Assembly: GCF_018882295.1 (NCBI RefSeq)
Contig: NZ_JACVOR010000001.1
Location: 806,001-870,000 of the forward strand
Direction of reading: 5' to 3'
From: Polynucleobacter sp. 80A-SIGWE
GTDB taxonomy: Bacteria; Pseudomonadota; Gammaproteobacteria; Burkholderiales; Burkholderiaceae
Length of the DNA stretch: 64,000 nucleotides
Below the pieces are notes generated by a model that worked only from the letters and a program-made list of their open reading frames with translations, did no database searches and had not been told where the DNA came from. Below are positions 1 through 64,000 of this stretch, piece by piece; positions within the stretch are counted from its first letter, which is position 1; the number at the start of each line of letters is the position of its first letter. The position numbers and the translations under genes are program-made.

Positions 1-611
1 GGGGTGTGATCATCAATTAGAGCTGCAGCGTGCGTTCCACTCGCTTTGTCGTGAGATGCGGTTTGCTGGAAATACTCTGGGTAGCGTTTGCCACCCCAAA
101 TACCAATTAAGGCCGCAAAGATAACAATGATTGGGAAAGCCAAGTTAAAGATAAAGATCGCCAGAAAGGATCCGAGCGCAATCCAACGTAGCGCTTGATT
201 GTGAATCGTCCGCTTACCAATACGAACTGCAGCGTGGAGGACGATGGCAGTGACTGCGGGTTTGATGCCAAAGAAAATCGCGGCAATCCAAGGCACTTGG
301 CCAAAGGTGAGATAGACCCAAGATAGGCCAATCAAAATAAAGAGAGAGGGGAGAACAAAGAGGGTGCCTGCTAAGACGCCACCCCAGGTGCGGTGCATGA
401 GCCAGCCAATGTAAGTCACTAACTGTTGGGCTTCAGGACCGGGCAAGAGCATGCAATAGTTCAGCGCATGTAAAAAGCGCCGCTCAGAAATCCAGCGACG
501 CTTTTCAACTAGCTCTTGGTGGAGGACTGCGATTTGTCCTGCAGGTCCACCAAAGCTAATAAAGCCTAGCTTGGCCCAAAACTTCAGGGCCTCGCGCAGT
601 GGAACGCTCAA
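1..611 (-). CDS. chrA: ChrA-family chromate transporter, N-terminal part (3' end beyond window)
   Basis: About 203 codons are visible, read from position 611 down to the window edge; the C-terminal part is missing. The N-terminus shows the ChrA-family hallmark FISFGGPAGQIAVLH, followed by LNYCMLLPGPEAQQL and YIGWLMHRTWGG, then several hydrophobic membrane segments. ChrA proteins are inner-membrane transporters that export chromate, driven by the proton motive force; the true substrate here is unproven. The best start is a TTG at 611-609 whose bases overlap the fabI stop codon, so translation is probably coupled to fabI. No ATG lies nearby in this frame. Confidence 0.87.
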   Translation of the reverse strand, partial: MSVPLREALKFWAKLGFISFGGPAGQIAVLHQELVEKRRWISERRFLHALNYCMLLPGPEAQQLVTYIGWLMHRTWGGVLAGTLFVLPSLFILIGLSWVYLTFGQVPWIAAIFFGIKPAVTAIVLHAAVRIGKRTIHNQALRWIALGSFLAIFIFNLAFPIIVIFAALIGIWGGKRYPEYFQQTASHDKASGTHAAALIDDHT

Positions 612-1393
612 ACTTCTTCCATTCCACCAACAACTTGGCTAAAGCCATTATCTACATAAATAATTTCAGCAGTGATGCCATTTGCCAAATCAGATAACAA
701 GAATGCGGCGGTATTGCCAACATCATCAATAGTCACATTGCGACGCATTGGTGCAGTTTGTTCAACAGCTTCCAAAATCTTGCCGAAGCCTTTAATACCG
801 GCAGCAGCCAAAGTTTTGATTGGGCCAGCAGAGATACCGTTAGCACGAATGCCCTTAGGTCCGACTGAGCCAGCGATATAGCGTACCGAGGCTTCTAGTG
901 AGGCTTTAGCAAGACCCATGGTGTTGTAGTTGGGAACATTGCGTAGGCTGCCGAGGTAGGTCAGGGTAAGCAAAGAAGATTTGTCGCGCAACATTGGCAA
1001 AGCTTCTTTTGCCATCGCTGGGAAGCTATACGCAGAGATGTCGTGAGCGATTTTGAAGCCTTCACGAGAAAGACCTTCTAAAAAGTCGCCAGCAATCGCT
1101 TCGCGCGGTGCAAAGCCAATTGCGTGAACAAAGCCATCAAACTGAGGCCAAGTTTTTGCCAAATCCTTAAACAGGGCAGAAATCTGCTCATCACTGCCAA
1201 CATCGCAGTCAAAAATCAAGTCGGTATTGAATTCTTTGGCGAAATCGACAATACGGTCTTTAAAGCGCTCACCAACGTAGGTAAAGGCCAGTTCAGCCCC
1301 TTCGCGGTGACATGCCTTGGCGATGCCATAGGCAATAGAGCGGTTAGAAAGAAGTCCGGTAATCAGGATTTTTTTGCCAGCGAGAAAGCCCAT
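608..1393 (-). CDS. fabI: Enoyl-[acyl-carrier-protein] reductase (NADH), FabI
   Basis: This 261-residue short-chain dehydrogenase/reductase catalyses the last step of each fatty-acid elongation cycle, reducing trans-2-enoyl-ACP with NADH in the cytoplasm. The N-terminal nucleotide-binding segment is GLLSNRSIAYGIAKA (residues 13-27). The catalytic residues fall at the E. coli positions: Tyr146, Tyr156 and Lys163 in YNTMGLAKAS. Length matches the family (about 260). A good ribosome binding site (AAAGGAAA) lies just upstream of the ATG. It is divergent from the yejA-like gene across a 50-bp gap and overlaps the downstream chrA-like gene. FabI is the target of triclosan and isoniazid-like inhibitors in other bacteria. 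Confidence 0.97.
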   Translation of the reverse strand: MGFLAGKKILITGLLSNRSIAYGIAKACHREGAELAFTYVGERFKDRIVDFAKEFNTDLIFDCDVGSDEQISALFKDLAKTWPQFDGFVHAIGFAPREAIAGDFLEGLSREGFKIAHDISAYSFPAMAKEALPMLRDKSSLLTLTYLGSLRNVPNYNTMGLAKASLEASVRYIAGSVGPKGIRANGISAGPIKTLAAAGIKGFGKILEAVEQTAPMRRNVTIDDVGNTAAFLLSDLANGITAEIIYVDNGFSQVVGGMEEV

Positions 1394-1443
1394 GTTGTTT
1401 CCTTTACTTCAAATATGATTAGCTATCTACAATTGTTGCATAT

Positions 1444-3312
1444 ATGCCCACCCTAAACCCCATTCGCCAAATAGCCCATTTCTTGCTACTAGCCATGCTA
1501 GTAGGGCTTGGGGCCAATGTAGCGCAGGCAGCTCAAGGGATTTCCCAGTATGGCAAGCCTAAATATGCCGATGGATTTGCCCATTTTGATTATGTGAATC
1601 CCCATGCTCCCAGGGGAGGCACCCTCATTTTACCCAACCCAGGGCAAAGAACGAGCTTTGATAAGTTCAATCCATTTACCCTCAGGGGAATCACTGCCCC
1701 AGGTATTGATTTGATGTTTGAGTCACTGGCTGAGGGAAGTGCTGATGAGGTTTCCAGCATTTATGGATTATTAGCCGACGATATTCAGGTTGCTAAAGAT
1801 CGAAGGTCTGTAACTTTCCACATTCGTAATGAAGCGAAATTTTCGGATGGTAGTCCCGTGCTTGCCGCGGATGTGAAGCATAGCTTTGATACCTTGATGA
1901 GTGGTAAGGCGCACCCTCGCTATAAAACAACTTTTGCAGACATCAAGGAAGCGGTTGTATTGTCAGATCGATCTATTCGCTTTGATTTTAAAAATGACAA
2001 TGCTGAGCTTCCCATCTTGGCAGCAACCTTTCCAGTCTTTTCACGTAATTGGGGTAAGCAGCCAGATGGATCAATTATTCCATTTGAGAAACTGGCATTT
2101 GATGCGCCATTAAGTAGTGGCCCTTATTTGATCGAATCTTTTAAGGCTGGAAAATCCATTGTCTATAAAAAGAATCCGAACTATTGGGCGGATCATTTAA
2201 GTAAACCACTGAATGTTCGCGTTGGTTTTTATAACTTTGATCGTGTCCTATACAAGCTTTACAGTGATGATGCCGTCAGGCTGGAAGCCTTTAAAGCAGG
2301 GGAGTTTGATGCTCTCGTGGAATATCGCGCCAAGATCTGGGCCAAGGGATATGTGGGGTCTAAATTTGATAAAGGCATCCTGCTCAAAAAAGCATTTCTG
2401 AATCACAATGGCGCTGGCATGCAAGGCTTTGCGATGAATGTACGTCGGCCGATCTTTAAAGATGTGCGCGTGCGCGAAGCTTTGGGATATGCGCTTGATT
2501 TTGAATGGCTCAATCGTCAAATCTTTTTTGATCAGTATGGTCGTATTAATAGTTATTTCACTAATAGTGACTTAAGCGCCAACTTTGATGGTCCTCGTAA
2601 GCCAACAGAGGCTGAGTTGAAATTACTCAGACCCTTGAAAGCCAAGTATCCTCAGTGGGTACCAGATGGTGTCTTTGGGCCAATGCCACCTGCACCATCT
2701 ACCAAACCTCCTGGTAGTCTGCGTCAGAATTTGAAGAAAGCGCGTGAGCTTCTCATGCATGCCGGTTGGCAATATCGTGACGGCGCTTTGCGGAATGAAA
2801 AGGGTGAGCCATTTCGCTTTGAGATTGTTGAAGATGGGGGATTCTTCTTAAGAGTTATTTCCGCATATGTACGTAACCTCGAGAAATTGGGTGTACAGGT
2901 AGATATTCGAACAAGCGACTTTGCCTTGCATCAAAAGCGTATGAATGAATACGACTTCGACATGACAACAGTGCGCTTTCAGGACTCACAAAATCCGGGT
3001 AATGAGCTGTGGGATCGTTTTGGCAGTCAAGCTGCCAAAGAAAAGGGCTCAGATAATGTGATCGGTGTTCAGTCCCCAGTTGTCGATGCCTTAATCGAAG
3101 AAATTACCAAAGCCCAAAATCGCGAGCAGCTAACAACTGCCACGAGGGCGCTAGATCGAGTCTTGTGGAATAGTTATTACGTAGTGCCACAGTGGTACAA
3201 CCCAACACATCGCGTTGCATTCCGACATGAGATGCGCTACCCAGAGCCTCCTTTGTATTACTCAGCTGAACTTTGGATCATGCAAAATTGGTGGAAAGAG
3301 GAGGCTAAATAA
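1444..3312 (+). CDS. yejA: Extracellular solute-binding protein, YejA-like (oligopeptide/microcin C-type importer)
   Basis: A 622-residue family-5 solute-binding protein. A signal peptide covers roughly residues 1-29, ending AQA. The body has typical SBP_bac_5 features such as LADDIQVAKDRRSVTFHIR and the FSDGSPVLAADVKHSFD segment, and the length suits the YejA subgroup. It should capture peptides in the periplasm and deliver them to the permeases encoded by the next three genes; its stop codon overlaps the start of yejB (TAATG). There is no clear ribosome binding site before the ATG. A possible -10 (TACAAT, 1428-1433) sits so close that the message may be nearly leaderless. The assignment to YejA rather than another dipeptide binder rests on the operon partners. 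Confidence 0.88.
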   Translation: MPTLNPIRQIAHFLLLAMLVGLGANVAQAAQGISQYGKPKYADGFAHFDYVNPHAPRGGTLILPNPGQRTSFDKFNPFTLRGITAPGIDLMFESLAEGSADEVSSIYGLLADDIQVAKDRRSVTFHIRNEAKFSDGSPVLAADVKHSFDTLMSGKAHPRYKTTFADIKEAVVLSDRSIRFDFKNDNAELPILAATFPVFSRNWGKQPDGSIIPFEKLAFDAPLSSGPYLIESFKAGKSIVYKKNPNYWADHLSKPLNVRVGFYNFDRVLYKLYSDDAVRLEAFKAGEFDALVEYRAKIWAKGYVGSKFDKGILLKKAFLNHNGAGMQGFAMNVRRPIFKDVRVREALGYALDFEWLNRQIFFDQYGRINSYFTNSDLSANFDGPRKPTEAELKLLRPLKAKYPQWVPDGVFGPMPPAPSTKPPGSLRQNLKKARELLMHAGWQYRDGALRNEKGEPFRFEIVEDGGFFLRVISAYVRNLEKLGVQVDIRTSDFALHQKRMNEYDFDMTTVRFQDSQNPGNELWDRFGSQAAKEKGSDNVIGVQSPVVDALIEEITKAQNREQLTTATRALDRVLWNSYYVVPQWYNPTHRVAFRHEMRYPEPPLYYSAELWIMQNWWKEEAK

Positions 3313-4388
3313 TGCAAGGTCAAATGCGCGCCTATATCTTTAAACGTCTACTGTTGATGATCCCTACCTTATTGGGTGTATTGACCTTGACCTTTGCAGT
3401 CGTGCAATTTGTGCCTGGCGGCCCAGTAGAGCAGATGGTCTTGGAATTGAAGGGCAAAGGTGCTGGAGCAACAGGTGGATCGGAATCATCGGGTGCTGGA
3501 GCAACCTATCGCGGGCGCCAAGGTGTCGATGCACAACGCTTGGAAGAGGTTAAGGCGCTCTACGGATTTGATAAGCCGCCAGTAGAACGTTATTTCATGA
3601 TGTTGGGACGTTTTGCTAGATTCGATTTGGGTCAAAGCTATTACCAGCATGAAAGTGTCTGGGGCTTAGTAGTTTCTAAACTGCCCGTATCGATCAGCAT
3701 TGGTTTGTGGACTTTCTTCATCACGTATTTGGTTTCGATTCCACTAGGTATTGCGAAAGCAGTGCGCGATGGCTCTCGCTTTGATGCAGTGACTAGCAGC
3801 ATCATCTTGGTCGGTTACGCCATTCCAGGATTTGTATTGGGAGTGCTCCTCCTTGTCCTCTTTGGTGGTGGTAGTTTCTTGCAAATCTTTCCACTACGCG
3901 GACTGACTTCAGATGACTGGAGTGAGCTCAGCATGATGGGCAAGGTGATGGATTATTTGTGGCATTTGGTTTTGCCGATCACCGCTTCAGTCTTGGGGAG
4001 TTTTGCAGTCATCACCATGTTGACGAAGAATTCTTTTTTAGAAGAGATTCGTAAACAGTATGTATTGACTGCGAGAGCTAAGGGCCTTACCGAGAAACAA
4101 GTGCTTTGGAAGCATGTGTTCCGCAATGCGCTCTTGCCTTTGGTAACTGGCTTCCCCGCAGCATTCATCGGCGCATTCTTTACTGGTTCACTGCTGATTG
4201 AAACCCTGTTCTCATTGGATGGCTTGGGTTTGCTGTCTTATGAGTCAGTGATGCGGCGTGACTACCCAGTAGTTTTCGGAACACTCTATCTTTTCACGCT
4301 GATTGGCTTGTTTACTAAACTGATCTCTGATCTTTGCTATGTCTATATTGATCCACGTATTCAGTTTGGTGCGGGGGGTGGCTCATGA
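3312..4388 (+). CDS. yejB: Peptide ABC transporter permease, YejB-like
   Basis: A 358-residue inner-membrane permease of the binding-protein-dependent transport family. One N-terminal helix (LLLMIPTLLGVLTLTFAVVQ) is followed by a periplasmic segment with a Gly/Ser-rich stretch (about residues 55-75) that is typical of YejB, then further helices. The cytoplasmic EAA loop that contacts the ATPase is visible as YVLTARAKGLTEKQVLWKH. The start overlaps the yejA stop; an in-frame ATG 12 bases later is an alternative. It pairs with YejE to form the translocation pore. Confidence 0.93.
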   Translation: MQGQMRAYIFKRLLLMIPTLLGVLTLTFAVVQFVPGGPVEQMVLELKGKGAGATGGSESSGAGATYRGRQGVDAQRLEEVKALYGFDKPPVERYFMMLGRFARFDLGQSYYQHESVWGLVVSKLPVSISIGLWTFFITYLVSIPLGIAKAVRDGSRFDAVTSSIILVGYAIPGFVLGVLLLVLFGGGSFLQIFPLRGLTSDDWSELSMMGKVMDYLWHLVLPITASVLGSFAVITMLTKNSFLEEIRKQYVLTARAKGLTEKQVLWKHVFRNALLPLVTGFPAAFIGAFFTGSLLIETLFSLDGLGLLSYESVMRRDYPVVFGTLYLFTLIGLFTKLISDLCYVYIDPRIQFGAGGGS

Positions 4389-5410
4389 GTCGCTGGCATC
4401 GCTTTAAAAATAGCCGCATGGGTTATGCCAGCCTCTGGATTTTTATGATCCTATTTGGTCTATCTATGTGTGCCGAGCTCATTGCGAATGACAAACCCTT
4501 GATCGTGCGCTATCAAGGCAAGTTCTATTTCCCGATTGTGAAATCTCAACCTGAAACAGTATTCGGTGGTGACTTTGCGACACCAACGGACTTTTTAGAT
4601 CCTGACATTCGTCATAACATTACGAGTGATGGCAATTGGGCGATTTACCCCCCAATTCCCTATAGCTATGAGACGCTGAACTACTTTTCAAAAGTACCCA
4701 ATCCTTCGCCACCATCATTTGATAACTGGCTGGGCACAGATGATCGTGGGCGCGATGTCTTATCACGTTTGATTTATGGATTTCGACTGTCGATTTTGTT
4801 TGGCTTGGCGCTCACTATTGTGGGAGTTAGCGTAGGCATCATCACCGGCTCTTTGATGGGTTTCTTTGGCGGAAAGTTTGATCTGGTTTCTCAGCGCTTA
4901 ATTGAGATTTGGTCGGCAATGCCGGAGTTATATCTACTCATCATCTTTGCATCCATTTTTAACCCAAGCATTTGGCTCCTTATTATTTTGCTGGCTGCTT
5001 TTGGGTGGATGGGTTTATCCGACTATGTGCGTGCAGAGTTTTTCCGCAATCGCGCTTTAGAGTACGTTCGCGCTGCTAGGGCATTGGGCTTAACGAATTT
5101 GCAAATCATGCGCCGTCATATCTTGCCCAATAGCTTGACTCCAGTGATTACCTTCCTCCCTTTCAGAATGAGTGCGGCGATTTTGTCGCTCACGAGTTTA
5201 GATTTTTTGGGTTTGGGTGTACCTCCGGGAACGCCAAGCCTTGGGGAGTTGCTCTCTCAAGGTAAGAGTAATTTAGACGCGTGGTGGATTTCACTATCCA
5301 CCTTTGTTGTATTGGTTGCTACCTTACTCCTACTGACCTTTATGGGTGAGGCCTTGCGCGATGCATTTGATTCTCGTAAGTCAGGCGCTATGAGTGGAGG
5401 TCGCTCATGA
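4385..5410 (+). CDS. yejE: Peptide ABC transporter permease, YejE-like
   Basis: A 341-residue second permease subunit. It has an N-terminal helix, a long periplasmic loop (about residues 30-130) with the LGTDDRGRDVLSRLIYGFR motif found in OppC/DppC/YejE permeases, then a membrane domain containing the EAA loop EYVRAARALGLTNLQIMRRH. The start overlaps the yejB stop in an ATGA junction, and its own stop overlaps yejF the same way, indicating one translationally coupled operon. Confidence 0.94.
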   Translation: MSRWHRFKNSRMGYASLWIFMILFGLSMCAELIANDKPLIVRYQGKFYFPIVKSQPETVFGGDFATPTDFLDPDIRHNITSDGNWAIYPPIPYSYETLNYFSKVPNPSPPSFDNWLGTDDRGRDVLSRLIYGFRLSILFGLALTIVGVSVGIITGSLMGFFGGKFDLVSQRLIEIWSAMPELYLLIIFASIFNPSIWLLIILLAAFGWMGLSDYVRAEFFRNRALEYVRAARALGLTNLQIMRRHILPNSLTPVITFLPFRMSAAILSLTSLDFLGLGVPPGTPSLGELLSQGKSNLDAWWISLSTFVVLVATLLLLTFMGEALRDAFDSRKSGAMSGGRS

Positions 5411-7086
5411 GTGAAGTTAATAACTCTAGTAAGCCGGTAGTCCCTTTACTTCGTTATGAAGATTTCTCAATCTCTTTTGGTTCTGGTCGACGTGAGAAAT
5501 TTGCCGTTAGTCACCTTGATCTCGAGATTGGAGTGGGGGAGCGGGTTGCTTTGGTCGGGGAGTCTGGCTCAGGTAAGACTCTCACTGCCTTAGCGCCATT
5601 GCGCCTTGAGCCTGAGGGTGCAAAGACATCTGGTCGAATTCTGTGGAGTGGCAAGAATGCGCACGCCGGCAATTCACCAGTCAATTTGCTAGATTTACCA
5701 ATACAAGATATTCGTGAGATTCGGGGACGTGAGATTGCGATGGTTTTCCAGGAGCCGATGACTGCGCTCAATCCCTTGTTTACTATTGGCAATCAAATTG
5801 TTGAGGCAGTGCAGATATATCAGCCCCTAATCTCCAAGGCTGATTGCACGTCTGCTGCAATTGATCTACTCAAGAAGACGGGCATCCCGGAGCCAGAGAA
5901 ACGTTTTCATTCTTATCCCCATCAGTTATCAGGTGGACAGCGTCAACGCGCCATGATTGCAATGGCATTGGCGTGTAAACCCAGGTTATTAATTGCGGAC
6001 GAGCCAACTACTGCTTTAGACGTTAGTCTGCGTTTGCAAATTCTGGATTTACTCAAAGAGCTGCAAGAAGAATCTAAGGATCATGGCGGCATGGCGATTC
6101 TGTTAATCACCCATGACCTCAATTTAGTAAAACACTTCGCACAAAGAGTTGCCGTATTAAATCAGGGCAATCTGATGGAAGTTGGGCCAACTAAGCAAGT
6201 GTTCGAGCATCCTGATAATCCTTATACAAAAGCCTTGGTAAATAGTGAGCCTGTGCGCGATCTAGCCCCGGTAATGCCTTTGGCGCCGGTGTTATTAAAG
6301 ACGGATAACCTATCTGTCTCTTATCCGGGTACTGAAACTACATCTTGGTTTAAAAAATCTCCACGTCATCAGGTCTTGCGTAAGGTTGGTTTTGAGCTCA
6401 AGCAGGGTCAGACTATTGGCGTTATTGGTGAGTCTGGCTCTGGCAAGACCACTTTAGGTATGGCGGTCTTAGGTTTATTGGGTGACTCTGCTGCAGAAAT
6501 TACTGGTGATGTAGATGTACTTGGAAATGATTGGCAAAAGTTAAAACCGGCAGAGCGCCGAGCTATGCGATCTAGTTTGCAGGTCATTTTTCAAGATCCG
6601 TTTGGCTCACTCTCTCCACGTATGAATGTGATGCAAATTGTTTCGGAAGGTTTGGATGTGCACTTTCCAAACTTATCTGCGGCGGAGCGTGAGTCTCGAG
6701 TATTGGATATTTTGCGAGAAGTCGGAATTGATCGTTCTGCACTCACACGTTATCCCCATGAATTTTCTGGTGGGCAAAGGCAGCGTATTGCAATTGCGCG
6801 TGCTTTGATTCTGAAGCCGCAGATTTTGGTCTTAGATGAACCTACTTCAGCTTTGGATGTATCGATTCAGAAACAAGTACTTGCCTTACTGACTGAGCTG
6901 CAGAAAAAATATAACTTGGCGTACTTGATGATTAGTCATGATTTGGCAGTGATTCGGGCAATGTCCCATGAAGTCATGGTGCTTAAAGCAGGCAGGGTGG
7001 TGGAGTTTGGTGATACCGAGACTCTGATCAAGCATCCTCGCCAGATCTATACAAAAGAGCTTTTTGCAGCCGCTGAGCTGACCTAA
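5407..7086 (+). CDS. yejF: Peptide ABC transporter ATPase with two nucleotide-binding domains, YejF-like
   Basis: A 559-residue fused ATPase that energises the YejBE pore from the cytoplasmic side. Both halves carry complete motifs: Walker A GESGSGKT twice (about residues 54 and 341), signatures LSGGQRQR and FSGGQRQR, and Walker B LLIADEPT and ILVLDEPT. Each half also has the oligopeptide-type C-terminal segment (for example HPDNPYTKAL). It is the last gene of the four-gene operon. In enterobacteria YejABEF imports peptides and microcin C; that substrate range is only inferred here. Confidence 0.95.
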   Translation: MSEVNNSSKPVVPLLRYEDFSISFGSGRREKFAVSHLDLEIGVGERVALVGESGSGKTLTALAPLRLEPEGAKTSGRILWSGKNAHAGNSPVNLLDLPIQDIREIRGREIAMVFQEPMTALNPLFTIGNQIVEAVQIYQPLISKADCTSAAIDLLKKTGIPEPEKRFHSYPHQLSGGQRQRAMIAMALACKPRLLIADEPTTALDVSLRLQILDLLKELQEESKDHGGMAILLITHDLNLVKHFAQRVAVLNQGNLMEVGPTKQVFEHPDNPYTKALVNSEPVRDLAPVMPLAPVLLKTDNLSVSYPGTETTSWFKKSPRHQVLRKVGFELKQGQTIGVIGESGSGKTTLGMAVLGLLGDSAAEITGDVDVLGNDWQKLKPAERRAMRSSLQVIFQDPFGSLSPRMNVMQIVSEGLDVHFPNLSAAERESRVLDILREVGIDRSALTRYPHEFSGGQRQRIAIARALILKPQILVLDEPTSALDVSIQKQVLALLTELQKKYNLAYLMISHDLAVIRAMSHEVMVLKAGRVVEFGDTETLIKHPRQIYTKELFAAAELT

Positions 7087-7122
7087 AGCCCTCTTGAAGT
7101 GGCTTCAGCAAGGCGCTAAGTT

Positions 7123-7138
7123 GGTGCATTCATGCACC
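7123..7138. repeat. Perfect 7-bp inverted repeat between yejF and the NlpC-like gene
   Basis: GGTGCAT (7123-7129) and ATGCACC (7132-7138) form a perfect inverted repeat with a 2-base centre. No run of T follows, so it is not a convincing intrinsic terminator. It may be a weak hairpin or a protein-binding site in the 135-bp gap; no function is assigned. Confidence 0.4.
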
Positions 7139-7189
7139 GCAATACGAAATATTCCATTCAAAACAATGAGTTAGCCCTTGGGCTAGCAC

Positions 7190-7218
7190 TTGGTGAAATA
7201 GGCCTTCTTTGTTAGAAT
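7190..7218 (+). promoter_or_regulatory. Candidate sigma-70 promoter for the NlpC/P60-like gene
   Basis: TTGGTG (7190-7195), a 17-base spacer and TAGAAT (7213-7218) resemble -35 and -10 boxes. Transcription would then begin at about 7225, on top of the two adjacent ATG codons at 7222 and 7225, implying a leaderless or near-leaderless message. No ribosome binding site is visible, which fits that reading, but the call rests on sequence similarity alone. Confidence 0.4.
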
Positions 7219-7221
7219 GAA

Positions 7222-7908
7222 ATGATGTCCTTTCAAAAAGACCTCCTGCCACGCTTAGCAAAGCAAATGCCTTTGGCTATGCTAACTGCATTCATGCTTG
7301 CCGTGAATCCAGTAATGGCGGTGGACGCTACTTCCGAATCTGCAAAAGACGCCTCTGTTGAGTTGGCCAAAGAGACGCCTAAAGAAAGCATGTTCCAAGC
7401 TGGTAAGTCTTACTTTGCTCGCGTATCAGATCGCTTAGCAGATTCAGTTACTGGCAAATCGGATGAATTGATTAACCGCGCGATGGAAGTGATTGGTGTC
7501 CGTTATCGCTGGGATGCAGAGTTGCCACAATCTGGTTTGGACGGCAGTAGTTTTGTTGGCTACGTCTTCAAAGACAAATTGGGTTTTTTATTGCCACGCA
7601 AATCCACTCAAATGAGTCGTGTTGGCAAAGCTATTACTCGCGAAGAATTGCAGCCTGGTGATTTGGTGTTCTTCAACACCATGCGCTTAACGTTTTCTCA
7701 TGTCGGCATTTATGTTGGCGACAATAAATTTATTCACTCGCCATCTAAAGGTACTAGCGTACGCGTTGATGATCTTGGAAGTCTCTACTGGGATAAACGT
7801 TTCGATGGCGCTCGTCGATTAGATGGCAGCGACAACTTGGGTGATGCAGAGCGTCAAGAGTTGTTAAATGAAGTGAATAAACTCAAGCGCAAATCTCGTA
7901 GCCTCTAA
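7222..7908 (+). CDS. Exported NlpC/P60-like protein lacking the catalytic cysteine
   Basis: A 228-residue protein with an N-terminal signal-like hydrophobic segment (about residues 16-33, ending VMA) and an NlpC/P60 fold at about 85-200. Conserved family segments include GVRYRW, LQPGDLVFFNT, the catalytic-histidine block SHVGIYVGDNKFIHSP (His160, with His172 as third residue) and LPRKSTQMSRVG. The usual nucleophile block LDCSGFV reads LDGSSFVG, with GGC at codon 108, so the cysteine is replaced by glycine. Family members cut peptidoglycan stem peptides; this one should be hydrolytically dead unless another residue substitutes. It may bind or regulate cell-wall enzymes. The C-terminal 25 residues are charged and probably helical. 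Confidence 0.85.
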   Translation: MMSFQKDLLPRLAKQMPLAMLTAFMLAVNPVMAVDATSESAKDASVELAKETPKESMFQAGKSYFARVSDRLADSVTGKSDELINRAMEVIGVRYRWDAELPQSGLDGSSFVGYVFKDKLGFLLPRKSTQMSRVGKAITREELQPGDLVFFNTMRLTFSHVGIYVGDNKFIHSPSKGTSVRVDDLGSLYWDKRFDGARRLDGSDNLGDAERQELLNEVNKLKRKSRSL

Positions 7909-7909
7909 A

Positions 7910-8872
7910 TTAGAAGCTTGCCGCTAGACCAATAGAAGTGCCTCGGACGTTCTGTCCAAACTGATACCGAAATACCAAGCGCACCCTACTAAATATCGGG
8001 TCTGAGGCGCTGCGATCAATTTCTACTCCTGTGCCCACAGAGGAGAGTGAATCAAATCCAAGAGCGCCGCGGAGCTGACCTAAAAACTCAGTATGTGCAA
8101 GCTCAAAGACGGCTCGCAAAGGTCTCTCTAATACTGTTAGTGGAGTAGGGTATCTGGCGCGGGCCCACAGACCTAAGCTTTGAGAATCTGCAGAGCCTTG
8201 AACTGCAGCAGAGCTATCGAAGGTATTGAGAGCGATATTGGTATAGCGTAACTCGACATCGTATTCACGTTCAGGTTTGTAGTCCTCATAGTCCAACATT
8301 AATGAGCCACCAGCACCATAGGCATTCATGCGTCCTTTGTTTAGGAACTGCAAATCTGCCCCATTGTTATTTTGAATATAGCGACCCGCAATGGAGAGAT
8401 CGCTCTCGACGTGACCAAGCATGATGTTGGCAATTGGACGAATCCGTAAGTTGTCCGTTAATGGGAAGTCCCAGCCAATACCGCCTGTGCCTGTAATGCC
8501 ATTCCAATGAACGGGTACTGTAACGCTGGTGTTGCCAATGCCATCAGTAAAGGTTGGGTTATAGCGATTAACAGCAATCGTGCCTTCAAGATAGAGCGGG
8601 AAGTTGGCGCTGATACGATCACCTCCCCCAAGAGAAATCATTTGTAGGTTGGTGTTATCTCCACCCTTATCAGTGATGGAGAGTGATCCAGTGGTGACAT
8701 CTGGCGTGAGCGAGTAACCCGTGATGGTCATGAAGGCATCAGTGCGTTTCTTGAGGTAGTTGTTTGCCCCCGCAGAGAATTGGCCACTCTGCGCATAAAT
8801 GTGATGCGCTTGCATTGCTATTACCAATGCAATTAGGGTTTTGAGAAGAGTGGGAATAGTTTTGATAAACAC
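7910..8872 (-). CDS. Outer-membrane beta-barrel protein, unknown function
   Basis: A 320-residue protein with a signal peptide (about residues 1-27, ending YAQ) and a body of alternating polar/hydrophobic strands rich in Gly, Asn and aromatic residues. It ends in Phe (GLAASF), the usual signal for outer-membrane barrel insertion, so it probably forms a barrel of around a dozen strands, as in autotransporter-type or solitary OMP domains. Its substrate is unknown. The start is GTG at 8872; an AGGA lies about 11 bases upstream. It is convergent with the NlpC-like gene (1-bp gap) and probably follows the patatin gene in the same transcript. Confidence 0.7.
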   Translation of the reverse strand: MFIKTIPTLLKTLIALVIAMQAHHIYAQSGQFSAGANNYLKKRTDAFMTITGYSLTPDVTTGSLSITDKGGDNTNLQMISLGGGDRISANFPLYLEGTIAVNRYNPTFTDGIGNTSVTVPVHWNGITGTGGIGWDFPLTDNLRIRPIANIMLGHVESDLSIAGRYIQNNNGADLQFLNKGRMNAYGAGGSLMLDYEDYKPEREYDVELRYTNIALNTFDSSAAVQGSADSQSLGLWARARYPTPLTVLERPLRAVFELAHTEFLGQLRGALGFDSLSSVGTGVEIDRSASDPIFSRVRLVFRYQFGQNVRGTSIGLAASF

Positions 8873-8924
8873 CTTGCACCGAATCCTAAATCAATCACTT
8901 CCGCTTGGGAAGTTAGCTTTAGAG

Positions 8925-9839
8925 CTAGCCTCGAAGTTTTTCTTTCAAGGTGGCCATCTGCTCTTGGGCTGCCACTTCGCCAGCGAGGATTGCGGCATTT
9001 CTGGATTTGAAGTCACCGCTACTCATTTGCTTGAGATGCGGGGTAATCACAATATCGGCACTTTTGAGTTCGTACTGATTAATGCTTCGTTGCATGATGG
9101 ATATTGTTTGTTGCATAACGCCAAATGTGCCGCTCGCATCTTGATAGGCCGGCTCTGAGGAGATGTTGACGGCAATCACGAGTGTCGCACCCATTTGCCT
9201 TGCATAACTGACGGGAACTGGCGCTACTAGCCCGCCATCAATATATTCTTTGCCGCTAATGACAGCTGGCTGAAATACTCCTGGAACACTGCAGGAAGCG
9301 CGAACTGCCAAGCCAGTATTGCCTGAGCGGAATAAAACACCTTTGCCGGATTGCAATTCGGTCGCCACAATTCCCAAGGGAATGCGCATTTGCTCAATCG
9401 ATTTATTTTGCACTTCACGATTGACCATGTTTTGCAGGGCATCTCCTTTAATGAGGCCACCAAATCTTCCTGCAAAAGGAAGTCCCCAGTCGGCAATGGT
9501 TGCTTCATCGAGATTTAAGGCAAGTCGGTTCAAATCATTTCCAGTGGCACCAGATGCAAGTAATGCGGCAATAACGCTACCAGCACTACTGCCCACCACG
9601 ATATCGGGTCGAATGCCCTGAGCTTCTAATGCCTTGATGACGCCTACGTGGGCAAAACCTCTGGCTGCTCCCGCCCCCAAGGCCAAGCCAATGATAGGCT
9701 TGCGACTACCCATCAGGCTGCAACCGCTTAGGTTTGAGCCTCCAATAAGCGCTCCCAAACCAAGACCTAAGCCCAGAAAGCGGCGCCTTGAGTCGGTCTC
9801 AGGGGGTAAATCTAGGGTTAGGGCTGTATTTTCGTGCAT
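8925..9839 (-). CDS. Patatin-like phospholipase with Tat-type signal and lipobox
   Basis: Read from the ATG at 9839 this is 304 residues. The patatin domain is complete: glycine-rich oxyanion loop GAGAARGFAHVG, nucleophile elbow GSSAGS (Ser85) and catalytic DGG (Asp201). It resembles RssA-type proteins. Its N-terminus has SRRRFL followed by a glycine/leucine helix and LSGC (Cys40), which reads as a twin-arginine signal ending in a lipobox. It is therefore predicted to be folded in the cytoplasm, exported by Tat and lipid-anchored, acting on envelope lipids. A TTG 12 codons upstream (9875) is an alternative start; a GGGAGG lies between the two but is spaced too far from the ATG to decide. It precedes the outer-membrane protein gene. 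Confidence 0.85.
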   Translation of the reverse strand: MHENTALTLDLPPETDSRRRFLGLGLGLGALIGGSNLSGCSLMGSRKPIIGLALGAGAARGFAHVGVIKALEAQGIRPDIVVGSSAGSVIAALLASGATGNDLNRLALNLDEATIADWGLPFAGRFGGLIKGDALQNMVNREVQNKSIEQMRIPLGIVATELQSGKGVLFRSGNTGLAVRASCSVPGVFQPAVISGKEYIDGGLVAPVPVSYARQMGATLVIAVNISSEPAYQDASGTFGVMQQTISIMQRSINQYELKSADIVITPHLKQMSSGDFKSRNAAILAGEVAAQEQMATLKEKLRG

Positions 9840-9863
9840 GTGGCTATTGTATTGAGCCTCCCT

Positions 9864-10029
9864 TATAATGGCCAAACGGTGAGCGAAAAAGACTTCGTTT
9901 CAGCATGGGCAGCTCTCCCAAGTGGATTTTCGGAGATGAATTGCCCGTAGTAGCTAAATAGCGCCACCAAAACACCACCAACCCATTACTGAAATACATT
10001 TTTTATAGCGCATCAGGTCATAGCCTGAT
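9864..10029 (+). promoter_or_regulatory. Structured intergenic region upstream of scpB
   Basis: The gap before scpB has a TATAAT hexamer at 9864-9869, then nested inverted repeats: ATGGGCA (9905-9911) with TGCCCGT (9942-9948, one G-U), enclosing TCTCC (9914-9918) with GGAGA (9932-9936). A second hairpin, ATCAGG (10012-10017) with CCTGAT (10024-10029), lies just before the scpB start. This could be the folded 5' leader of scpB or a small RNA. No known riboswitch class was recognised. A GTG-initiated 23-codon frame (9879-9950) runs through the first stem but has no supporting signal. Confidence 0.4.
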
Positions 10030-10041
10030 AGCCAGAATTTT

Positions 10042-10791
10042 ATGGATGATCACAATAAACGCGTAATTGAAACAGCCCTCTTGTGCGCGCAAGAACCACT
10101 AACCATTGCTGATCTGACGCGCTTATTTGCCGAAGACATTGCTGCCGGCGAAATTGATGACGCTTTATTAGAGCTCCAAAAAGCCTGGGAGGACAAGGGT
10201 ATGGAGTTGGTGCACATTGCAACTGGCTGGCGTTTCCAAAGTCGTTTAGCGATGCGCGAGTACCTTGATCGTTTGACTCCAGAAAAGCCGCCAAAGTATT
10301 CTCGTGCAGTAATGGAAACCTTAGCAATTATTGCTTACCGTCAACCAGTGACTCGCGGTGAAATCGAAGAGATTCGTGGCGTTGCAGTAAGTAGTAATGT
10401 GATGAAGCAGTTAGAGGATCGTGGTTGGGTTGAGGTCATTGGTCATAAAGAGACTATTGGTCGCCCAGGCCTATACGCCACTACCAAACAATTTTTGGAC
10501 GACTTGAGCCTCACGAATTTACAAAGCTTGCCGATGTTGGAAGATGCTGCGCCGATGGCTGCGGCAGAACAATTAGGCCAAGCGGTAATGGAGTTTGATC
10601 CAAGCGCAACCGTTGAAACAGTCATTGAGTTGGATGAAAACGGCCAGCCGATTATTCAACCGACAAGCGAAGAATCCATTAGTGAAGAAGTTGTTGCTGA
10701 GATTGCTGATGATGTCATCAGCGAAGAGATAAGTGAAGAAGTAGAAGAAGTTTCTCCAGAGTCTGAAGATAAATCAGACGAACAAAAATAA
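10042..10791 (+). CDS. scpB: Segregation and condensation protein ScpB
   Basis: A 249-residue protein with the two winged-helix domains of ScpB (about residues 1-75 and 85-165), including PPKYSRAVMETLAIIAYRQP and the following VTRGEIEEIRGV. ScpB binds ScpA, the kleisin of the SMC condensin complex, and helps compact and separate chromosomes. The last 60 residues form an acidic, Glu-rich tail that is poorly conserved and probably disordered. scpA is not in this window. Only 6 bp separate it from rluB, an arrangement common in many bacteria. Confidence 0.95.
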   Translation: MDDHNKRVIETALLCAQEPLTIADLTRLFAEDIAAGEIDDALLELQKAWEDKGMELVHIATGWRFQSRLAMREYLDRLTPEKPPKYSRAVMETLAIIAYRQPVTRGEIEEIRGVAVSSNVMKQLEDRGWVEVIGHKETIGRPGLYATTKQFLDDLSLTNLQSLPMLEDAAPMAAAEQLGQAVMEFDPSATVETVIELDENGQPIIQPTSEESISEEVVAEIADDVISEEISEEVEEVSPESEDKSDEQK

Positions 10792-10797
10792 TTATTA

Positions 10798-12549
10798 ATG
10801 ACAAGTCATAACGAAAACGATTCATCTCCGATTAAACCTAAATCGGATAATTCCCCTAGCTCTGAGTCTGCATCTAGTCCTGCAGAGGGTAATAGGGGTG
10901 AAGGGCGTGAAGGCGGCCAGCGTCGTCCACGCCGCCAGGGCGCGGGTGCTAGCAAGCATCCTTTCAATAAGAAACGCCCATTCAATAAAGACCGGCCTCG
11001 TCGCGAGGGCGGTGAGTCCGGAGGTCAACGCGAGGGTAGCAATAATGCATCCGCTAAGCTCGCACCAAACCCAGCTGAGAGCGAAGCTTTATTTGCGTCA
11101 GTAGTTTCTGGGGAATTCGATGCAGCATTAGATGCGCCTGAAGTCCTAGAGGTTAAAAATCCTGACGGTTTAAATGAGAATGAGATTTCTCATCAGACTG
11201 GTGCTGAGCGTCGTGCACAACGTGTGCGTCATGACGAAGATGCAGATGCACCTACTGACGATGAGATGAGTAGTTTGCAATTTGCAAACATCGATGATTT
11301 ACCGCTCAGCTTGCGTGATGAAGTTTGGTCAGACTTAGATGGTTTAGACGACGACGCTGACGACGAAGATACTGTGAAGTTACACAAGGTATTGGCTGAT
11401 GTTGGTATGGGTTCACGTCGCGATATGGAAGACTTGATTATTCAAGGGCGCGTATCCGTAAACGGCTTACCGGCTCACATTGGCCAACGTATTGGGCCGA
11501 CTGATCAGGTGCGCATTAATGGCAAACCAGTTCATCGCAAGATTCAGACTAAGCCACCGCGCGTGATCATGTATCACAAGCCTGCGGGAGAGATCGTGAG
11601 TCAATCCGATCCTGAAGGTCGTCCAACTGTATTTGATCGTTTGCCAAAGCCACGTCAAGGACGCTGGATTGCAGTAGGGCGTTTGGACTTTAATACTGAA
11701 GGTCTTTTGTTATTCACCACTTCTGGTGAGTTGGCTAATCGCTTGATGCATCCTCGTTACGGTGTTGAGCGTGAGTACGCTGTCCGTATTCTGGGCGATT
11801 TGAGTCAAGAAAATATGACTCAATTAAAGAGCGGTATTACTTTAGATGACGGCCAAGCCAAATTCTTGCGTCTTTCTATGGGTGGTGGTGAAGGTGCAAA
11901 CCGTTGGTACCACGTTGCTTTGACTGAAGGTCGTAATCGTGAGGTGCGCCGCATGTTTGAAGCAGTCGGGCATGTCGTCTCTCGCTTGATTCGTACGCGT
12001 TACGGCATTTTCTTATTGCCTCCACGTTTAAGAAGAGGCAAATGGGAGGAAATTGAAGCCGGCGGCATCTACAACCTGATGAAGTTTGCTGGTTTAAAAA
12101 TGCCTCAGCCACAAGATAAGGGTCGCAATCCGAATGCACAAGGTCGCGATAGCCGTTCTACTGTCGGTGGGGACTTTCAGCCTGATCCAATGCAAACCTC
12201 GGTTTCTTACTGGGGTTCACGAGATGCTTTAACCCAGGCTAGTGGCCATGGTGCACTAACCCATCAAAATAGGGGTGGTAAACCTGGTAGCGGTGGTTCG
12301 GGTGAAGGTCGAGGTCCTTTCCGGGGTCGTACCCAGGGTGGTCGTCCAGGTGCAGGTGGTCAGGGTGGCGGTCAGGGTGGCCAAGGCCAAAATCGCAACA
12401 AAGGCAAGAAAGTCCATCATGGACAGTCTGCTTTTGTAACGGCAAGCCCCCAAAGCCCAGGAAATGGCCCTAAACGGGGAGCACCAAAAGGGCGCAAACC
12501 TTTCAATAAAGGGCCTAGAAAGCCAAGAAATCCAAGCGAAAGCTTCTGA
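10798..12549 (+). CDS. rluB: 23S rRNA pseudouridine synthase RluB
   Basis: A 583-residue enzyme of the RsuA/RluB/RluE/RluF family that isomerises a uridine (U2605 in E. coli numbering) in 23S rRNA. The core has an S4 RNA-binding domain (about residues 196-245, [17 protein letters not shown]) and a catalytic domain with [14 protein letters not shown], where Asp297 is the catalytic aspartate. It is flanked by long low-complexity tails: an N-terminal ~190 residues rich in Arg/Gly/Glu and a C-terminal ~130 residues rich in Gly/Gln/Lys/Arg, seen in many Burkholderiales RluB proteins and probably RNA-binding. It forms an operon with scpB. Confidence 0.93.
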
Positions 12550-12576
12550 TTTCTATCGGTTTTCCTCTAAATCGGC

Positions 12577-12697
12577 TATAATTTTGGTCTTACAGCAGTT
12601 CGCTGCTGTTTTGAGTTGTTACCGACTGATGTTGCGATCAACGTAAGTCGGCCTGTTCTGAATTTCGAGAATATGGGCTTTGAAGCCCATTTTTTTT
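12577..12697 (+). ncRNA. Structured leader of the rimP-nusA-infB operon with terminator hairpin
   Basis: A TATAAT (12577-12582) would start RNA near 12589. The leader then folds as ACAGCAG-TTCG-CTGCTGT (12592-12609, a UUCG tetraloop stem), CCGACT/AGTCGG (12622-12627 with 12646-12651) enclosing GTTG-CGAT-CAAC, and ATGGGCTT/AAGCCCAT (12673-12690) followed by eight T. The last stem is a good intrinsic terminator placed 25 bp before rimP, so it can act as an attenuator. NusA-mediated control of its own operon is known in E. coli; whether this leader works that way is inference. No clear -35 was found. Confidence 0.55.
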
Positions 12698-12698
12698 T
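12673..12698 (+). terminator. Intrinsic terminator/attenuator before rimP
   Basis: A perfect stem ATGGGCTT/AAGCCCAT (12673-12680 with 12683-12690) is followed by eight consecutive T (12691-12698). It may end the scpB-rluB transcript and also attenuate transcription into rimP. Confidence 0.8.
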
Positions 12699-12722
12699 GC
12701 CGTTTTGGATTGAAGGGTGTTC

Positions 12723-13214
12723 GTGAAAGATCAGCGGATTATTTCTGCAGAGGTAGAAAACCTAGGGTACACGCTAGTCGATATCGAGCGTGAAGCCGGA
12801 GGTTTGCTGCGCGTCACGATTGAAAACCCGGATTACGAGCGCTTGATTAATGTCCAGGATTGCGAAAAGGTAAGTCACCAGCTGAGCTACACCCTGCCGG
12901 TGGAAAACATTCCTTTTGAGCGTCTAGAGATCTCTTCTCCTGGCCTGGATCGCCCTGTGAAGTCAGCGGCTGATTACGAGCGCTTCTCTGGAATGGAAGT
13001 GGATTTGAAGTTGCGTGTTGCCGTTGGCGATCGCAAGAAGTTTCGTGGTGTGTTGCAAGGTTTGCTGAGTGGTGAGTTGGATTCGCCCGATGCGAAATTT
13101 GGTTTGTTGTTTGAAGGTGCTGATGGCACTGAATCTCAATTGGAGTTTTCTTTAGCCGAGGTCGATAAGACTCGGTTGGTCCCTGTTATTGATTTCAAAG
13201 GAAGAAAGTCATGA
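12723..13214 (+). CDS. rimP: Ribosome maturation factor RimP
   Basis: RimP helps assemble the 30S subunit. The protein begins [20 protein letters not shown] and contains the family segment [28 protein letters not shown] at 12723 is chosen because GAAGGG (12712-12717) is at proper spacing from it; a GTG at 12717 in the same frame lies inside that site. The length of about 163 residues is normal. It overlaps nusA in an ATGA junction and is the first gene of the operon. Confidence 0.94.
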
Positions 13215-14692
13215 GCCGAGAAGTTCTCATGTTGGCAGACGCCTTAGCGCGTGAAAAGAACGTAGATCAAGCCATTGTGTTTGAGGCGCTAGAGATGGCG
13301 TTGGCATCAGCCACTAAGAAACGTTATCCGACAGAAGATGTGGATATTCGTGTATCGATTGATCGCGAGTCTGGTGAATACGAAACCTTCCGTCGCTGGT
13401 TGGTTGTTCCTGATGAAGCGGGCCTCCAAGAGCCGGATAAAGAAATCCTCCATTTTGAAGCGCTCGAGCAATTTCCTGACATGGAAGTTGGCGAATTCAT
13501 CGAAGAGCAAATTGAATCTTTAGCCTTTGGCCGTATCGGTGCACAAGCCGCCAAGCAAGTGATCTTGCAGCGTATTCGTGATGCTGAGCGTGAACAGATT
13601 TTGAACGACTACCTTGAGCGTGGCGAAAAAGTCATGACCGGTACCGTAAAGCGTGCTGACAAGAATGGTTTGATTATTGAATCAGGCCGTGTCGAAGCAT
13701 TGTTGCGCCGCGATCAAATGATTCCAAAAGAGAACCTCCGTTCTGGTGACCGTGTTCGCGCTTACATTCTGAAGGTAGATCGTGAAGCCCGTGGCCCACA
13801 GATCGAACTCTCACGTACTTGCCCTGATTTCTTGATCAAGTTGTTTGAGAACGAAGTTCCAGAGATGGAGCAAGGCTTATTAGAGATTAAGGGTGCAGCT
13901 CGTGACCCTGGTATACGCGCAAAAATTGCCGTGATTACTTATGACAAGCGTATCGATCCAATCGGTACTTGCGTTGGCGTTCGTGGCACACGCGTTACTG
14001 CAGTTCGTAACGAAGTAGCTGGCGAAGCGGTAGACATCGTGTTGTGGTCTGAAGATCCAGCGCAGTTTGTGATTGGCGCTTTGGCTCCAGCTCAAGTGTC
14101 TTCTATCGTGGTTGACGAAGAGCGTCATGCCATGGATGTGGTTGTTGACGAAGAGAACTTGGCAATCGCAATTGGCCGTAGCGGACAGAACGTCCGTTTA
14201 GCTAGCGAGTTGACTGGTTGGCAGATCAACATCATGACTCCTGAAGAATCTGCTGAGAAAACTGAAAAAGAAGCTGCTTCTGTGCGTCAATTGTTCATGG
14301 ACAAATTGGACGTTGACCAAGAAGTTGCTGACATTTTGATCGAAGAAGGCTTCAACACATTGGAAGAGGTTGCTTATGTACCGCTTTCTGAAATGTTAGA
14401 AATTGATTCTTTCGACGAAGACACAGTAAATGAATTGCGTACTCGTGCGCGTGACTCTCTCTTGACCATGGAATTGGCTAAAGAAGAGCGCGTTGGCGAA
14501 GTCTCACAAGATTTACGTTCCCTAGAGGGAATGACTACTGAGTTGATTGCCAAGCTTGCTGACAATCAAGTTCACACACGTGACGACTTAGCTGAACTGG
14601 CTGTTGATGAGCTAGTTGAGGCGACACAAATTGACGAAGAAACCGCGAAAACGCTCATCATGAAAGCGCGCGAACATTGGTTTACTTCATGA
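13211..14692 (+). CDS. nusA: Transcription termination/antitermination factor NusA
   Basis: A 493-residue protein with the full proteobacterial layout: N-terminal RNA-polymerase-binding domain (1-130), S1 domain (about 135-200), two KH domains (about 200-345; [11 protein letters not shown] and [20 protein letters not shown]) and two C-terminal acidic repeats (about 365-490). NusA modulates pausing, intrinsic termination and Nus-dependent antitermination. It is translationally coupled to rimP and lies 13 bp before infB. Confidence 0.97.
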
Positions 14693-14705
14693 GAGGAAGT
14701 AGTGC

Positions 14706-17498
14706 ATGGCAACAACAGTAAAAGTACTCGCTAAAGAATTAAAACGTACCGCGCCAGACCTTCTGGAGCAGTTGAAGGCGGCCGGTATCGAAAAAGGTTC
14801 TGAGGACGACAGCATTACCGAAAAGGACAAGACTGTCCTGCTTGAGCATTTGCAAAAAGAGCATGGCAGTGCGGATACAGGTAGTCGTAAAAAGATTACT
14901 TTAATCAAGCGCGAAAACTCAGAAATTCGTCAGGCGGATTCTGCTGGACGCACTCGTACCGTTCAGGTTGAGGTTCGCAAAAAGCGCGTGTTAGTTAAAG
15001 CGGGAGACAAAGCTCCTGAAGAGACTCCAGCTCCAGTGGCTAAAGAAGTTGCTCCTGCAGCACCTGCTAAACCAATCCTTTCTGCTGAAGAGTTAGAGAA
15101 ACGCGCAGCTGAAGCGACTCGTCAAGCTGAGTTGTTAGCTCGCCAAGAAGCGGAAATGAAAGCGGCAGAAGATGCTCGCCAAAAAGAAGCTGATGCCGTA
15201 GCTGCTGCAAGCGCAGTTGAGCCTGTTGCTGAGAAAGCGGCTAAGTCGGATGATGATGCTTCTGCTGCTAAAGCTGCTGCTGCAAAAGCCGCCGATAAAA
15301 AGGCGCAAGCGGATAAAGCTGCCAAAGAGATTGCTGATGCGAGCAAGGCGCAGTTAGCTGATATTACAAAACGTCGTGCCGCTGCTGAAGCTGAAGCTTT
15401 AGCGATTCGCGACATGATGAGTGCGCCTGCACGTGTTCTCAAAGCACCAAGTGAAATTGCTGCTGAAGAGGCGAAAAAAGGCACCCTTCATAAGCCTGCT
15501 AAGGCTGAAGGTGCTGACGATAAGAAAAAAGCAGTTGCTAAGGTTGGCGGCAAGACGATTAAGTCTGCAGAGACTTCATCTACTTGGCAAGAAGAGGGCG
15601 CCAAGAAACCAGGTGGCCTCAAGACTCGCGGCGACAGCTCTGGTGGTGTAGGCGGTTGGCGTTCAGGCGGTGGCCGAAGAAAGCAACGTCAAATTGCAGA
15701 AGCCAACGTTGATACCAACTTCCAAGTTCCAACAGAACCAGTTGTACGTGATGTTCATGTTCCTGAAACTATTACTGTTGCTGAGTTAGCTCATGCAATG
15801 GCCGTGAAGAGTGCAGAAGTAATTAAGCTCTTGATGGGTATGGGTCAGATGGTAACGATTAACCAGATCTTGGATCAAGATACTGCAATGATCATCGTAG
15901 AAGAGATGGGCCATACAGCCCATGCTGCTAAGTTAGATGATCCAGATTTAGATCTCGGTATTGCTGGTCACGACGCAGAATTATTGCCGCGTCCACCAGT
16001 TGTTACGGTGATGGGTCACGTTGACCACGGTAAAACATCTTTGCTCGATAAGATTCGTGCGGCTAAGGTTGCTACTGGCGAAGCTGGCGGTATTACTCAG
16101 CACATCGGCGCTTATCACGTTGAAACTCCACGCGGCATGATTACCTTCCTTGATACTCCGGGTCACGAAGCCTTTACGGCAATGCGTGCTCGTGGTGCTA
16201 AGGCAACGGATATCGTGATCTTGGTTGTTGCGGCTGATGACGGTGTGATGCCACAAACCAAAGAAGCGATTGCTCACGCAGTAGCTGGTGGCGTTCCAAT
16301 TGTTGTAGCAATTAATAAGATTGATAAACCAGAAGCAAACTTAGAGCGCGTTAAAACTGAGTTGGTTGCTGAGCAAGTCGTTCCAGAAGAGTACGGTGGC
16401 GATGTGCCGTTTATTGGCGTTTCCGCTAAAACAGGTGACGGCATTGATGCCTTGCTTGAGAACGTACTCTTGCAGGCAGAAATTTTGGAACTTAAGGCAG
16501 CGAAAGATGCTCCTGCGCAAGGTCTCGTTATTGAGGCGCGTTTGGATAAGGGTCGCGGTCCTGTTGCCACTATTTTGGTTCAGTCTGGCACGCTCAAGCG
16601 TGGTGATATGTTGTTGGCTGGTTCGACCTACGGTCGCGTTCGTGCGATGTTGGATGAAAACGGCAAGCCATGTAACGAAGCTGGCCCATCTATCCCTGTA
16701 GAGATCCAAGGTTTATCGGAAGTTCCTGCAGCAGGTGAAGCAGTGCAAGTAGTTCCTGACGAGCGTAAAGCACGTGAGATCGCACTCTTCCGTCAAGGTA
16801 AGTTCCGCGATGTGAAGTTGGCTAAACAGCAAGCATTCAAACTCGAAACCATGATGGAAAACATGGAAGAGGGTGCTATTGAAGCGAAGTTGTTGCCATT
16901 GATCATCAAGGCAGACGTACAAGGTTCTCAAGAAGCGTTGTCTCAGTCATTGCAAAAATTATCTACTGCAGAGGTGAAGGTTCAAATCGTTCACGCAGCA
17001 GTGGGTGGCATTACTGAGACTGACGTTAACTTAGCAGTTGCTTCTAAGGCGGTCATTATTGGCTTTAACTCTCGTGCGGATGGTGCGGCACGTAAGTTAG
17101 CCGAGAACAATGGTGTGGATATTCGTTATCACAACATTATTTATGACGCGGTTGATGAAGTGAAAGCAGCTCTAAGCGGCATGTTGACACCAGATAAGAA
17201 AGAAGAAATCACCGGTATGGTGGAGATTCGTCAAGTCTTCTTGGTATCTAAAGTTGGCGCGATTGCTGGTTGCTTGGTGCTTGACGGTGTTGTTAAGCGT
17301 ACCTCTAGTGTCCGACTCTTGCGTGACAACGTCGTGATCTGGACTGGCGAATTGGATTCTCTCAAGCGCTTTAAAGATGATGCAAAAGAAGTTCGCGCCG
17401 GTGTTGAGTGTGGTCTGTCATTAAAAGGCTACAACGACATTAAAGAAGGCGATCAACTTGAAGCCTTTGAAGTTACTGAAGTCGCTAGAACACTTTAA
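14706..17498 (+). CDS. infB: Translation initiation factor IF-2
   Basis: A 930-residue GTPase that places initiator tRNA on the 30S subunit. The G domain starts at about residue 437 with GHVDHGKTS, followed by DTPGHEAF and NKIDKP. A long N-terminal region (about 50-330) is rich in Ala, Lys and Glu, as usual for proteobacterial IF-2. Domains II, III and IV follow, ending [17 protein letters not shown] ribosome binding site GAGGAAG precedes the ATG. The last nucleotides are 14 bp from rbfA. Confidence 0.97.
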
Positions 17499-17512
17499 GA
17501 GCTATTGAGTTA

Positions 17513-17881
17513 ATGCATAAAACTAGTCCTCATCGTAACCAGCGTCTCGCCGATCAAATTCAGCGAGACCTGGCCGAGCTAATTCCTCGTGAATTGCGTA
17601 GCCCAAGCTTAGGTTTGATTACTTTGCAAAGTATTGAACTCACGCCAGATTTGGCGCATGCTAAAGTTTTCTTTACTGTCTTAGGCGCTGAGCCTGAAGT
17701 GGCATTGAAGGCTTTGCAGGATAAGGCGGGTTACTTACATTCCTTATTATTTAAACGTTTGCACATTCATACTGTGCCAACCCTGCATTTCCACTACGAC
17801 AGTTCTGTAGAGCACGGCATTGAAATGTCTCGCTTAATTGATCAAGCAGTGGATAGTGATCGCAAAGACGAGAACGCGTAA
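17513..17881 (+). CDS. rbfA: Ribosome-binding factor A
   Basis: A 122-residue KH-fold protein that binds the free 30S subunit and helps 16S rRNA 5'-end maturation. Family segments include [21 protein letters not shown] at the N-terminus and [13 protein letters not shown] in the middle. It lies between infB and truB as in most proteobacteria. Confidence 0.95.
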
Positions 17882-17887
17882 ATAGCT

Positions 17888-18799
17888 ATGTCTGTACGTA
17901 TCGACGGCGTTGTCTTGCTTGATAAACCTGCTGGCATGAGCTCGCAAGGTGCAGTCACTGCCGTGAAGCGTGCCTTCAATGCAGAAAAAGCAGGGCACAC
18001 TGGCACATTAGATCCAATGGCTACTGGCTTACTCCCGATTTGTTTGGGCGAAGCAACGAAGTACTCGCAGGATTTATTGGAGGCCGATAAAACCTATATC
18101 GCTCAAGTGAAATTCGGTCAGCGTACGGACACTGGTGATGCTGAAGGTTTAGTCATTGAAGAGCTCCCATTACCTGTATTTGCTGATGAAGCCACTATTA
18201 AAGCTGCGTTAGATGCTTTATTGCCAGCCTTCACCGGCCCAATTAGCCAAGTTCCGCCAATGTATTCCGCTCTCAAGCGTGATGGCAAACCTTTATATGA
18301 GTATGCTCGTGCTGGTGTTGAATTAGAGCGCGCTCCACGAGATATCACGATTCATGCAATTCGTTGGACGAATGTTAATTGGCCTGAAGCTACTTTGGAA
18401 GTGAGCTGCAGTAAAGGCACTTACATTCGTGTACTGGCAGAAGATATTGGTAAGGCATTGGGTTGTGGCGCACATTTAGTTGGCCTGCGCCGTACTGAAG
18501 TGGGTCACCTCACTCTCGATCAGTCATTCACTATCGAATCTATTCAGAAAGGCTTGCAAAATAGTTCAAGTTACATCTTGCCAGTCGACGCACTTTTGCA
18601 GACATTGCCGCACTTAACTGTGGATGAGCAACAAGCAAAACGTTTGGAGATGGGTCAACGAGTCCCACTCAATTTACCTTCGATAGAGGCGCTAGTGCGT
18701 ATCTATCGAGCAACCGCTGCTCCACATAACTTTATTGGTACTGGAGATTGGCGCTCTGGGGTGTTGCATCCTAAGCGTTTGATTTCTTCTGCACATTAA
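17888..18799 (+). CDS. truB: tRNA pseudouridine(55) synthase TruB
   Basis: A 303-residue enzyme that forms pseudouridine 55 in the T-loop of tRNAs. The catalytic aspartate is Asp42 in GHTGTLDPMATGLLPI; the N-terminus has the usual GVVLLDKPAGMSSQ. SCSKGTYIRVLAEDIG is a second conserved block. The C-terminal 70 residues correspond to the TruB C-terminal/PUA-like region. It is the last gene of the rimP operon; typA starts 53 bp later. Confidence 0.96.
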   Translation: MSVRIDGVVLLDKPAGMSSQGAVTAVKRAFNAEKAGHTGTLDPMATGLLPICLGEATKYSQDLLEADKTYIAQVKFGQRTDTGDAEGLVIEELPLPVFADEATIKAALDALLPAFTGPISQVPPMYSALKRDGKPLYEYARAGVELERAPRDITIHAIRWTNVNWPEATLEVSCSKGTYIRVLAEDIGKALGCGAHLVGLRRTEVGHLTLDQSFTIESIQKGLQNSSSYILPVDALLQTLPHLTVDEQQAKRLEMGQRVPLNLPSIEALVRIYRATAAPHNFIGTGDWRSGVLHPKRLISSAH

Positions 18800-18852
18800 A
18801 TACATTCAACCCCTTTATTTATTAACCTTATTCTTAACTTCAGAAGCTTCAC

Positions 18853-20670
18853 ATGACTAAACGCGCACTTCGTAATATCGCCATCATCGCCCACGTTGAC
18901 CACGGTAAAACTACTTTGGTTGACCAACTCTTGCGCCAATCTGGCACATTCCGTTCAAATGAAAAAATGACCGAACGCGTCATGGACTCAAACGACTTAG
19001 AAAAAGAGCGTGGCATTACTATTTTGTCCAAGAACTGTGCGGTGGAGTATGACGGCACACACATCAACATCGTAGACACACCAGGACACGCCGACTTCGG
19101 TGGTGAAGTAGAGCGTGTGCTCTCCATGGTTGACGGTGTTTTGCTCTTAGTTGATGCGGTTGAAGGCCCAATGCCACAAACTCGTTTCGTAACTAAGAAA
19201 GCTCTGGCTCTCGGTTTGAAGCCTATCGTTGTGATTAACAAGGTTGATCGTCCAGGTGCTCGTACAGACTATGTGATCAATGCAACTTTTGAATTGTTTG
19301 ACAAATTAGGCGCAACTGAAGAGCAGTTAGATTTCCCAGTTGTGTATGCGTCTGGTCTGAATGGCTATGCTGGCTTGACTGATGATGTTCGCGAAGGCGA
19401 TATGCGCCCATTGTTTGACACTGTGCTCAAGCATGTTCCAGTACGTGATGACAATCCAGAAGGTCCTTTGCAGTTGCAGATTACTTCTATTGAATACAGT
19501 ACTTACGTAGGTAAGATCGGTGTAGGCCGCGTAAACCGTGGAACAGTGAAACCATTGATGGATGTGGTTTTCATGGACGGTCCTGATGGCGTTCAACGTA
19601 AAGGCCGTATTAACCAAGTATTGAAGTTCCGTGGTTTAGAGCGTGAATTGGTTGATGAAGCTCAAGCTGGAGACATCGTATTGGTAAACGGTATTGAAGA
19701 TTTGGCGATCGGAACAACGATCTGTGCTCCAGATGTTCCAGAAGCATTGCCAATGCTCAAGATTGATGAACCTACTTTGACCATGAACTTCATGGTGAAC
19801 ACTAGCCCATTAGCTGGTCGTGAAGGTAAGTTTGTTACTAGTCGTCAGATTCGTGAGCGTTTAGACCGCGAATTGAAATCCAATATGGCTTTGCGTGTAA
19901 AAGAAACTGACGATGACACCGTGTTTGAAGTGTCTGGTCGCGGCGAATTACACCTCACCATCTTGGTAGAAACAATGCGTCGTGAAGGTTACGAGTTGGC
20001 AGTTTCCCGTCCACGTGTTGTTTTCCATGAAGTAGATGGCGTGAAGATGGAGCCGTACGAGAACTTAACGGTTGACGTAGAAGACACGACTCAAGGTGCC
20101 GTAATGGAAGACTTGGGTAAGCGTAAAGGTGAATTGCTAGACATGGTGAGTGACGGTAAAGGTCGCACACGTCTTGAGTACCGTATTCCTGCGCGTGGTT
20201 TGATCGGCTTCCAAGGCGATTTCATGACTATGACTCGCGGTAACGGTTTGATGAGCCACACATTTGATTCTTATGCACCTGCAAAAGATGGTATCTTGGG
20301 TGAGCGTCATAACGGCGTATTGATCAGTCAAGATGATGGCGAAGCAGTTGCTTATGCTTTGTGGAAATTGCAAGACCGTGGCCGTATGTTTGTGAGCCCT
20401 GGCGATCCTTTGTATGAAGGTATGGTTATCGGTATTCATAGCCGTGACAATGACTTGGTTGTTAACCCAATTAAGGGTAAGCAATTAACCAACGTTCGCG
20501 CATCTGGTACTGACGAAGCAGTGCGCTTGGTAACACCAATCGCAATGAACCTTGAGTACGCTGTTGAATTTATCGATGATGATGAATTGGTCGAAGTAAC
20601 GCCGAAGAGTATTCGTATTCGTAAGCGCTACCTCAAGGAGCATGAGCGTAAAAAAGCATCACGCGACTAA
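18853..20670 (+). CDS. typA: Ribosome-associated GTPase TypA/BipA
   Basis: A 605-residue translational GTPase related to EF-G. Motifs are G1 [16 protein letters not shown]3 [14 protein letters not shown] and G4 NKVDRPGAR, followed by domains II, III, V and the BipA-specific C-terminal domain (about 480-600). It is involved in 50S assembly and growth under stress or cold. A strong terminator lies directly downstream. Confidence 0.96.
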
Positions 20671-20690
20671 GCTACTTCAAGCTACACAAC

Positions 20691-20718
20691 AAAAGTCACC
20701 TCCGGGTGGCTTTTGTTC
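20691..20718 (+). terminator. Intrinsic terminator after typA
   Basis: AAAAGTCACC (20691-20700) pairs fully with GGTGGCTTTT (20705-20714) around a TCCG loop, one pair being G-U. The 10-bp stem ends in a T-rich tract (TTTTGTTCTT). Confidence 0.85.
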
Positions 20719-20764
20719 TTCATTGAAATCCATATTCCAAAAATAATAGTAAAAATAGATCCTC

Positions 20765-23128
20765 ATGCTGCCATCCATTGAACAACGCCTTGCCCAAGAG
20801 TTATCCGCTAAACCCGCTCAAGTAGCTGCTGCTATTGCACTGATGGATGAGGGTGCAACAGTTCCTTTTATTGCTCGTTACCGCAAAGAGGCAACGGGTG
20901 GTTTGGATGACACGCAATTGCGTTTACTAGAGGATCGTCTAGGTTATTTACGCGAGCTAGAAGAGCGTCGCAAAGCCATTGTTGCTTCGATTGAAGAGCA
21001 GGGCAAGATGACTCCCGAGCTACTCAAAGCCATCATGTTGGCTGAGGATAAGACCCGCCTGGAAGATCTCTATCTCCCTTACAAGCTCAAGCGTCGCACT
21101 AAGGCGCAAATTGCCCTAGAGGCCGGTTTAGAGCCTCTAGCAAATGATTTATTGGCTAACCCCATGCTGGATCCCGAAGTGGAGGCTGCTAAATATCTCA
21201 AAGAAGCATTCACATCCGATCAAGGTGACAACCCTGGTGTAGCAGACACCAAAGCTGCTCTTGAAGGTGCGCGTCAGATTTTGATGGAGCGCTTTGCAGA
21301 AGACGCTGGCTTAGTGCAATCACTAAGAGCCTATTTACAAGAGCATGGCGTTGTGGAATCCAAAGTTATTGCTGGCAAAGAGCAAGAGGGTGAGAAATTC
21401 GCAGACTACTTTGACTACTCAGAGCCCGTCTCCGCAATTCCGTCACATCGTGCTCTAGCTTTATTTAGGGGTCGTCGTGAGCAAATGTTGATGGTGAATT
21501 TGCGCCTAGACACCGAAGAAGAAAAACCCAAATGGGATGCGCCTCATAATCCATGTGAATCCCGCATTGCTAACCAATTTAAGATTAAAAATGAAGGCCG
21601 CCCTGCAGACCAGTGGTTAGCAGAGACTGTGCGCTGGACTTGGCGTATTAAATGCTCCATGCATTTGGAGTCAGAGTTAATGAGTGCTTTGCGTGAGCGT
21701 TCTGAGGCAGAGGCAATTAATGTCTTTGCTCGTAACCTCAAAGATTTGCTGTTGGCAGCACCTGCAGGACCAAAGGTCACCATTGGCCTAGATCCTGGTA
21801 TGAGAACGGGTGTGAAGGTAGCTGTTGTGGATGCTACTGGTAAGGTAGTCGATACGGATGTCATTTACCCGCACCAGCCTAAGAACGACTGGGATGGCTC
21901 ATTACATACTCTTGCGAAATTAGCTGAGAAACACAAGGCGACTTTAATCTCGATCGGCAACGGAACCGCCTCACGTGAGACAGATAAGTTGGCGCAAGAT
22001 TTAATTAAAGCTAAACCTGAACTCAAGCTCACCAAGATTGTTGTATCAGAAGCGGGTGCATCGGTTTATTCAGCCTCTGAGTACGCTTCCAAAGAATTAC
22101 CCGGCATGGATGTGTCTTTGCGCGGGGCAGTATCGATTGCGAGAAGATTGCAAGATCCGTTGGCTGAATTGGTGAAGATTGATCCGAAGTCGATTGGTGT
22201 TGGTCAGTATCAGCATGATGTAATGCAGACTCAATTGGCTAAGTCACTAGTTGCGGTTGTAGAGGATTGCGTAAACGCGGTTGGTGTGGATGTGAACACA
22301 GCTTCTGCGCCTTTGCTGGCAAGGGTCTCAGGCCTCAGTAGCACCGTTGCAGAAGGCATCGTGACGTACCGAGATAGCAATGGCGCCTTTCAGACACGGG
22401 CAGATTTACGCAGCGTGCCACGCTTAGGGGAGAAGACTTTTGAGCAGGCGGCTGGTTTCTTGCGCATCATGAACGGGACAGACCCTCTAGATGCATCAGC
22501 AGTGCATCCAGAATCCTATCCCTTGGTGGAGAAGATCCTGAAAGATATTAAGAAGGGCGTCAAAGAAGTAATTGGTGATGCAACTATTCTGAAAGGTCTT
22601 AGCCCAGAAAAGTATGCCGATGAGAAGTTTGGTGTTCCAACTGTCACTGACATCATCAAGGAATTAGAAAAGCCAGGTCGAGACCCGCGTCCTGAGTTCA
22701 CTACGGCAACCTTTAAAGACGGCGTAGAAAAAATCAGCGACCTTAAGGCCAACATGATTCTGGAAGGTGTTGTTACTAACGTTGCAGCCTTTGGCGCATT
22801 TGTAGACATTGGTGTTCACCAGGATGGACTCGTCCATATCTCCGCGCTAGCCAATACCTTTGTTAAAGACCCACACAGCGTAGTTAAAGCAGGGCAGGTC
22901 GTTAAAGTGAAAGTGCTAGAGGTAGATGAAAAGCGTAAGCGTATTGCATTGACTATGCGACTCTCTGATGAAGCGCCTAAATCTACTCCAGGCGCAAAGC
23001 CAGAGCCAAGGGTAAATCGTCCAGGCACTCCAAGATCCCCAGAAGCTAGAAAGCCTCAGGAAGATAGGCGATCGGCACCCCCAATCAATAATGCGATGGC
23101 GGCTGCTTTTGGAAAGCTAAAGAAGTAA
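20765..23128 (+). CDS. tex: RNA-binding transcription accessory protein Tex
   Basis: A 787-residue multidomain Tex/YhgF protein. The N-terminal domain carries the family motif [17 protein letters not shown]; a YqgF/RNase-H-like domain follows (about 335-460, [16 protein letters not shown]), then helix-hairpin-helix repeats (about 500-590), and a C-terminal S1 RNA-binding domain (about 655-725, [21 protein letters not shown]). A charged tail of about 60 residues ends the protein. Tex influences transcription of some virulence and stress genes in other bacteria, though its molecular role is incompletely defined. Confidence 0.96.
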
Positions 23129-23156
23129 TAAGACAAATAAAAGAAAGATAATAGAA

Positions 23157-23183
23157 AAGGGGGCGAAAGCCCCCTTATCTTTA
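23157..23183 (+). terminator. Intrinsic terminator after tex
   Basis: AAGGGGGC (23157-23164), GAAA tetraloop and GCCCCCTT (23169-23176), followed by ATCTTTATT. Upstream AAGATAA can extend the stem by pairing with TTATCTT. A strong stem with a moderate U-tract. Confidence 0.85.
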
Positions 23184-23223
23184 TTGGCATCCGTCATAAA
23201 TCTGTAATATATTTCTATATAAT
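23184..23223 (+). promoter_or_regulatory. Promoter/operator region of the ars operon
   Basis: TTGGCA (23184-23189) and TATATT (23208-23213) can serve as -35 and -10 with an 18-base spacer. The following AT-rich stretch (23205-23228) is imperfectly symmetric and overlaps the -10, where an ArsR repressor would be expected to bind. A second TATAAT at 23218 is too close to the ATG to be preferred. Confidence 0.45.
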
Positions 23224-23230
23224 TGGAAAT

Positions 23231-23560
23231 ATGAAAAATACAGATGCGGTTGCAGCATTCTTGGCCTTGGGGCAGGAGTCCCGATTAAATATCTTTCGCC
23301 TCATTGTCCAAATGGGTGATATTGGTTTAACGCCTACCCAAATCATTGAAAAGCTGGGTATTCCTAATGCAACCTTGAGCTTTCATTTAAAAGAATTACT
23401 GCAGGCCAATTTGCTCCTGGTTGAGCGTCAAAGTCGCAACCTCATCTATCGCCCAAATGCGGCTCTAGTCCAAGACCTCAGCACCTTCCTTCTTGATAGC
23501 TGTTGTGGCGGTAAATCCTGCACCCCTGAAAAAATCACACGCAAGACTAAGTCAACATGA
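23231..23560 (+). CDS. arsR: ArsR-family arsenic-responsive repressor
   Basis: A 109-residue winged-helix regulator with DNA-recognition region NATLSFHLKELLQANLLLVE. Instead of the classical CVC motif in the recognition helix, three cysteines cluster at the C-terminus (Cys91, Cys92, Cys97, CCGGKSC), resembling the As(III) site type described for Acidithiobacillus ferrooxidans ArsR. It presumably represses its own operon until arsenite binds. The start overlaps nothing upstream; the stop overlaps arsC in an ATGA junction. Confidence 0.92.
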   Translation: MKNTDAVAAFLALGQESRLNIFRLIVQMGDIGLTPTQIIEKLGIPNATLSFHLKELLQANLLLVERQSRNLIYRPNAALVQDLSTFLLDSCCGGKSCTPEKITRKTKST

Positions 23561-24036
23561 AAACCTATAACATTCTCTTTTTATGTACTCACAATTCCGC
23601 TAGATCTATTTTGGGTGAAGCCTTGGCCTCAACTCATCCTAGCGGTAAGTTTGTAGGATATTCAGCTGGATCAACACCAGGCACTTGCGTCAATCCGATC
23701 GCTGCAGATATAGCAGTGGAGCTTGGAATGGATCGCACTCTACTGAAGTCAAAAAGTTGGGATGTATTTGGCGAGCCCAATGCGCCAAAGATGGATTTCA
23801 TCATCACGGTTTGTGACAATGCGGCTGGTGAGGTTTGCCCATTCTGGCCCGGTCAACCAGCCACTGCGCATTGGGGTTTTCCGGACCCTTCACAAGTGCA
23901 GGGTAGCGATCTTGAGAAGAGGGCTGCCTTCATAGAGGTTATGAACGGCCTCAAGAAAAGATTGGATATCTTAGCTGCGATGCCGCTCGACAAATTGGAT
24001 TCTATGAGTCTTAAAGAGGTGCATACAAAAGCATGA
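23557..24036 (+). CDS. arsC: Arsenate reductase, low-molecular-weight phosphatase type
   Basis: A 159-residue enzyme that reduces arsenate to arsenite. The P-loop CTHNSARS holds catalytic Cys10 and Arg16. Two further cysteines, Cys86 and Cys94 (CDNAAGEVC), would form the redox relay used by thioredoxin-linked ArsC. The conserved WGFPDPS segment follows. It overlaps arsR and acr3 by 4 bp on each side, so the three are made together. Confidence 0.95.
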
Positions 24037-25076
24037 ATACCTTAACTAAAAAACTCTCCTTTCTTGATCGCTACCTCACGGTATGGATCTTTGCTGCAAT
24101 GGCCTTTGGCATTGGACTGGGCCACTTCATGCCTGGTATTGAAGGATTTGTTAATTCCTTCCAGATGGGAACAACAAATATCCCAATCGCTATTGGCCTG
24201 ATCTTAATGATGTACCCGCCGTTTGCCAAAGTGCGTTACGAGGATTTGCCAGATGTTTTTAAGGACAAGCGCATATTCCTGATCTCATTGCTTATGAATT
24301 GGATTATTGCTCCAACATTAATGTTCTTTTTGGCGATTACCTTTGTCCCAGATCAGCCTGAATATATGGCAGGCTTGATTTTGATTGGTATAGCGCCTTG
24401 TATTGCGATGGTGATCGTTTGGAATGATTTGGCAAAAGGCTCTACTGAATATGCGGCTGGCTTAGTAGCTTTTAACGCAATCTTTCAGGTTCTATTCTTT
24501 AGCGTTTATGCGTATTTCTTTCTCACTGTGTTGCCGCCTTACTTTGGCTTAGCTGCATCTAATGTCAGCGTAAGCATGGGGCAGATTGCAGAGAGCGTCT
24601 TTATCTACCTTGGTGTACCTTGCATTGCAGGCATCTTGACTCGTGTAGTGATGTTGAAGTTCATCTCCAAAGATCGGTATCACGAGCAGTTCGTGCCGCG
24701 TATCGGTAAGCTCACTTTGATTGCATTACTATTTACTATCGTAGTCATGTTTAGTCTTAAGGGTAATTTGATCCTCACTTTACCTATGGATGTAGTCACT
24801 ATTGCCGTTCCTCTTCTTGTCTTCTTCCTTATCATGTTCTTACTGACATTCTTTGTGGCTGGCAGAATGGGGATTGACTATAAGCGTTGCTGCACACTCT
24901 CATTTACAGCCTCTAGCAATAACTTTGAGCTGGCCATTGCTGTTGCTATTGCAGTATTTGGCATCAACTCTGGAGCTGCCTTTGCGGCAGTCATAGGCCC
25001 TCTAGTAGAAGTACCCATCATGATTGGCTTGGTAACTGTGGCTTTGTGGTTTAAGGATCGCTTCTTTGCGGTCTAA
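24033..25076 (+). CDS. acr3: Arsenite efflux transporter, ACR3 family
   Basis: A 347-residue inner-membrane protein with about ten predicted helices. The essential transport cysteine of ACR3 proteins is present as Cys123 in [20 protein letters not shown], and the second signature [14 protein letters not shown] lies near the C-terminus. It exports the arsenite produced by the upstream ArsC. Also named arsB in many annotations although it is unrelated in sequence to classical ArsB. Confidence 0.95.
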
Positions 25077-25099
25077 ATAGCCCTGGGGCTGGATGGCCC

Positions 25100-25142
25100 T
25101 TGCATAACATGGTTGTTTGATGATAACATATTTGTTAGCATC
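25100..25142 (+). promoter_or_regulatory. Promoter and palindromic operator of the toxin-antitoxin pair
   Basis: A 24-bp palindrome at 25119-25142 (GATGATAACA, centre TATT, TGTTAGCATC) has one mismatched pair. It overlaps a likely -10 TAACAT (25124-25129), with TTGCAT (25100-25105) as -35. Such a site is expected for autorepression by the HTH antitoxin or the toxin-antitoxin complex. Confidence 0.6.
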
Positions 25143-25147
25143 AATGA

Positions 25148-25471
25148 ATGAACTATTCCATTCGCTATTACAGTTCCGATGTATTGGAGCAGATATTTAA
25201 TTTACCCATTTCTTTGCAGGCACGGTACATTGCTTTAACTCAGCGCATGATTGAATATGGGCCGCATTTGGGATTGCCGCATACCGATTCATTTGGCGGT
25301 GGGTTGTTTGAGTTAAGGCTAAAAGGTGCCGAGGGAATCGCTAGAGTTTTCTTTTGCACATTGGTGGATCGAGAGATCGTAATGTTGCATAGCTTTATTA
25401 AGAAGTCGCAGAAAACTCCTGACCGGGAGTTAAAGCTAGCGAAGTTGAGAATGAAGGAGTTGAAGTTATGA
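25148..25471 (+). CDS. RelE/HigB-type toxin (phage Gp49-like family)
   Basis: A 107-residue protein of the RelE/ParE-superfamily Gp49-like group, with the typical core LFELRLKGAEGIARVFFCTL and the tail motif HSFIKKSQKTPDRELKLAKLR. Relatives cleave mRNA on the ribosome or interact with tRNA-dependent translation, and are neutralised by a partner antitoxin. The toxin gene precedes the antitoxin gene and overlaps it by 4 bp, as in higBA systems. Activity is not shown by the sequence. Confidence 0.87.
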   Translation: MNYSIRYYSSDVLEQIFNLPISLQARYIALTQRMIEYGPHLGLPHTDSFGGGLFELRLKGAEGIARVFFCTLVDREIVMLHSFIKKSQKTPDRELKLAKLRMKELKL

Positions 25472-25767
25472 AGACAAAGCCGTTAAGTCATAAGCAGGCC
25501 GTTGCCAAGATGTTAAAAAACTCTGCAGTTAAGACTGAGGTTGAGAGATTAAATAAAGAAGAGTTTGCTATTCTTGATGAAATTCTTCAGGCCCGTAAAG
25601 CTGCAGGCCTATCCCAGGCTGAAGTGGCCCGTAGAATGGGTACACAAGCTCCCGCTATAGCTAGGTTGGAAAGCTCTTTGGCAACCGGAAAGCATTCCCC
25701 AAGCTTAAACACGCTTCGAAAATATGCTGCGGCCTTAGGTAAGAAAGTTGAATTACATCTGGTTTAA
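25468..25767 (+). CDS. XRE-family HTH antitoxin
   Basis: A 99-residue partner of the upstream toxin. A helix-turn-helix domain of the Cro/C1 type occupies about residues 40-95 (GLSQAEVARRMGTQAPAIAR), and the N-terminal part probably contacts the toxin. It should bind the palindrome upstream of the toxin gene. Confidence 0.88.
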   Translation: MKTKPLSHKQAVAKMLKNSAVKTEVERLNKEEFAILDEILQARKAAGLSQAEVARRMGTQAPAIARLESSLATGKHSPSLNTLRKYAAALGKKVELHLV

Positions 25768-25795
25768 GGAATAAACCATTTGGAGCTCTTATTAG

Positions 25796-26032
25796 TTATG
25801 CCCTATAAGGTCTAACCAGCGCCTCTAAGCCAAAGGCATCACTCGTATGCCTGAGCTCATCAATCGATGTTCTCAGCTTCTTGAGCTCCCCGCAAGATAA
25901 CTTGCGTAATTTTTTGCGATCCATGCCGTATGTGTCCACTAGATAACGAGCTCTAGACAGACATATCTGAAGGCGAATAAGCCAGTACACGGCAAAAATT
26001 GCTGGCGCGAACAAGAGAAACAAAATGCTCAT
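25796..26032 (-). CDS. Small membrane-anchored protein of unknown function
   Basis: A 78-residue open frame with an N-terminal membrane helix (about residues 3-21) and a basic/charged cytoplasmic-type tail (DRKKLRKLSCGELKKLRTSIDELRH) that is likely helical. No family recognised. It lies downstream of uspA on the same strand, beyond that gene's terminator, and converges on the antitoxin gene. Confidence 0.5.
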   Translation of the reverse strand: MSILFLLFAPAIFAVYWLIRLQICLSRARYLVDTYGMDRKKLRKLSCGELKKLRTSIDELRHTSDAFGLEALVRPYRA

Positions 26033-26044
26033 TTAGTAACCCAT

Positions 26045-26070
26045 AAAAAAGGCCGTCGCATGGACGGCCT
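26045..26070 (-). terminator. Intrinsic terminator after uspA
   Basis: On the minus strand AGGCCGTC and GACGGCCT (26051-26070) form a 7-8 bp stem followed by a run of T (complement of the A-run 26045-26050). A second perfect inverted repeat, GTTAATTC/GAATTAAC (26077-26095), sits between this and the uspA stop. Confidence 0.8.
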
Positions 26071-26103
26071 ATTGAAGTTAATTCGTCGAATTAACCTTGG
26101 TGC

Positions 26104-26529
26104 TTATTTGATCAACAAAACAGGCTGCTTAGCTGCATTGGCTACTTTTTGAGCAACTGAGCCCATGAGAGCATCAACAATACCGCTTCTACCTTTAGAG
26201 CCCATGACGATGAGGTCAAATTTTTCTTTATTGGCTAGGGCGATGATTTCATTAGCAACGTTACCGCGCTTAATCACCATGCTGTGTTTCACGCCAGCAA
26301 CATCGAGTGCCTTCTGTGCTGGCTTGAGCTCTTTTTCGCTCACTTCGCGAAGGTAGTCATCAACCACGCTTTTGGCAACAAATTGCTTCACATGACCAAG
26401 GCCAATATCGTCATGAATGCTGACCAATGTCACGGTGCATTTGCTACGTAAATCTCTGGCTAACTTACCAACATACTTGGCTGCATTGAGCGAAGATTTA
26501 GAGCCGTCAACTGGTAATAGAATTTTCAT
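26104..26529 (-). CDS. uspA: Universal stress protein, UspA family
   Basis: A 141-residue single-domain UspA protein. The N-terminus MKILLPVDGSKSS and the C-terminal ATP-binding motif G-2X-G-9X-G-S (GSKGRSGIVDALMGS) are both present, placing it with the ATP-binding subgroup. Such proteins accumulate under starvation or stress; the precise role is not known. A good ribosome binding site (GAGGG) precedes the ATG. Confidence 0.93.
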   Translation of the reverse strand: MKILLPVDGSKSSLNAAKYVGKLARDLRSKCTVTLVSIHDDIGLGHVKQFVAKSVVDDYLREVSEKELKPAQKALDVAGVKHSMVIKRGNVANEIIALANKEKFDLIVMGSKGRSGIVDALMGSVAQKVANAAKQPVLLIK

Positions 26530-26641
26530 AACACCCTCATTTCTTTAATAAATAAACAAAACTCGATAAGTTCAATTTACTCTTTAAATGCTTATAAATC
26601 TACGAATAACCCACTAATTTATTTATCTATTGATTAAGTGG

Positions 26642-27415
26642 TTATTTAAGAAAGGCGTCGTAGAAGGTTTTAATGATGAGGATGGTCACCAAAATAAAGA
26701 AGCCCTTGCGTATGAAGGCATTTCCATGTTTGATTGCAATCTTGGTCCCAATTTGACCGCCTACAAGATTGGCGCTAGCCATGAGTAAACCGAGTTTCCA
26801 GTCAAAATAGCCAAGATAGAAAAACACGCATAGTGCACCGAGATTGGAGGCAATATTCAAATACTTTGCAGGGGCTGCAGACCGTAAAAAATCAAACCCC
26901 AATACACGGGTATAGAAAAGCTTATAAAAGGCACCCGCTCCTGGCCCTAGGAAACCATCATAAAAACCAATGATGCCAGCACCAGTAGAGGCGATGGCTT
27001 TTTGCTTACGGTGATCATGCTTAGGTGCATGAACCAGGCCAGCGCTAGATTTGATATTAAAGATTAATAGCGCTATCAATAAAAATGGCAGGGCAGCTCT
27101 AAGCCACTCTGTTGGCAAGCGGGTTACGAGGTACGCACCAGCCACAGAAGCAAAGAAGGCAAACGCTGAAGAAATAATCACAAGACCCCATGGACTCTTG
27201 TTGGCGCGGCTGTACTGAATGGCCGAGCCAATCGTTCCAATGATTGAGCCAAATTTGTTGACTGAGAGTAGGGTAGCTGGTGGAAAGCCTGGCAGAACTG
27301 CAAAAAGAGCTGGGACTTGAATCATGCCACCACCACCAATAATGGAGTCAACCAGACCCGCAAATAAGGCGCAGGCAAGCAATAGGCTGAGGTCGAAAAC
27401 GGAGAGTTCAAGCAT
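26642..27415 (-). CDS. TSUP-family (TauE/SafE, DUF81) membrane permease
   Basis: A 257-residue protein with about eight hydrophobic helices and the two glycine-rich family motifs: DSIIGGGGMIQVPAL near the N-terminus and GFYDGFLGPGAGAFY in the middle. Family members transport sulfite, sulfoacetate, taurine-related or other organic anions; the substrate cannot be told from sequence. It stands alone, divergent from the following pseudouridine synthase gene. Confidence 0.9.
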   Translation of the reverse strand: MLELSVFDLSLLLACALFAGLVDSIIGGGGMIQVPALFAVLPGFPPATLLSVNKFGSIIGTIGSAIQYSRANKSPWGLVIISSAFAFFASVAGAYLVTRLPTEWLRAALPFLLIALLIFNIKSSAGLVHAPKHDHRKQKAIASTGAGIIGFYDGFLGPGAGAFYKLFYTRVLGFDFLRSAAPAKYLNIASNLGALCVFFYLGYFDWKLGLLMASANLVGGQIGTKIAIKHGNAFIRKGFFILVTILIIKTFYDAFLK

Positions 27416-27529
27416 AGTGTCTATTGTTCTTCTAGTTCTTTTAAGTGGTGCCAGCCTATTTTAGAGGGGTTTTATTGGGATGTATTCAGAATGGTGCTCC
27501 AGCTGGATTGACTGGATAATCTAGTGCAT

Positions 27530-28426
27530 ATGAAAGTCAATTCTGAAGGAGTTTCCTCATCAAGGGTGTATTTGCCTGCTGGGCAGAACTACGCTTGTTT
27601 GCTCGACTTCTTTATTGCCAATTTTCCGCATATTGATCAAGGTGAGTGGGAGGCCCGTTTTGCAGAGGGCTTGGTAATGACTGTGGATGGAGTTCCAATC
27701 CAGGCTAATGATGCCTATCTTCCGAATACCCACTTGTTATATTTCAGACGCTTGGCACGTGAGCCAGAAATTCCTTTTGAGGAAGTCATCCTATTTCAGG
27801 ATGAGCATATTTTGGTTGCTGATAAACCCCATTTTTTACCAGTAACACCAAGTGGACTTTATCTTCATCAAACCTTACTCAATCGCCTAAAGAAAAAAAC
27901 GGGTATTCAAGATCTCAGCCCCATTCATCGAATTGATCGTGATACTGCAGGCTTAGTTATTTTTTCAGTAAATCCAAAAGAGCGTGCGCAATACCAGAAT
28001 CTGTTTAGAGATCGCGTAGTCAAAAAAATCTATGAAGCTATTGCGCCGTACTCAGAAGGGCTCGTCAATAAATTACCTATGACTTATCAAAGCAGGTTAG
28101 AAGAGTCCGAACACTTTCTTCAAATGCAAGAGATAGATGGCGAGGCTAATGCTGATACCTTGATCGAGTTGTTAGAAATATCAAAGCCCTGGGCTAGGTA
28201 CCGCCTTACTCCTGGCAGCGGAAAGAAGCACCAATTGCGTTGCCATCTCAATAGCCTGGGAATACCTATTCGGCATGACCAGATCTATCCCATCCTGACC
28301 CCTTATCAGGAATATGAATTGGACTTCTCTAAGCCCTTACAGTTGTTGGCTGGGGAAGTTGCTTTCCTGGACCCCATCACAGGTGAAATGCGCCATTTCA
28401 TAACTAAAAAAACCTTAAGCAACTGA
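27530..28426 (+). CDS. RluA-family pseudouridine synthase
   Basis: A protein of about 298 residues with the RluA-family catalytic block HRIDRDTAGLVIF, where Asp136 is the expected nucleophile, and a downstream segment GSGKKHQLRCHLNSLG. The N-terminal ~80 residues are not an obvious S4 domain. It modifies uridines in rRNA or tRNA; the specific site is unknown. A GTG at 27524, two codons upstream of the chosen ATG, is an alternative start; neither has a clear ribosome binding site. Confidence 0.88.
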   Translation: MKVNSEGVSSSRVYLPAGQNYACLLDFFIANFPHIDQGEWEARFAEGLVMTVDGVPIQANDAYLPNTHLLYFRRLAREPEIPFEEVILFQDEHILVADKPHFLPVTPSGLYLHQTLLNRLKKKTGIQDLSPIHRIDRDTAGLVIFSVNPKERAQYQNLFRDRVVKKIYEAIAPYSEGLVNKLPMTYQSRLEESEHFLQMQEIDGEANADTLIELLEISKPWARYRLTPGSGKKHQLRCHLNSLGIPIRHDQIYPILTPYQEYELDFSKPLQLLAGEVAFLDPITGEMRHFITKKTLSN

Positions 28427-28496
28427 TTTTTATAGGGAAATATAAAAAAAGATAGGGTCAATATACGCCCTAAAAATGTGCATAGAAATTAGAAGT

Positions 28497-28518
28497 ATAT
28501 TAGCTCTTAGGCTAATAT
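28497..28518. promoter_or_regulatory. Palindromic candidate operator upstream of the small winged-helix-like gene
   Basis: ATATTAGC (28497-28504) and GCTAATAT (28511-28518) form a perfect 8-bp inverted repeat with a 6-base centre, 8 bp before the start codon at 28526. It overlaps a possible -10 (TAATAT) and could be an autoregulatory site for the downstream DNA-binding-like protein. Confidence 0.45.
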
Positions 28519-28525
28519 CCTGTGC

Positions 28526-28843
28526 ATGATGTCTAAACCCCGTTACCGCTGGCTGTTAAATCGTCTGAGGCGCCAGCCTGGTGGTTTAGAGGAGTGCAGC
28601 CCAGACCTGATTGTTGAGTATTCCAGAGCCACTGGGGCCAAGATGCTTTATCGCCTGAATGACTATCCACGCTGCCCACAATTAATCCGTGATTTTGGTA
28701 AGTTGGTACAGCACAAATTAGTAGTACGTAAAAGATCATTTCTATATGACCTTAATGGATCGATGGTGGGTCCGCGCAGCACCTATGTTTATCGTTTGAC
28801 TCCTGCTGCTGAAAATTTCACTACTTGGGTTGATCGAGAATGA
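28526..28843 (+). CDS. Small protein, possibly winged helix, coupled to a diguanylate cyclase
   Basis: A 105-residue protein of no recognised family. The second half (LIRDFGKLVQHKLVVRK, then TYVYRLTPAAENF) has the spacing of a recognition helix followed by a beta-wing, as in many winged-helix regulators; the N-terminus is basic (RYRWLLNRLRRQPGG). This fold assignment is inference. It overlaps the following GGDEF gene by 4 bp, so the two are made together. A perfect palindrome lies just upstream. Confidence 0.6.
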   Translation: MMSKPRYRWLLNRLRRQPGGLEECSPDLIVEYSRATGAKMLYRLNDYPRCPQLIRDFGKLVQHKLVVRKRSFLYDLNGSMVGPRSTYVYRLTPAAENFTTWVDRE

Positions 28844-29694
28844 GGCAAGCGATTGGAAGTGTTGATAGTCCGTTTGGAATCAAGCCAAAAATAGCGGTAA
28901 TGCTGGGGTTTGGTTTGCTGATTTTGATTTTAATGATCGACATCCTATCGCCTGATGATTACCGATTTGTTTTGCTCTATTTATTTCCCGCGGCAATCAT
29001 TGCATTAAATGCAAAGTCACTAAAGACGGTGATCGCAGCTCTGATCATTGCAGTCTTATTTGAGAATTACTTTCTTTTTAGAGATGAATATTTCCCGCTC
29101 TACTTTACGAAGATAGAGATATTGAATATCTCAATTCGTTTTCTGGCAACGCTATTAATACTGTGGTTGGCCAGGTCACTAAGGCGTAGTCAATTGCGCG
29201 TGAATCTTTTGGCAAATACCGATTCATTAACCGGTTTGTGGAATAGGCGCTGGGCTCGAATCTTTATAGAGCAGGCGATTGCAGCTTTAGAGACGGCGAA
29301 GCAGCCTTTTTCTGTAGCCCTAATTGATGTCAATGACTTTAAGAAGATTAATGATCTTCGGGGGCATGTGGTTGGCGATCAAGTTCTTGTGATAATTGCA
29401 CAATTGATGATGTCTTTTTCTTCTGATAAGGCGGTATTTTTTCGATTGGGTGGTGATGAATTCTTAATTGTTGCGCCAAAATTAAATGAGCCAGAGATGA
29501 AACAGCTCTGCGGAGATATTGTGGCAACAGTAAATCAGGCCATGAAGGATGCGGGATACCCGGTCAGCTTAAGCATTGGGGTGGCAAGCTACAGCGAGGA
29601 TACAAAGTCGGTTTCTGAAATATTGCACGACGTGGACCTGGAGATGTATCGCAATAAAACAGAGCTCAAAAAATACGATCAGCCCAATCAGTAA
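28840..29694 (+). CDS. Membrane-bound diguanylate cyclase (GGDEF)
   Basis: A 284-residue protein with four or five N-terminal membrane helices (about residues 17-125) and a C-terminal GGDEF domain (about 130-280). The active site RLGGDEFL is intact, as are the metal/substrate segment ALIDVNDFKKINDLRGH and TDSLTGLWNRR. The RxxD product-inhibition site expected just before GGDEF is absent (it reads SDKA). It should make cyclic di-GMP in response to a membrane signal, without product feedback through that site. Confidence 0.92.
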   Translation: MRQAIGSVDSPFGIKPKIAVMLGFGLLILILMIDILSPDDYRFVLLYLFPAAIIALNAKSLKTVIAALIIAVLFENYFLFRDEYFPLYFTKIEILNISIRFLATLLILWLARSLRRSQLRVNLLANTDSLTGLWNRRWARIFIEQAIAALETAKQPFSVALIDVNDFKKINDLRGHVVGDQVLVIIAQLMMSFSSDKAVFFRLGGDEFLIVAPKLNEPEMKQLCGDIVATVNQAMKDAGYPVSLSIGVASYSEDTKSVSEILHDVDLEMYRNKTELKKYDQPNQ

Positions 29695-29799
29695 TTCAAT
29701 GCTCTTAAGCATCCCGCTAAAAGAAATTCCACCCATATCCCCTAGATTTCTATAAAGTGGGCTTAATGCTGTAAAGAACCACTTAATAGGAAAGTACAA

Positions 29800-30048
29800 A
29801 TGAGTAAAGAAATTCTAGGGGCGGATGGCCTTCCAGGGCATGACTATTTCTTAGATGCCGTTAATCACATTGATGAGGCTGTAGCAAACAATACGATTGC
29901 AGCCAGTGCGGCTAAGGGTTTGGTCTTTAGCTTGGTGGAAACTTTGGGCGCTATGGTGGGTGACCCTGATTTGCCGAGTCACCTCAAGTCTGGCTACATG
30001 GGTGCATTGGATCTTGCGGTGGAATTAGAGGCTAAGCTTGCAAAGTAG
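29800..30048 (+). CDS. Small protein of unknown function
   Basis: An 82-residue, mildly acidic protein, mostly predicted helical, with a good ribosome binding site (AGGAAAG) before the ATG and a -10-like TATAAAG about 50 bp upstream. No family recognised and no signal peptide or membrane segment. It converges on the response-regulator gene. Confidence 0.6.
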   Translation: MSKEILGADGLPGHDYFLDAVNHIDEAVANNTIAASAAKGLVFSLVETLGAMVGDPDLPSHLKSGYMGALDLAVELEAKLAK

Positions 30049-30095
30049 GCTTTAAGAAGAAAACTACACACCCCTTACTCTGGGGAATTCCAAGG

Positions 30096-31565
30096 CTAGT
30101 CTTTGCTTAATTCATCCATGAATTTGCTGCAGAAGATGTAGAGCTCAAGGCGACCGCGTACGCCGAGTTTTTCATAGATCGATGCTAGGTGATTCCGGAG
30201 GGTGTGCTCGCTAATATGCAGCCTATCCGCGATTTCCTTAAGGGTGACTTCACTATTGCCTGCAACTGCTTTAACAACGCTAAATTCCTTGTCAGTCAAG
30301 GCGTCTAAAGTTGTTTTTTGACTGCTAATATCGCGTTGCATACACAGCCAGTGTGTAATTTCATCATCCTTATCCTGAATGGGGGACATATTGAGGTCGA
30401 CCCAAAATTCAGACTTGTTGGTGTCGTAGTTCACCATCTCAACTCGTACTGGTTTCTTATTGATTAAGCCTTTATTGATCTTCTCTAGAGCGGCATTCTG
30501 GGTATTAGGTCCGTACAAAATATCCATGGTTTTGCCAATGGCAAATTCTTTGGTGTAGCCAGTCTTGCGTTCGAAGATATCGTTGACGTAAACAATGCGT
30601 GGGCCGCCTGCTGTTTTCGGTCTGGCATCGGTAATGATGGCCACATCATCTGCCTGTGAAATGCAGGCATCCAATAGACGCAGTTGGTTTTGTAGTTCGT
30701 AAGTTTGGGTAATGTCTTGGATGGTGCCAATCATTTTACTTGGCGCATTGTTGGCATCAAACTCCCAATATCCAGCTGCAATGCTCCAAACATATTGATG
30801 GGGTCCGCCCTTTTGAAACTGGCAGATTAGCTCAAATGGTTTCTTAGTTTTGCTGGCTCCTGAAACGCATTGATTGAAATGCACTGCAGAGTCTTGTGAG
30901 AAGAGTTTGCAGAAATCAGCATAGCTATGACTGTAGTCAGCTGGGATTTGGAATAGGGCATCCAAACTCTCAGAGCGTTTTACTTCTTGGTCCGTATGGC
31001 TTAATGTGTAATGGCCAACGCGGGCAATTTCCTGTGCGGTCTGCAAGAGATTCTGATTTTCAATCAGAAGCTGCTCTGCCTCTTGGCGATTTACCAGTGT
31101 TTCCACCATTTGCTGTACTTCAATATTGTCAAACGGCTTTTTGAGAATCAGGAAGCGATCACGACGTGAGAGTTGTGCTCGAATCTCATCCCAAGAATAG
31201 TCGGAGTAGGCTGTGCATAAAACGATCTGAAGCTGTGAATCTGCCAGCCAAAGATTCTTAATGGTTTCAAGTCCACCCCAACCGTTTGGCATCCTCATGT
31301 CTACAAAAGTGATGATGTATGGCCAGCCCTCGGCAATCGCGGACTTTACTTTTTCAACGCCATCTTGGCCTCGGAGGGCAAAGTCAATTTGATAGTCGCC
31401 GATATCCATCTTTTCGCGTTCATCGCCAAAAATGGAGCTTGCCAAATCAATTAACTCCTTTGCAGGCGCATTGCTTGGGCAAAGCACTTTGCAGAAGTCT
31501 TCGTAAATTGCCGGGTTATCGTCAATTACAAGAATTCTTTTAAGCTTGGATCTGGATTTAGACAT
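30096..31565 (-). CDS. Response regulator with receiver, two PAS domains and LuxR-type HTH
   Basis: A 489-residue regulator. The receiver domain (about 1-160) has acidic pair Asp15/Asp16, phospho-acceptor Asp89 (FVDMRMP) and a conserved lysine (LKKPF), with an unusually long insert after helix 1. Two PAS-type domains follow (about 170-290 and 295-420; the second ends MQRDISSQK), then a LuxR/NarL-type helix-turn-helix (about 425-480, TLKEIADRLHISEHTLRNHL). It overlaps the kinase gene by 8 bp and is translated after it, so they form a cognate pair. Its targets are unknown; the pilus locus lies just beyond. Confidence 0.9.
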   Translation of the reverse strand: MSKSRSKLKRILVIDDNPAIYEDFCKVLCPSNAPAKELIDLASSIFGDEREKMDIGDYQIDFALRGQDGVEKVKSAIAEGWPYIITFVDMRMPNGWGGLETIKNLWLADSQLQIVLCTAYSDYSWDEIRAQLSRRDRFLILKKPFDNIEVQQMVETLVNRQEAEQLLIENQNLLQTAQEIARVGHYTLSHTDQEVKRSESLDALFQIPADYSHSYADFCKLFSQDSAVHFNQCVSGASKTKKPFELICQFQKGGPHQYVWSIAAGYWEFDANNAPSKMIGTIQDITQTYELQNQLRLLDACISQADDVAIITDARPKTAGGPRIVYVNDIFERKTGYTKEFAIGKTMDILYGPNTQNAALEKINKGLINKKPVRVEMVNYDTNKSEFWVDLNMSPIQDKDDEITHWLCMQRDISSQKTTLDALTDKEFSVVKAVAGNSEVTLKEIADRLHISEHTLRNHLASIYEKLGVRGRLELYIFCSKFMDELSKD

Positions 31566-33555
31566 TAGTACCCGAAGACTGTTTTGGTAGTGTAAGTATA
31601 AAAGTTGCCCCCTTGTCCTTGCCCGAACTAAATGCTTGCAGGGTTCCGTTCATCTCATTGGCTGCGATGGCGCTAGCATGGAGGCCTAAGCCATGGCCAA
31701 AGGGCTTGGTGGTAAAGCCGTAGCCAAATAGCTTATTAAGGACTTCAGGTTCAATGCCAGTACCGTTATCCGATACTTCAATTTGAATTCCCTCATTCTT
31801 ATTATTAAAGCTGGTGATTTTGAGGGTTTTAGGATTATTTGAACCAGCAATCAATGACTCTTCTGCGTTCATGATCAGATTCAGTAGGATTTGAGTGATC
31901 TTGCTGCGATCACCGGTCCATTCCAGTCCTGGCTCATTGTCCATTGACACCAGAATTTGAGCATTCTTGAAATTAGTAACGTAAAAGCTCAAGCAATTAT
32001 TAATTAAGTCGGAAACATTGATGATTTCATCAATGCCTAGTTTTCCGCTCAGTGATTGTTGGCGACTCACGATCTCGCGAATATGAGCAACGCTTTCTTG
32101 CAGTTGTTTGGTTTCTGAAAGTAGGGTGGCATTCTCCATCTTCCATTGTTCAGAAAGCATGCCAATTAGCTTAGGTAATTGTTTGCCTTTTTCATCACCA
32201 TTGAGGAAGGAGGATAAATCTTCTTCATTGGCCTTCAACATATCCGCAATCTTGGGCAGGGAATGGAGCGGCGTACTTTTGATTTCAGAATTAATGGTGG
32301 TGACAGCGACGTTAATGCTGTTAAGTGCATTACCAACGTTATGAATCACGCTATTTGCTACTTCAGCCATGCCTGCGCGATGTGAAACATCAGCGATATA
32401 AGTGTTTAGTCGCGCCAATTCTTCTTGAGCTAGCTTTCTGTCTGATACTTCACGGGAGAGCTCTACGGTGCGCTCCTTCACCCTGACCTCTAGACGCTCA
32501 TGAGCTCTTGTCAATTCTTTTTGCGCTGCAATTCGCTCGGTCAGCTCAGCATTAATTTTGTGATTTGCTTTTAATAGTAGGTGAATGCTTAGCGCCAAGA
32601 TAATGAGGCTAGCTGCAGCCGATATCCAAATCCATCGCTCGTTTTCGTACCAGCTTTGAAGGTAGACATCTTCATTCACTTCTGCTGTAACAATAAAAGG
32701 ATAGTTTTTAACTATACGTGTAGCCACCATCCGGCCGATATCGGATTGATTATTGAGTGGGTTAGCTTCACTACTCTGAAAGACTCCGTTACTCAGCTTG
32801 AGATCCTTCACCATTTTCATGGTTTCACTATCCGCACGTTTTTGCCCAACCGCATTCTCAACAAAAGGCCAGCGAGTCATCACTGTAAAGTCATCTCTAT
32901 AGAGGCTAATAGATGAGCCTTTGCCTAAATTTTCTCCAACACTTGCATAAAATTTGGAAAAGACCTCTGAGGAGATGCCAACTACTATTAAGCCAAGGAA
33001 CTCACCATTCCGGTTGTAGAGCTTGCGAGTGAGGTAGAAGATCCAGTCTTTATTCGTTCTATTCTGAATGGGAACGCTATAGAAAGTACCTTCGCCGGTG
33101 GCTAGCTGGGCATTTAGAAAGTAATCGCGATCGGCAATATTGATCTTCGGTGTTGGATAGGATCTCGAGTAGTTAAGAATCTCACCTTTGTTATCTATAT
33201 AGGCAGCTACATTAATCAGTGGGTTGGAGTTCGTCTTTTGCACTAAATAGACAAACTGACTCTCTTTGCTGGCAAATTCCCGAAAATGGCGCTCGTCTTC
33301 CACCTTGGCCGCCTTCACCTCTTGGGTGATGCTATCTAGAGCAGTATTAGCGGAGTAGAGGGTTTGGCTGACCTGCGCTGATAGGGTGAGCGTCAGATTG
33401 TCGAGTTGTTTGGTCCACTCCTGGGTGCTGTTTTCTCGGATTGAGAAAGCAGAGATGATGGCTGTGGCGATGATGATGGCCGCTAAGATTGCGCCCACCC
33501 CCAGAATCAAGGGATTCTCTCCGCCTTTCAGTAAGTAGACTAGTCGTTTATTCAT
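31558..33555 (-). CDS. Sensor histidine kinase with periplasmic Cache-type domain
   Basis: A 665-residue inner-membrane kinase. Two membrane helices (about 17-37 and 308-328) enclose a periplasmic domain of the double-Cache type that would sense a small ligand. A coiled coil leads to the phosphorylation region, where His405 sits in VIHNVGNALNS, a variant H-box. The ATPase domain is complete: NLIMNAEESL, SDNGTGI, YGFTTKPFGHGLGLH. It should phosphorylate the downstream response regulator encoded by the overlapping gene. Confidence 0.93.
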   Translation of the reverse strand: MNKRLVYLLKGGENPLILGVGAILAAIIIATAIISAFSIRENSTQEWTKQLDNLTLTLSAQVSQTLYSANTALDSITQEVKAAKVEDERHFREFASKESQFVYLVQKTNSNPLINVAAYIDNKGEILNYSRSYPTPKINIADRDYFLNAQLATGEGTFYSVPIQNRTNKDWIFYLTRKLYNRNGEFLGLIVVGISSEVFSKFYASVGENLGKGSSISLYRDDFTVMTRWPFVENAVGQKRADSETMKMVKDLKLSNGVFQSSEANPLNNQSDIGRMVATRIVKNYPFIVTAEVNEDVYLQSWYENERWIWISAAASLIILALSIHLLLKANHKINAELTERIAAQKELTRAHERLEVRVKERTVELSREVSDRKLAQEELARLNTYIADVSHRAGMAEVANSVIHNVGNALNSINVAVTTINSEIKSTPLHSLPKIADMLKANEEDLSSFLNGDEKGKQLPKLIGMLSEQWKMENATLLSETKQLQESVAHIREIVSRQQSLSGKLGIDEIINVSDLINNCLSFYVTNFKNAQILVSMDNEPGLEWTGDRSKITQILLNLIMNAEESLIAGSNNPKTLKITSFNNKNEGIQIEVSDNGTGIEPEVLNKLFGYGFTTKPFGHGLGLHASAIAANEMNGTLQAFSSGKDKGATFILTLPKQSSGTNV

Positions 33556-33649
33556 TTTCTAAAGGGAGTGTAGAGGTTTTTATAGTTCAAGGCGCTATTT
33601 TGGCTTATAGTTTCCTCATTATTAAAGTTTGCATTTAAAGGGGTTTGTT

Positions 33650-34120
33650 TTGCATCTGAAAAATGGTTTGATTGTTGCTTTTGCCATCCCTTTGGCTCTC
33701 TTGGCTTTGCCGACCAATGCTGATGTTTATCGCTGCGCTACTGATAACGGCTCAGTGACCTTATCGAATGTAGAAAAAGGACAAAACTGTAAAAAGATGG
33801 CGCTGCCACCACCAGAGGCCAAGCGCTCAACTCCAGCAAAATCCGACTCTGCACCAAAGGCTGCTCCAGCTGCCGATATCAAGCCTGCTGATAAGCCTAA
33901 AAGCACCTATGACACCGCGGCCTCAGAGCGCAAGAGAATTATTCAGGAGGAGATGGATTTAGAGAAGGTGCGCTTAAATGCAGTGCAATCCCGTATTAAG
34001 GATTTGGCAGCCGCCCCTAATAAAACTCCCGACCAAGTGAAGGATTTGGTGGCTTTGCAGCAAAAGGAAAACTTGCACTCAAGTAATTTGCAGATTTTGC
34101 AAAAAGAATTAAATAAATAA
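33650..34120 (+). CDS. Periplasmic DUF4124-like protein with coiled coil
   Basis: About 156 residues when read from TTG at 33650, which has a good ribosome binding site (AAAGGGG, 33636-33642); a TTG seven codons upstream (33629) lacks one. The signal peptide ends near LPTNA. The ADVYRCATDNGSVTLSNVEKGQNC segment resembles the DUF4124 domain. A Pro/Ala/Lys linker and a charged C-terminal coiled coil follow. Function unknown; the gene stands alone between the kinase (divergent) and the pilin. Confidence 0.72.
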   Translation: MHLKNGLIVAFAIPLALLALPTNADVYRCATDNGSVTLSNVEKGQNCKKMALPPPEAKRSTPAKSDSAPKAAPAADIKPADKPKSTYDTAASERKRIIQEEMDLEKVRLNAVQSRIKDLAAAPNKTPDQVKDLVALQQKENLHSSNLQILQKELNK

Positions 34121-34172
34121 GGCTATTAGCTCAAAGGCTTACAGATATTCACCTAGTAGATTGCTACTAATC

Positions 34173-34201
34173 TTGCATCTTTAGTACCTAAGTACTATTC
34201 A
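34173..34201 (+). promoter_or_regulatory. Candidate promoter of the major pilin gene
   Basis: TTGCAT (34173-34178), 17-base spacer and TATTCA (34196-34201). Transcription would begin near 34207-34208, giving an 80-base leader whose first bases are AACCCCCC. A palindrome TAGTAC-CTAA-GTACTA (34182-34197) lies in the spacer and could be an operator. A competing pair TTGAAA/TATTGA (34239-34266) is weaker. No sigma-54 GG/GC signature was seen. Confidence 0.4.
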
Positions 34202-34206
34202 TTAAG

Positions 34207-34287
34207 AACCCCCCTCGTTCAAAACTACGTTCATGTTGTTGAAAGTAGTTGAATTTTTTCTATTGAACGTTTTTCTCAGGGGGTTAT
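34207..34287 (+). promoter_or_regulatory. Pilin leader with a foldback that covers the ribosome binding site
   Basis: Three successive blocks are complementary: AACCCCC (34207-34213) with GGGGGTT (34279-34285), CGTTCAA (34216-34222) with TTGAACG (34263-34269), and AACTAC (34223-34228) with GTAGTT (34245-34250), about 20 pairs in all. The G-run is the ribosome binding site of the pilin ATG at 34288. If the RNA starts near 34207, this fold would hide it, suggesting translational control. Pairing is seen; function is inference. Confidence 0.5.
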
Positions 34288-34815
34288 ATGCATTCAAAAT
34301 CTAAACAATCAGGCTTTACCTTGATTGAATTGCTGGTGGTGATCGCCATCATCGGTATTCTCACGGCCATTGGTATTCCAATGTACTCGGGCTATCAAAC
34401 ATCTGCAAAAGTATCCGCAACTAAGCAAAACTTCGATTCAATGAAGACCTTCTTTGCTGGTGAGATCACTAAATGTAGCGCAGGTCTCGCACCAATTCTG
34501 AATGATCAAAAAGCGGCTCCAGCTGTAGTTAACTGCCCGGCTGACTTAGCAACATTGGCAACACCGCAAGCCTACTTCATTGCTTACTCTAACAAGACTA
34601 TGAAGAACCCGTACAACAATACGGACACAGCTCCAGCTCAAACTGGTGCAGCTTCAGCTAGCGTAGCAAATGCTGGTCGTTTGTTCGTAAACGCTTCTGA
34701 TGCTAACTGTACTCAAGGCTTGTCAGTTCAGACGGTGATTCAGGATTTGTCGAATACGACCACAACGACGTACATCGCCTATCCATCCGCTTCTGAGTGC
34801 ATCTCAGTTCAATAA
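34288..34815 (+). CDS. pilA: Type IV major pilin
   Basis: A 175-residue prepilin with a short nine-residue basic leader (ending QSG) and the classical cleavage and N-terminal helix [20 protein letters not shown], including Glu5. The globular domain has four cysteines that could form disulfides, including one pair near the C-terminus. It is the filament subunit, processed and N-methylated by the peptidase encoded two genes downstream. Its large separate leader and position at the head of the locus suggest high, independent expression. Confidence 0.94.
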
Positions 34816-34857
34816 GACTTGGAGCTAGGCAAATGATTCTGTTTGCTTGGCAAGCCT

Positions 34858-35310
34858 ATGAAAAATATTCAGAGCCAAATTGGTGTGACCTTAATGGAGC
34901 TAGTGGTAACGCTCGCCATTTTGGGAGTACTCGCTGCCGTAGGCACACCAGTTTTGCTTGGGAATATTCGGGCAGCAAAAAATGCTGAGGCTCAAAATAC
35001 ATTAAAAGCGATTTATTTGATGCAAAAGAATTACTTTGTAGAAAATTATTGCTACTACGTAAATTCTGGTGCAGGAGATAACACTAGCTTGATCAATCAG
35101 AACTTACTTGGTTCTTCTACGCCAAATTCTGGTCCGATTACCGTAGGTGGGAATAACGACTTTTATTTCTATATTGTCCCTGGGGCGGTTGGATCATCTG
35201 GAAGTTGTACTGGCACTAATGCAAACGATTACATTGCATATGCTCAATCACGTAGTGATACAAACCTGGTTTATTCATTGAACCAGCAGAATGTGAAGAC
35301 GGGTTTCTAG
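34858..35310 (+). CDS. Second type IV pilin-like protein
   Basis: About 150 residues from the ATG at 34858; a TTG at 34843 is an alternative. Leader ends SQIG, followed by VTLMELVVTLAILGVLAAVG with Glu at position 5. The rest resembles PilE/PilA-type minor pilins, including NTLKAIYLMQKNYFVENYCYY. It may be a minor pilin or an alternative major subunit. No good ribosome binding site, so expression may depend on the pilin transcript upstream. Confidence 0.88.
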   Translation: MKNIQSQIGVTLMELVVTLAILGVLAAVGTPVLLGNIRAAKNAEAQNTLKAIYLMQKNYFVENYCYYVNSGAGDNTSLINQNLLGSSTPNSGPITVGGNNDFYFYIVPGAVGSSGSCTGTNANDYIAYAQSRSDTNLVYSLNQQNVKTGF

Positions 35311-35318
35311 GGGATTCA

Positions 35319-36095
35319 ATGGGAAATTTTCCAGAAATCTTCGCTGCATCCGTGCTGGGGCTAATTTTCGGTAGCTTTTTGAATGTGGTGATTCATCGCC
35401 TACCAAAAGCAATCCTGAAAGATGCTGACGCATCCTTAAATTGCTTGCTATGGCCAGGCTCTACAGCCCCTTGCTGTGGTGAAAAATTGTATTGGTATGA
35501 AAACATCCCTGTTATTTCATGGCTAGTCCTTGGTGGGAATTGTGGCCACTGCAAAAAGCCGATTACACCTAGATACATTTTGGTTGAATTATTAACAGGT
35601 GTCGCATTTGCCTGGTCTATTTGGGTTTATGGCTTAGGTATTACCGGTAGCGTGTATGCGCTGTTCTTTGCCATGGCAATCACGCTTTTCTTTATTGATC
35701 TCGAAACCTTTTTACTGCCAGATCGTTTGACCTTGGCCATGTTATGGCTTGGTTTATCCGCAGCAGCAATGGGGTATTTGCCCATCTCTCCTGTTGATGC
35801 AATTTTGGGTGCATGTCTTGGCTACCTTTTGCCTTGGGCGATTAATGCGGTCTATTACGCTGTCCGTAAGCACGATGGATTTGGGGGCGGTGACTTCAAA
35901 TTATTGGCGGCTTTTGGAGCTTGGCTTGGCTGGGCAGAAATCGTACCTATTCTTTGTGGCGCCAGCATTATCGGTTTGATAGTGATTGGGCTAGTGTCTA
36001 TTGTGAAGCGCGAAAGATTGCTGATGAGCCAAGCACTTCCATTTGGACCTTTTTTAATCTTGTCGGGGCTGAGCTTCGTGATAGGCGGTGCATAA
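35319..36095 (+). CDS. pilD: Type IV prepilin peptidase / N-methyltransferase
   Basis: A 258-residue inner-membrane aspartyl protease. Segments include the N-terminal FGSFLNVVIHRLP, WYENIPVISW, and the protease part FIDLETFLLPDRLT (Asp127/Asp135) with GGGDFKLLAAFG (Asp192). The cytoplasmic zinc motif is altered: the usual first cysteine is Ala50, while Cys52, Cys53, Cys75 and Cys78 are present. It cleaves and N-methylates the pilins of this locus. Confidence 0.95.
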   Translation: MGNFPEIFAASVLGLIFGSFLNVVIHRLPKAILKDADASLNCLLWPGSTAPCCGEKLYWYENIPVISWLVLGGNCGHCKKPITPRYILVELLTGVAFAWSIWVYGLGITGSVYALFFAMAITLFFIDLETFLLPDRLTLAMLWLGLSAAAMGYLPISPVDAILGACLGYLLPWAINAVYYAVRKHDGFGGGDFKLLAAFGAWLGWAEIVPILCGASIIGLIVIGLVSIVKRERLLMSQALPFGPFLILSGLSFVIGGA

Positions 36096-37097
36096 ATGGA
36101 AATTATTGATAAGGCCTTGCATTACGTTGCTAATTACAAGCTTTCTGACTTGCATTTACATGTTAATGAGCCGGTTGCAATTCGAGTGGATGGAGAGATT
36201 CAGACATTTGCAGACGATATCGTTACTCAAGTTGACTTCGATGCCTTTATTAAGAACTGGTTAACTCAAGAACAGCGTATTAAGTTTATGGAGTGCTTCG
36301 ACGCGGATCTTGCTGTTGAGTCTGGGGGCTATCGCTTTCGTGTAAATCTATTCAAAACATCTCAGGGCTTGGCTGCTGTGATGCGTAAGATTGAGAGCGA
36401 GATTCCAAGTTTTGATTCTTTGAGCCTACCTGCTGTAGCGCGCGATGTGATCGAGCAAGAAAATGGCTTGATTCTGGTGACGGGCCCAACTGGGTCTGGT
36501 AAGTCAACCACTCTGGCTGCGATGATTGATCGAATCAATCGCCATCGCCATGGGCACATCATTACGATCGAGGATCCCATTGAGTTCGTCCATCGCAATC
36601 AAAAGAGTGTGATCTCTCAGCGTGAGGTTGCCCGCGATACCTTATCTTTTTCATCTGCACTCCGAGCATCATTGCGTGAAGATCCGGATGTGATCTTGGT
36701 AGGGGAGTTGCGAGATTTAGAGACCATTCAGTTGGCCCTTACCGCCGCAGAGACTGGCCACTTGGTCTTTGGAACTTTGCATACCAGCGGTGCGCCAAAC
36801 ACAATCAACCGGATTATTGACGTCTTTCCTTCGCAGCAGCAGGATCAGGTGAGGGCACAACTGTCCCAGTCATTGCGTTTGGTAATGACTCAGCGCCTCT
36901 TAAGGCGCAAGGGTGGAGTAGGTCGAGTAGGCGCCTTTGAGGTAATGACATGCAACCCTGCCGTTCGCAATTTGATTCGTGAGAACAAAGTCTTTCAGAT
37001 ACCGAGTGTTATGCAGATGGCGCGTGGCGAGGGGATGATCACGATGGATGCTTCATTGCAGCAGTTAGCCCAAACAGGACAAATCGATCTGATATGA
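36096..37097 (+). CDS. pilT: Pilus retraction ATPase PilT
   Basis: A 333-residue hexameric ATPase that powers pilus disassembly and twitching. It has Walker A GPTGSGKST (about residue 130), the Asp box EDPIEF, Walker B DPDVILVGELRD and His box TGHLVFGTLHTSG. The C-terminal retraction motif reads AVRNLIRE, close to the canonical AIRNLIRE. It starts 1 bp after pilD ends and overlaps the next gene by 4 bp. Confidence 0.95.
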   Translation: MEIIDKALHYVANYKLSDLHLHVNEPVAIRVDGEIQTFADDIVTQVDFDAFIKNWLTQEQRIKFMECFDADLAVESGGYRFRVNLFKTSQGLAAVMRKIESEIPSFDSLSLPAVARDVIEQENGLILVTGPTGSGKSTTLAAMIDRINRHRHGHIITIEDPIEFVHRNQKSVISQREVARDTLSFSSALRASLREDPDVILVGELRDLETIQLALTAAETGHLVFGTLHTSGAPNTINRIIDVFPSQQQDQVRAQLSQSLRLVMTQRLLRRKGGVGRVGAFEVMTCNPAVRNLIRENKVFQIPSVMQMARGEGMITMDASLQQLAQTGQIDLI

Positions 37098-37666
37098 ACC
37101 AACACGGCGTTACCTTCTTAGAAGTGATTGTGGTCATCGCTATTTTGATGATTGCCACTTCTTTGGTTTCGCCTAGCATAGGTGATTGGAGGCAAAAGCG
37201 TGCTTTGGAATCTGATTTTCATGCGATCTTGAGTCAGATTGATTATTTAAAAACTAGGGCAAGAACAATCAATGGCACGGCTACCTTGAATTGCCAGAGC
37301 AGTACCGGCTCTGGCACCAGCATGACTTATCAAGTCTCTAGTGCTGCGCAAAATAGCGTTTTAAGTATTGGCAATAATTTTTCTAATAATTTGGTTGAGA
37401 ATCCTAGCTCTAAGGATCCTGCCTTCAATATCCTCAGCGGCAAATCGAGGGTGATATCCGCAATTTGTGGTGGATTACGTGGAATATTTATCTCTACTGG
37501 CCAGACTGGTATGGAAGGTAGTGGCTCGGCAATTGATATTGAGGTTGATCCAATTGCTAATAAGAATAAATATGGCGCCTATCGTGTTTTATTGAATCAG
37601 AGCACGGGCTTTATTCAGAAATTTAAGCTCAACGTTTCAACTGGTGCTTGGGTGGAGCTCGATTAA
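37094..37666 (+). CDS. fimT: Minor pilin, FimT/GspH-like
   Basis: A 190-residue pseudopilin with leader MNQHG and N-terminal helix VTFLEVIVVIAILMIATSL (Glu5 present). The body has the GspH/FimT organisation (DFHAILSQIDYLKTRARTING). It belongs to the set of minor pilins that prime assembly at the tip. It overlaps pilT (4 bp) and the next gene (1 bp). Confidence 0.87.
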   Translation: MNQHGVTFLEVIVVIAILMIATSLVSPSIGDWRQKRALESDFHAILSQIDYLKTRARTINGTATLNCQSSTGSGTSMTYQVSSAAQNSVLSIGNNFSNNLVENPSSKDPAFNILSGKSRVISAICGGLRGIFISTGQTGMEGSGSAIDIEVDPIANKNKYGAYRVLLNQSTGFIQKFKLNVSTGAWVELD

Positions 37667-38154
37667 TGATGACCCAGTCACTTTACCCCTCCCATTCTGC
37701 ACAAGGGATGCTTGGCTTTACTCTGATAGAAGCTTTGGTGGCGATGGCCATCTTTACTATTGGGTTCAGCGGCCTATATTTCTTTTATCACTTATCTCAA
37801 CATGCAATTGCTGATTCAGAGAAGCGCATGTACATCAATTTGATGGGCGATCGAATTATTCAGAAGATTGCCTCTGAGGGTCAAAGATCGGTTACGGATC
37901 CCTTAAACCCCTTTAATAATCCTTCTCAATATAGCGGAAGTTTAACTACCTGTAATTACCCCGCTACAGATAATCGTCAGTCCTGGTGCTTGGATCTTGC
38001 GAGCAATATTGGCCCTTTTAATCCAGCGTCACCAAAGGAGGTTCGCCAAGTCAATGTACAGAACGATGGTACGGGGCTGATTGTTGATGTCACACTGATT
38101 ACATCTAGCGGAAGCGTTGGGGCCTACTTCACTCGCAAGTTGAGGCAGCTATGA
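37666..38154 (+). CDS. pilV: Minor pilin, PilV-like
   Basis: About 162 residues from the ATG at 37666, which overlaps the previous stop (TAATG); a TTG 18 bases upstream is possible. Prepilin motif is QGMLG then FTLIEALVAMAIFTIGFSGL, typical of PilV/GspI. Tip-complex minor pilin by position and sequence. Confidence 0.87.
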   Translation: MMTQSLYPSHSAQGMLGFTLIEALVAMAIFTIGFSGLYFFYHLSQHAIADSEKRMYINLMGDRIIQKIASEGQRSVTDPLNPFNNPSQYSGSLTTCNYPATDNRQSWCLDLASNIGPFNPASPKEVRQVNVQNDGTGLIVDVTLITSSGSVGAYFTRKLRQL

Positions 38155-38819
38155 CACATTCTAGTCACGGCTATACCTTGGTAGAGATGCTTGTTGCTAT
38201 GGCAGTGACATCTATAGTGTTGGCTGGTACTTATGCGGCCTACACATTTTTTGCTCAGCAACAACAATCATTGTTAGCCCAGACTGAGGTTGATCGTGGT
38301 GCGCTGAGGGCGATTGATTTAATGCAGTCCGATATTCGTATGGCTGGCTTTAAGGACTACTTTAATGCCAATGCTATGCCTGCAAGCCAAGCCATTGTCC
38401 TTGCTAGTAGCACTCCTGGGGATGTCCGTTTTGTATACGATGATTACGATAGCTCCGGTAATTTATATCGTGCTTTGGTGCGTTACTACTTAACTACATT
38501 CACTTCAACTACTGGACTTACGCGGAATCGTTTGTTGCGTGAATGGCGCAAATGCAATAACCCTAGTCAGATTTGTGACCTAAGCAACTCAACCCCCTTA
38601 ACGGGCTCAACTAGTGGTGAGCCAGTCTTGGACTGGGTCAGTAATTTCTCTGTAAAGGGAATGAATCCAAGGGTATCGGGAAGTTTTGCCAATCAATTTC
38701 AAACGATTCAGGTGAATTTAGTGGTTGATTCTCCAAAAAAGATTGAGGGAACAGTCCGCAAAGTGAGCAAAAGCTTTACCTTTTTAGCGAGGGCTAAAAA
38801 TGTCTCCATGGTCCCCTGA
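38151..38819 (+). CDS. pilW: Minor pilin, PilW-like
   Basis: A 222-residue protein with leader MTHSSHG and helix YTLVEMLVAMAVTSIVLAGT (Glu5). The following LRAIDLMQSDIRMAGFKD matches PilW/GspJ-like proteins. It overlaps pilV and the PilX-like gene, indicating a coupled minor-pilin set. Confidence 0.9.
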   Translation: MTHSSHGYTLVEMLVAMAVTSIVLAGTYAAYTFFAQQQQSLLAQTEVDRGALRAIDLMQSDIRMAGFKDYFNANAMPASQAIVLASSTPGDVRFVYDDYDSSGNLYRALVRYYLTTFTSTTGLTRNRLLREWRKCNNPSQICDLSNSTPLTGSTSGEPVLDWVSNFSVKGMNPRVSGSFANQFQTIQVNLVVDSPKKIEGTVRKVSKSFTFLARAKNVSMVP

Positions 38820-39429
38820 TTCTCAAATGATTGCCACACATGCGCTGACCAATGTGTCTGGCCAGTCTGGGCTTGCGCTCGTTGTCAGCCTCGTTCTGCT
38901 ATTGGTGCTTACTGCCATGGGGATGGGCTTGGCCTACGTTGCCTCAGTGCAGTCGGATTTGGTTGCCGCTGTGGCGAATAAACCATTGTCAATTGATGCC
39001 AGTGAAACCTGTTTTGATAATGCCGTGGAGTGGTTGTCCAAACCGGCCGGTCAAAGCTGGGTAAATGGTCTTGGTGCGCCGATTGATTTGGCCGTAAGCG
39101 GTGGCCCACTTGCTGGAAAAACAGTGCTAGGGGATACCGTTCCAGTAGGACAGTCTGATTCTCGCTCAGTTCAGTTTAAGACTCGCGCTGGACGTGCCGC
39201 TTATTCATCTTGCATTGTGGAAAAAATTTCATCTAGCACTAACGGTAGTTCTGGAAATGAAATTGGATCTTCCAATGGATATGGTGCTAGCAATTTTGTC
39301 TACACCATTCGCATGACTGCGGTTGGAAATTACAACGTTGCTTTCAATGGCACTGCAATTAACCCTAATTTTTGGCAATCGAATTCAAGCAAATCAGTGC
39401 TTGAAGCCGTTGTTCAATACACGCCATAA
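38800..39429 (+). CDS. pilX: Minor pilin assembly protein, PilX-like
   Basis: A 209-residue protein with N-terminal helix LALVVSLVLLLVLTAMGMG after SGQSG; Glu5 is absent, as in several PilX/GspK-like proteins. The position between PilW- and PilY1-like genes supports PilX. It overlaps pilW by 20 bp; an ATG nine codons in (38827) is an alternative start. Confidence 0.82.
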   Translation: MSPWSPDSQMIATHALTNVSGQSGLALVVSLVLLLVLTAMGMGLAYVASVQSDLVAAVANKPLSIDASETCFDNAVEWLSKPAGQSWVNGLGAPIDLAVSGGPLAGKTVLGDTVPVGQSDSRSVQFKTRAGRAAYSSCIVEKISSSTNGSSGNEIGSSNGYGASNFVYTIRMTAVGNYNVAFNGTAINPNFWQSNSSKSVLEAVVQYTP

Positions 39430-39441
39430 AGGGGGAACAGA

Positions 39442-42400
39442 ATGACTCTAATTTCCCCGGTGTTGAGGATGTGTCGAAATGTTCGCTACATTTCATCATG
39501 CCTGCCCATATTCGCAATGGGAATTGCTCATATTGCTTATGCAGCAAGCTCTTTCCCAAGTTTCGGAATTATTCATAACTCCCTCGTACCGGCAAATCAA
39601 ACCATTATGTTGGGGGTTAATCCTGCTGGCAATTTGAACACTATTAACGGCGCAGGAACTGCGGCAAATAATTCTGCAAATCAACTCTATCTGTCTGATG
39701 GCAGAACTAGGATTAACGGCGTCAATGCAGGTTCAGTGGGAATTTCTTACTATTGGCAGGGGGCGCAAAAGAAAGATTCGAATGGCAATCTGATTGCAAA
39801 CAAATTCTATCCAAAGGGTTGGTATGACTCTACTAGTCAGGGAAGTAAGTGGGAGTCGTGGTCTGCTGGAGCTATTGATAATCGGAACCAACAGGCTTGG
39901 GCCTCTATTAGTCAGCAAATTGGTGAAGGTAATGCTACAGCCTTAACCAGCATGACCGTTAAAAGCTTTACTGTTGACTCCACTAGCGTTAAGTCAACAG
40001 TTTGGATTGCTGATACCTCAGGCATACCGATGCTGGAGGTCACTCATCTCTACGGACCTACATCTGGAGCCACCAATCAAAGCTTGTTTCAGGGTTTGGT
40101 CACCATTACTAATATTTCTGGCGGCACCCTGAGAGATGTTCGTTATAGACGAAGTATGGATTGGGACTCTATCGAAAATATGACCGATGCCTCAGTTGAT
40201 GCTGTGGGTGTTGCTTCTTCTTATAACGGTACAAACTACCCAAAGATTTGGAGTTATTGCGATAACGGAGGTGAGGACAATAAAGATGCCAATCCTTTTA
40301 CCGCATGTAAGCCAGTCAATGCTGCCTCATTAAATCGTGACTCTACTGGATTGCATGGGCAGATCGGATCATCCTTTGACTTTCAGTTTGGCGACCTGCA
40401 GTGCAATGAATCCGCTACTTTTTATATTTACTATGGCGCTGCAGGCTCGCGCGCAACTCTAACTGCAGCAATGACTAGTGTGGGTGTTACGACCTACTCA
40501 ATGGGGTACGATCCAGATTACCCAACCTTGGCGTATGCATTTGGCTTTAAGGGCGTAAGTGGCACCGCCGTACCGCCAGCCCTACCGACTAAAGTAGCCT
40601 CTCTTCCAGCAGGCAGCAGTACTGATCCTAACGTTTATCAGACTTACGCGCCGCCAGTGCTAGGTGACGGAACTATTTATCAGGCTTTGTTTAAGTATCA
40701 AAAAGATAAACAGTGGATTGGTGAAATTAAGCGCTACAACTTAGATGCTACAGGCGCGCTAACAAATGATCCGCCTGTGCTTGCCACTGAAAAGTTAAAG
40801 ACTCGTGCGGCAATCAACGCATCCTATGGGCTTGGTGGCCGCTCTATTTGGACGGTAGGTTTTGATCCTGCATGTATGTCTGGGGGTTTGAGTAATGACT
40901 CAAGTAATAATAACTTCACTTTAACGAATGCAAACGCACTAGAAAGTCTTTTATTTAATTGTCCGAAAAGTCCAAATCCTACCGCCACCAGTGATTTGAT
41001 TAGCTTCTCTAGGGGCTTAAATTCCTACTGGGAAGAAAATGCCCCAGTAACAGCTGTTCGTTCCTCGGTATTGGGTGATACCTACCATTCCGAGATGGTG
41101 CTGGTTGGTGCACCCAATGCGCCTTGGAGTTCCGACGTCAATATGTTTAGTAAGTCTGAGGCTTACTATCGATATACCAAAGGCTATAGCGGCTTTATTG
41201 CCAACAATGCAACGCGCCGCCCTCAGATCTATGTGGGTGCGAATGATGGCATGGTGCACGCATTTGACGCCGACTTAAACGAACGTTGGGCATTTATTCC
41301 TCCATCTGTGTTGCCGATGTTGCGGAATATGACGGGGGAAAAGGGTATTGCTACTGGCGGCGGAACCAGTAATAGCACTTTTAGTGTGGATGGCCCTATT
41401 ACCGTTAAGGATGTGTACTTCAATGCCGAGGGCAAATGGAAGACTGTCTTGATGGGTGGCTTAGGCTGGGGTGGTAATAGCTACTATGCACTTGATATTA
41501 CTGATCCAGATTTACCAAAACATTTATTTACTGTAAGTAACGACGTTTCTAATAAATTAATTAATTATTGGGATGCCAGCGGTAAAAAATCAACCTTTGC
41601 CTATAACGCTGCCTGCACCCAATTTGATTACTCAAAGCTAGGTGGTGCATGGTCTAGACCAGTCATCATGTTATTGCCCTATGCCGAGGGTTCAGATAAA
41701 CAGCGTTGGGCAGCGGTATTTGGAGGGGGTTTTGCTGGTGGCGCATCCGTTACCGGAACTGGATCTTCTAGTTCATTCGGCGCGTATGTATATGCCATCG
41801 AGATGGAGCCAGATTCTGGTGTAACAACGGCAAGTTGCGGTGCCACTGGAAATGCAGTTGTAGCCTCTACTGGTGGTCATGTCATCGTTAATGCGCCATT
41901 AGTAAGTGATGGTAGCTCCAATATCCCTAATGGAGTAACTGCCCATTTAACTGTGGTGACCGGAGATGGCACATCACTGGCTAACTACTATGGCGGGATT
42001 GCTTACTTCACAGACTTGCAGGGTGAATTGTGGAAATTCAACTTAAGTAAAAGTAGTCTGAGTGATAGTAATGCCAGTTTATTCACTCTATACAAATCAT
42101 TCAGAAGTGAGGCGACTTTAGCCAATGATCGGATGGGCTACAACCAATTGGCCACAACGATCGTGAATGGCAAAGATAGCAATGGAAACAATATCAGTCG
42201 CCTATTCAATTATTTTGGTACAGGTGATCTCACTCGTATTCAGCGCAGAGTCTCCACAATTAATAACCGTATATACGGTGTGTCTGACTCAAACTTTCCT
42301 TTGAGTTCTCTAGCTGCTACCGATCAGACTGCCGCAGCCTTTGCAAATGTTGATGCGCAAATGTGTAGCGCTAATAGCTCCTGGTATGCCAATGTCTGGG

Positions 42401-42768
42401 CTAAAACCAATGTGAGTTCTGCCGCTGACTATCAAAAAATTATTGGTAGAGCTGCAATTCATAACAAGTATGTGTATTTCTCAGCCTATCAACCTGAGGC
42501 TCTTTCATGTCCCCTGTACGGAACCAGCCGCTTAATTGAGCTAACCGACGTTTGCCAGGCGGGAAGTGGTGGGGCAGTTATTGGAACTGGTCTGGCCACT
42601 GCACCAATAGTAGATGCCAAAGGGAACATTTATGTGGGTATGAGCAACCTACAGCCCGGAACGACTTTGTCTTCTGGTCGCGACAACATTGCCAAGTTAG
42701 TGGGAAGCAATGCTTCCTCCAATAGCAAGGTGCAATACAAATCCTGGAGAGAAAAGCGTGTCTATTAA
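39442..42768 (+). CDS. pilY1: PilY1-like tip adhesin/assembly factor
   Basis: An 1108-residue secreted protein with a signal peptide (about residues 1-33, ending YAA). The C-terminal half is the PilY1 beta-propeller, beginning about residue 590 with QIYVGANDGMVHAFDADLNE and FIPPSVLPMLRNM. The N-terminal half differs from classical PilY1: no vWA metal site (DxSxS) was seen. Instead it contains a segment (about 285-380, FDFQFGDLQCNESATFYIYYG) resembling surface-protein domains. PilY1 proteins sit with the minor pilins at the pilus tip and promote adhesion and surface sensing. The stop overlaps the next frame. Confidence 0.9.
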   Translation: MTLISPVLRMCRNVRYISSCLPIFAMGIAHIAYAASSFPSFGIIHNSLVPANQTIMLGVNPAGNLNTINGAGTAANNSANQLYLSDGRTRINGVNAGSVGISYYWQGAQKKDSNGNLIANKFYPKGWYDSTSQGSKWESWSAGAIDNRNQQAWASISQQIGEGNATALTSMTVKSFTVDSTSVKSTVWIADTSGIPMLEVTHLYGPTSGATNQSLFQGLVTITNISGGTLRDVRYRRSMDWDSIENMTDASVDAVGVASSYNGTNYPKIWSYCDNGGEDNKDANPFTACKPVNAASLNRDSTGLHGQIGSSFDFQFGDLQCNESATFYIYYGAAGSRATLTAAMTSVGVTTYSMGYDPDYPTLAYAFGFKGVSGTAVPPALPTKVASLPAGSSTDPNVYQTYAPPVLGDGTIYQALFKYQKDKQWIGEIKRYNLDATGALTNDPPVLATEKLKTRAAINASYGLGGRSIWTVGFDPACMSGGLSNDSSNNNFTLTNANALESLLFNCPKSPNPTATSDLISFSRGLNSYWEENAPVTAVRSSVLGDTYHSEMVLVGAPNAPWSSDVNMFSKSEAYYRYTKGYSGFIANNATRRPQIYVGANDGMVHAFDADLNERWAFIPPSVLPMLRNMTGEKGIATGGGTSNSTFSVDGPITVKDVYFNAEGKWKTVLMGGLGWGGNSYYALDITDPDLPKHLFTVSNDVSNKLINYWDASGKKSTFAYNAACTQFDYSKLGGAWSRPVIMLLPYAEGSDKQRWAAVFGGGFAGGASVTGTGSSSSFGAYVYAIEMEPDSGVTTASCGATGNAVVASTGGHVIVNAPLVSDGSSNIPNGVTAHLTVVTGDGTSLANYYGGIAYFTDLQGELWKFNLSKSSLSDSNASLFTLYKSFRSEATLANDRMGYNQLATTIVNGKDSNGNNISRLFNYFGTGDLTRIQRRVSTINNRIYGVSDSNFPLSSLAATDQTAAAFANVDAQMCSANSSWYANVWAKTNVSSAADYQKIIGRAAIHNKYVYFSAYQPEALSCPLYGTSRLIELTDVCQAGSGGAVIGTGLATAPIVDAKGNIYVGMSNLQPGTTLSSGRDNIAKLVGSNASSNSKVQYKSWREKRVY

Positions 42769-44479
42769 TAATCCCTTTCAGCCAATCTTGAAGGCGTTTA
42801 TTGACGCCCTCAGTCGATATTCCATTAAGCAGGAGGATGTCGTAGGGATTGATATCACCCCCAACTACATTCGTGTGGCGCAGCTCACTGAAAATGCAGA
42901 TGGATGGCTTTTAGAGAAGCTAGGCTATAAACATGTAGCGGAGAACGCTTCTTTAAAAGATATTCATGATTCCCAAGATGAATATGTTCAAAAACTCAGG
43001 GAGCTAATTACTAGTGCAAATTTAGAGACAGCTAACGCAGCGATCTCCATTCCTATTACTAGTGCCATTGTGCGAACCGTCACGATGCCATTGATGAGCG
43101 AGGAAGAGATTGAAAGCGCAATTCAATATGACTCGCTGTGGAGCAATATTCTTCAGCTCGAAGAAAAGCTAGATGAGTACTCCATCTTCTGGCAGGTCAT
43201 TCGTCGTAATACTGCTGAAAATACGATGGAGCTGCTCTTTGTCGCATCCAAGTTATCTGAAATTAATCAGTACGTACAAATTGCTACCAAAGCTGGTTTG
43301 AATCCAGTGGTGGTTGACGTACGTTGCTTTGCAATCCGAAATGCCCTTAAAGCTCATAAATCCAGATCTCAGGGTACTACCGCACTGATTGAATTTGGCC
43401 CACACGAGAACTACGTCCTGATCGTTACAGATGACACGCCGTTTATCTATGACATCTATATCTCGGAAGCTGATAGAGCATTGATTGAAGCGGGAGAGTT
43501 GGATGGTGATCAGGGCGATCGACTTTACGACCGTTTTGCCGGGCAGATTCTGCAGGCATTTAGGGCGTATGAAGTCAAGCTAGGAAAAAATCTGATTGAT
43601 CAAGTATTGCTTGTATCCCCCGTGCAAAAGAGGGCGGAGTTACTTGGTCAGATGCGTAAAGCATTGGATGGTTATCAGATTGATTTGTTTGATCCGCTAT
43701 CAGATCTTCAGATTCCAAGTAATTTAGATGATGTTATCGAATCAGAGGCCAATCCATCTGTATTTACCTCTGCTATTGGCCTAGCTGTTCGAAAAGTAGA
43801 TATCTTTGGTTATTACAAATATGTAACAGGCGTAAACAACGTCAACTTGTTGCCAAACCGAGATGTGGTTAAGCAAATTGAGCGTAAAAAGATCTTGTCT
43901 AAAGTTGGAATCTTTGCAGGGGCCTTGTTAGTGGTCCTGTTTGTAATCGGCACATTGCTGTATCAGTACTTTTTTAATAATGCCCTAAGCAGTCAATATC
44001 AAACTGCCGTGCAAATTGAGAAGCAAGTGCAAATGAAAGAAGCTTCACTGGCTTCACTCAAGGCGCAGAAATCTAAATACTCTCAAATGTTAGAGGCCAG
44101 CAAGGAGTTCAAGACTAATCAGGTGTCGAACTATCAGCTCTTAAGTGCCATTAATCAGACAGTGCCTGGTGGTTTGTGGTTTACCACCATTGCTTTTGAC
44201 AGCCCCAATACCTTAGTTATCAAGGGTGAAGCCTCTAATGATCAGGTTATTGGCAGCTTTATTGAGCGGCTCCAAAGGGTGCCTATGATTGAAAGGGCCT
44301 CCTTACAAAATATGACTTTGAATTCTGCTCCCGTACAACGCAAAGGTGGCGGCGCAAAGCAATTTGAAGTTCGCTGCATTGTGACTAATACGATGGCTCC
44401 AGTAGTTCCATCTCAATCCATGAAGCCTGTGGTCGCCCCAAACAATCCAAGACCTGCTGCGTCTGAGTCATATATCTAA
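42758..44479 (+). CDS. pilM: Fused PilM-PilN inner-membrane alignment protein
   Basis: About 573 residues from GTG at 42758, chosen for GGAGAG (42745-42750) at the right spacing; an ATG further upstream (42710) lies inside pilY1. The N-terminal ~350 residues are PilM-like (actin-like fold, VVGIDITPNYIRVAQL, SIPITSAIVRTVTMP). At about 358-368 comes VNNVNLLPNRD, the PilN N-terminal peptide that docks into PilM in other bacteria, followed by one membrane helix (about 380-402) and a PilN periplasmic domain. The two proteins, normally separate, are one chain, so PilM is covalently membrane-tethered. It is followed by another fusion, PilO-PilP. Confidence 0.9.
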   Translation: MSINNPFQPILKAFIDALSRYSIKQEDVVGIDITPNYIRVAQLTENADGWLLEKLGYKHVAENASLKDIHDSQDEYVQKLRELITSANLETANAAISIPITSAIVRTVTMPLMSEEEIESAIQYDSLWSNILQLEEKLDEYSIFWQVIRRNTAENTMELLFVASKLSEINQYVQIATKAGLNPVVVDVRCFAIRNALKAHKSRSQGTTALIEFGPHENYVLIVTDDTPFIYDIYISEADRALIEAGELDGDQGDRLYDRFAGQILQAFRAYEVKLGKNLIDQVLLVSPVQKRAELLGQMRKALDGYQIDLFDPLSDLQIPSNLDDVIESEANPSVFTSAIGLAVRKVDIFGYYKYVTGVNNVNLLPNRDVVKQIERKKILSKVGIFAGALLVVLFVIGTLLYQYFFNNALSSQYQTAVQIEKQVQMKEASLASLKAQKSKYSQMLEASKEFKTNQVSNYQLLSAINQTVPGGLWFTTIAFDSPNTLVIKGEASNDQVIGSFIERLQRVPMIERASLQNMTLNSAPVQRKGGGAKQFEVRCIVTNTMAPVVPSQSMKPVVAPNNPRPAASESYI

Positions 44480-44489
44480 GGTCGCCAAT

Positions 44490-45800
44490 ATGTTAAATCT
44501 CAATGAATTGAAGAACGTCGATCTTGGTACCTTATTTAGATCGCTCCTATCCAATAAGACAAGCCTTATTAAAGGGCCTTATGCCAAGGTCATTCTTTGG
44601 GGGTTGCTGGGATCCATTCTGTTCTTTGCTTATGTGTATTTCATCTTTTGGCCAAATTTAGAGCAGCGTCAGGAGATGCAGCGCAAGGTCGACGCCATTC
44701 CGGAGATGGAGTCTAGGTTACGCTATTTGGACGTTGCCAATCAAAAGGCGGAAGATGATCTCCGTCAGTCCGAAAGAGGTTATGCAGAATTAAATCAACT
44801 CTTCAGCGTGGAGTCTGAGTTAGAGGAGTTGTATCAGCGCCTCAGTATGATGGCCTCGTCTCAAGGATTGGTGATCAGCTCTCTGACGAAAGAGGGTGAA
44901 GAGGCAATTTATGCTGGAGCTAAGCCAACGCCAGGCGCTCAGGCTAATGGATCAGTGGCTCCAGCGCCAGCACCTCCAACTGCTCCAGGAGTTGCCAATG
45001 GCACAACTCAAGGACAACCCTTGTTTTACCGCATCAAACTCAAGATCGAGCTTACTGGTCAGTATGGTCGTTACATGCGTTATCGCAAGCTTCTATCTGA
45101 GTTTGATAAGAGCATCAATATTGATAAAGAGCTCATCACCTTAGTTGCTGGGGATAACCGTGGCACGGTGGTAGTGAAGTCTCAGCTCTCTACTTATCGT
45201 TTGCCGAATAAGCTGCTGGCTAAACCAGTTCAACCTAGTGCTGGTGCTGAAGCATTGCCGCCTCCAACAATGCAGCCTGTACAGTTTTTGCAAGATACTC
45301 GCATGGGCTTTATGAAGGTAGCTGCAGGCGCCGATCCTCTATCTGGATCTAGCTCTCCTTCAATTATGGGACCACAAACTCGTGTGATTGCTGGATCCGC
45401 TCAAGGAACCACCGAAGAAGTGATTATCAATAATGGCCCAGGTGCAGATGCGCGTAAGGGCGGCACTCAAGAGAGAGATCCATTTGCTCGATCTTCCAGC
45501 GGAATGATTGAGGGTGGTCGTGACTCTCGCGTTTCTCCACTGGTGATGGCTGGTCCGCAGTCATACGTGATTACTGGAGTCATTGTCTCTAATTCAGTTA
45601 AGGCGGCGATGGTACGCACCGACTTCAGAGAAAACTACGTTGTCAAAGTAGGGGATCGCTTAGGCAATCAGGGTGGCGTAGTTGTTGATATTGATATGGA
45701 AGGCATTCTTTTGAAGCAGCCCAATGGAAAGATTCGAATCTATCTGCAATCTCAATCGGGGCAGCCAATGGCAAGCCCTAACGGCGGAATGGCGAGGTAA
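44490..45800 (+). CDS. pilO: Fused PilO-PilP inner-membrane alignment protein
   Basis: A 436-residue protein. The N-terminal ~240 residues are PilO-like: a membrane helix (about 33-54), coiled coil (about 57-110) and a periplasmic core interrupted by an Ala/Pro linker (about 148-170). A long flexible segment leads to QERDPFARSS (about 327) and a PilP/GspC-type domain (about 350-420, YVITGVIVSNSVKAAMVRTD and YVVKVGDRLGNQGG). PilP is normally a separate lipoprotein linking PilNO to the secretin; here it has no signal or lipobox and is joined to PilO. The stop overlaps the secretin start. Confidence 0.88.
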   Translation: MLNLNELKNVDLGTLFRSLLSNKTSLIKGPYAKVILWGLLGSILFFAYVYFIFWPNLEQRQEMQRKVDAIPEMESRLRYLDVANQKAEDDLRQSERGYAELNQLFSVESELEELYQRLSMMASSQGLVISSLTKEGEEAIYAGAKPTPGAQANGSVAPAPAPPTAPGVANGTTQGQPLFYRIKLKIELTGQYGRYMRYRKLLSEFDKSINIDKELITLVAGDNRGTVVVKSQLSTYRLPNKLLAKPVQPSAGAEALPPPTMQPVQFLQDTRMGFMKVAAGADPLSGSSSPSIMGPQTRVIAGSAQGTTEEVIINNGPGADARKGGTQERDPFARSSSGMIEGGRDSRVSPLVMAGPQSYVITGVIVSNSVKAAMVRTDFRENYVVKVGDRLGNQGGVVVDIDMEGILLKQPNGKIRIYLQSQSGQPMASPNGGMAR

Positions 45801-47314
45801 TGATGTTAAAAAAATGGATATTCTTAATTCCGGTATTTATCGCCTTAAGTGGTTGTGAATCCTTGCCCCCTCAATCTGATGCGCAAATGCGCAAACAAAT
45901 GGGGCTTGATCCCGCTCAAATTATGGCGGACCTTGCACCTAAAACGGATCAAACCTTAGCATTAGGGCCAAAGATTGAGCGTAAGCCTACTGAACAGCTT
46001 GATCAAATTCGTCGGAATTTTATTAATGAATCCCAGCGGACTGAAGATGGGCAGTGGAAGTCCTTTAACGTCAATTTGAACTTTGTTGATGTGGATATTC
46101 GCGAATTGGCGCAGGCAATGACCCAGATTTCTGGTGTCAATATATTGGTGGGTGACGAGGTTGATGGGACGGTTACTGTCAAGATCAATAATGTTCCTTG
46201 GGATAAGGCTCTCGATAATATTTTAAGGATCAAAGGCCTTTCTAAGAGCGTAGACCCTGGCTCCAACATCATCCGCATTCAAAAACCAGAAACTGTATTA
46301 GCTCGAGATGAGTTTGAAAGAAAACGTCTAGAAGAGGTTAGCCGTCAGATTGCAGCTAAGCGTATTGTAAGTACTCAAGTGACGGAAATTTTCCGCCTGT
46401 ACTACACCAAGCCAGGCATTGTGAAGAAGCAGTTAGAGGCGATCTTTGGTGGAAATACTGGTGCCGCTGGTGGTGCAACTGCACGTCCACCCGGTGGAAT
46501 TATTGAAATCACTACTGATGAGCGGATTAACTCCATCATTGTGAAGGGCACCCAAAGTGAGATGGAGCTAGCTGCAAAGCTTATTTCTAAACTCGATATC
46601 CGCACGCAAGAGGTTTTGATTGAGGCATTTATTGTTGAGGCTGATGACGATTGGCAGTTTGAACTCGGCAGTCGATTTGGGTACAAAAATACTTCCGGAA
46701 ACGGAACCTCAACCAATCCGACCAGTACGGTTGCTGGTACTGCAGCCGATGGCAATATTTTCAATCGGGCAGTGGCAGGTGCTCCGTTTGGTCTGGGCTA
46801 TTTATTTCAAACAACAGCTTCTCAGCTAAAGGTTGAGCTATCTGCAATGGAGAAATTGAGCCTCGTCAAAATCATTTCTAATCCGCACGTCTTCACGATG
46901 GATAACGAAGAAGCTGTAGTCATTGATGGAGTTCAAATTCCATATCCAGTGCCTGGTATAGGTACCAATCAGATTACTTATGAGTTTAAGGATGCAGCTT
47001 TAAAGCTGACCGCTACTCCAAGTATTGTGGGTGACGGCAATTTGTTCCTAAACATGATTGTGAATAAGGACTCCCCGAACTACTCAACAAATCCACCGTC
47101 TATTAATAAGCGCGAAGTTCGTAGCAAGCTGTTGATTCAAGATGGCACGATTGCTGTGATTGGTGGTATCTACGATCAAACCAAAGAAAACACAGTTGAG
47201 AGAGTACCTTTGCTTGGAAGCATTCCTTTGATTGGAAGCTTATTTAGCTACACAAAGAAGGCTGATAAAAAGACTCAGCTACTGGTATTTATTGCTCCAA
47301 AGATCCTTAATTAA
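45800..47314 (+). CDS. pilQ: Type IV pilus secretin, short lipoprotein form (PilQ/MshL-like)
   Basis: A 504-residue outer-membrane secretin. It has a lipoprotein signal with lipobox LSGC (Cys19), one N0/STN-like module (VNLNFVDVDIRELAQAM to about residue 150), one N1 domain (about 185-275) and the secretin core (about 275-504) with VPLLGSIPLIGSLF near the end. It is shorter than typical PilQ and shows no N-terminal AMIN domains, so it resembles MshL-type secretins. The pilus passes through this ring. Confidence 0.9.
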   Translation: MMLKKWIFLIPVFIALSGCESLPPQSDAQMRKQMGLDPAQIMADLAPKTDQTLALGPKIERKPTEQLDQIRRNFINESQRTEDGQWKSFNVNLNFVDVDIRELAQAMTQISGVNILVGDEVDGTVTVKINNVPWDKALDNILRIKGLSKSVDPGSNIIRIQKPETVLARDEFERKRLEEVSRQIAAKRIVSTQVTEIFRLYYTKPGIVKKQLEAIFGGNTGAAGGATARPPGGIIEITTDERINSIIVKGTQSEMELAAKLISKLDIRTQEVLIEAFIVEADDDWQFELGSRFGYKNTSGNGTSTNPTSTVAGTAADGNIFNRAVAGAPFGLGYLFQTTASQLKVELSAMEKLSLVKIISNPHVFTMDNEEAVVIDGVQIPYPVPGIGTNQITYEFKDAALKLTATPSIVGDGNLFLNMIVNKDSPNYSTNPPSINKREVRSKLLIQDGTIAVIGGIYDQTKENTVERVPLLGSIPLIGSLFSYTKKADKKTQLLVFIAPKILN

Positions 47315-47319
47315 TCAAG

Positions 47320-49107
47320 ATGGCCACCATGGATAACTCACAAGAAGTAGCGCGTTTTTGCTTGGATCGGGGTCTGGTAGATCTTGTTCGATTTAAGCAG
47401 GCCGAGACGCAGAGCAAGGTAAGCGGTAAGCCTTTGTACGATGTCTTGGTATGTTCGCATCTGATCGATGATCGTATGGCAAAAGAGGCTATTTCCTCCT
47501 ATCTGGATTTGCCGATTACCAATTTGGCAGATATTCATCATCAAATCGAGCGGCATTTGGATGCTATTCCTGCAAGTTTTGCCATGGAAAATCGAATCAT
47601 TCCATTTGCTGCAGATGATAAAGAAATTAAGGTGGCCATTGCGGAGCCGAGCGCTTTACGCAGTATTAGTAGCGTTCGCTTGATTACCGGAAAAAGTATT
47701 TCAGCCTACATCGTTTCTCCCACTGAAATGGAGGGCTTAATTAAGGCTGTGCAAGACAGCTCCCCTAAGTCATCTAAGGGTGGCAACGTCAGCATCAATG
47801 TCACTAAGGCATCCAATACGGTAGTCGATAAAAATAAATTGAATGCCAATAAGCTCAACAGCTTGATGGGCAAGCAATCGGTACTTGCTAAGCCCGCTCC
47901 AGATACCCATGAGCAGGCTGATGATAGTCAGGGCAATCACGTTATCTCCTTTGTAAATGACATGATTACCGATGCGATTAAACAGGGGGCGAGCGATATT
48001 CATATCGAGATGTACAAAGAGTCAGCAACGGCACGTTATCGCGTAGATGGTGTTCTGGAAGAGTGCAAGAGCCTTAAGGAGTTCTTATTTGCGCACTATC
48101 CCGCAGTAACTACGCGACTCAAAATCATGGCCTCCTTGGATATTTCAGAGCGGCGTTTGCCGCAGGATGGCGCGATTACCATGTCCTTGCCCGAGGGTAG
48201 GGATGTCGATTTGCGGGTTTCTATTCTGCCAACTGTCTTTGGTGAGCGCGTGGTTATGCGTATCTTGGATCGAGATGGCATCTCATTTGATTTAGATAAG
48301 CTCGGTTTTCCAGAAAAAGAATATGCAGATGTGGTTTCTGCTTTCGAGTCTTCCCAGGGAATGGTTTTAGTTACAGGCCCAACGGGATCTGGTAAGTCAA
48401 CGACTTTATATGGGGCGCTAAAGCGTCTAAATAAGCCGGGTGTGAATATTTTGACCGCTGAAGATCCGGTCGAGTTCACTATCGACGGTGTCGGGCAAGT
48501 GCAAATTCGAGATGATATTGGCCTAACTTTTGCCTCTGCCTTGCGCTCATTCCTTCGTCAGGATCCAGAGATCATTTTGGTGGGTGAGATTCGCGATAAA
48601 GAAACTGCAGACATCTCCATCAAGGCTGCCTTAACAGGGCACTTGGTGCTGTCAACCCTTCACGCTAATGACTCTATCAGCACTGTTGTGCGTTTAATCA
48701 ATATGGGTATCCCGGGTTACTTGATTGGCGCTGCATTAACTCTGGTGATCGCCCAAAGATTGGCTCGAAAAATATGTCCAGCCTGTAAGCAGCCGCATGA
48801 AGGAAATCACGAAGCCATACTTCTAAATCTAGGTTTCAGTCCCGAGGCAGCTAAAGCGGCGAAGCCATATCACGGCGCAGGTTGCGATAAATGCAATCAC
48901 ACTGGATACAAAGGTCGCCAAGGAATATATGAAGTATTGAAGGTGAGCGAGGCAATGCGAGCTGCAATTGTTTCTGAAGATAGAAGGAGCTTAAGAAAGA
49001 TTGCTGAGGATGATGGATTTCGACCGATGCAAGCGATTGGCAGGCAGATGGTGATGGATGGGCTTCTCACGATTGAGGAATACCAAAATAACTTAGTCTT
49101 CAACTAG
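47320..49107 (+). CDS. pilB: Pilus extension ATPase PilB/GspE
   Basis: A 595-residue assembly ATPase. An MshEN-type N-terminal domain (about 1-155) precedes the motor: Walker A GPTGSGKSTTLYGAL (about 349), Asp box EDPVEF, Walker B DPEIILVGEIRD, His box TGHLVLSTLHAND. A tetracysteine zinc site follows (CPACKQPH and CDKCNHTGYKGRQG). It powers filament growth, opposing PilT. The MshEN domain can bind cyclic di-GMP in relatives; its key residues were not verified here. An ATG three codons in (47329) is an alternative start. Confidence 0.94.
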   Translation: MATMDNSQEVARFCLDRGLVDLVRFKQAETQSKVSGKPLYDVLVCSHLIDDRMAKEAISSYLDLPITNLADIHHQIERHLDAIPASFAMENRIIPFAADDKEIKVAIAEPSALRSISSVRLITGKSISAYIVSPTEMEGLIKAVQDSSPKSSKGGNVSINVTKASNTVVDKNKLNANKLNSLMGKQSVLAKPAPDTHEQADDSQGNHVISFVNDMITDAIKQGASDIHIEMYKESATARYRVDGVLEECKSLKEFLFAHYPAVTTRLKIMASLDISERRLPQDGAITMSLPEGRDVDLRVSILPTVFGERVVMRILDRDGISFDLDKLGFPEKEYADVVSAFESSQGMVLVTGPTGSGKSTTLYGALKRLNKPGVNILTAEDPVEFTIDGVGQVQIRDDIGLTFASALRSFLRQDPEIILVGEIRDKETADISIKAALTGHLVLSTLHANDSISTVVRLINMGIPGYLIGAALTLVIAQRLARKICPACKQPHEGNHEAILLNLGFSPEAAKAAKPYHGAGCDKCNHTGYKGRQGIYEVLKVSEAMRAAIVSEDRRSLRKIAEDDGFRPMQAIGRQMVMDGLLTIEEYQNNLVFN

Positions 49108-49114
49108 GATTGCG

Positions 49115-50362
49115 ATGCCAGATTTCGATTGGAAGGGAATACAAAATAAGCAGTATGTCTCGGGAACGGTAAATGCCTTGACCCGCGACGAGGCTGCGCA
49201 CAAGCTCAAGCTGGATGGAATCATCATTACCCAGTTAATTAAGAAGTTGCGAGAGGCTGAGAAAGAAGTTAAAGAGAGGCGAAGTTGGAAAGAGCTCTTT
49301 GATTTTAAAAAGAAGGTCAAGTTAACTCAGATTATGATCGCAACCAAAAAAATGGCGACCATGCTGAGATCGGGTTTATCTATCCTGCCTTCTTTGGAGA
49401 TGGTGCGAGATCAGACAGAAAACCCAACGCTAAAAGAGGCTATGGCAAAGGTATCTCAAGATGTTGAGTCTGGATCGAGCCTTTCCCAATCTTTTGCAAA
49501 GCATCCCGATATCTTCAATTCCATCTATATCAATATGGTTAAGGCAGGGGAGTCGAGTGGTCGACTGGATATCTTCCTAGATAAGTTGGTGGGCAGTATT
49601 AGGAAGACTATTAAGATTCGTAAAAGTATTCAGTCTGCCATGCTGTACCCAACTATTTTGCTAGTTGTAGCTACGGTAGTAGTGGGCATCATGATGATCT
49701 TTGTCGTGCCTGTATTTGCACAGATGTTTGGCAGTATTGGCTCCCAGCTCCCAGCACCAACCTTATTCATCATGAGTATTAGTAACTTCCTAAGGGACCC
49801 TTATGGGGGTGGCCTTATGGTGGTAATCATCGTTGTTGGCATCTATCTATTTCGTAGGGCAGTTAAGCAGAGCGTTGCGTTTCGCAAGAAATGGCATAAC
49901 TATCTATTAAAGATGCCGCTAATCGGTGAAATGATCTTGAATTCGAATTTGGCGCAGATCTCGATGGTGTATGGAAATCTCTCCGGTGCAGGCGTCCCTG
50001 TAATCGAGGCTTTGGATATTACAGCCGAGTCATCCAAGAATGAGGTGATTAAGGATGCCATTCAATCCGCCAAGCGGGGGGTATTTTCAGGGGAGCCACT
50101 ATCAAAGCTGTTGGCTGAGATCACTATTTTCCCTAAAACATTTTCACAATTAATTTCCGTTGGGGAGCAGACCGGAAATATGACGGAGATGCTTGAAACC
50201 ATTAGTAGTTACTTCGAGGAAGAATTTGATTCGACGGTAGATAAGCTATCCCAGATGATGGAGCCCATCATGATCTGTTTCTTGGGCGGAGTTATTGGAT
50301 TCATCTTAGTTGCGATGTATCTCCCTATCTTCAAGATGGGTCAAGTGGTTACGGGGTCATAA
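49115..50362 (+). CDS. pilC: Pilus inner-membrane platform protein PilC/GspF
   Basis: A 415-residue protein with two repeated cytoplasmic domains (T2SSF; about 70-195 and 275-395) and three membrane helices. Family segments include MATMLRSGLSILPSLEMV and SVGEQTGNMTEML. It forms the rotating platform for PilB and PilT. Good ribosome binding site (AGGA) 7 bp after pilB. Confidence 0.95.
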   Translation: MPDFDWKGIQNKQYVSGTVNALTRDEAAHKLKLDGIIITQLIKKLREAEKEVKERRSWKELFDFKKKVKLTQIMIATKKMATMLRSGLSILPSLEMVRDQTENPTLKEAMAKVSQDVESGSSLSQSFAKHPDIFNSIYINMVKAGESSGRLDIFLDKLVGSIRKTIKIRKSIQSAMLYPTILLVVATVVVGIMMIFVVPVFAQMFGSIGSQLPAPTLFIMSISNFLRDPYGGGLMVVIIVVGIYLFRRAVKQSVAFRKKWHNYLLKMPLIGEMILNSNLAQISMVYGNLSGAGVPVIEALDITAESSKNEVIKDAIQSAKRGVFSGEPLSKLLAEITIFPKTFSQLISVGEQTGNMTEMLETISSYFEEEFDSTVDKLSQMMEPIMICFLGGVIGFILVAMYLPIFKMGQVVTGS

Positions 50363-50367
50363 GCCTT

Positions 50368-50958
50368 ATGAAGCGCTTTTTACTCCTATCTTTTTCCTGT
50401 CTATATTGGACCATGGGCAATGCTGCCACTCAGCAATATCAAGACATCTCTTTAAGTAATCGTCAGGAATTGCGTCAAAAGTTCTATAGCGGCAGCCCGG
50501 TTAATTCATTTAAGGATGTGACCCATGCCATCCAGTGGATAAGTCAGCAGTCCTACCAACTGCGAAAGAAAATCCCCGATGATCATAAGCGACGTGAACT
50601 ATTGAGGATGATTCACTATGAAGCTACTCGCTATCAATTGGATCCAGATTTGGTGCTTGCATTAATCGAGGTGGAAAGTGGTTTCAATCGATTTGCACTT
50701 TCTCACGTTGGCGCCTCTGGACTGATGCAGGTCATGCCTTTTTGGAAGGGGCTGATTGGAGTGGAAAAAGATTCCCTATTCGACGCCCAAACTAACTTGC
50801 GATATGGCTGCATCATCTTGCGCCACTACCTGGACATTGAAAAAAATGATGTTGCTAGAGGGTTGGCTAGATATAACGGCAGCCTTGGTACGGATACCTA
50901 CTCATCCTTAGTTCTTAATACATGGCAGGCAAAATATCGTTATGCGCTCAATAACTAA
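50368..50958 (+). CDS. Lytic transglycosylase, SLT type
   Basis: A 196-residue periplasmic protein with signal peptide (about 1-19, ending GNA) and an SLT/goose-lysozyme-like domain: catalytic Glu in ALIEVESGFNRFALSHVGASGLMQVMP (in two parts LIEVESGFNRF and ASGLMQVMP), and ARYNGS near the end. Such enzymes cleave peptidoglycan glycan strands; beside pilC it probably opens the wall for the pilus machine. It overlaps the next gene by 17 bp. Confidence 0.9.
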   Translation: MKRFLLLSFSCLYWTMGNAATQQYQDISLSNRQELRQKFYSGSPVNSFKDVTHAIQWISQQSYQLRKKIPDDHKRRELLRMIHYEATRYQLDPDLVLALIEVESGFNRFALSHVGASGLMQVMPFWKGLIGVEKDSLFDAQTNLRYGCIILRHYLDIEKNDVARGLARYNGSLGTDTYSSLVLNTWQAKYRYALNN

Positions 50959-51799
50959 AACAATCATTTTTAGCTGTTCAATACTCTTGCCCGCTATTGC
51001 CTTTGGAAAATGCATTGGCGACCAGAATTCTCCGTATCCAGTGCGCAGCGTTTATGTGGTTCCACAAATGGCTGCATCACAGCTGTATGTTCGTTGGAGC
51101 CCGGTCTTGGAGAAGGTGGGCCTAGCTGCAGGCATCTGTTTTGATTTAACAATTGTCCAGACTATTCCAGATTTTGAACGTGAGCTCTTGAGTGGCAAAC
51201 CCAATTTTGCCTTTATGAACCCTTATCACGAGGTTATGGCCTATCGCGCTAAGGGGTACTTGCCCTTATTGGCTGATGGTAAAAATCAGCTGGATGGAAT
51301 TATTGTTGTTAGAAACAAAAGTAAGATCGAAAATATTAATGATTTGCGTGGCGCTAAGTTGGCGTTCCCAGCACCAAATGCATTTGCAGCCTCCCTCTTG
51401 GTGCGGGCCACCCTAGCAAAACAGGGAATTAATATCGAACCAATTTATGTTAAATCCCACAACAATGTTTATAGATCGGTTATTGCTGGCGATGTCAGTG
51501 CTGGAGGCGCTGTAAACAATACATTGCAAAGAGAGCCTGCTGAAGTTCAGGAGCAGCTCCGGGTGCTCTTTAAAACAAGTGGTTATATGCCGCACCCGTT
51601 TTCCGTAAATCCAAAAATCCCATTAAAGGAGCGTAATCTGGTAGTGCAAGCTTTTCTGGATTTGGCAAAAACCGATGAGGGTCGTCGACTATTAGATGGC
51701 ATTCAGATGCCGGAGCCTATTCCAGTGAATTACGCCCGAGATTACCAGTCCTTGGAGGGTTTGGGTTTAGAGAAATTTGTGGTGAATAGTGCTAACTGA
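50942..51799 (+). CDS. PhnD-like periplasmic binding protein coupled to a diguanylate cyclase
   Basis: A 285-residue secreted protein (signal peptide about 1-22) of the phosphate/phosphite/phosphonate-binding (PhnD-like) family: FAFMNPYHEVMAYRAKGYLP and DLRGAKLAFPAPNAFAASLLVR. No transporter genes adjoin it; instead it overlaps by 11 bp a GGDEF gene. It therefore probably senses a ligand for that cyclase rather than feeding a permease. The ligand need not be a phosphonate. Confidence 0.85.
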   Translation: MRSITKTIIFSCSILLPAIAFGKCIGDQNSPYPVRSVYVVPQMAASQLYVRWSPVLEKVGLAAGICFDLTIVQTIPDFERELLSGKPNFAFMNPYHEVMAYRAKGYLPLLADGKNQLDGIIVVRNKSKIENINDLRGAKLAFPAPNAFAASLLVRATLAKQGINIEPIYVKSHNNVYRSVIAGDVSAGGAVNNTLQREPAEVQEQLRVLFKTSGYMPHPFSVNPKIPLKERNLVVQAFLDLAKTDEGRRLLDGIQMPEPIPVNYARDYQSLEGLGLEKFVVNSAN

Positions 51800-52982
51800 T
51801 CGTCGACACCCTTCAGCTAAAAAAGTTTTTTATCGTCTCATTTCGTGGTTAGGTGGAATTGCCGCAGTAATGATGTTGGTAACTAGCATTTGGACTTACG
51901 TGAGCGTTGATAACCTCATTACGTCCTCGCGTGATCGCTCTTTATCTCTGCTATCGGCGGGTATGGCCACTTCAGTGAGTGATTTGATTGTGACTAGGGA
52001 TTACGGAGCTTTGGAGGCAACCCTACGGCATTCATTTTCTAATGAGGCTATTGAAGCGATTGCAGTCACAGACTTAAGTGGACATGTCTTAGTAAGCTTA
52101 TTAAGAAAATCAGATGATTCTGTTGTTCTCAATTTTGAGAGCTCAGAATTGCATATTCCTCAATCCGGAACGGTTGAAAAAATTGAAGATGCTGATAGGG
52201 GATATATTTCAGCTTGGCAGAAAATCGACCCAGGGGTTGCTTTAGGGTGGCTTCATATTAAAGTGTCAACTAAATTTTCAGATGACATTCTTGCTCATAT
52301 GAAGCGCAATATGATTATTTTTGCATCGCTATTGTTCTCGGTGGCCTTGAGTATTGCTGTTTACGCTATTTACTTCGAAGTTAAAAAAATTAATGCGCGT
52401 GAGCGGGCTTTAATCCAAAGTAATGATGAGCTATCTGATGCTGCTCACCATGACTCTTTAACAAAGTTGCCAAATCGATTATCTTTGGAGCATTTAATGC
52501 AAAATGCCATGGCTGCAGTTCGCCTAAAGGGTGGGGTATTGGCCATTTGTTTTCTGGATTTGGATGGGTTTAAGCAGGTTAATGATCAATTTGGCCATAA
52601 GGCGGGTGACCTAGTATTGCAATCTGTAGCTAATCGCTTAAGGAGAATGATTCGGGCTGAAGATTCAGTGCTGCGCTTGGGTGGGGATGAATTTGTACTC
52701 CTATTGGGCGATCTTCTTACGCGTAATCAAGTGGAGGGTTTGCTGAATCGAATTATTCTCGCTCTTCAAGAGCCAATTCGTATTGGTGCTGAACAGGCTT
52801 TCGTCGGTGCAAGCATTGGCGTTACCTTATTCCCTTTTGATAATGGTCCAGTAAGCTCCTTACTTTCTCATGCTGATCAAGCAATGTACCAAGCAAAACT
52901 CGATGGAAAAAATTGCTGGAGATTCTTTGAGCCTTCAGAGCAACCCGACATTCCTTTGTCTAGGGCGTCTGCATCCGCCTAG
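51789..52982 (+). CDS. Membrane diguanylate cyclase with periplasmic domain (GGDEF)
   Basis: A 397-residue protein with GTG start overlapping the PhnD-like gene. Two membrane helices (about 18-38 and 176-198) enclose a periplasmic sensor domain of about 135 residues; the GGDEF domain follows (about 220-385) with active RLGGDEFV and a product-inhibition site RAED just before it. It should make cyclic di-GMP, controlled by the neighbouring binding protein. Confidence 0.92.
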   Translation: MLTDRRHPSAKKVFYRLISWLGGIAAVMMLVTSIWTYVSVDNLITSSRDRSLSLLSAGMATSVSDLIVTRDYGALEATLRHSFSNEAIEAIAVTDLSGHVLVSLLRKSDDSVVLNFESSELHIPQSGTVEKIEDADRGYISAWQKIDPGVALGWLHIKVSTKFSDDILAHMKRNMIIFASLLFSVALSIAVYAIYFEVKKINARERALIQSNDELSDAAHHDSLTKLPNRLSLEHLMQNAMAAVRLKGGVLAICFLDLDGFKQVNDQFGHKAGDLVLQSVANRLRRMIRAEDSVLRLGGDEFVLLLGDLLTRNQVEGLLNRIILALQEPIRIGAEQAFVGASIGVTLFPFDNGPVSSLLSHADQAMYQAKLDGKNCWRFFEPSEQPDIPLSRASASA

Positions 52983-53054
52983 GCTGGTTCTTATTACTGC
53001 TAGCGGTGAAAGCAATTAAAATAGTTGCTAATAAATTATCGATTAAAACAGTCC

Positions 53055-54137
53055 GTGAAAAATAAAGACAAGAAAAGATTGGCAGTAGCCCCCATGATGG
53101 AGTGGACCGATCGCCATTGCCGTTCTTTTCATCGCACTCTTACTAAGGAAGCGGTTCTCTATACCGAGATGGTCACTACGGGCGCACTCATTCATGGGGA
53201 TGTACCACGCCATTTAGATTATTCGCAAGATCAACATCCTGTCGTTCTTCAATTGGGTGGTTCTGAGCCATCTGATTTAGCTAAGGCCGCAGAGTTGGCG
53301 CAGCAATGGGGCTACGACGAGATTGACCTCAACTGTGGTTGCCCATCGGAGCGGGTTCAGCGCGGAGCATTTGGCGCTTGCCTTATGGCAGAGCCACAAC
53401 TTGTTGCTGATTGTGTCAAGGCAATGAAGGCGGCCGTCGATACTCCGATCTCCGTCAAACATCGTCTTGGTTTGGATTCGATGGATGCTGCCAATTCTGA
53501 AGTGGATTATCAATTTACCCTGAACTTCATTCTTGCTGTGGCAGATGCTGGTGCAAGTCAGGTGACTATTCATGCACGCAATGCCGTACTCAAAGGTTTG
53601 TCTCCTAAAGAAAATCGTAGCAAACCACCATTACGTTATGAAGTAGCAGCCAAGCTTCGGCTCGATGCTCAAAAACAATTTCCGAATCTAAAGGTACTGC
53701 TGAATGGTGGGTTAGAAACCAATGATCAAATTGCTGGTCACTGGAATGATTTCGATGGCTTTATGGTGGGTAGGGCGGCATACCATTTCCCGGCATTGCT
53801 TTTAGGTTGGGATGACATGATCAATACGGATGGAGATGCTGCTGGATATCTCTTTAGTGAGACTGAATGGCATCGCATTCAAATTGCACTGGTGAAACAA
53901 GTTCAAGCCTGGTTTGATGAGTGCCAAGCTAAAGGCAAGCCTTTTTATATCGGCGCTTTCACAAGACATATTTTAGGATTGGCCCACGGTAGGGCTGGAT
54001 CGCGTTATTGGCGCCAACGCCTCTCAGACCATCATGCTTTAGCCAAAGTTCAAAGCAAAGCCGCTATTTTGGATTTCTTTATCGATGCGAGCTTGTGCCT
54101 TGGGGATTGGGCTGCGTTTGAGTTTGAGGTCGCCTAA
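53055..54137 (+). CDS. dusA: tRNA-dihydrouridine synthase A
   Basis: About 360 residues from GTG at 53055; a TTG at 53025 is in frame but no ribosome binding site favours either. The flavoenzyme reduces uridines 20/20a in tRNA D-loops. Motifs: VAPMMEWTDRHCR, EIDLNCGCPSERVQRGAFGA with catalytic cysteine, and QVTIHARNA. It stands just upstream of tRNA-His. Confidence 0.95.
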   Translation: MKNKDKKRLAVAPMMEWTDRHCRSFHRTLTKEAVLYTEMVTTGALIHGDVPRHLDYSQDQHPVVLQLGGSEPSDLAKAAELAQQWGYDEIDLNCGCPSERVQRGAFGACLMAEPQLVADCVKAMKAAVDTPISVKHRLGLDSMDAANSEVDYQFTLNFILAVADAGASQVTIHARNAVLKGLSPKENRSKPPLRYEVAAKLRLDAQKQFPNLKVLLNGGLETNDQIAGHWNDFDGFMVGRAAYHFPALLLGWDDMINTDGDAAGYLFSETEWHRIQIALVKQVQAWFDECQAKGKPFYIGAFTRHILGLAHGRAGSRYWRQRLSDHHALAKVQSKAAILDFFIDASLCLGDWAAFEFEVA

Positions 54138-54157
54138 ACCCCGCATCTAAGCCATTT

Positions 54158-54187
54158 TTGACAGGATTTTGCCTCAAAAGCTATAAT
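54158..54187 (+). promoter_or_regulatory. Promoter of tRNA-His
   Basis: A perfect TTGACA (54158-54163), an 18-base spacer and a perfect TATAAT (54182-54187), 14 bp before the mature tRNA. Confidence 0.85.
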
Positions 54188-54200
54188 CTATGTCTTCAGT

Positions 54201-54277
54201 GGCGGACGTAGCTCAGTTGGTAGAGTCCCAGATTGTGATTCTGGTTGTCGCGGGTTCGAGCCCCGTCGTTCGCCCCA
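54201..54277 (+). tRNA. hisT_tRNA: tRNA-His (anticodon GTG)
   Basis: A 77-base tRNA. Acceptor GCGGACG (54202-54208) pairs with CGTTCGC (54267-54273), with the extra G-1 at 54201 opposite discriminator C at 54274, the histidine hallmark. CCA is encoded (54275-54277). The D-arm has GCTCAGTTGGTAGAG, the anticodon loop TTGTGAT within stem CCAGA/TCTGG, and the T-loop GGTTCGAGCCC. It is a single tRNA with its own promoter and terminator. Confidence 0.97.
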
Positions 54278-54297
54278 CTAAATTCTGAATTTTCAAG

Positions 54298-54330
54298 AGC
54301 CTCCAATTAGCATTCCAGGAGGCTTTTTTA
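54298..54330 (+). terminator. Intrinsic terminator after tRNA-His
   Basis: AGCCTCC (54298-54304) and GGAGGCT (54318-54324) form a stem, followed by six T (54324-54329). The next ~160 bp up to the end of the Ala-rich gene hold no recognised feature. Confidence 0.85.
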
Positions 54331-54492
54331 TTGCCCATGAAGTTCTCGTGATCCCTTTTGGGTATTTATGAGAGGGGTTCAATCAGCGCTGCAGTTGTTG
54401 ATCGATAAGCAGTCAAACAAGATCTAAGCACTACCACCCAGTTGTATGAGTTGGCTACTGCCAGTCCATTTGCTTCGATGTCCAGAGCTATA

Positions 54493-54996
54493 TTATTTTG
54501 GAGTCTGAATATTTTTACGAGCATTACGAGCCGACTCTGAGGCAAGGTTAGACATTCGTACTGCTTCGGCTGCAGCGTCTGCAGCGCGCTTGGTAGCTTC
54601 TGCAGCTTCGGCCGAAGCTCTGATTGAAGATTCTTCTGCTTGATGAGCAACTGCCGCTGCCGCTGCGGATGCCGCTGCGGATGCTGCCGCTGCCGCCTCG
54701 ATTGCTGCTTCTGCAGATGCTGCTGCCGCATCTGCAGCTGCTTCTGCAGCATCGATAACTGATTCTGATGCCGCTAATTTGGCTGCTGTTGCAGAGCTCT
54801 TAGCTGCTAACAAGGCTTTTTCGGCGGCAATTGCAGCGCGTTTAGCAGCCTCAAGCGCGCTAGCAGTCAGCATCTTTAGACTTCCAATTGCTTCCGTATA
54901 GCGTTTATTGACTACCAAGTAGCCGCTACGCAAATTACTCACCTCTGTTTCAAGGGTAATTAATTTGGAATAAATTTTTTCAATGTTGTCGTTCAT
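54493..54996 (-). CDS. Alanine-rich helical protein of unknown function
   Basis: A 167-residue protein. About 45% of residues 50-140 are Ala, in A/E/K/S heptad-like blocks (for example SAEAAIEAAAAASAAASAA), so it is probably a long rod or coiled coil; the N-terminal 45 residues are less biased and end in Lys/Arg. No signal peptide or membrane helix. The ribosome binding site AGAGAG precedes the ATG, supporting this frame over overlapping ones. It might be a structural, phasin-like or nucleic-acid-associated protein, but nothing decides this. Confidence 0.65.
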   Translation of the reverse strand: MNDNIEKIYSKLITLETEVSNLRSGYLVVNKRYTEAIGSLKMLTASALEAAKRAAIAAEKALLAAKSSATAAKLAASESVIDAAEAAADAAAASAEAAIEAAAAASAAASAAAAAVAHQAEESSIRASAEAAEATKRAADAAAEAVRMSNLASESARNARKNIQTPK

Positions 54997-55115
54997 AGCT
55001 CTCTTAAGTTTGCCTATAAGTCATATTCCATCACTTTTCACCTAAAGACAAGGAAATGAGTCACCGAGGCTGAAGTGAATTGAAAATAAGTCATTTTTAG
55101 ATACATAATGGAAAC

Positions 55116-56339
55116 ATGAGTACTAAGAATAAAAAGCCTATCGAACTGCCAACACCTGAGATGCAAGGGGAGTTGGAAAAGCGGGGTTGGGCTTTATCGG
55201 CTTTATCAGAAGCTGCGGCTGCGCTAGCTAGAGCGGACTCTACGGATTTGCTGGTTGCAGAAGTTTGTAGCGCCATTGCTGCCCAAGGCCCCTACGTATT
55301 GGCATGGGTTGGCAGAGCAGACGATGATGTCAATAAGACGGTTACGGTAATGGGTGGTGCGGGTTCCGCTATTGCTTATATTGAAAATATTGTAGTTAGT
55401 TGGTCAGATCAAAATATTTCTGGAATGGGCCCGGGTGGCTTAGCAATTCGTACTGGAAAGTCTAGCGTTGTGGTGGACTCGGAGTCGGATGAAGGTTTTA
55501 TCTCTTGGCGTGAGTTGGCTCGAAAATTCGGTATCCGTTCTGCTATAGGTTGCCCAATACCTGATGGAGAACTCCATCCTTTCGGCGTTCTGCTTGTCTA
55601 TTCAAAAGTGCCAAATGCTTTTGGTGAATCTGAGATTCAGCTCTTTGAAAGTCTGGCAAAAGAAATTGGGTTTGGCCTGAGGTCTATTGAGCGCCAGCAT
55701 AAGCTGGATGACGAGATTCACGAAAAAGAGCAAACGCAGGAGCGCTTGGCTGATGCCCTCAAAGCTACCATTGAGGCCATGGCTAGAACAATGGAGTGGC
55801 GCGATCCGTATACGGCGGGCCATCAAAAGAGAGTGGCTTCGATCGCCACTGCGATTGCTAGGAAAATGGGTTGGGACGACACTTCTATTCAAGCGCTTTA
55901 TATGGCGGCGATGGTTCATGACATAGGCAAGGTTGCGGTGCCATCAGAAATTCTGACCAAGCCCACTCGATTGACCGATCTAGAAATGCTAATGGTTCAG
56001 GGCCATGTAGAGTCGGGTTATCAAATCCTTAAAGACATTCCATTCCCATGGCCGATTGCAGATATGGTGAGGCAACATCATGAGCGCCTTGATGGCAGCG
56101 GCTACCCGCATGGCCTGAAGGGAGAGCAAATCTGCCCTGAAGCAAGAATTTTGGCAGTCGCTGACACTATAGAAGCGATGGCCACTCACCGCCCTTATCG
56201 TGCGGCACGAGGTTTGTCGGCCGCCATGGATGAAGTGCGTGCAGAGGCTGGAATAAAGTTAGATGTAAAAGTGGTGGATGCAGCTTTTGAGTTACTTAAC
56301 TCAGGCAATGAATTGCAGGCTTTAATTGAGACGCAATAA
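55116..56339 (+). CDS. GAF-HD-GYP cyclic di-GMP phosphodiesterase
   Basis: A 407-residue cytoplasmic protein. An N-terminal GAF domain (about 25-190) precedes a coiled linker and an HD-GYP domain (about 215-390) with MVHDIGKVAVP and HHERLDGSGYP, the metal and signature residues. It should hydrolyse cyclic di-GMP, balancing the GGDEF enzyme encoded 3 bp downstream. Ribosome binding site GGAAA. Confidence 0.94.
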   Translation: MSTKNKKPIELPTPEMQGELEKRGWALSALSEAAAALARADSTDLLVAEVCSAIAAQGPYVLAWVGRADDDVNKTVTVMGGAGSAIAYIENIVVSWSDQNISGMGPGGLAIRTGKSSVVVDSESDEGFISWRELARKFGIRSAIGCPIPDGELHPFGVLLVYSKVPNAFGESEIQLFESLAKEIGFGLRSIERQHKLDDEIHEKEQTQERLADALKATIEAMARTMEWRDPYTAGHQKRVASIATAIARKMGWDDTSIQALYMAAMVHDIGKVAVPSEILTKPTRLTDLEMLMVQGHVESGYQILKDIPFPWPIADMVRQHHERLDGSGYPHGLKGEQICPEARILAVADTIEAMATHRPYRAARGLSAAMDEVRAEAGIKLDVKVVDAAFELLNSGNELQALIETQ

Positions 56340-56342
56340 AGC

Positions 56343-57167
56343 ATGGCTCTAGCAGCACTCTTCTACTCCATTTCATTATTGTTTCAATTAGTTGCTGCCG
56401 GGTATGCTGCCGACTTATTTTTTCGCGCAAAAGTATATCGCTTAGCTTGCGGTTTCTTGGCTCTAGGACTTGGCTTAATGGTGGGGAGGAGGATATCTCC
56501 TTTATTACATGTTCTAAATAATGGGCATATCAACCTTTCTGATGCCATACTTTCCTTGCCGATCTCTTTTTGTCTTTTGCTGGGAATGTACCAACTAAAA
56601 AAGATGTTGGCTGATCTTCAAGAGAAGAACTGCATTCTTGATCAATTATCAAAAGTAGACACCCTAACAGGAGCACTCTCTCGTCGAGAAACCTTTTCTA
56701 GGGCTGAGATGGAGATCAAAAGGAGCTTGCGGAGTGGACATGAGATTTCTTTTTTGATGCTGGATATCGATCACTTTAAGAATGTAAATGATCAATACGG
56801 ACACTTAATTGGGGATGCCGTGTTGGTGAATTTAGTGAAATGTTGTCAGGATCAGCTCAGAGCAATCGATATCTTTGGCAGGGTTGGCGGAGAAGAGTTT
56901 TTTGTCGTGTTGCCGGAAAGCACTGGGCATGATGCTTTTCAGTTGGCTGAGAGATTGCGCAAGCACGTTTCAACCACTGAAACAGCCACTGGATATGCTC
57001 AAACTATAGCTATCACTATTAGCCTGGGTATAGCGACGTTTAATCCAAACTTAGTAGGCGAAACCAATACAGCAGTGATTCTGAAGCGCTTTTTCAAAAT
57101 GTCAGATGATGCTATGTATCAAGCTAAATCTAAGGGTCGAAATCGAACTGAGATCTGGGCTGAATAG
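56343..57167 (+). CDS. Membrane diguanylate cyclase (GGEEF)
   Basis: A 274-residue protein with three N-terminal membrane helices (about 5-85) and a GGDEF domain (about 105-270). The catalytic loop is RVGGEEFF; a product-inhibition site RAID lies just before it. It is placed directly after the phosphodiesterase gene, a paired maker/breaker arrangement next to the cellulose genes. Confidence 0.93.
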   Translation: MALAALFYSISLLFQLVAAGYAADLFFRAKVYRLACGFLALGLGLMVGRRISPLLHVLNNGHINLSDAILSLPISFCLLLGMYQLKKMLADLQEKNCILDQLSKVDTLTGALSRRETFSRAEMEIKRSLRSGHEISFLMLDIDHFKNVNDQYGHLIGDAVLVNLVKCCQDQLRAIDIFGRVGGEEFFVVLPESTGHDAFQLAERLRKHVSTTETATGYAQTIAITISLGIATFNPNLVGETNTAVILKRFFKMSDDAMYQAKSKGRNRTEIWAE

Positions 57168-57205
57168 GCTTAAAATGGCTTGTGGCCCAAATAAAAACTA
57201 TAGTC

Positions 57206-57550
57206 ATGCAAAAAAAGAGAAATATTATTCATGCGACCATCAACGCGATTGATGGTCTCAAAGAGCTCATTGCACAAAAAGCTGCGCGTAGAGAGTTAGT
57301 TTTAGCTGTGATCGCAATTGGATTTTTTTGCTATCGTCCTAACGTCTATACCGTTTTAATTGCAGTCTTATCTCTAGTCTTGCTAGCGGTTGAAGCTCTC
57401 AATACAGCTATCGAAAAAATCTGTGACCTAATCACCCTGGAGGAACATCCGGAGATTAAGAAAATTAAGGATCTTGGTGCGGCAGCGGTCATGATCATTG
57501 TTGTCGCAATTGGATTAATTTTTATACGTTACCTGTCACCCTATTTTTAA
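57206..57550 (+). CDS. dgkA: Diacylglycerol kinase, DgkA type
   Basis: About 114 residues from ATG 57206 (GTG at 57182 is an in-frame alternative). A small membrane kinase with three predicted helices and the signature EALNTAIEKICDLI. DgkA phosphorylates diacylglycerol, recycling lipid left by envelope glycan modification; related proteins act on undecaprenol. It overlaps the next gene by 1 bp and so belongs to the cellulose transcript. Confidence 0.9.
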   Translation: MQKKRNIIHATINAIDGLKELIAQKAARRELVLAVIAIGFFCYRPNVYTVLIAVLSLVLLAVEALNTAIEKICDLITLEEHPEIKKIKDLGAAAVMIIVVAIGLIFIRYLSPYF

Positions 57551-58242
57551 TGGGAAATTTTTTAAGTGCCTTCTGTACGCATATTATTCCTAGGGATGAT
57601 GTGGAGTCGTCGGATGAGGCATCTAAACACGTCGTTCATGACAAACTGATTAGTCTGATTACCAGGATTTGTAAAGATTTTCGTGGGGTAGCATTTGAAG
57701 AGCATCCCGAAAAAATGATCTTTGCTTTTGAACAAGTTAGCTTCGCAATACAAGCTGCTATGGCTATTCAAATAGAGGTTGATGCATTAAATACAAAAAA
57801 TCATTTAGCTCCTATAGGTCTAGTCTCTATTGGGATTGTCGCCCTGATAAATCCATTTACCGGCCTTAAGGAAGAGGAGCGTTCAATTCAGCTAGCTCAC
57901 TTCTTGGCTGACGCTGCTGGTGCTGGGGAGCTCTATCTCTCCGAAGGGGCGTATGGCTTACTAAAAAATCCACAATCATTGCTTTGTCGATTTACAAGGC
58001 AGCTTCTACGTACTGGTGAAGATAGAGCCTTAAATGCCTACGAGATCTTTTGGAATCCAACCGAAGTAGACCTGGGTAAGTTAGATAAAGACCCCAGCGC
58101 AATTGATTTGGAAATTCAGCCTATTCGCTCTTTTGGCTTGAAGCTAGTAGCGAGTATTGCGCTTCTTTTCTTTGGCGTGCTTCTCCTCACAGTGGGTTAT
58201 GAAGCACTTTGGGCATGGCTCATCTATTTGGTAAATCGATAA
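57550..58242 (+). CDS. Degenerate class III nucleotide-cyclase-like protein with C-terminal membrane anchor
   Basis: A 230-residue protein. Residues about 35-170 follow the class III adenylate/guanylate cyclase pattern (MIFAFEQVSFAIQAAMAIQ, GLVSIGIV, AHFLADAAGAGELYLSEGAY), but the two metal-binding Asp positions are not kept (FCTHI where FxDI is usual), so it is probably inactive. One or two hydrophobic helices at about 193-225 anchor it. It could be a regulator or partner of the cellulose synthase whose gene overlaps it. Confidence 0.6.
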   Translation: MGNFLSAFCTHIIPRDDVESSDEASKHVVHDKLISLITRICKDFRGVAFEEHPEKMIFAFEQVSFAIQAAMAIQIEVDALNTKNHLAPIGLVSIGIVALINPFTGLKEEERSIQLAHFLADAAGAGELYLSEGAYGLLKNPQSLLCRFTRQLLRTGEDRALNAYEIFWNPTEVDLGKLDKDPSAIDLEIQPIRSFGLKLVASIALLFFGVLLLTVGYEALWAWLIYLVNR

Positions 58243-60983
58243 TGTTGTTGCGCGACCGTCACTTCAGAATCACGGCAAGCCTAATATTTTTTGCCTTTGG
58301 TATCGGCCTGATGATTTTCTTCGCCGAAGAATTGCTCAATTTCGGCGGCCAGTTGTATTTAGGGTGGGGCTCTTTCTTCATTATTTATTTAATGTCGAAG
58401 GTGAAGTATTTCCGAAATCAGCCTTGGCGCTCTTTATTTATTGTGCTGGCGCTCTTTGTCAGTTGCCGTTATATGGCGTGGCGTATTTTCGATACCCTGA
58501 TGTACACCGGATTTTTTGATTTTATTGGCATGGCCTTATTGTTTTTGGCTGAGTGCTATGGATTCTCCTTATTCCTGCTGGATATGTTTGTGAATTTTTC
58601 ACCCATGTCCAGTGAAATCATCCCATTGCCCGAAGATAAAACTTCTTATCCATCCGTAGATATTTTCATTCCCACCTATGATGAGTCTGAAAATATCGTG
58701 CGCATGACAGTAACGGCAGCTACCCAGATTCAATACCCCAAAGAGAAGTTAAATATTTACATCCTGGATGACGGCGGTACTCACGCAAAGCGTCGCAGCA
58801 AAGAGATGGGTCATAAGGCCTGGAGGCGCCATTACAGCCTGCGGAGACTGGCAAAGGAGCTCGGTGTTCATTACATCACACGTGACACCAATCAAAAAGC
58901 CAAGGCAGGCAATATTAATCATGCTCTGCAGCATAGCAGTGGGGATCTGATCCTGATTTTGGATTGCGATCAAATTCCTACTAAAGATATCTTGAGTAGT
59001 ACGGTAGGGCAGTTCATTGCTGATCCTAAAATGTTTCTGGTTCAAACGCCGCACTTCTTCATCAACGAGACCCCAGTAAATAATGTGATCACTGGAATAT
59101 CTAACCGTCCAGATGAAAGTGAGATGTTTTATCGGAAAATTCAGCCGGCTATGAATTTTTGGAATGCTGCCTTCTTCTGCGGCTCTGCGGCTGTTTTACG
59201 TCGTGAGTATTTAATGGAGATTGGTGGCATTGCTATTAAGACTATTACAGAGGATTGCGAGACTTCCCTCATTCTGCATGCGCATGGCTATAACAGTAGC
59301 TACATCAATAAACCCATGGTTTGTGGACTCTCTCCAGAGACTCCTTCGGATTACTTAACTCAGCATTCTCGTTGGGCTAAGGGGATGCTACAAATCTTGA
59401 TGCATTACAACCCCTTATTTATGCGAGGACTTAGTTTGCCTCAGCGTCTAGCCTATTTTTCATCATCTTATTCTTGGTTATTTGGATTTGCGCGTTACAT
59501 TTTCTTCTTAGCGCCTTCAGCATTTTTAATCTTGGGCTTGAATGTGTATTCAGCTAACTGGCATGAGATGGTGGATTTCACAGTCCCCTATGCCTTAAGC
59601 ATTCTCGTGGTAATTTCTTATTTCTTTGCAGGCTCAAGGCAACTCTTCTTTTCGGAAATTTATGAGACCGTCAAAGGGTTCAGAATGATTCGAGAGCTTA
59701 TGCCAGTTCTTCTGAACCCTTGGAAGCAGAAGTTCTTAGTAACACCAAAGGGTCTCTTATTAGAAAAAGAGCAGCTCAGTTGGGATGCGTTCCCACTATT
59801 TATTTTGGTCAGTATTAACGTAATTTCAATAGGTATTGCCGCAGTACGCTGGCATTACGAACCTATTTGGCATGACAACATCATTATTACGGCGATATGG
59901 TGCTGTATCAATATTTGGTTAGGCTTGATGTCGCTGGGTGCTTTTTGGGAAAAGCGTCAGATTCGAGCTCATTACCGCATCGGCGGCGGTGGTACTGTCA
60001 CCATCCGTCGTAATGCTCATTTGGATCTCGCACCTATTGAGGCGGACATGGCTGATGTTTCAGTTAGCGGGATTGGCTTTACTTTGCCACTTGATAGCCA
60101 GTTGACGGTCGGTGAATTTGTGAGATTGTCTACTGCTGATAGTTATGGCAACCAGTATTCATTTGACGCCAAGGTAATGCGAATGCAGAAAGAAAGCGAG
60201 CATTATTTCTGCGGAACCCAATTTACTGCCGAACAAACTGCTAGCCCAGAAGCGATAGCCTTTGTGTACGGTGATAGTGGTCGCTGGCAGCGTATTTGGG
60301 AAGCTAGCGCGCAATTAAAGCAATCAAAGCTTCAGTTGTATTTATTAACGAAGTTAGGGCTTCGGGCAGTTCGTGAAAATTCTGCGGCTTACTTTAAGTA
60401 CATCTCAAAAAGTATCGGTACTTTTATCGTCATGTTATTTAATCCCTATTTCTGGATGTATGCATTGACTGGATTGGCTAACTGGATCATTTACTTATTC
60501 TATTTATTTGTGGTTTATACAATTAGTCTTGTGGATCAGCAGCAAGCTAGATCCTTTCCACGCCTGCAGGCCGGTGAAAAGATGACCGTGTATTTCCCTA
60601 AGCTAGATGCCACCTTAGAGGGCTGGGTTTTTGATATCTCCTTGACTGGCGTCGGCATTAAAGTCAATTTGCCATTTTTGATTGATGACAACGAGCTAAT
60701 TGAAGTCTTTGTTTCTGGCATCACTCGAGATCAGCATCGGATGGATTGCATTATTCGACGTGTCATTAAGGATGGTGATGAAGTTATCTTGGGTGCTGAA
60801 TTTATCGTAGACAGCAGTAATTTCTTCAAGATCGTGAGCTTTGTTTATGGTCAAGGATCAAAGATGGTGTTTTCACTTGCCATTCAGAACTTAAGACGAA
60901 TTCTGTCTTATCTCTTTTTGACTGGTGAGTTGGCTGATGAGCGCAAGAGCCTTTCAGAGTCGCCTCGAACTGTAAGTAAGTAA
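58242..60983 (+). CDS. bcsA: Cellulose synthase catalytic subunit BcsA with two PilZ domains
   Basis: About 913 residues from ATG 58242, which overlaps the preceding stop (TAATG); TTG 58209 and ATG 58215 are in-frame alternatives. The glycosyltransferase-2 core is complete: DDGG (Asp176), DCD (241-243), TED (336-338) and QHSRW (374-378), surrounded by membrane helices. A first PilZ domain (about 570-670; RAHYR and DVSVSG) and, after another membrane pair, a second (about 765-870; RSFPR and DISLTG) both keep cyclic di-GMP binding motifs. It polymerises UDP-glucose and pushes the chain across the inner membrane. Confidence 0.92.
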   Translation: MLLRDRHFRITASLIFFAFGIGLMIFFAEELLNFGGQLYLGWGSFFIIYLMSKVKYFRNQPWRSLFIVLALFVSCRYMAWRIFDTLMYTGFFDFIGMALLFLAECYGFSLFLLDMFVNFSPMSSEIIPLPEDKTSYPSVDIFIPTYDESENIVRMTVTAATQIQYPKEKLNIYILDDGGTHAKRRSKEMGHKAWRRHYSLRRLAKELGVHYITRDTNQKAKAGNINHALQHSSGDLILILDCDQIPTKDILSSTVGQFIADPKMFLVQTPHFFINETPVNNVITGISNRPDESEMFYRKIQPAMNFWNAAFFCGSAAVLRREYLMEIGGIAIKTITEDCETSLILHAHGYNSSYINKPMVCGLSPETPSDYLTQHSRWAKGMLQILMHYNPLFMRGLSLPQRLAYFSSSYSWLFGFARYIFFLAPSAFLILGLNVYSANWHEMVDFTVPYALSILVVISYFFAGSRQLFFSEIYETVKGFRMIRELMPVLLNPWKQKFLVTPKGLLLEKEQLSWDAFPLFILVSINVISIGIAAVRWHYEPIWHDNIIITAIWCCINIWLGLMSLGAFWEKRQIRAHYRIGGGGTVTIRRNAHLDLAPIEADMADVSVSGIGFTLPLDSQLTVGEFVRLSTADSYGNQYSFDAKVMRMQKESEHYFCGTQFTAEQTASPEAIAFVYGDSGRWQRIWEASAQLKQSKLQLYLLTKLGLRAVRENSAAYFKYISKSIGTFIVMLFNPYFWMYALTGLANWIIYLFYLFVVYTISLVDQQQARSFPRLQAGEKMTVYFPKLDATLEGWVFDISLTGVGIKVNLPFLIDDNELIEVFVSGITRDQHRMDCIIRRVIKDGDEVILGAEFIVDSSNFFKIVSFVYGQGSKMVFSLAIQNLRRILSYLFLTGELADERKSLSESPRTVSK

Positions 60984-60988
60984 TCCTT

Positions 60989-63900
60989 TTGAAATCAAAA
61001 GCCCTTCACCTCTGCTTTAGCTTATTACTGATTTCTTCGGTAGGAGTTGAAAGTCTTGCCTTCGCTTCGGACAAAGGTTTGAGCAGGCAGGAGAGTATGG
61101 AGGCTAGAAGGTTTTTGACTCAGGCAACTATTCTTCTGAAAAGTGGCAAGCCTGCCGAGGCAAATGCTTTACTCAAAGAGAAGTTTCCTAACGGGCCACC
61201 CGCAGGCGATCTAGCAGTTGGATATTACAAAATCATTGCTGCTTTACCGGGTGGCTGGGATGAGGCACGAACTGGGTTGGAGGCTTTAGTCAAGTCTGAC
61301 CGCAAAAACTTGCAGTATTCCTTAGCTTTGGATGCCTTATTAGGATCAAAGATGGAGACTCGTGAACTTGCTTTTACGAATCTAGCCAACCTATATCAAG
61401 AGCGTAAAGTGGATAAGCAGCGAGTACTTCAGGTTTGGAGAGAGGTGCTCAATTCGCAAGAGGCCAGTCCGGAATTGCTCCCGTTCTATGAAAAATATCT
61501 TGCAGTAGATCCACACAATCAAGAAATTACAGGTCGCTGGATGGCCGAGAAGAATGCACTGGCTGAGCGCAAGCGTATTGATAGCGATCCTCTCTTAAAA
61601 CGCCGTCAGATCGGCTTAGATTTGTTGGATAAGGGTGATATGGCGGGAGCCGAAGTTCAGCTGACTGAGACTCTTAAGGCCTTGCCAAAGGACTATCTGG
61701 CTCTGGGCGGCATGGGTTTAATTCGGATGAGACAAGGGCGGTATGAAGAAGCTGTTGCTTATTATCAGAAAGCTTTGGCGCTCAATCCCGAGAACGCTGG
61801 CAAGTGGAAGAGCCTAATTGCTACTAGTCAGTACTGGATGCAAATTCATCAGGCTGAAGACGCAAGGGATAAGAAAAATTATCCATTAGCAATGGAACGG
61901 ATCAGAGCGGCAATTGCCCTAGAACCTCAAGGCGCAGAAGCAATTGCAGTATTGGGAACAATTGAGGCTGATCGGGGTAATGCACGTGAAGCGGAAAAGC
62001 AGTTTCGAGCAGCCTTGGCTATTGAAGCGGATAACGGTATTGCCATTCGGGGTTTGATTCAGCTCTTAATAAACGCTGGTAAAAGCGATGAAGCCTTGGC
62101 GTTGATTAATTCACAAGCCCCTGAAAATACCCCTGCAGGTAAGCGTTACGACTATTTACGAGTCAAGATTTTGAGCTCACAGGCAGATGATTTAGTGAGT
62201 AAAGGTCAAAGTGAAGCAGCAACTCCTTATCTATTGCGTGCCATAAAGTTAGAGCCACTTAATCCTTGGTTGCGTTTTCAATTGGCTGGAATTTATGAGG
62301 GCTTAGGCTCAGTCGACAAAGGTTTACTTGTAATGAAGGAGGGCTTGCGACTTGCCCCAAATGATCCCGAGATGATCAATGCGAATGTACTGTTCTTGTT
62401 GAGTGCTGACAAGACAGAAGATGCATTAAATCTCATGCGCAGCGCTCTAGCAAAGCCATCATCAGATACCACATCACTCCGCCTAAGCTATGCCAATGTT
62501 CTCAATCGTTTGCAGCGAGATGAAGAGCTAAGCCCCGTGTTGCTGCAGCTTGCCAAAACCCGCTTATCGGCAAGCGATAAACTCAAGCTCACTCAGATAC
62601 AGCTCGATTTTGATATTCGGCAGGCGCTAAAAGTGGGTGATACCCCAAAGGCGATAGCGCTATTGAATCAGGCTATTGCACTCGATCAGGATGAAGTCTG
62701 GTTACGTCTAGATTTAGCCCGTCTTTATGCAAAAATACATCGACCAAAAGAGGGGGTCGCCGTATTTGAGTCGTATTTGAAAGCGCACCCTAAAAGTACC
62801 GAGGGCTTATACGCGTATGCCTTGTATTTATCTGGCCTAGAGCAGAATCAAGCAGCTCTCAAAGTATTGGAGCGCATTCCAGCGTCTGAACGCACTCCGA
62901 AGATCACTCGCTTCCAAAGAGGTGTTTGGGTAGACCTCCAGCTTGTTCAAGTAAAGAAGCTGCATGCGCAGGGTGATCAGGCTCAAGCGATGACTCAGCT
63001 CGGCATTCTTGAGAAAGAAGTCTCTAGCGACCCCGATCTTTCTTCTTTGGTTGCTGCTATGTGGGGCTCTATCGGTGATGTGAAGCGAGCCAATGCACTT
63101 TTTAAGAGCATTGAGCAAGCCAATCCAAATCTCTCGGTTGAATGGCATTTGCGCTACGCCAATTTCTTACTTAACAACGAGCAGCCAGAGGCTTTCCAGC
63201 AAGAGATGACTTTACTGTCTAGGGAAAAGTTAAACGCAGCTCAAAAGCAAGGCTATTTAGATCTACAGCAGGCTTATGAGCTCAGAGCGATAGGACAACT
63301 GATCCAGTCCGGTGAAATTCAATCAGCGAAGCAAAAGTTGCAGCCTCTCATTGCTGCTGCACCCAAGACAAATAACTATAAGTTGATGTATTTGGATAGC
63401 CAGATCCAAAGAAGGGAAGGTTACTTAGATAAGGCAATCGACACTGAGCAGCAGGCGCTTGCTCAAGCCCCAGTGCCACTCTCCAGTTATCACAGCCTCT
63501 CTACACTCAAGCCAAGCACAAGCCCATCTGGAGTTTCTATATTCCAGATCGAGCCACCCATTTTTGAGCCTTCTGCCGCCGCTTCAGGAAGTGCATACCA
63601 ATATAAGCAGATGGCCGACATGATTGATATGCGGACCAATTGGATTGATTCCGCTGTTGACTACCTATCACTTAATGGCACGCCTGGACAGTCCTATTAC
63701 CGCGCTACCGAGATTCCGCTGGAATGGAAGATGCCAATGCGCTCTGATGAGCGAGTAACTTTCCGCGCCGACCAAGTCAATATCAATGCAGGTACTCTGA
63801 ATGCAGGTAATTCATATCAGGTCAGCACTTTTGGATCTATGGCTGCATGTACAAGTAATTGCCCAACGAGCTTCTCAAATCAGTCCGCTTCAGGAACTGC

Positions 63901-64000
63901 TCTCAATATTGGATATGAAAAGCAAAACTTCAAAGCCGATATAGGTACAACGCCACTTGGCTTTCTCACGCAAAATTGGATAGGTGGGGTGAAGCAGAAG
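60989..64000 (+). CDS. bcsC: BcsC-like TPR/outer-membrane cellulose export protein (C-terminus beyond window)
   Basis: An uninterrupted frame of 1004 codons from TTG at 60989 to the window edge; an in-frame stop at 60977 limits the start. It has a signal peptide (about 1-26) then tetratricopeptide repeats (about 30-820), e.g. LGGMGLIRMRQGRYEEAVAY. From about residue 850 it becomes strand-rich, the beginning of the BcsC C-terminal barrel. BcsC carries cellulose through periplasm and outer membrane. It follows bcsA directly (5-bp gap) with no bcsB between; a ribosome binding site is not obvious. Confidence 0.85.
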   Translation, partial: MKSKALHLCFSLLLISSVGVESLAFASDKGLSRQESMEARRFLTQATILLKSGKPAEANALLKEKFPNGPPAGDLAVGYYKIIAALPGGWDEARTGLEALVKSDRKNLQYSLALDALLGSKMETRELAFTNLANLYQERKVDKQRVLQVWREVLNSQEASPELLPFYEKYLAVDPHNQEITGRWMAEKNALAERKRIDSDPLLKRRQIGLDLLDKGDMAGAEVQLTETLKALPKDYLALGGMGLIRMRQGRYEEAVAYYQKALALNPENAGKWKSLIATSQYWMQIHQAEDARDKKNYPLAMERIRAAIALEPQGAEAIAVLGTIEADRGNAREAEKQFRAALAIEADNGIAIRGLIQLLINAGKSDEALALINSQAPENTPAGKRYDYLRVKILSSQADDLVSKGQSEAATPYLLRAIKLEPLNPWLRFQLAGIYEGLGSVDKGLLVMKEGLRLAPNDPEMINANVLFLLSADKTEDALNLMRSALAKPSSDTTSLRLSYANVLNRLQRDEELSPVLLQLAKTRLSASDKLKLTQIQLDFDIRQALKVGDTPKAIALLNQAIALDQDEVWLRLDLARLYAKIHRPKEGVAVFESYLKAHPKSTEGLYAYALYLSGLEQNQAALKVLERIPASERTPKITRFQRGVWVDLQLVQVKKLHAQGDQAQAMTQLGILEKEVSSDPDLSSLVAAMWGSIGDVKRANALFKSIEQANPNLSVEWHLRYANFLLNNEQPEAFQQEMTLLSREKLNAAQKQGYLDLQQAYELRAIGQLIQSGEIQSAKQKLQPLIAAAPKTNNYKLMYLDSQIQRREGYLDKAIDTEQQALAQAPVPLSSYHSLSTLKPSTSPSGVSIFQIEPPIFEPSAAASGSAYQYKQMADMIDMRTNWIDSAVDYLSLNGTPGQSYYRATEIPLEWKMPMRSDERVTFRADQVNINAGTLNAGNSYQVSTFGSMAACTSNCPTSFSNQSASGTALNIGYEKQNFKADIGTTPLGFLTQNWIGGVKQK

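Follow-up and report, generated by a model that had tools for sequence, protein, structure and literature searches.

The window, a 64,000-nucleotide stretch of the genome of Polynucleobacter sp. 80A-SIGWE, carries a type IV pilus cluster in which PilM and PilN form one polypeptide and PilO and PilP another. The best explanation, which we consider likely, is that the cluster encodes a retractile type IVa-like pilus platform whose M, N, O and P components are made as two chains, with PilN-bound PilM acting as the motor dock.

PilM and PilN in a single reading frame

The fusion gene (42,758 to 44,479, + strand; 573 aa) was assigned from Pfam, relatives and codon comparison. It starts with GTG at 42,758, preceded by GGAGAG, which resembles a ribosome-binding site, and stops with the TAA that ends at 44,479; its 5' end overlaps the end of the PilY1 open reading frame (42,768). 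An alternative in-frame ATG at 42,710 would give 589 aa, and the starts of relatives (MNNP or MKNP) sit beside 42,758. Pfam places a PilM_2 match at residues 30–214 (42,845 to 43,399; E 1.5e-20, 73.9 bits, above the cut-off of 27), with the actin-like fold reaching about residue 343, and the PilN periplasmic domain PF05137 at residues 460–540 (44,135 to 44,377; E 6.4e-11, above cut-off). The NCBIfam PilM model TIGR01175 scores 93.3 bits, below its curated cut-off of 133. Between the two domains lie a conserved linker (residues 346–362; 43,793 to 43,843), the NLLP motif (residues 363–366; 43,844 to 43,855), which in canonical PilN is the PilM-binding peptide, and a membrane helix predicted from hydropathy and the structural model at about residues 376–406 (43,883 to 43,975); the segment VNNVNLLPNRD covers residues 359–369. 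The protein has a single strongly hydrophobic stretch, in which the best 19-aa windows begin at 379–384, and in the AlphaFold2 model a helix spans residues 368–406. The features that mark a PilN are therefore all present in the fusion protein, namely the Pfam domain, one membrane helix and an NLLP segment on the cytoplasmic side, and its FtsA/actin-like fold is near that of solved PilM structures (Z 27–29 to 5eou, 2ych and 3jc8 over 310–322 residues). The initial annotation, made from the letters of the window, had described one frame running from PilM through the NLLP segment and a membrane helix to PilN, and Pfam and hydropathy bear this out. It did not note that PilO and PilP are fused, that the nucleotide motif is degenerate or that the secretin is of lipoprotein type, nor that such fusions had been described for type II secretion and Campylobacterota pili.

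The frame was followed in related genomes, as the initial annotation had proposed, and is continuous in eight of nine loci from named genomes and in three further genomes of the genus; in the remaining locus, from a MAG named Piscirickettsiaceae (L010), a contig end cuts the gene, with PilM, linker and NLLP present. The closest named relatives of the fusion protein, at 60–87% identity, belong to Polynucleobacter, other Burkholderiaceae and beta-proteobacterial MAGs. A hidden stop at residues 340–375 is refuted by the open frame in relatives and by the linker codons 346–362, where pN is 0.005 against a pS of 0.752 across 10 Polynucleobacter-type sequences; in the same sequences, pN is 0.148 in the PilM part and 0.246 in the PilN domain. 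No dN/dS ratio is given for these sequences because their synonymous sites are saturated. The wider stretch 340–372 is conserved, yet other parts of the gene are more so: among 507 windows it takes rank 71 when counting starts at 0. Judged from its codons, the linker is under selection for conservation.

Relatives with two genes and the same junction, the other concern raised at the outset, were not found: canonical PilM stops just after GLAxR, without the linker, in all 12 canonical rows compared, which represent 11 genes (L059 and L067 being the same gene; L062–L064 and two others were dropped as the pattern was unmatched). The linker motif FGY[YF] occurs in 31 of 32 scored fusions and in no canonical row of the 12. 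Between the PilM terminus and NLLP (G341 to P366) the spacing is 26 residues in 31 of the 32 fusions and 25 in one. These motif counts cover 32 of 33 fusions, L056 being left out with NLLS at the junction instead of NLLP.

Altered nucleotide-binding motif in the PilM domain

Canonical and fused PilM differ in the adenosine, phosphate-1 and phosphate-2 motifs. All 12 canonical rows have the GG of the adenosine motif, and none of the 32 fusions has it. The phosphate-1 Lys, again in all 12 canonical rows, is kept in one fusion of 32, and E.G..EN in phosphate-2 occurs in 31 of the 32 fusions and in 0 of the 12 canonical rows. The fused PilM domains thus appear to lack the nucleotide-binding motif of the actin fold that characterizes PilM. 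Canonical PilM binds ATP, and canonical PilP is a lipoprotein, according to the available part of one source (PMC6145873).

The pilus cluster and its class

All genes of the cluster lie on the + strand. Upstream of the fusion are two pilin-like genes (34,288 to 34,815 and 34,843 to 35,310, the second with sub-cut-off matches only), the prepilin peptidase PilD (35,319 to 36,095; Pfam), a PilT/PilU retraction ATPase (36,096 to 37,097; TIGR01420, 447.7 bits against a cut-off of 319), four minor-pilin-like genes within 37,094 to 39,429 (starts at 37,094, 37,648, 38,151 and 38,800, the first and last with sub-cut-off matches) and the PilY1 tip protein (39,442 to 42,768; PF05567). Downstream follow the PilO-PilP fusion, a PilQ-type secretin (45,800 to 47,314; lipobox LSGC, no AMIN domain matched, TIGR02515 at 311 bits against a cut-off of 284), a PilB-type extension ATPase with an MshEN domain (47,320 to 49,107) and a PilC/GspF-type platform protein (49,115 to 50,362), the last two recognized by Pfam and NCBIfam. 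The PilB model reaches 574.7 bits, under its equivalog cut-off of 675.65, and the PilC models about 302 bits, under theirs of 700. The retraction ATPase and a secretin above the TIGR02515 cut-off point to a type IVa-like pilus. It does not read as an MSHA pilus, given that the MshL model scores 91 bits against a cut-off of 250 and that PilT/PilU is present; in MSHA pili PilT has been lost, according to the accessible portion of a published account (PMC10191384).

The secretin lipobox is found by pattern in 26 of the 32 fusion-clade loci. Among the six others, L054, L055 and L058 gain one with a GTG start, L009 and L028 have an atypical Cys, and the frame of L026 is broken. A secretin was seen in six of the eight canonical loci examined, with a lipobox on none, and PilP with a lipobox was found in recognized open reading frames of five canonical loci (L067, L068, L069, L074 and L075); PilP in canonical loci, and signal peptides generally, were judged by eye. 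Five separate fusion-clade PilPs have a signal-like start without a lipobox, and the PilP part of the window, fused to PilO, has no lipobox by pattern and so differs from the lipoprotein PilP. By these sequence patterns, the lipobox in the fusion clade is on the secretin instead of PilP.

A second fusion, of PilO and PilP

The gene that follows (44,490 to 45,800, + strand; 436 aa) joins PilO (about residues 9–238) through a variable linker to a PilP domain (about residues 327–410). Profile matches to it are weak: Pfam gives PilP at E 0.003, below cut-off, with PilO unmatched, and the sole NCBIfam match is GspM, also below cut-off. The assignment comes from locus L009, whose separate proteins are PilO and PilP by Pfam, above cut-off (its PilP also matches T2SSC, below cut-off). 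By BLASTP, residues 9–238 align with this PilO at 31% identity (E 3e-34) and residues 327–410 with this PilP at 30% (E 4e-11), and in L009 and L011 PilO ends where the Polynucleobacter protein continues into its variable linker. PilO and PilP share one frame in all 10 Polynucleobacter-type loci, including L008, which is cut by a contig end. The PilO-PilP fusion was found in none of L009, L011 and 21 loci of the small-genome, SAR11-like order described below, where PilO is separate; PilO was not found in L028 and L056. A separate PilP was recognized in L009, L011, L039, L042 and L058.

Distribution and phylogeny of the PilM-PilN fusion

In the window's genus, the PilM-PilN fusion is present in 4 of 61 sampled genomes, our own included, each time as one frame without stops that covers nearly the whole profile; the same number (4/61) has a strong PilM_2 match, and any further PilM_2 matches in the genus have E values no better than 1e-6 and lie, with few exceptions, at profile positions 170–240. 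The single other PilM_2 match of the own genome is weak and lies in an open reading frame read as MreB, so no spare PilM was found there. The scan of named genomes returned nine related loci, eight with a full-length fusion, and extended the fusion to Ca. Thioglobus and a Desulfobacteraceae MAG. Among 150 family genomes, the fusion profile matches 26, and two of these have the full fusion; the other 24 show partial matches, in which PilN and PilM, if the latter is matched at all, form separate pieces, with a stop between them in some. One family candidate, G195, with PilN in a 622-aa open frame, was rejected, as its PilM ends normally after GLALR in a different frame.

Across the phylum, PilM_2 was matched at E up to 1e-8 in 210 of 398 genomes, and the frames among the matches listed measure 343–419 aa except for two longer ones (G850 and G937), which were rejected as fusions since PilM ends after GLALR and PilN lies in another frame. 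This survey undercounts divergent fusions, because the window protein itself reaches just 1.6e-18. With the limit set at E 1e-30, the fusion profile matched one of 369 genomes of the class, namely our own, and two of 398 of the phylum. The second phylum match, G904, led to an order of small genomes (1.1–1.5 Mb; G+C 0.29–0.35 in the loci read), which we take, from genome size and composition, to be SAR11 (Pelagibacterales). With a limit of E 1e-15, the profile matches 35 of its 117 genomes, near full length in one frame in 34 and partially in one, and the scores of the 34 are at least 467 bits in 29 and 206–230 bits in five. Some frames in this SAR11-like order run to about 790–853 aa, and a triple PilM-N-O fusion was considered and rejected in 12 loci, in which the extra length is N-terminal and PilO has its own gene; a scan of two of these proteins found no further Pfam domains. 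No fusion was confirmed in viral contigs, and none was found in plasmids.

In the tree, one branch with support 100/100 parts 33 fusions from eight concatenates of canonical PilM and PilN. The fusions include 21 of the 34 full-length matches of the SAR11-like order, and the eight concatenates come from 11 loci tried, three of which failed the motif search; L066 was left out, and the row of L046 was mis-trimmed to 39% of columns. Several long branches meet in the tree, leaving the inner order of the fusion clade unsure. The two deepest fusions, those of G904 (L028) and G944 (L056), are divergent, both without FGY[YF] and the latter with NLLS. Because L028 and L056 lack this linker motif and the fusions of Campylobacterota stand outside the tree, the fusions may have had one origin or several. 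The clade spans Polynucleobacter, Ca. Thioglobus, the Desulfobacteraceae MAG and the SAR11-like order, and this suggests that the fusion was passed between lineages by transfer, although mis-binning of MAGs may be an alternative.

Genomic setting of the cluster

The entire cluster lies inside an accessory block of about 23.0 kb (30,048 to 53,069, the right edge being approximate) that is missing in a close relative, G008. There the flanks are adjacent, with window 30,047|53,070 corresponding to 7,772|7,667 of locus L078. At the right edge the annotated Dus open reading frame starts at 53,025, and the Dus of G008 is 97% identical to that of the window. Besides the pilus cluster, the block contains a histidine kinase and a response regulator (recognized by eye), a lytic transglycosylase, and phosphonate-binding-type and GGDEF-type proteins; its G+C of 0.43–0.47 is unremarkable. 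Three further loci (L079, L080 and L082) have the same neighbours without pilus genes and other changes nearby. In G036 the cluster again adjoins a histidine-kinase gene, and in G002 and G023 it is tens of kilobases or more away from the Dus gene; its place therefore differs among genomes. From its distribution, the cluster appears to travel as an accessory block among planktonic bacteria.

A proposed mechanism and its alternatives

In the sequence, a linker of fixed length connects PilM with the PilN part (NLLP segment, membrane helix, periplasmic domain), and PilO is continuous with PilP. The proposal that the first fusion locks PilM to the membrane and sets it at 1:1 with PilN holds up, because the two are one polypeptide; unless the chain is cleaved after synthesis, PilM could not leave the membrane, and M:N and O:P would each be 1:1. 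The NLLP peptide probably fills the groove of PilM, either that of its own chain or that of a neighbour, and a PilM held on PilN in this way would be a permanent dock for the PilB and PilT motors, much as GspL anchors GspE in the accessible part of the type II secretion literature (PMC4471445). Given the motif changes, such a PilM would need no ATP and probably has no canonical ATP binding.

AlphaFold2 models were built for the whole protein (mean pLDDT 72.6) and for residues 1–376 (mean 77.2). Both fold the PilM part well and leave residues 348–372 and 349–376, respectively, at pLDDT below 50. For both models the first structural match is 5EOU (Z 29.1, with rmsd 3.7 over 320 residues, and 28.6), with 2YCH tied at 28.5 and 28.4, and the 5EOU alignments end at model residues 365 and 359. 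The initial annotation had the peptide in cis; at this confidence the models allow docking in the own chain as well as in a neighbour. If the linker were too short for its own groove, NLLP would enter a neighbouring PilM and a ring or chain would arise by domain swap; the fixed linker length, at 26 residues in all but one of the scored fusions, suggests a geometric constraint of this kind, and the monomer models place the peptide without confidence. That low confidence may, however, stem from shallow input alignments (9 and 10 rows), and one of the two tied structural matches is the engineered chimera 5EOU. We hold docking in trans to be rather unlikely. A neutral origin, with overlapping genes losing a stop to no effect beyond co-expression, seems a good deal less probable: fusion would be an easy step where canonical genes can overlap, but the linker exceeds the sum of the two ends by an added, nearly invariant segment, and changes in the PilM motif accompany it.

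The same closeness of the canonical genes, which may abut or overlap and share a coordinate in L065, L068 and L072, means that one sequencing or assembly error could join an ordinary pilM and pilN by masking a stop. The chance of this is negligible, since an identical frame recurs in full-length relatives of other assemblies, almost all with the same linker, and since the linker has the low pN given above. It is also very improbable that the fusion is GspL of a type II secretion system and no pilus protein. Its domain order is that of PulL/GspL, GspE and GspF models match the neighbouring genes, and GspM weakly matches the PilO-PilP protein; against this, neither Pfam nor NCBIfam lists a GspL family at E 0.1 or below, the NLLP segment is retained, PilT and PilY1 are in the cluster, and the secretin scores above the PilQ cut-off and below that of GspD. 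We favor a retractile type IVa-like platform, probably with PilM docked on PilN.

Relation to known systems

A fusion of this kind has been described for PulL/GspL of type II secretion, as stated in the portion of that source available (PMC10191384). Both proteins carry an actin-like cytoplasmic domain, a membrane helix and a PilN-type periplasmic domain on one chain; unlike PulL/GspL, the window fusion keeps NLLP between the domains, has no GspL family match and is encoded with PilT, PilY1 and a PilQ-type secretin. In most type IV pilus clusters of Campylobacterota, pilM and pilN are fused as well (PMC11870540, available in part). These resemble the window in having the fusion within a pilus cluster of order MNOPQ, whereas a PilO-PilP fusion is unmentioned in the accessible part of that account, the comparison being one of description and not of sequence. 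The P. aeruginosa PilM:PilN(1-12) chimera of PDB 5EOU likewise has the PilN peptide on the PilM chain, C-terminally as judged from residue numbers; unlike the natural fusion, it is engineered, contains the peptide only, is bound to ATP and, by its numbering, apparently has no added linker. Canonical pilMNOPQ loci of type IVa pili (for example G124, G201 and G085 of the same family) share the components and their order and differ in having separate genes, the GG motif and no linker; in the loci read, PilP carries the lipobox and the secretin has none.

Several reports touch on related gene sets: a SAR11 adhesin gene adjoins genes for type IV pili, type II secretion or both (PMC12636525), a planktonic Methylophilaceae bacterium has part of a pilus gene set within a flexible island (PMC10872708), and the text available on Thiovulum (Campylobacterota) describes type IV pilus genes with PilM/PilN unmentioned (PMC9938260). 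In a search whose coverage of subscription papers was thin, we noticed no paper describing PilM fused to PilN for Polynucleobacter or SAR11, and no result named Thioglobus. The linker-defined clade, PilO-PilP fusion, motif loss and moved lipobox were likewise not found in the literature, within searches that did not use PilO-PilP or the lipobox by name. The PilM-PilN fusion as such is thus already known, and these four features are apparently unreported.

Significance

We tentatively propose, at somewhat short of even confidence, that these loci define a subclass of retractile type IV pilus that has spread horizontally among streamlined planktonic bacteria and whose platform has come, by convergence, to the design of type II secretion. 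A constrained linker would join PilM to PilN, and PilM would no longer be under ATP control. PilO and PilP would be fused in Polynucleobacter-type loci, and the secretin, having taken over the lipid anchor from PilP, could act as its own pilot to the outer membrane. How a pilus switches between extension and retraction may depend in part on whether PilM must cycle on and off PilN and uses ATP; a natural machine that has a retraction motor, a PilM unable to leave PilN and a nucleotide motif that seems lost is a test of both. The machine also shows a route by which a pilus platform can come to have its components fused as in type II secretion, and it links several aquatic lineages through one shared, apparently mobile pilus cluster.

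Genomic setting of the pilus cluster

The close relative without the pilus cluster (G008) lacks the whole 23-kb block that holds it, window 30048-53069, whose flanks directly adjoin in that genome. The contents of the block include a two-component pair as well as a GGDEF-type gene, and a reading of its ORFs of at least 150 aa brought no integrase to notice.

Variation among fusion loci

In the two deepest, divergent PilM-PilN fusion loci, the place of PilP is taken by a LysM-repeat gene, with three LysM stretches in L028 (L028:7902-9170) and two in L056 (L056:5151-6359), and PilO was found in neither locus. The fusion is longer at its N-terminus by roughly 225-300 residues, with uncertain start codons, in 12 loci of the SAR11-like order (L046-L055, L057, and L058), and Pfam gave no match to the extra stretch in the two of these proteins scanned. 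A fusion about 40% identical to that of Polynucleobacter occurs in a MAG named Desulfobacteraceae (L009), reflecting either transfer or mis-binning. In L026, from genome G023, PilM-PilN is intact, but the reading frames of PilY1, PilB and PilT are broken, as is that of PilQ near its beginning, through either decay or sequencing errors.

PilO-PilP and the lipid anchor

Beside PilM-PilN, a single frame (window 44490-45800) encodes PilO and PilP, with a long variable linker replacing the signal-like start of PilP. PilP has no lipobox, in contrast to the PilQ-type secretin (window 45800-47314), which carries one and gave no match to an AMIN domain. The lipid anchor seems to have shifted from PilP to the secretin.
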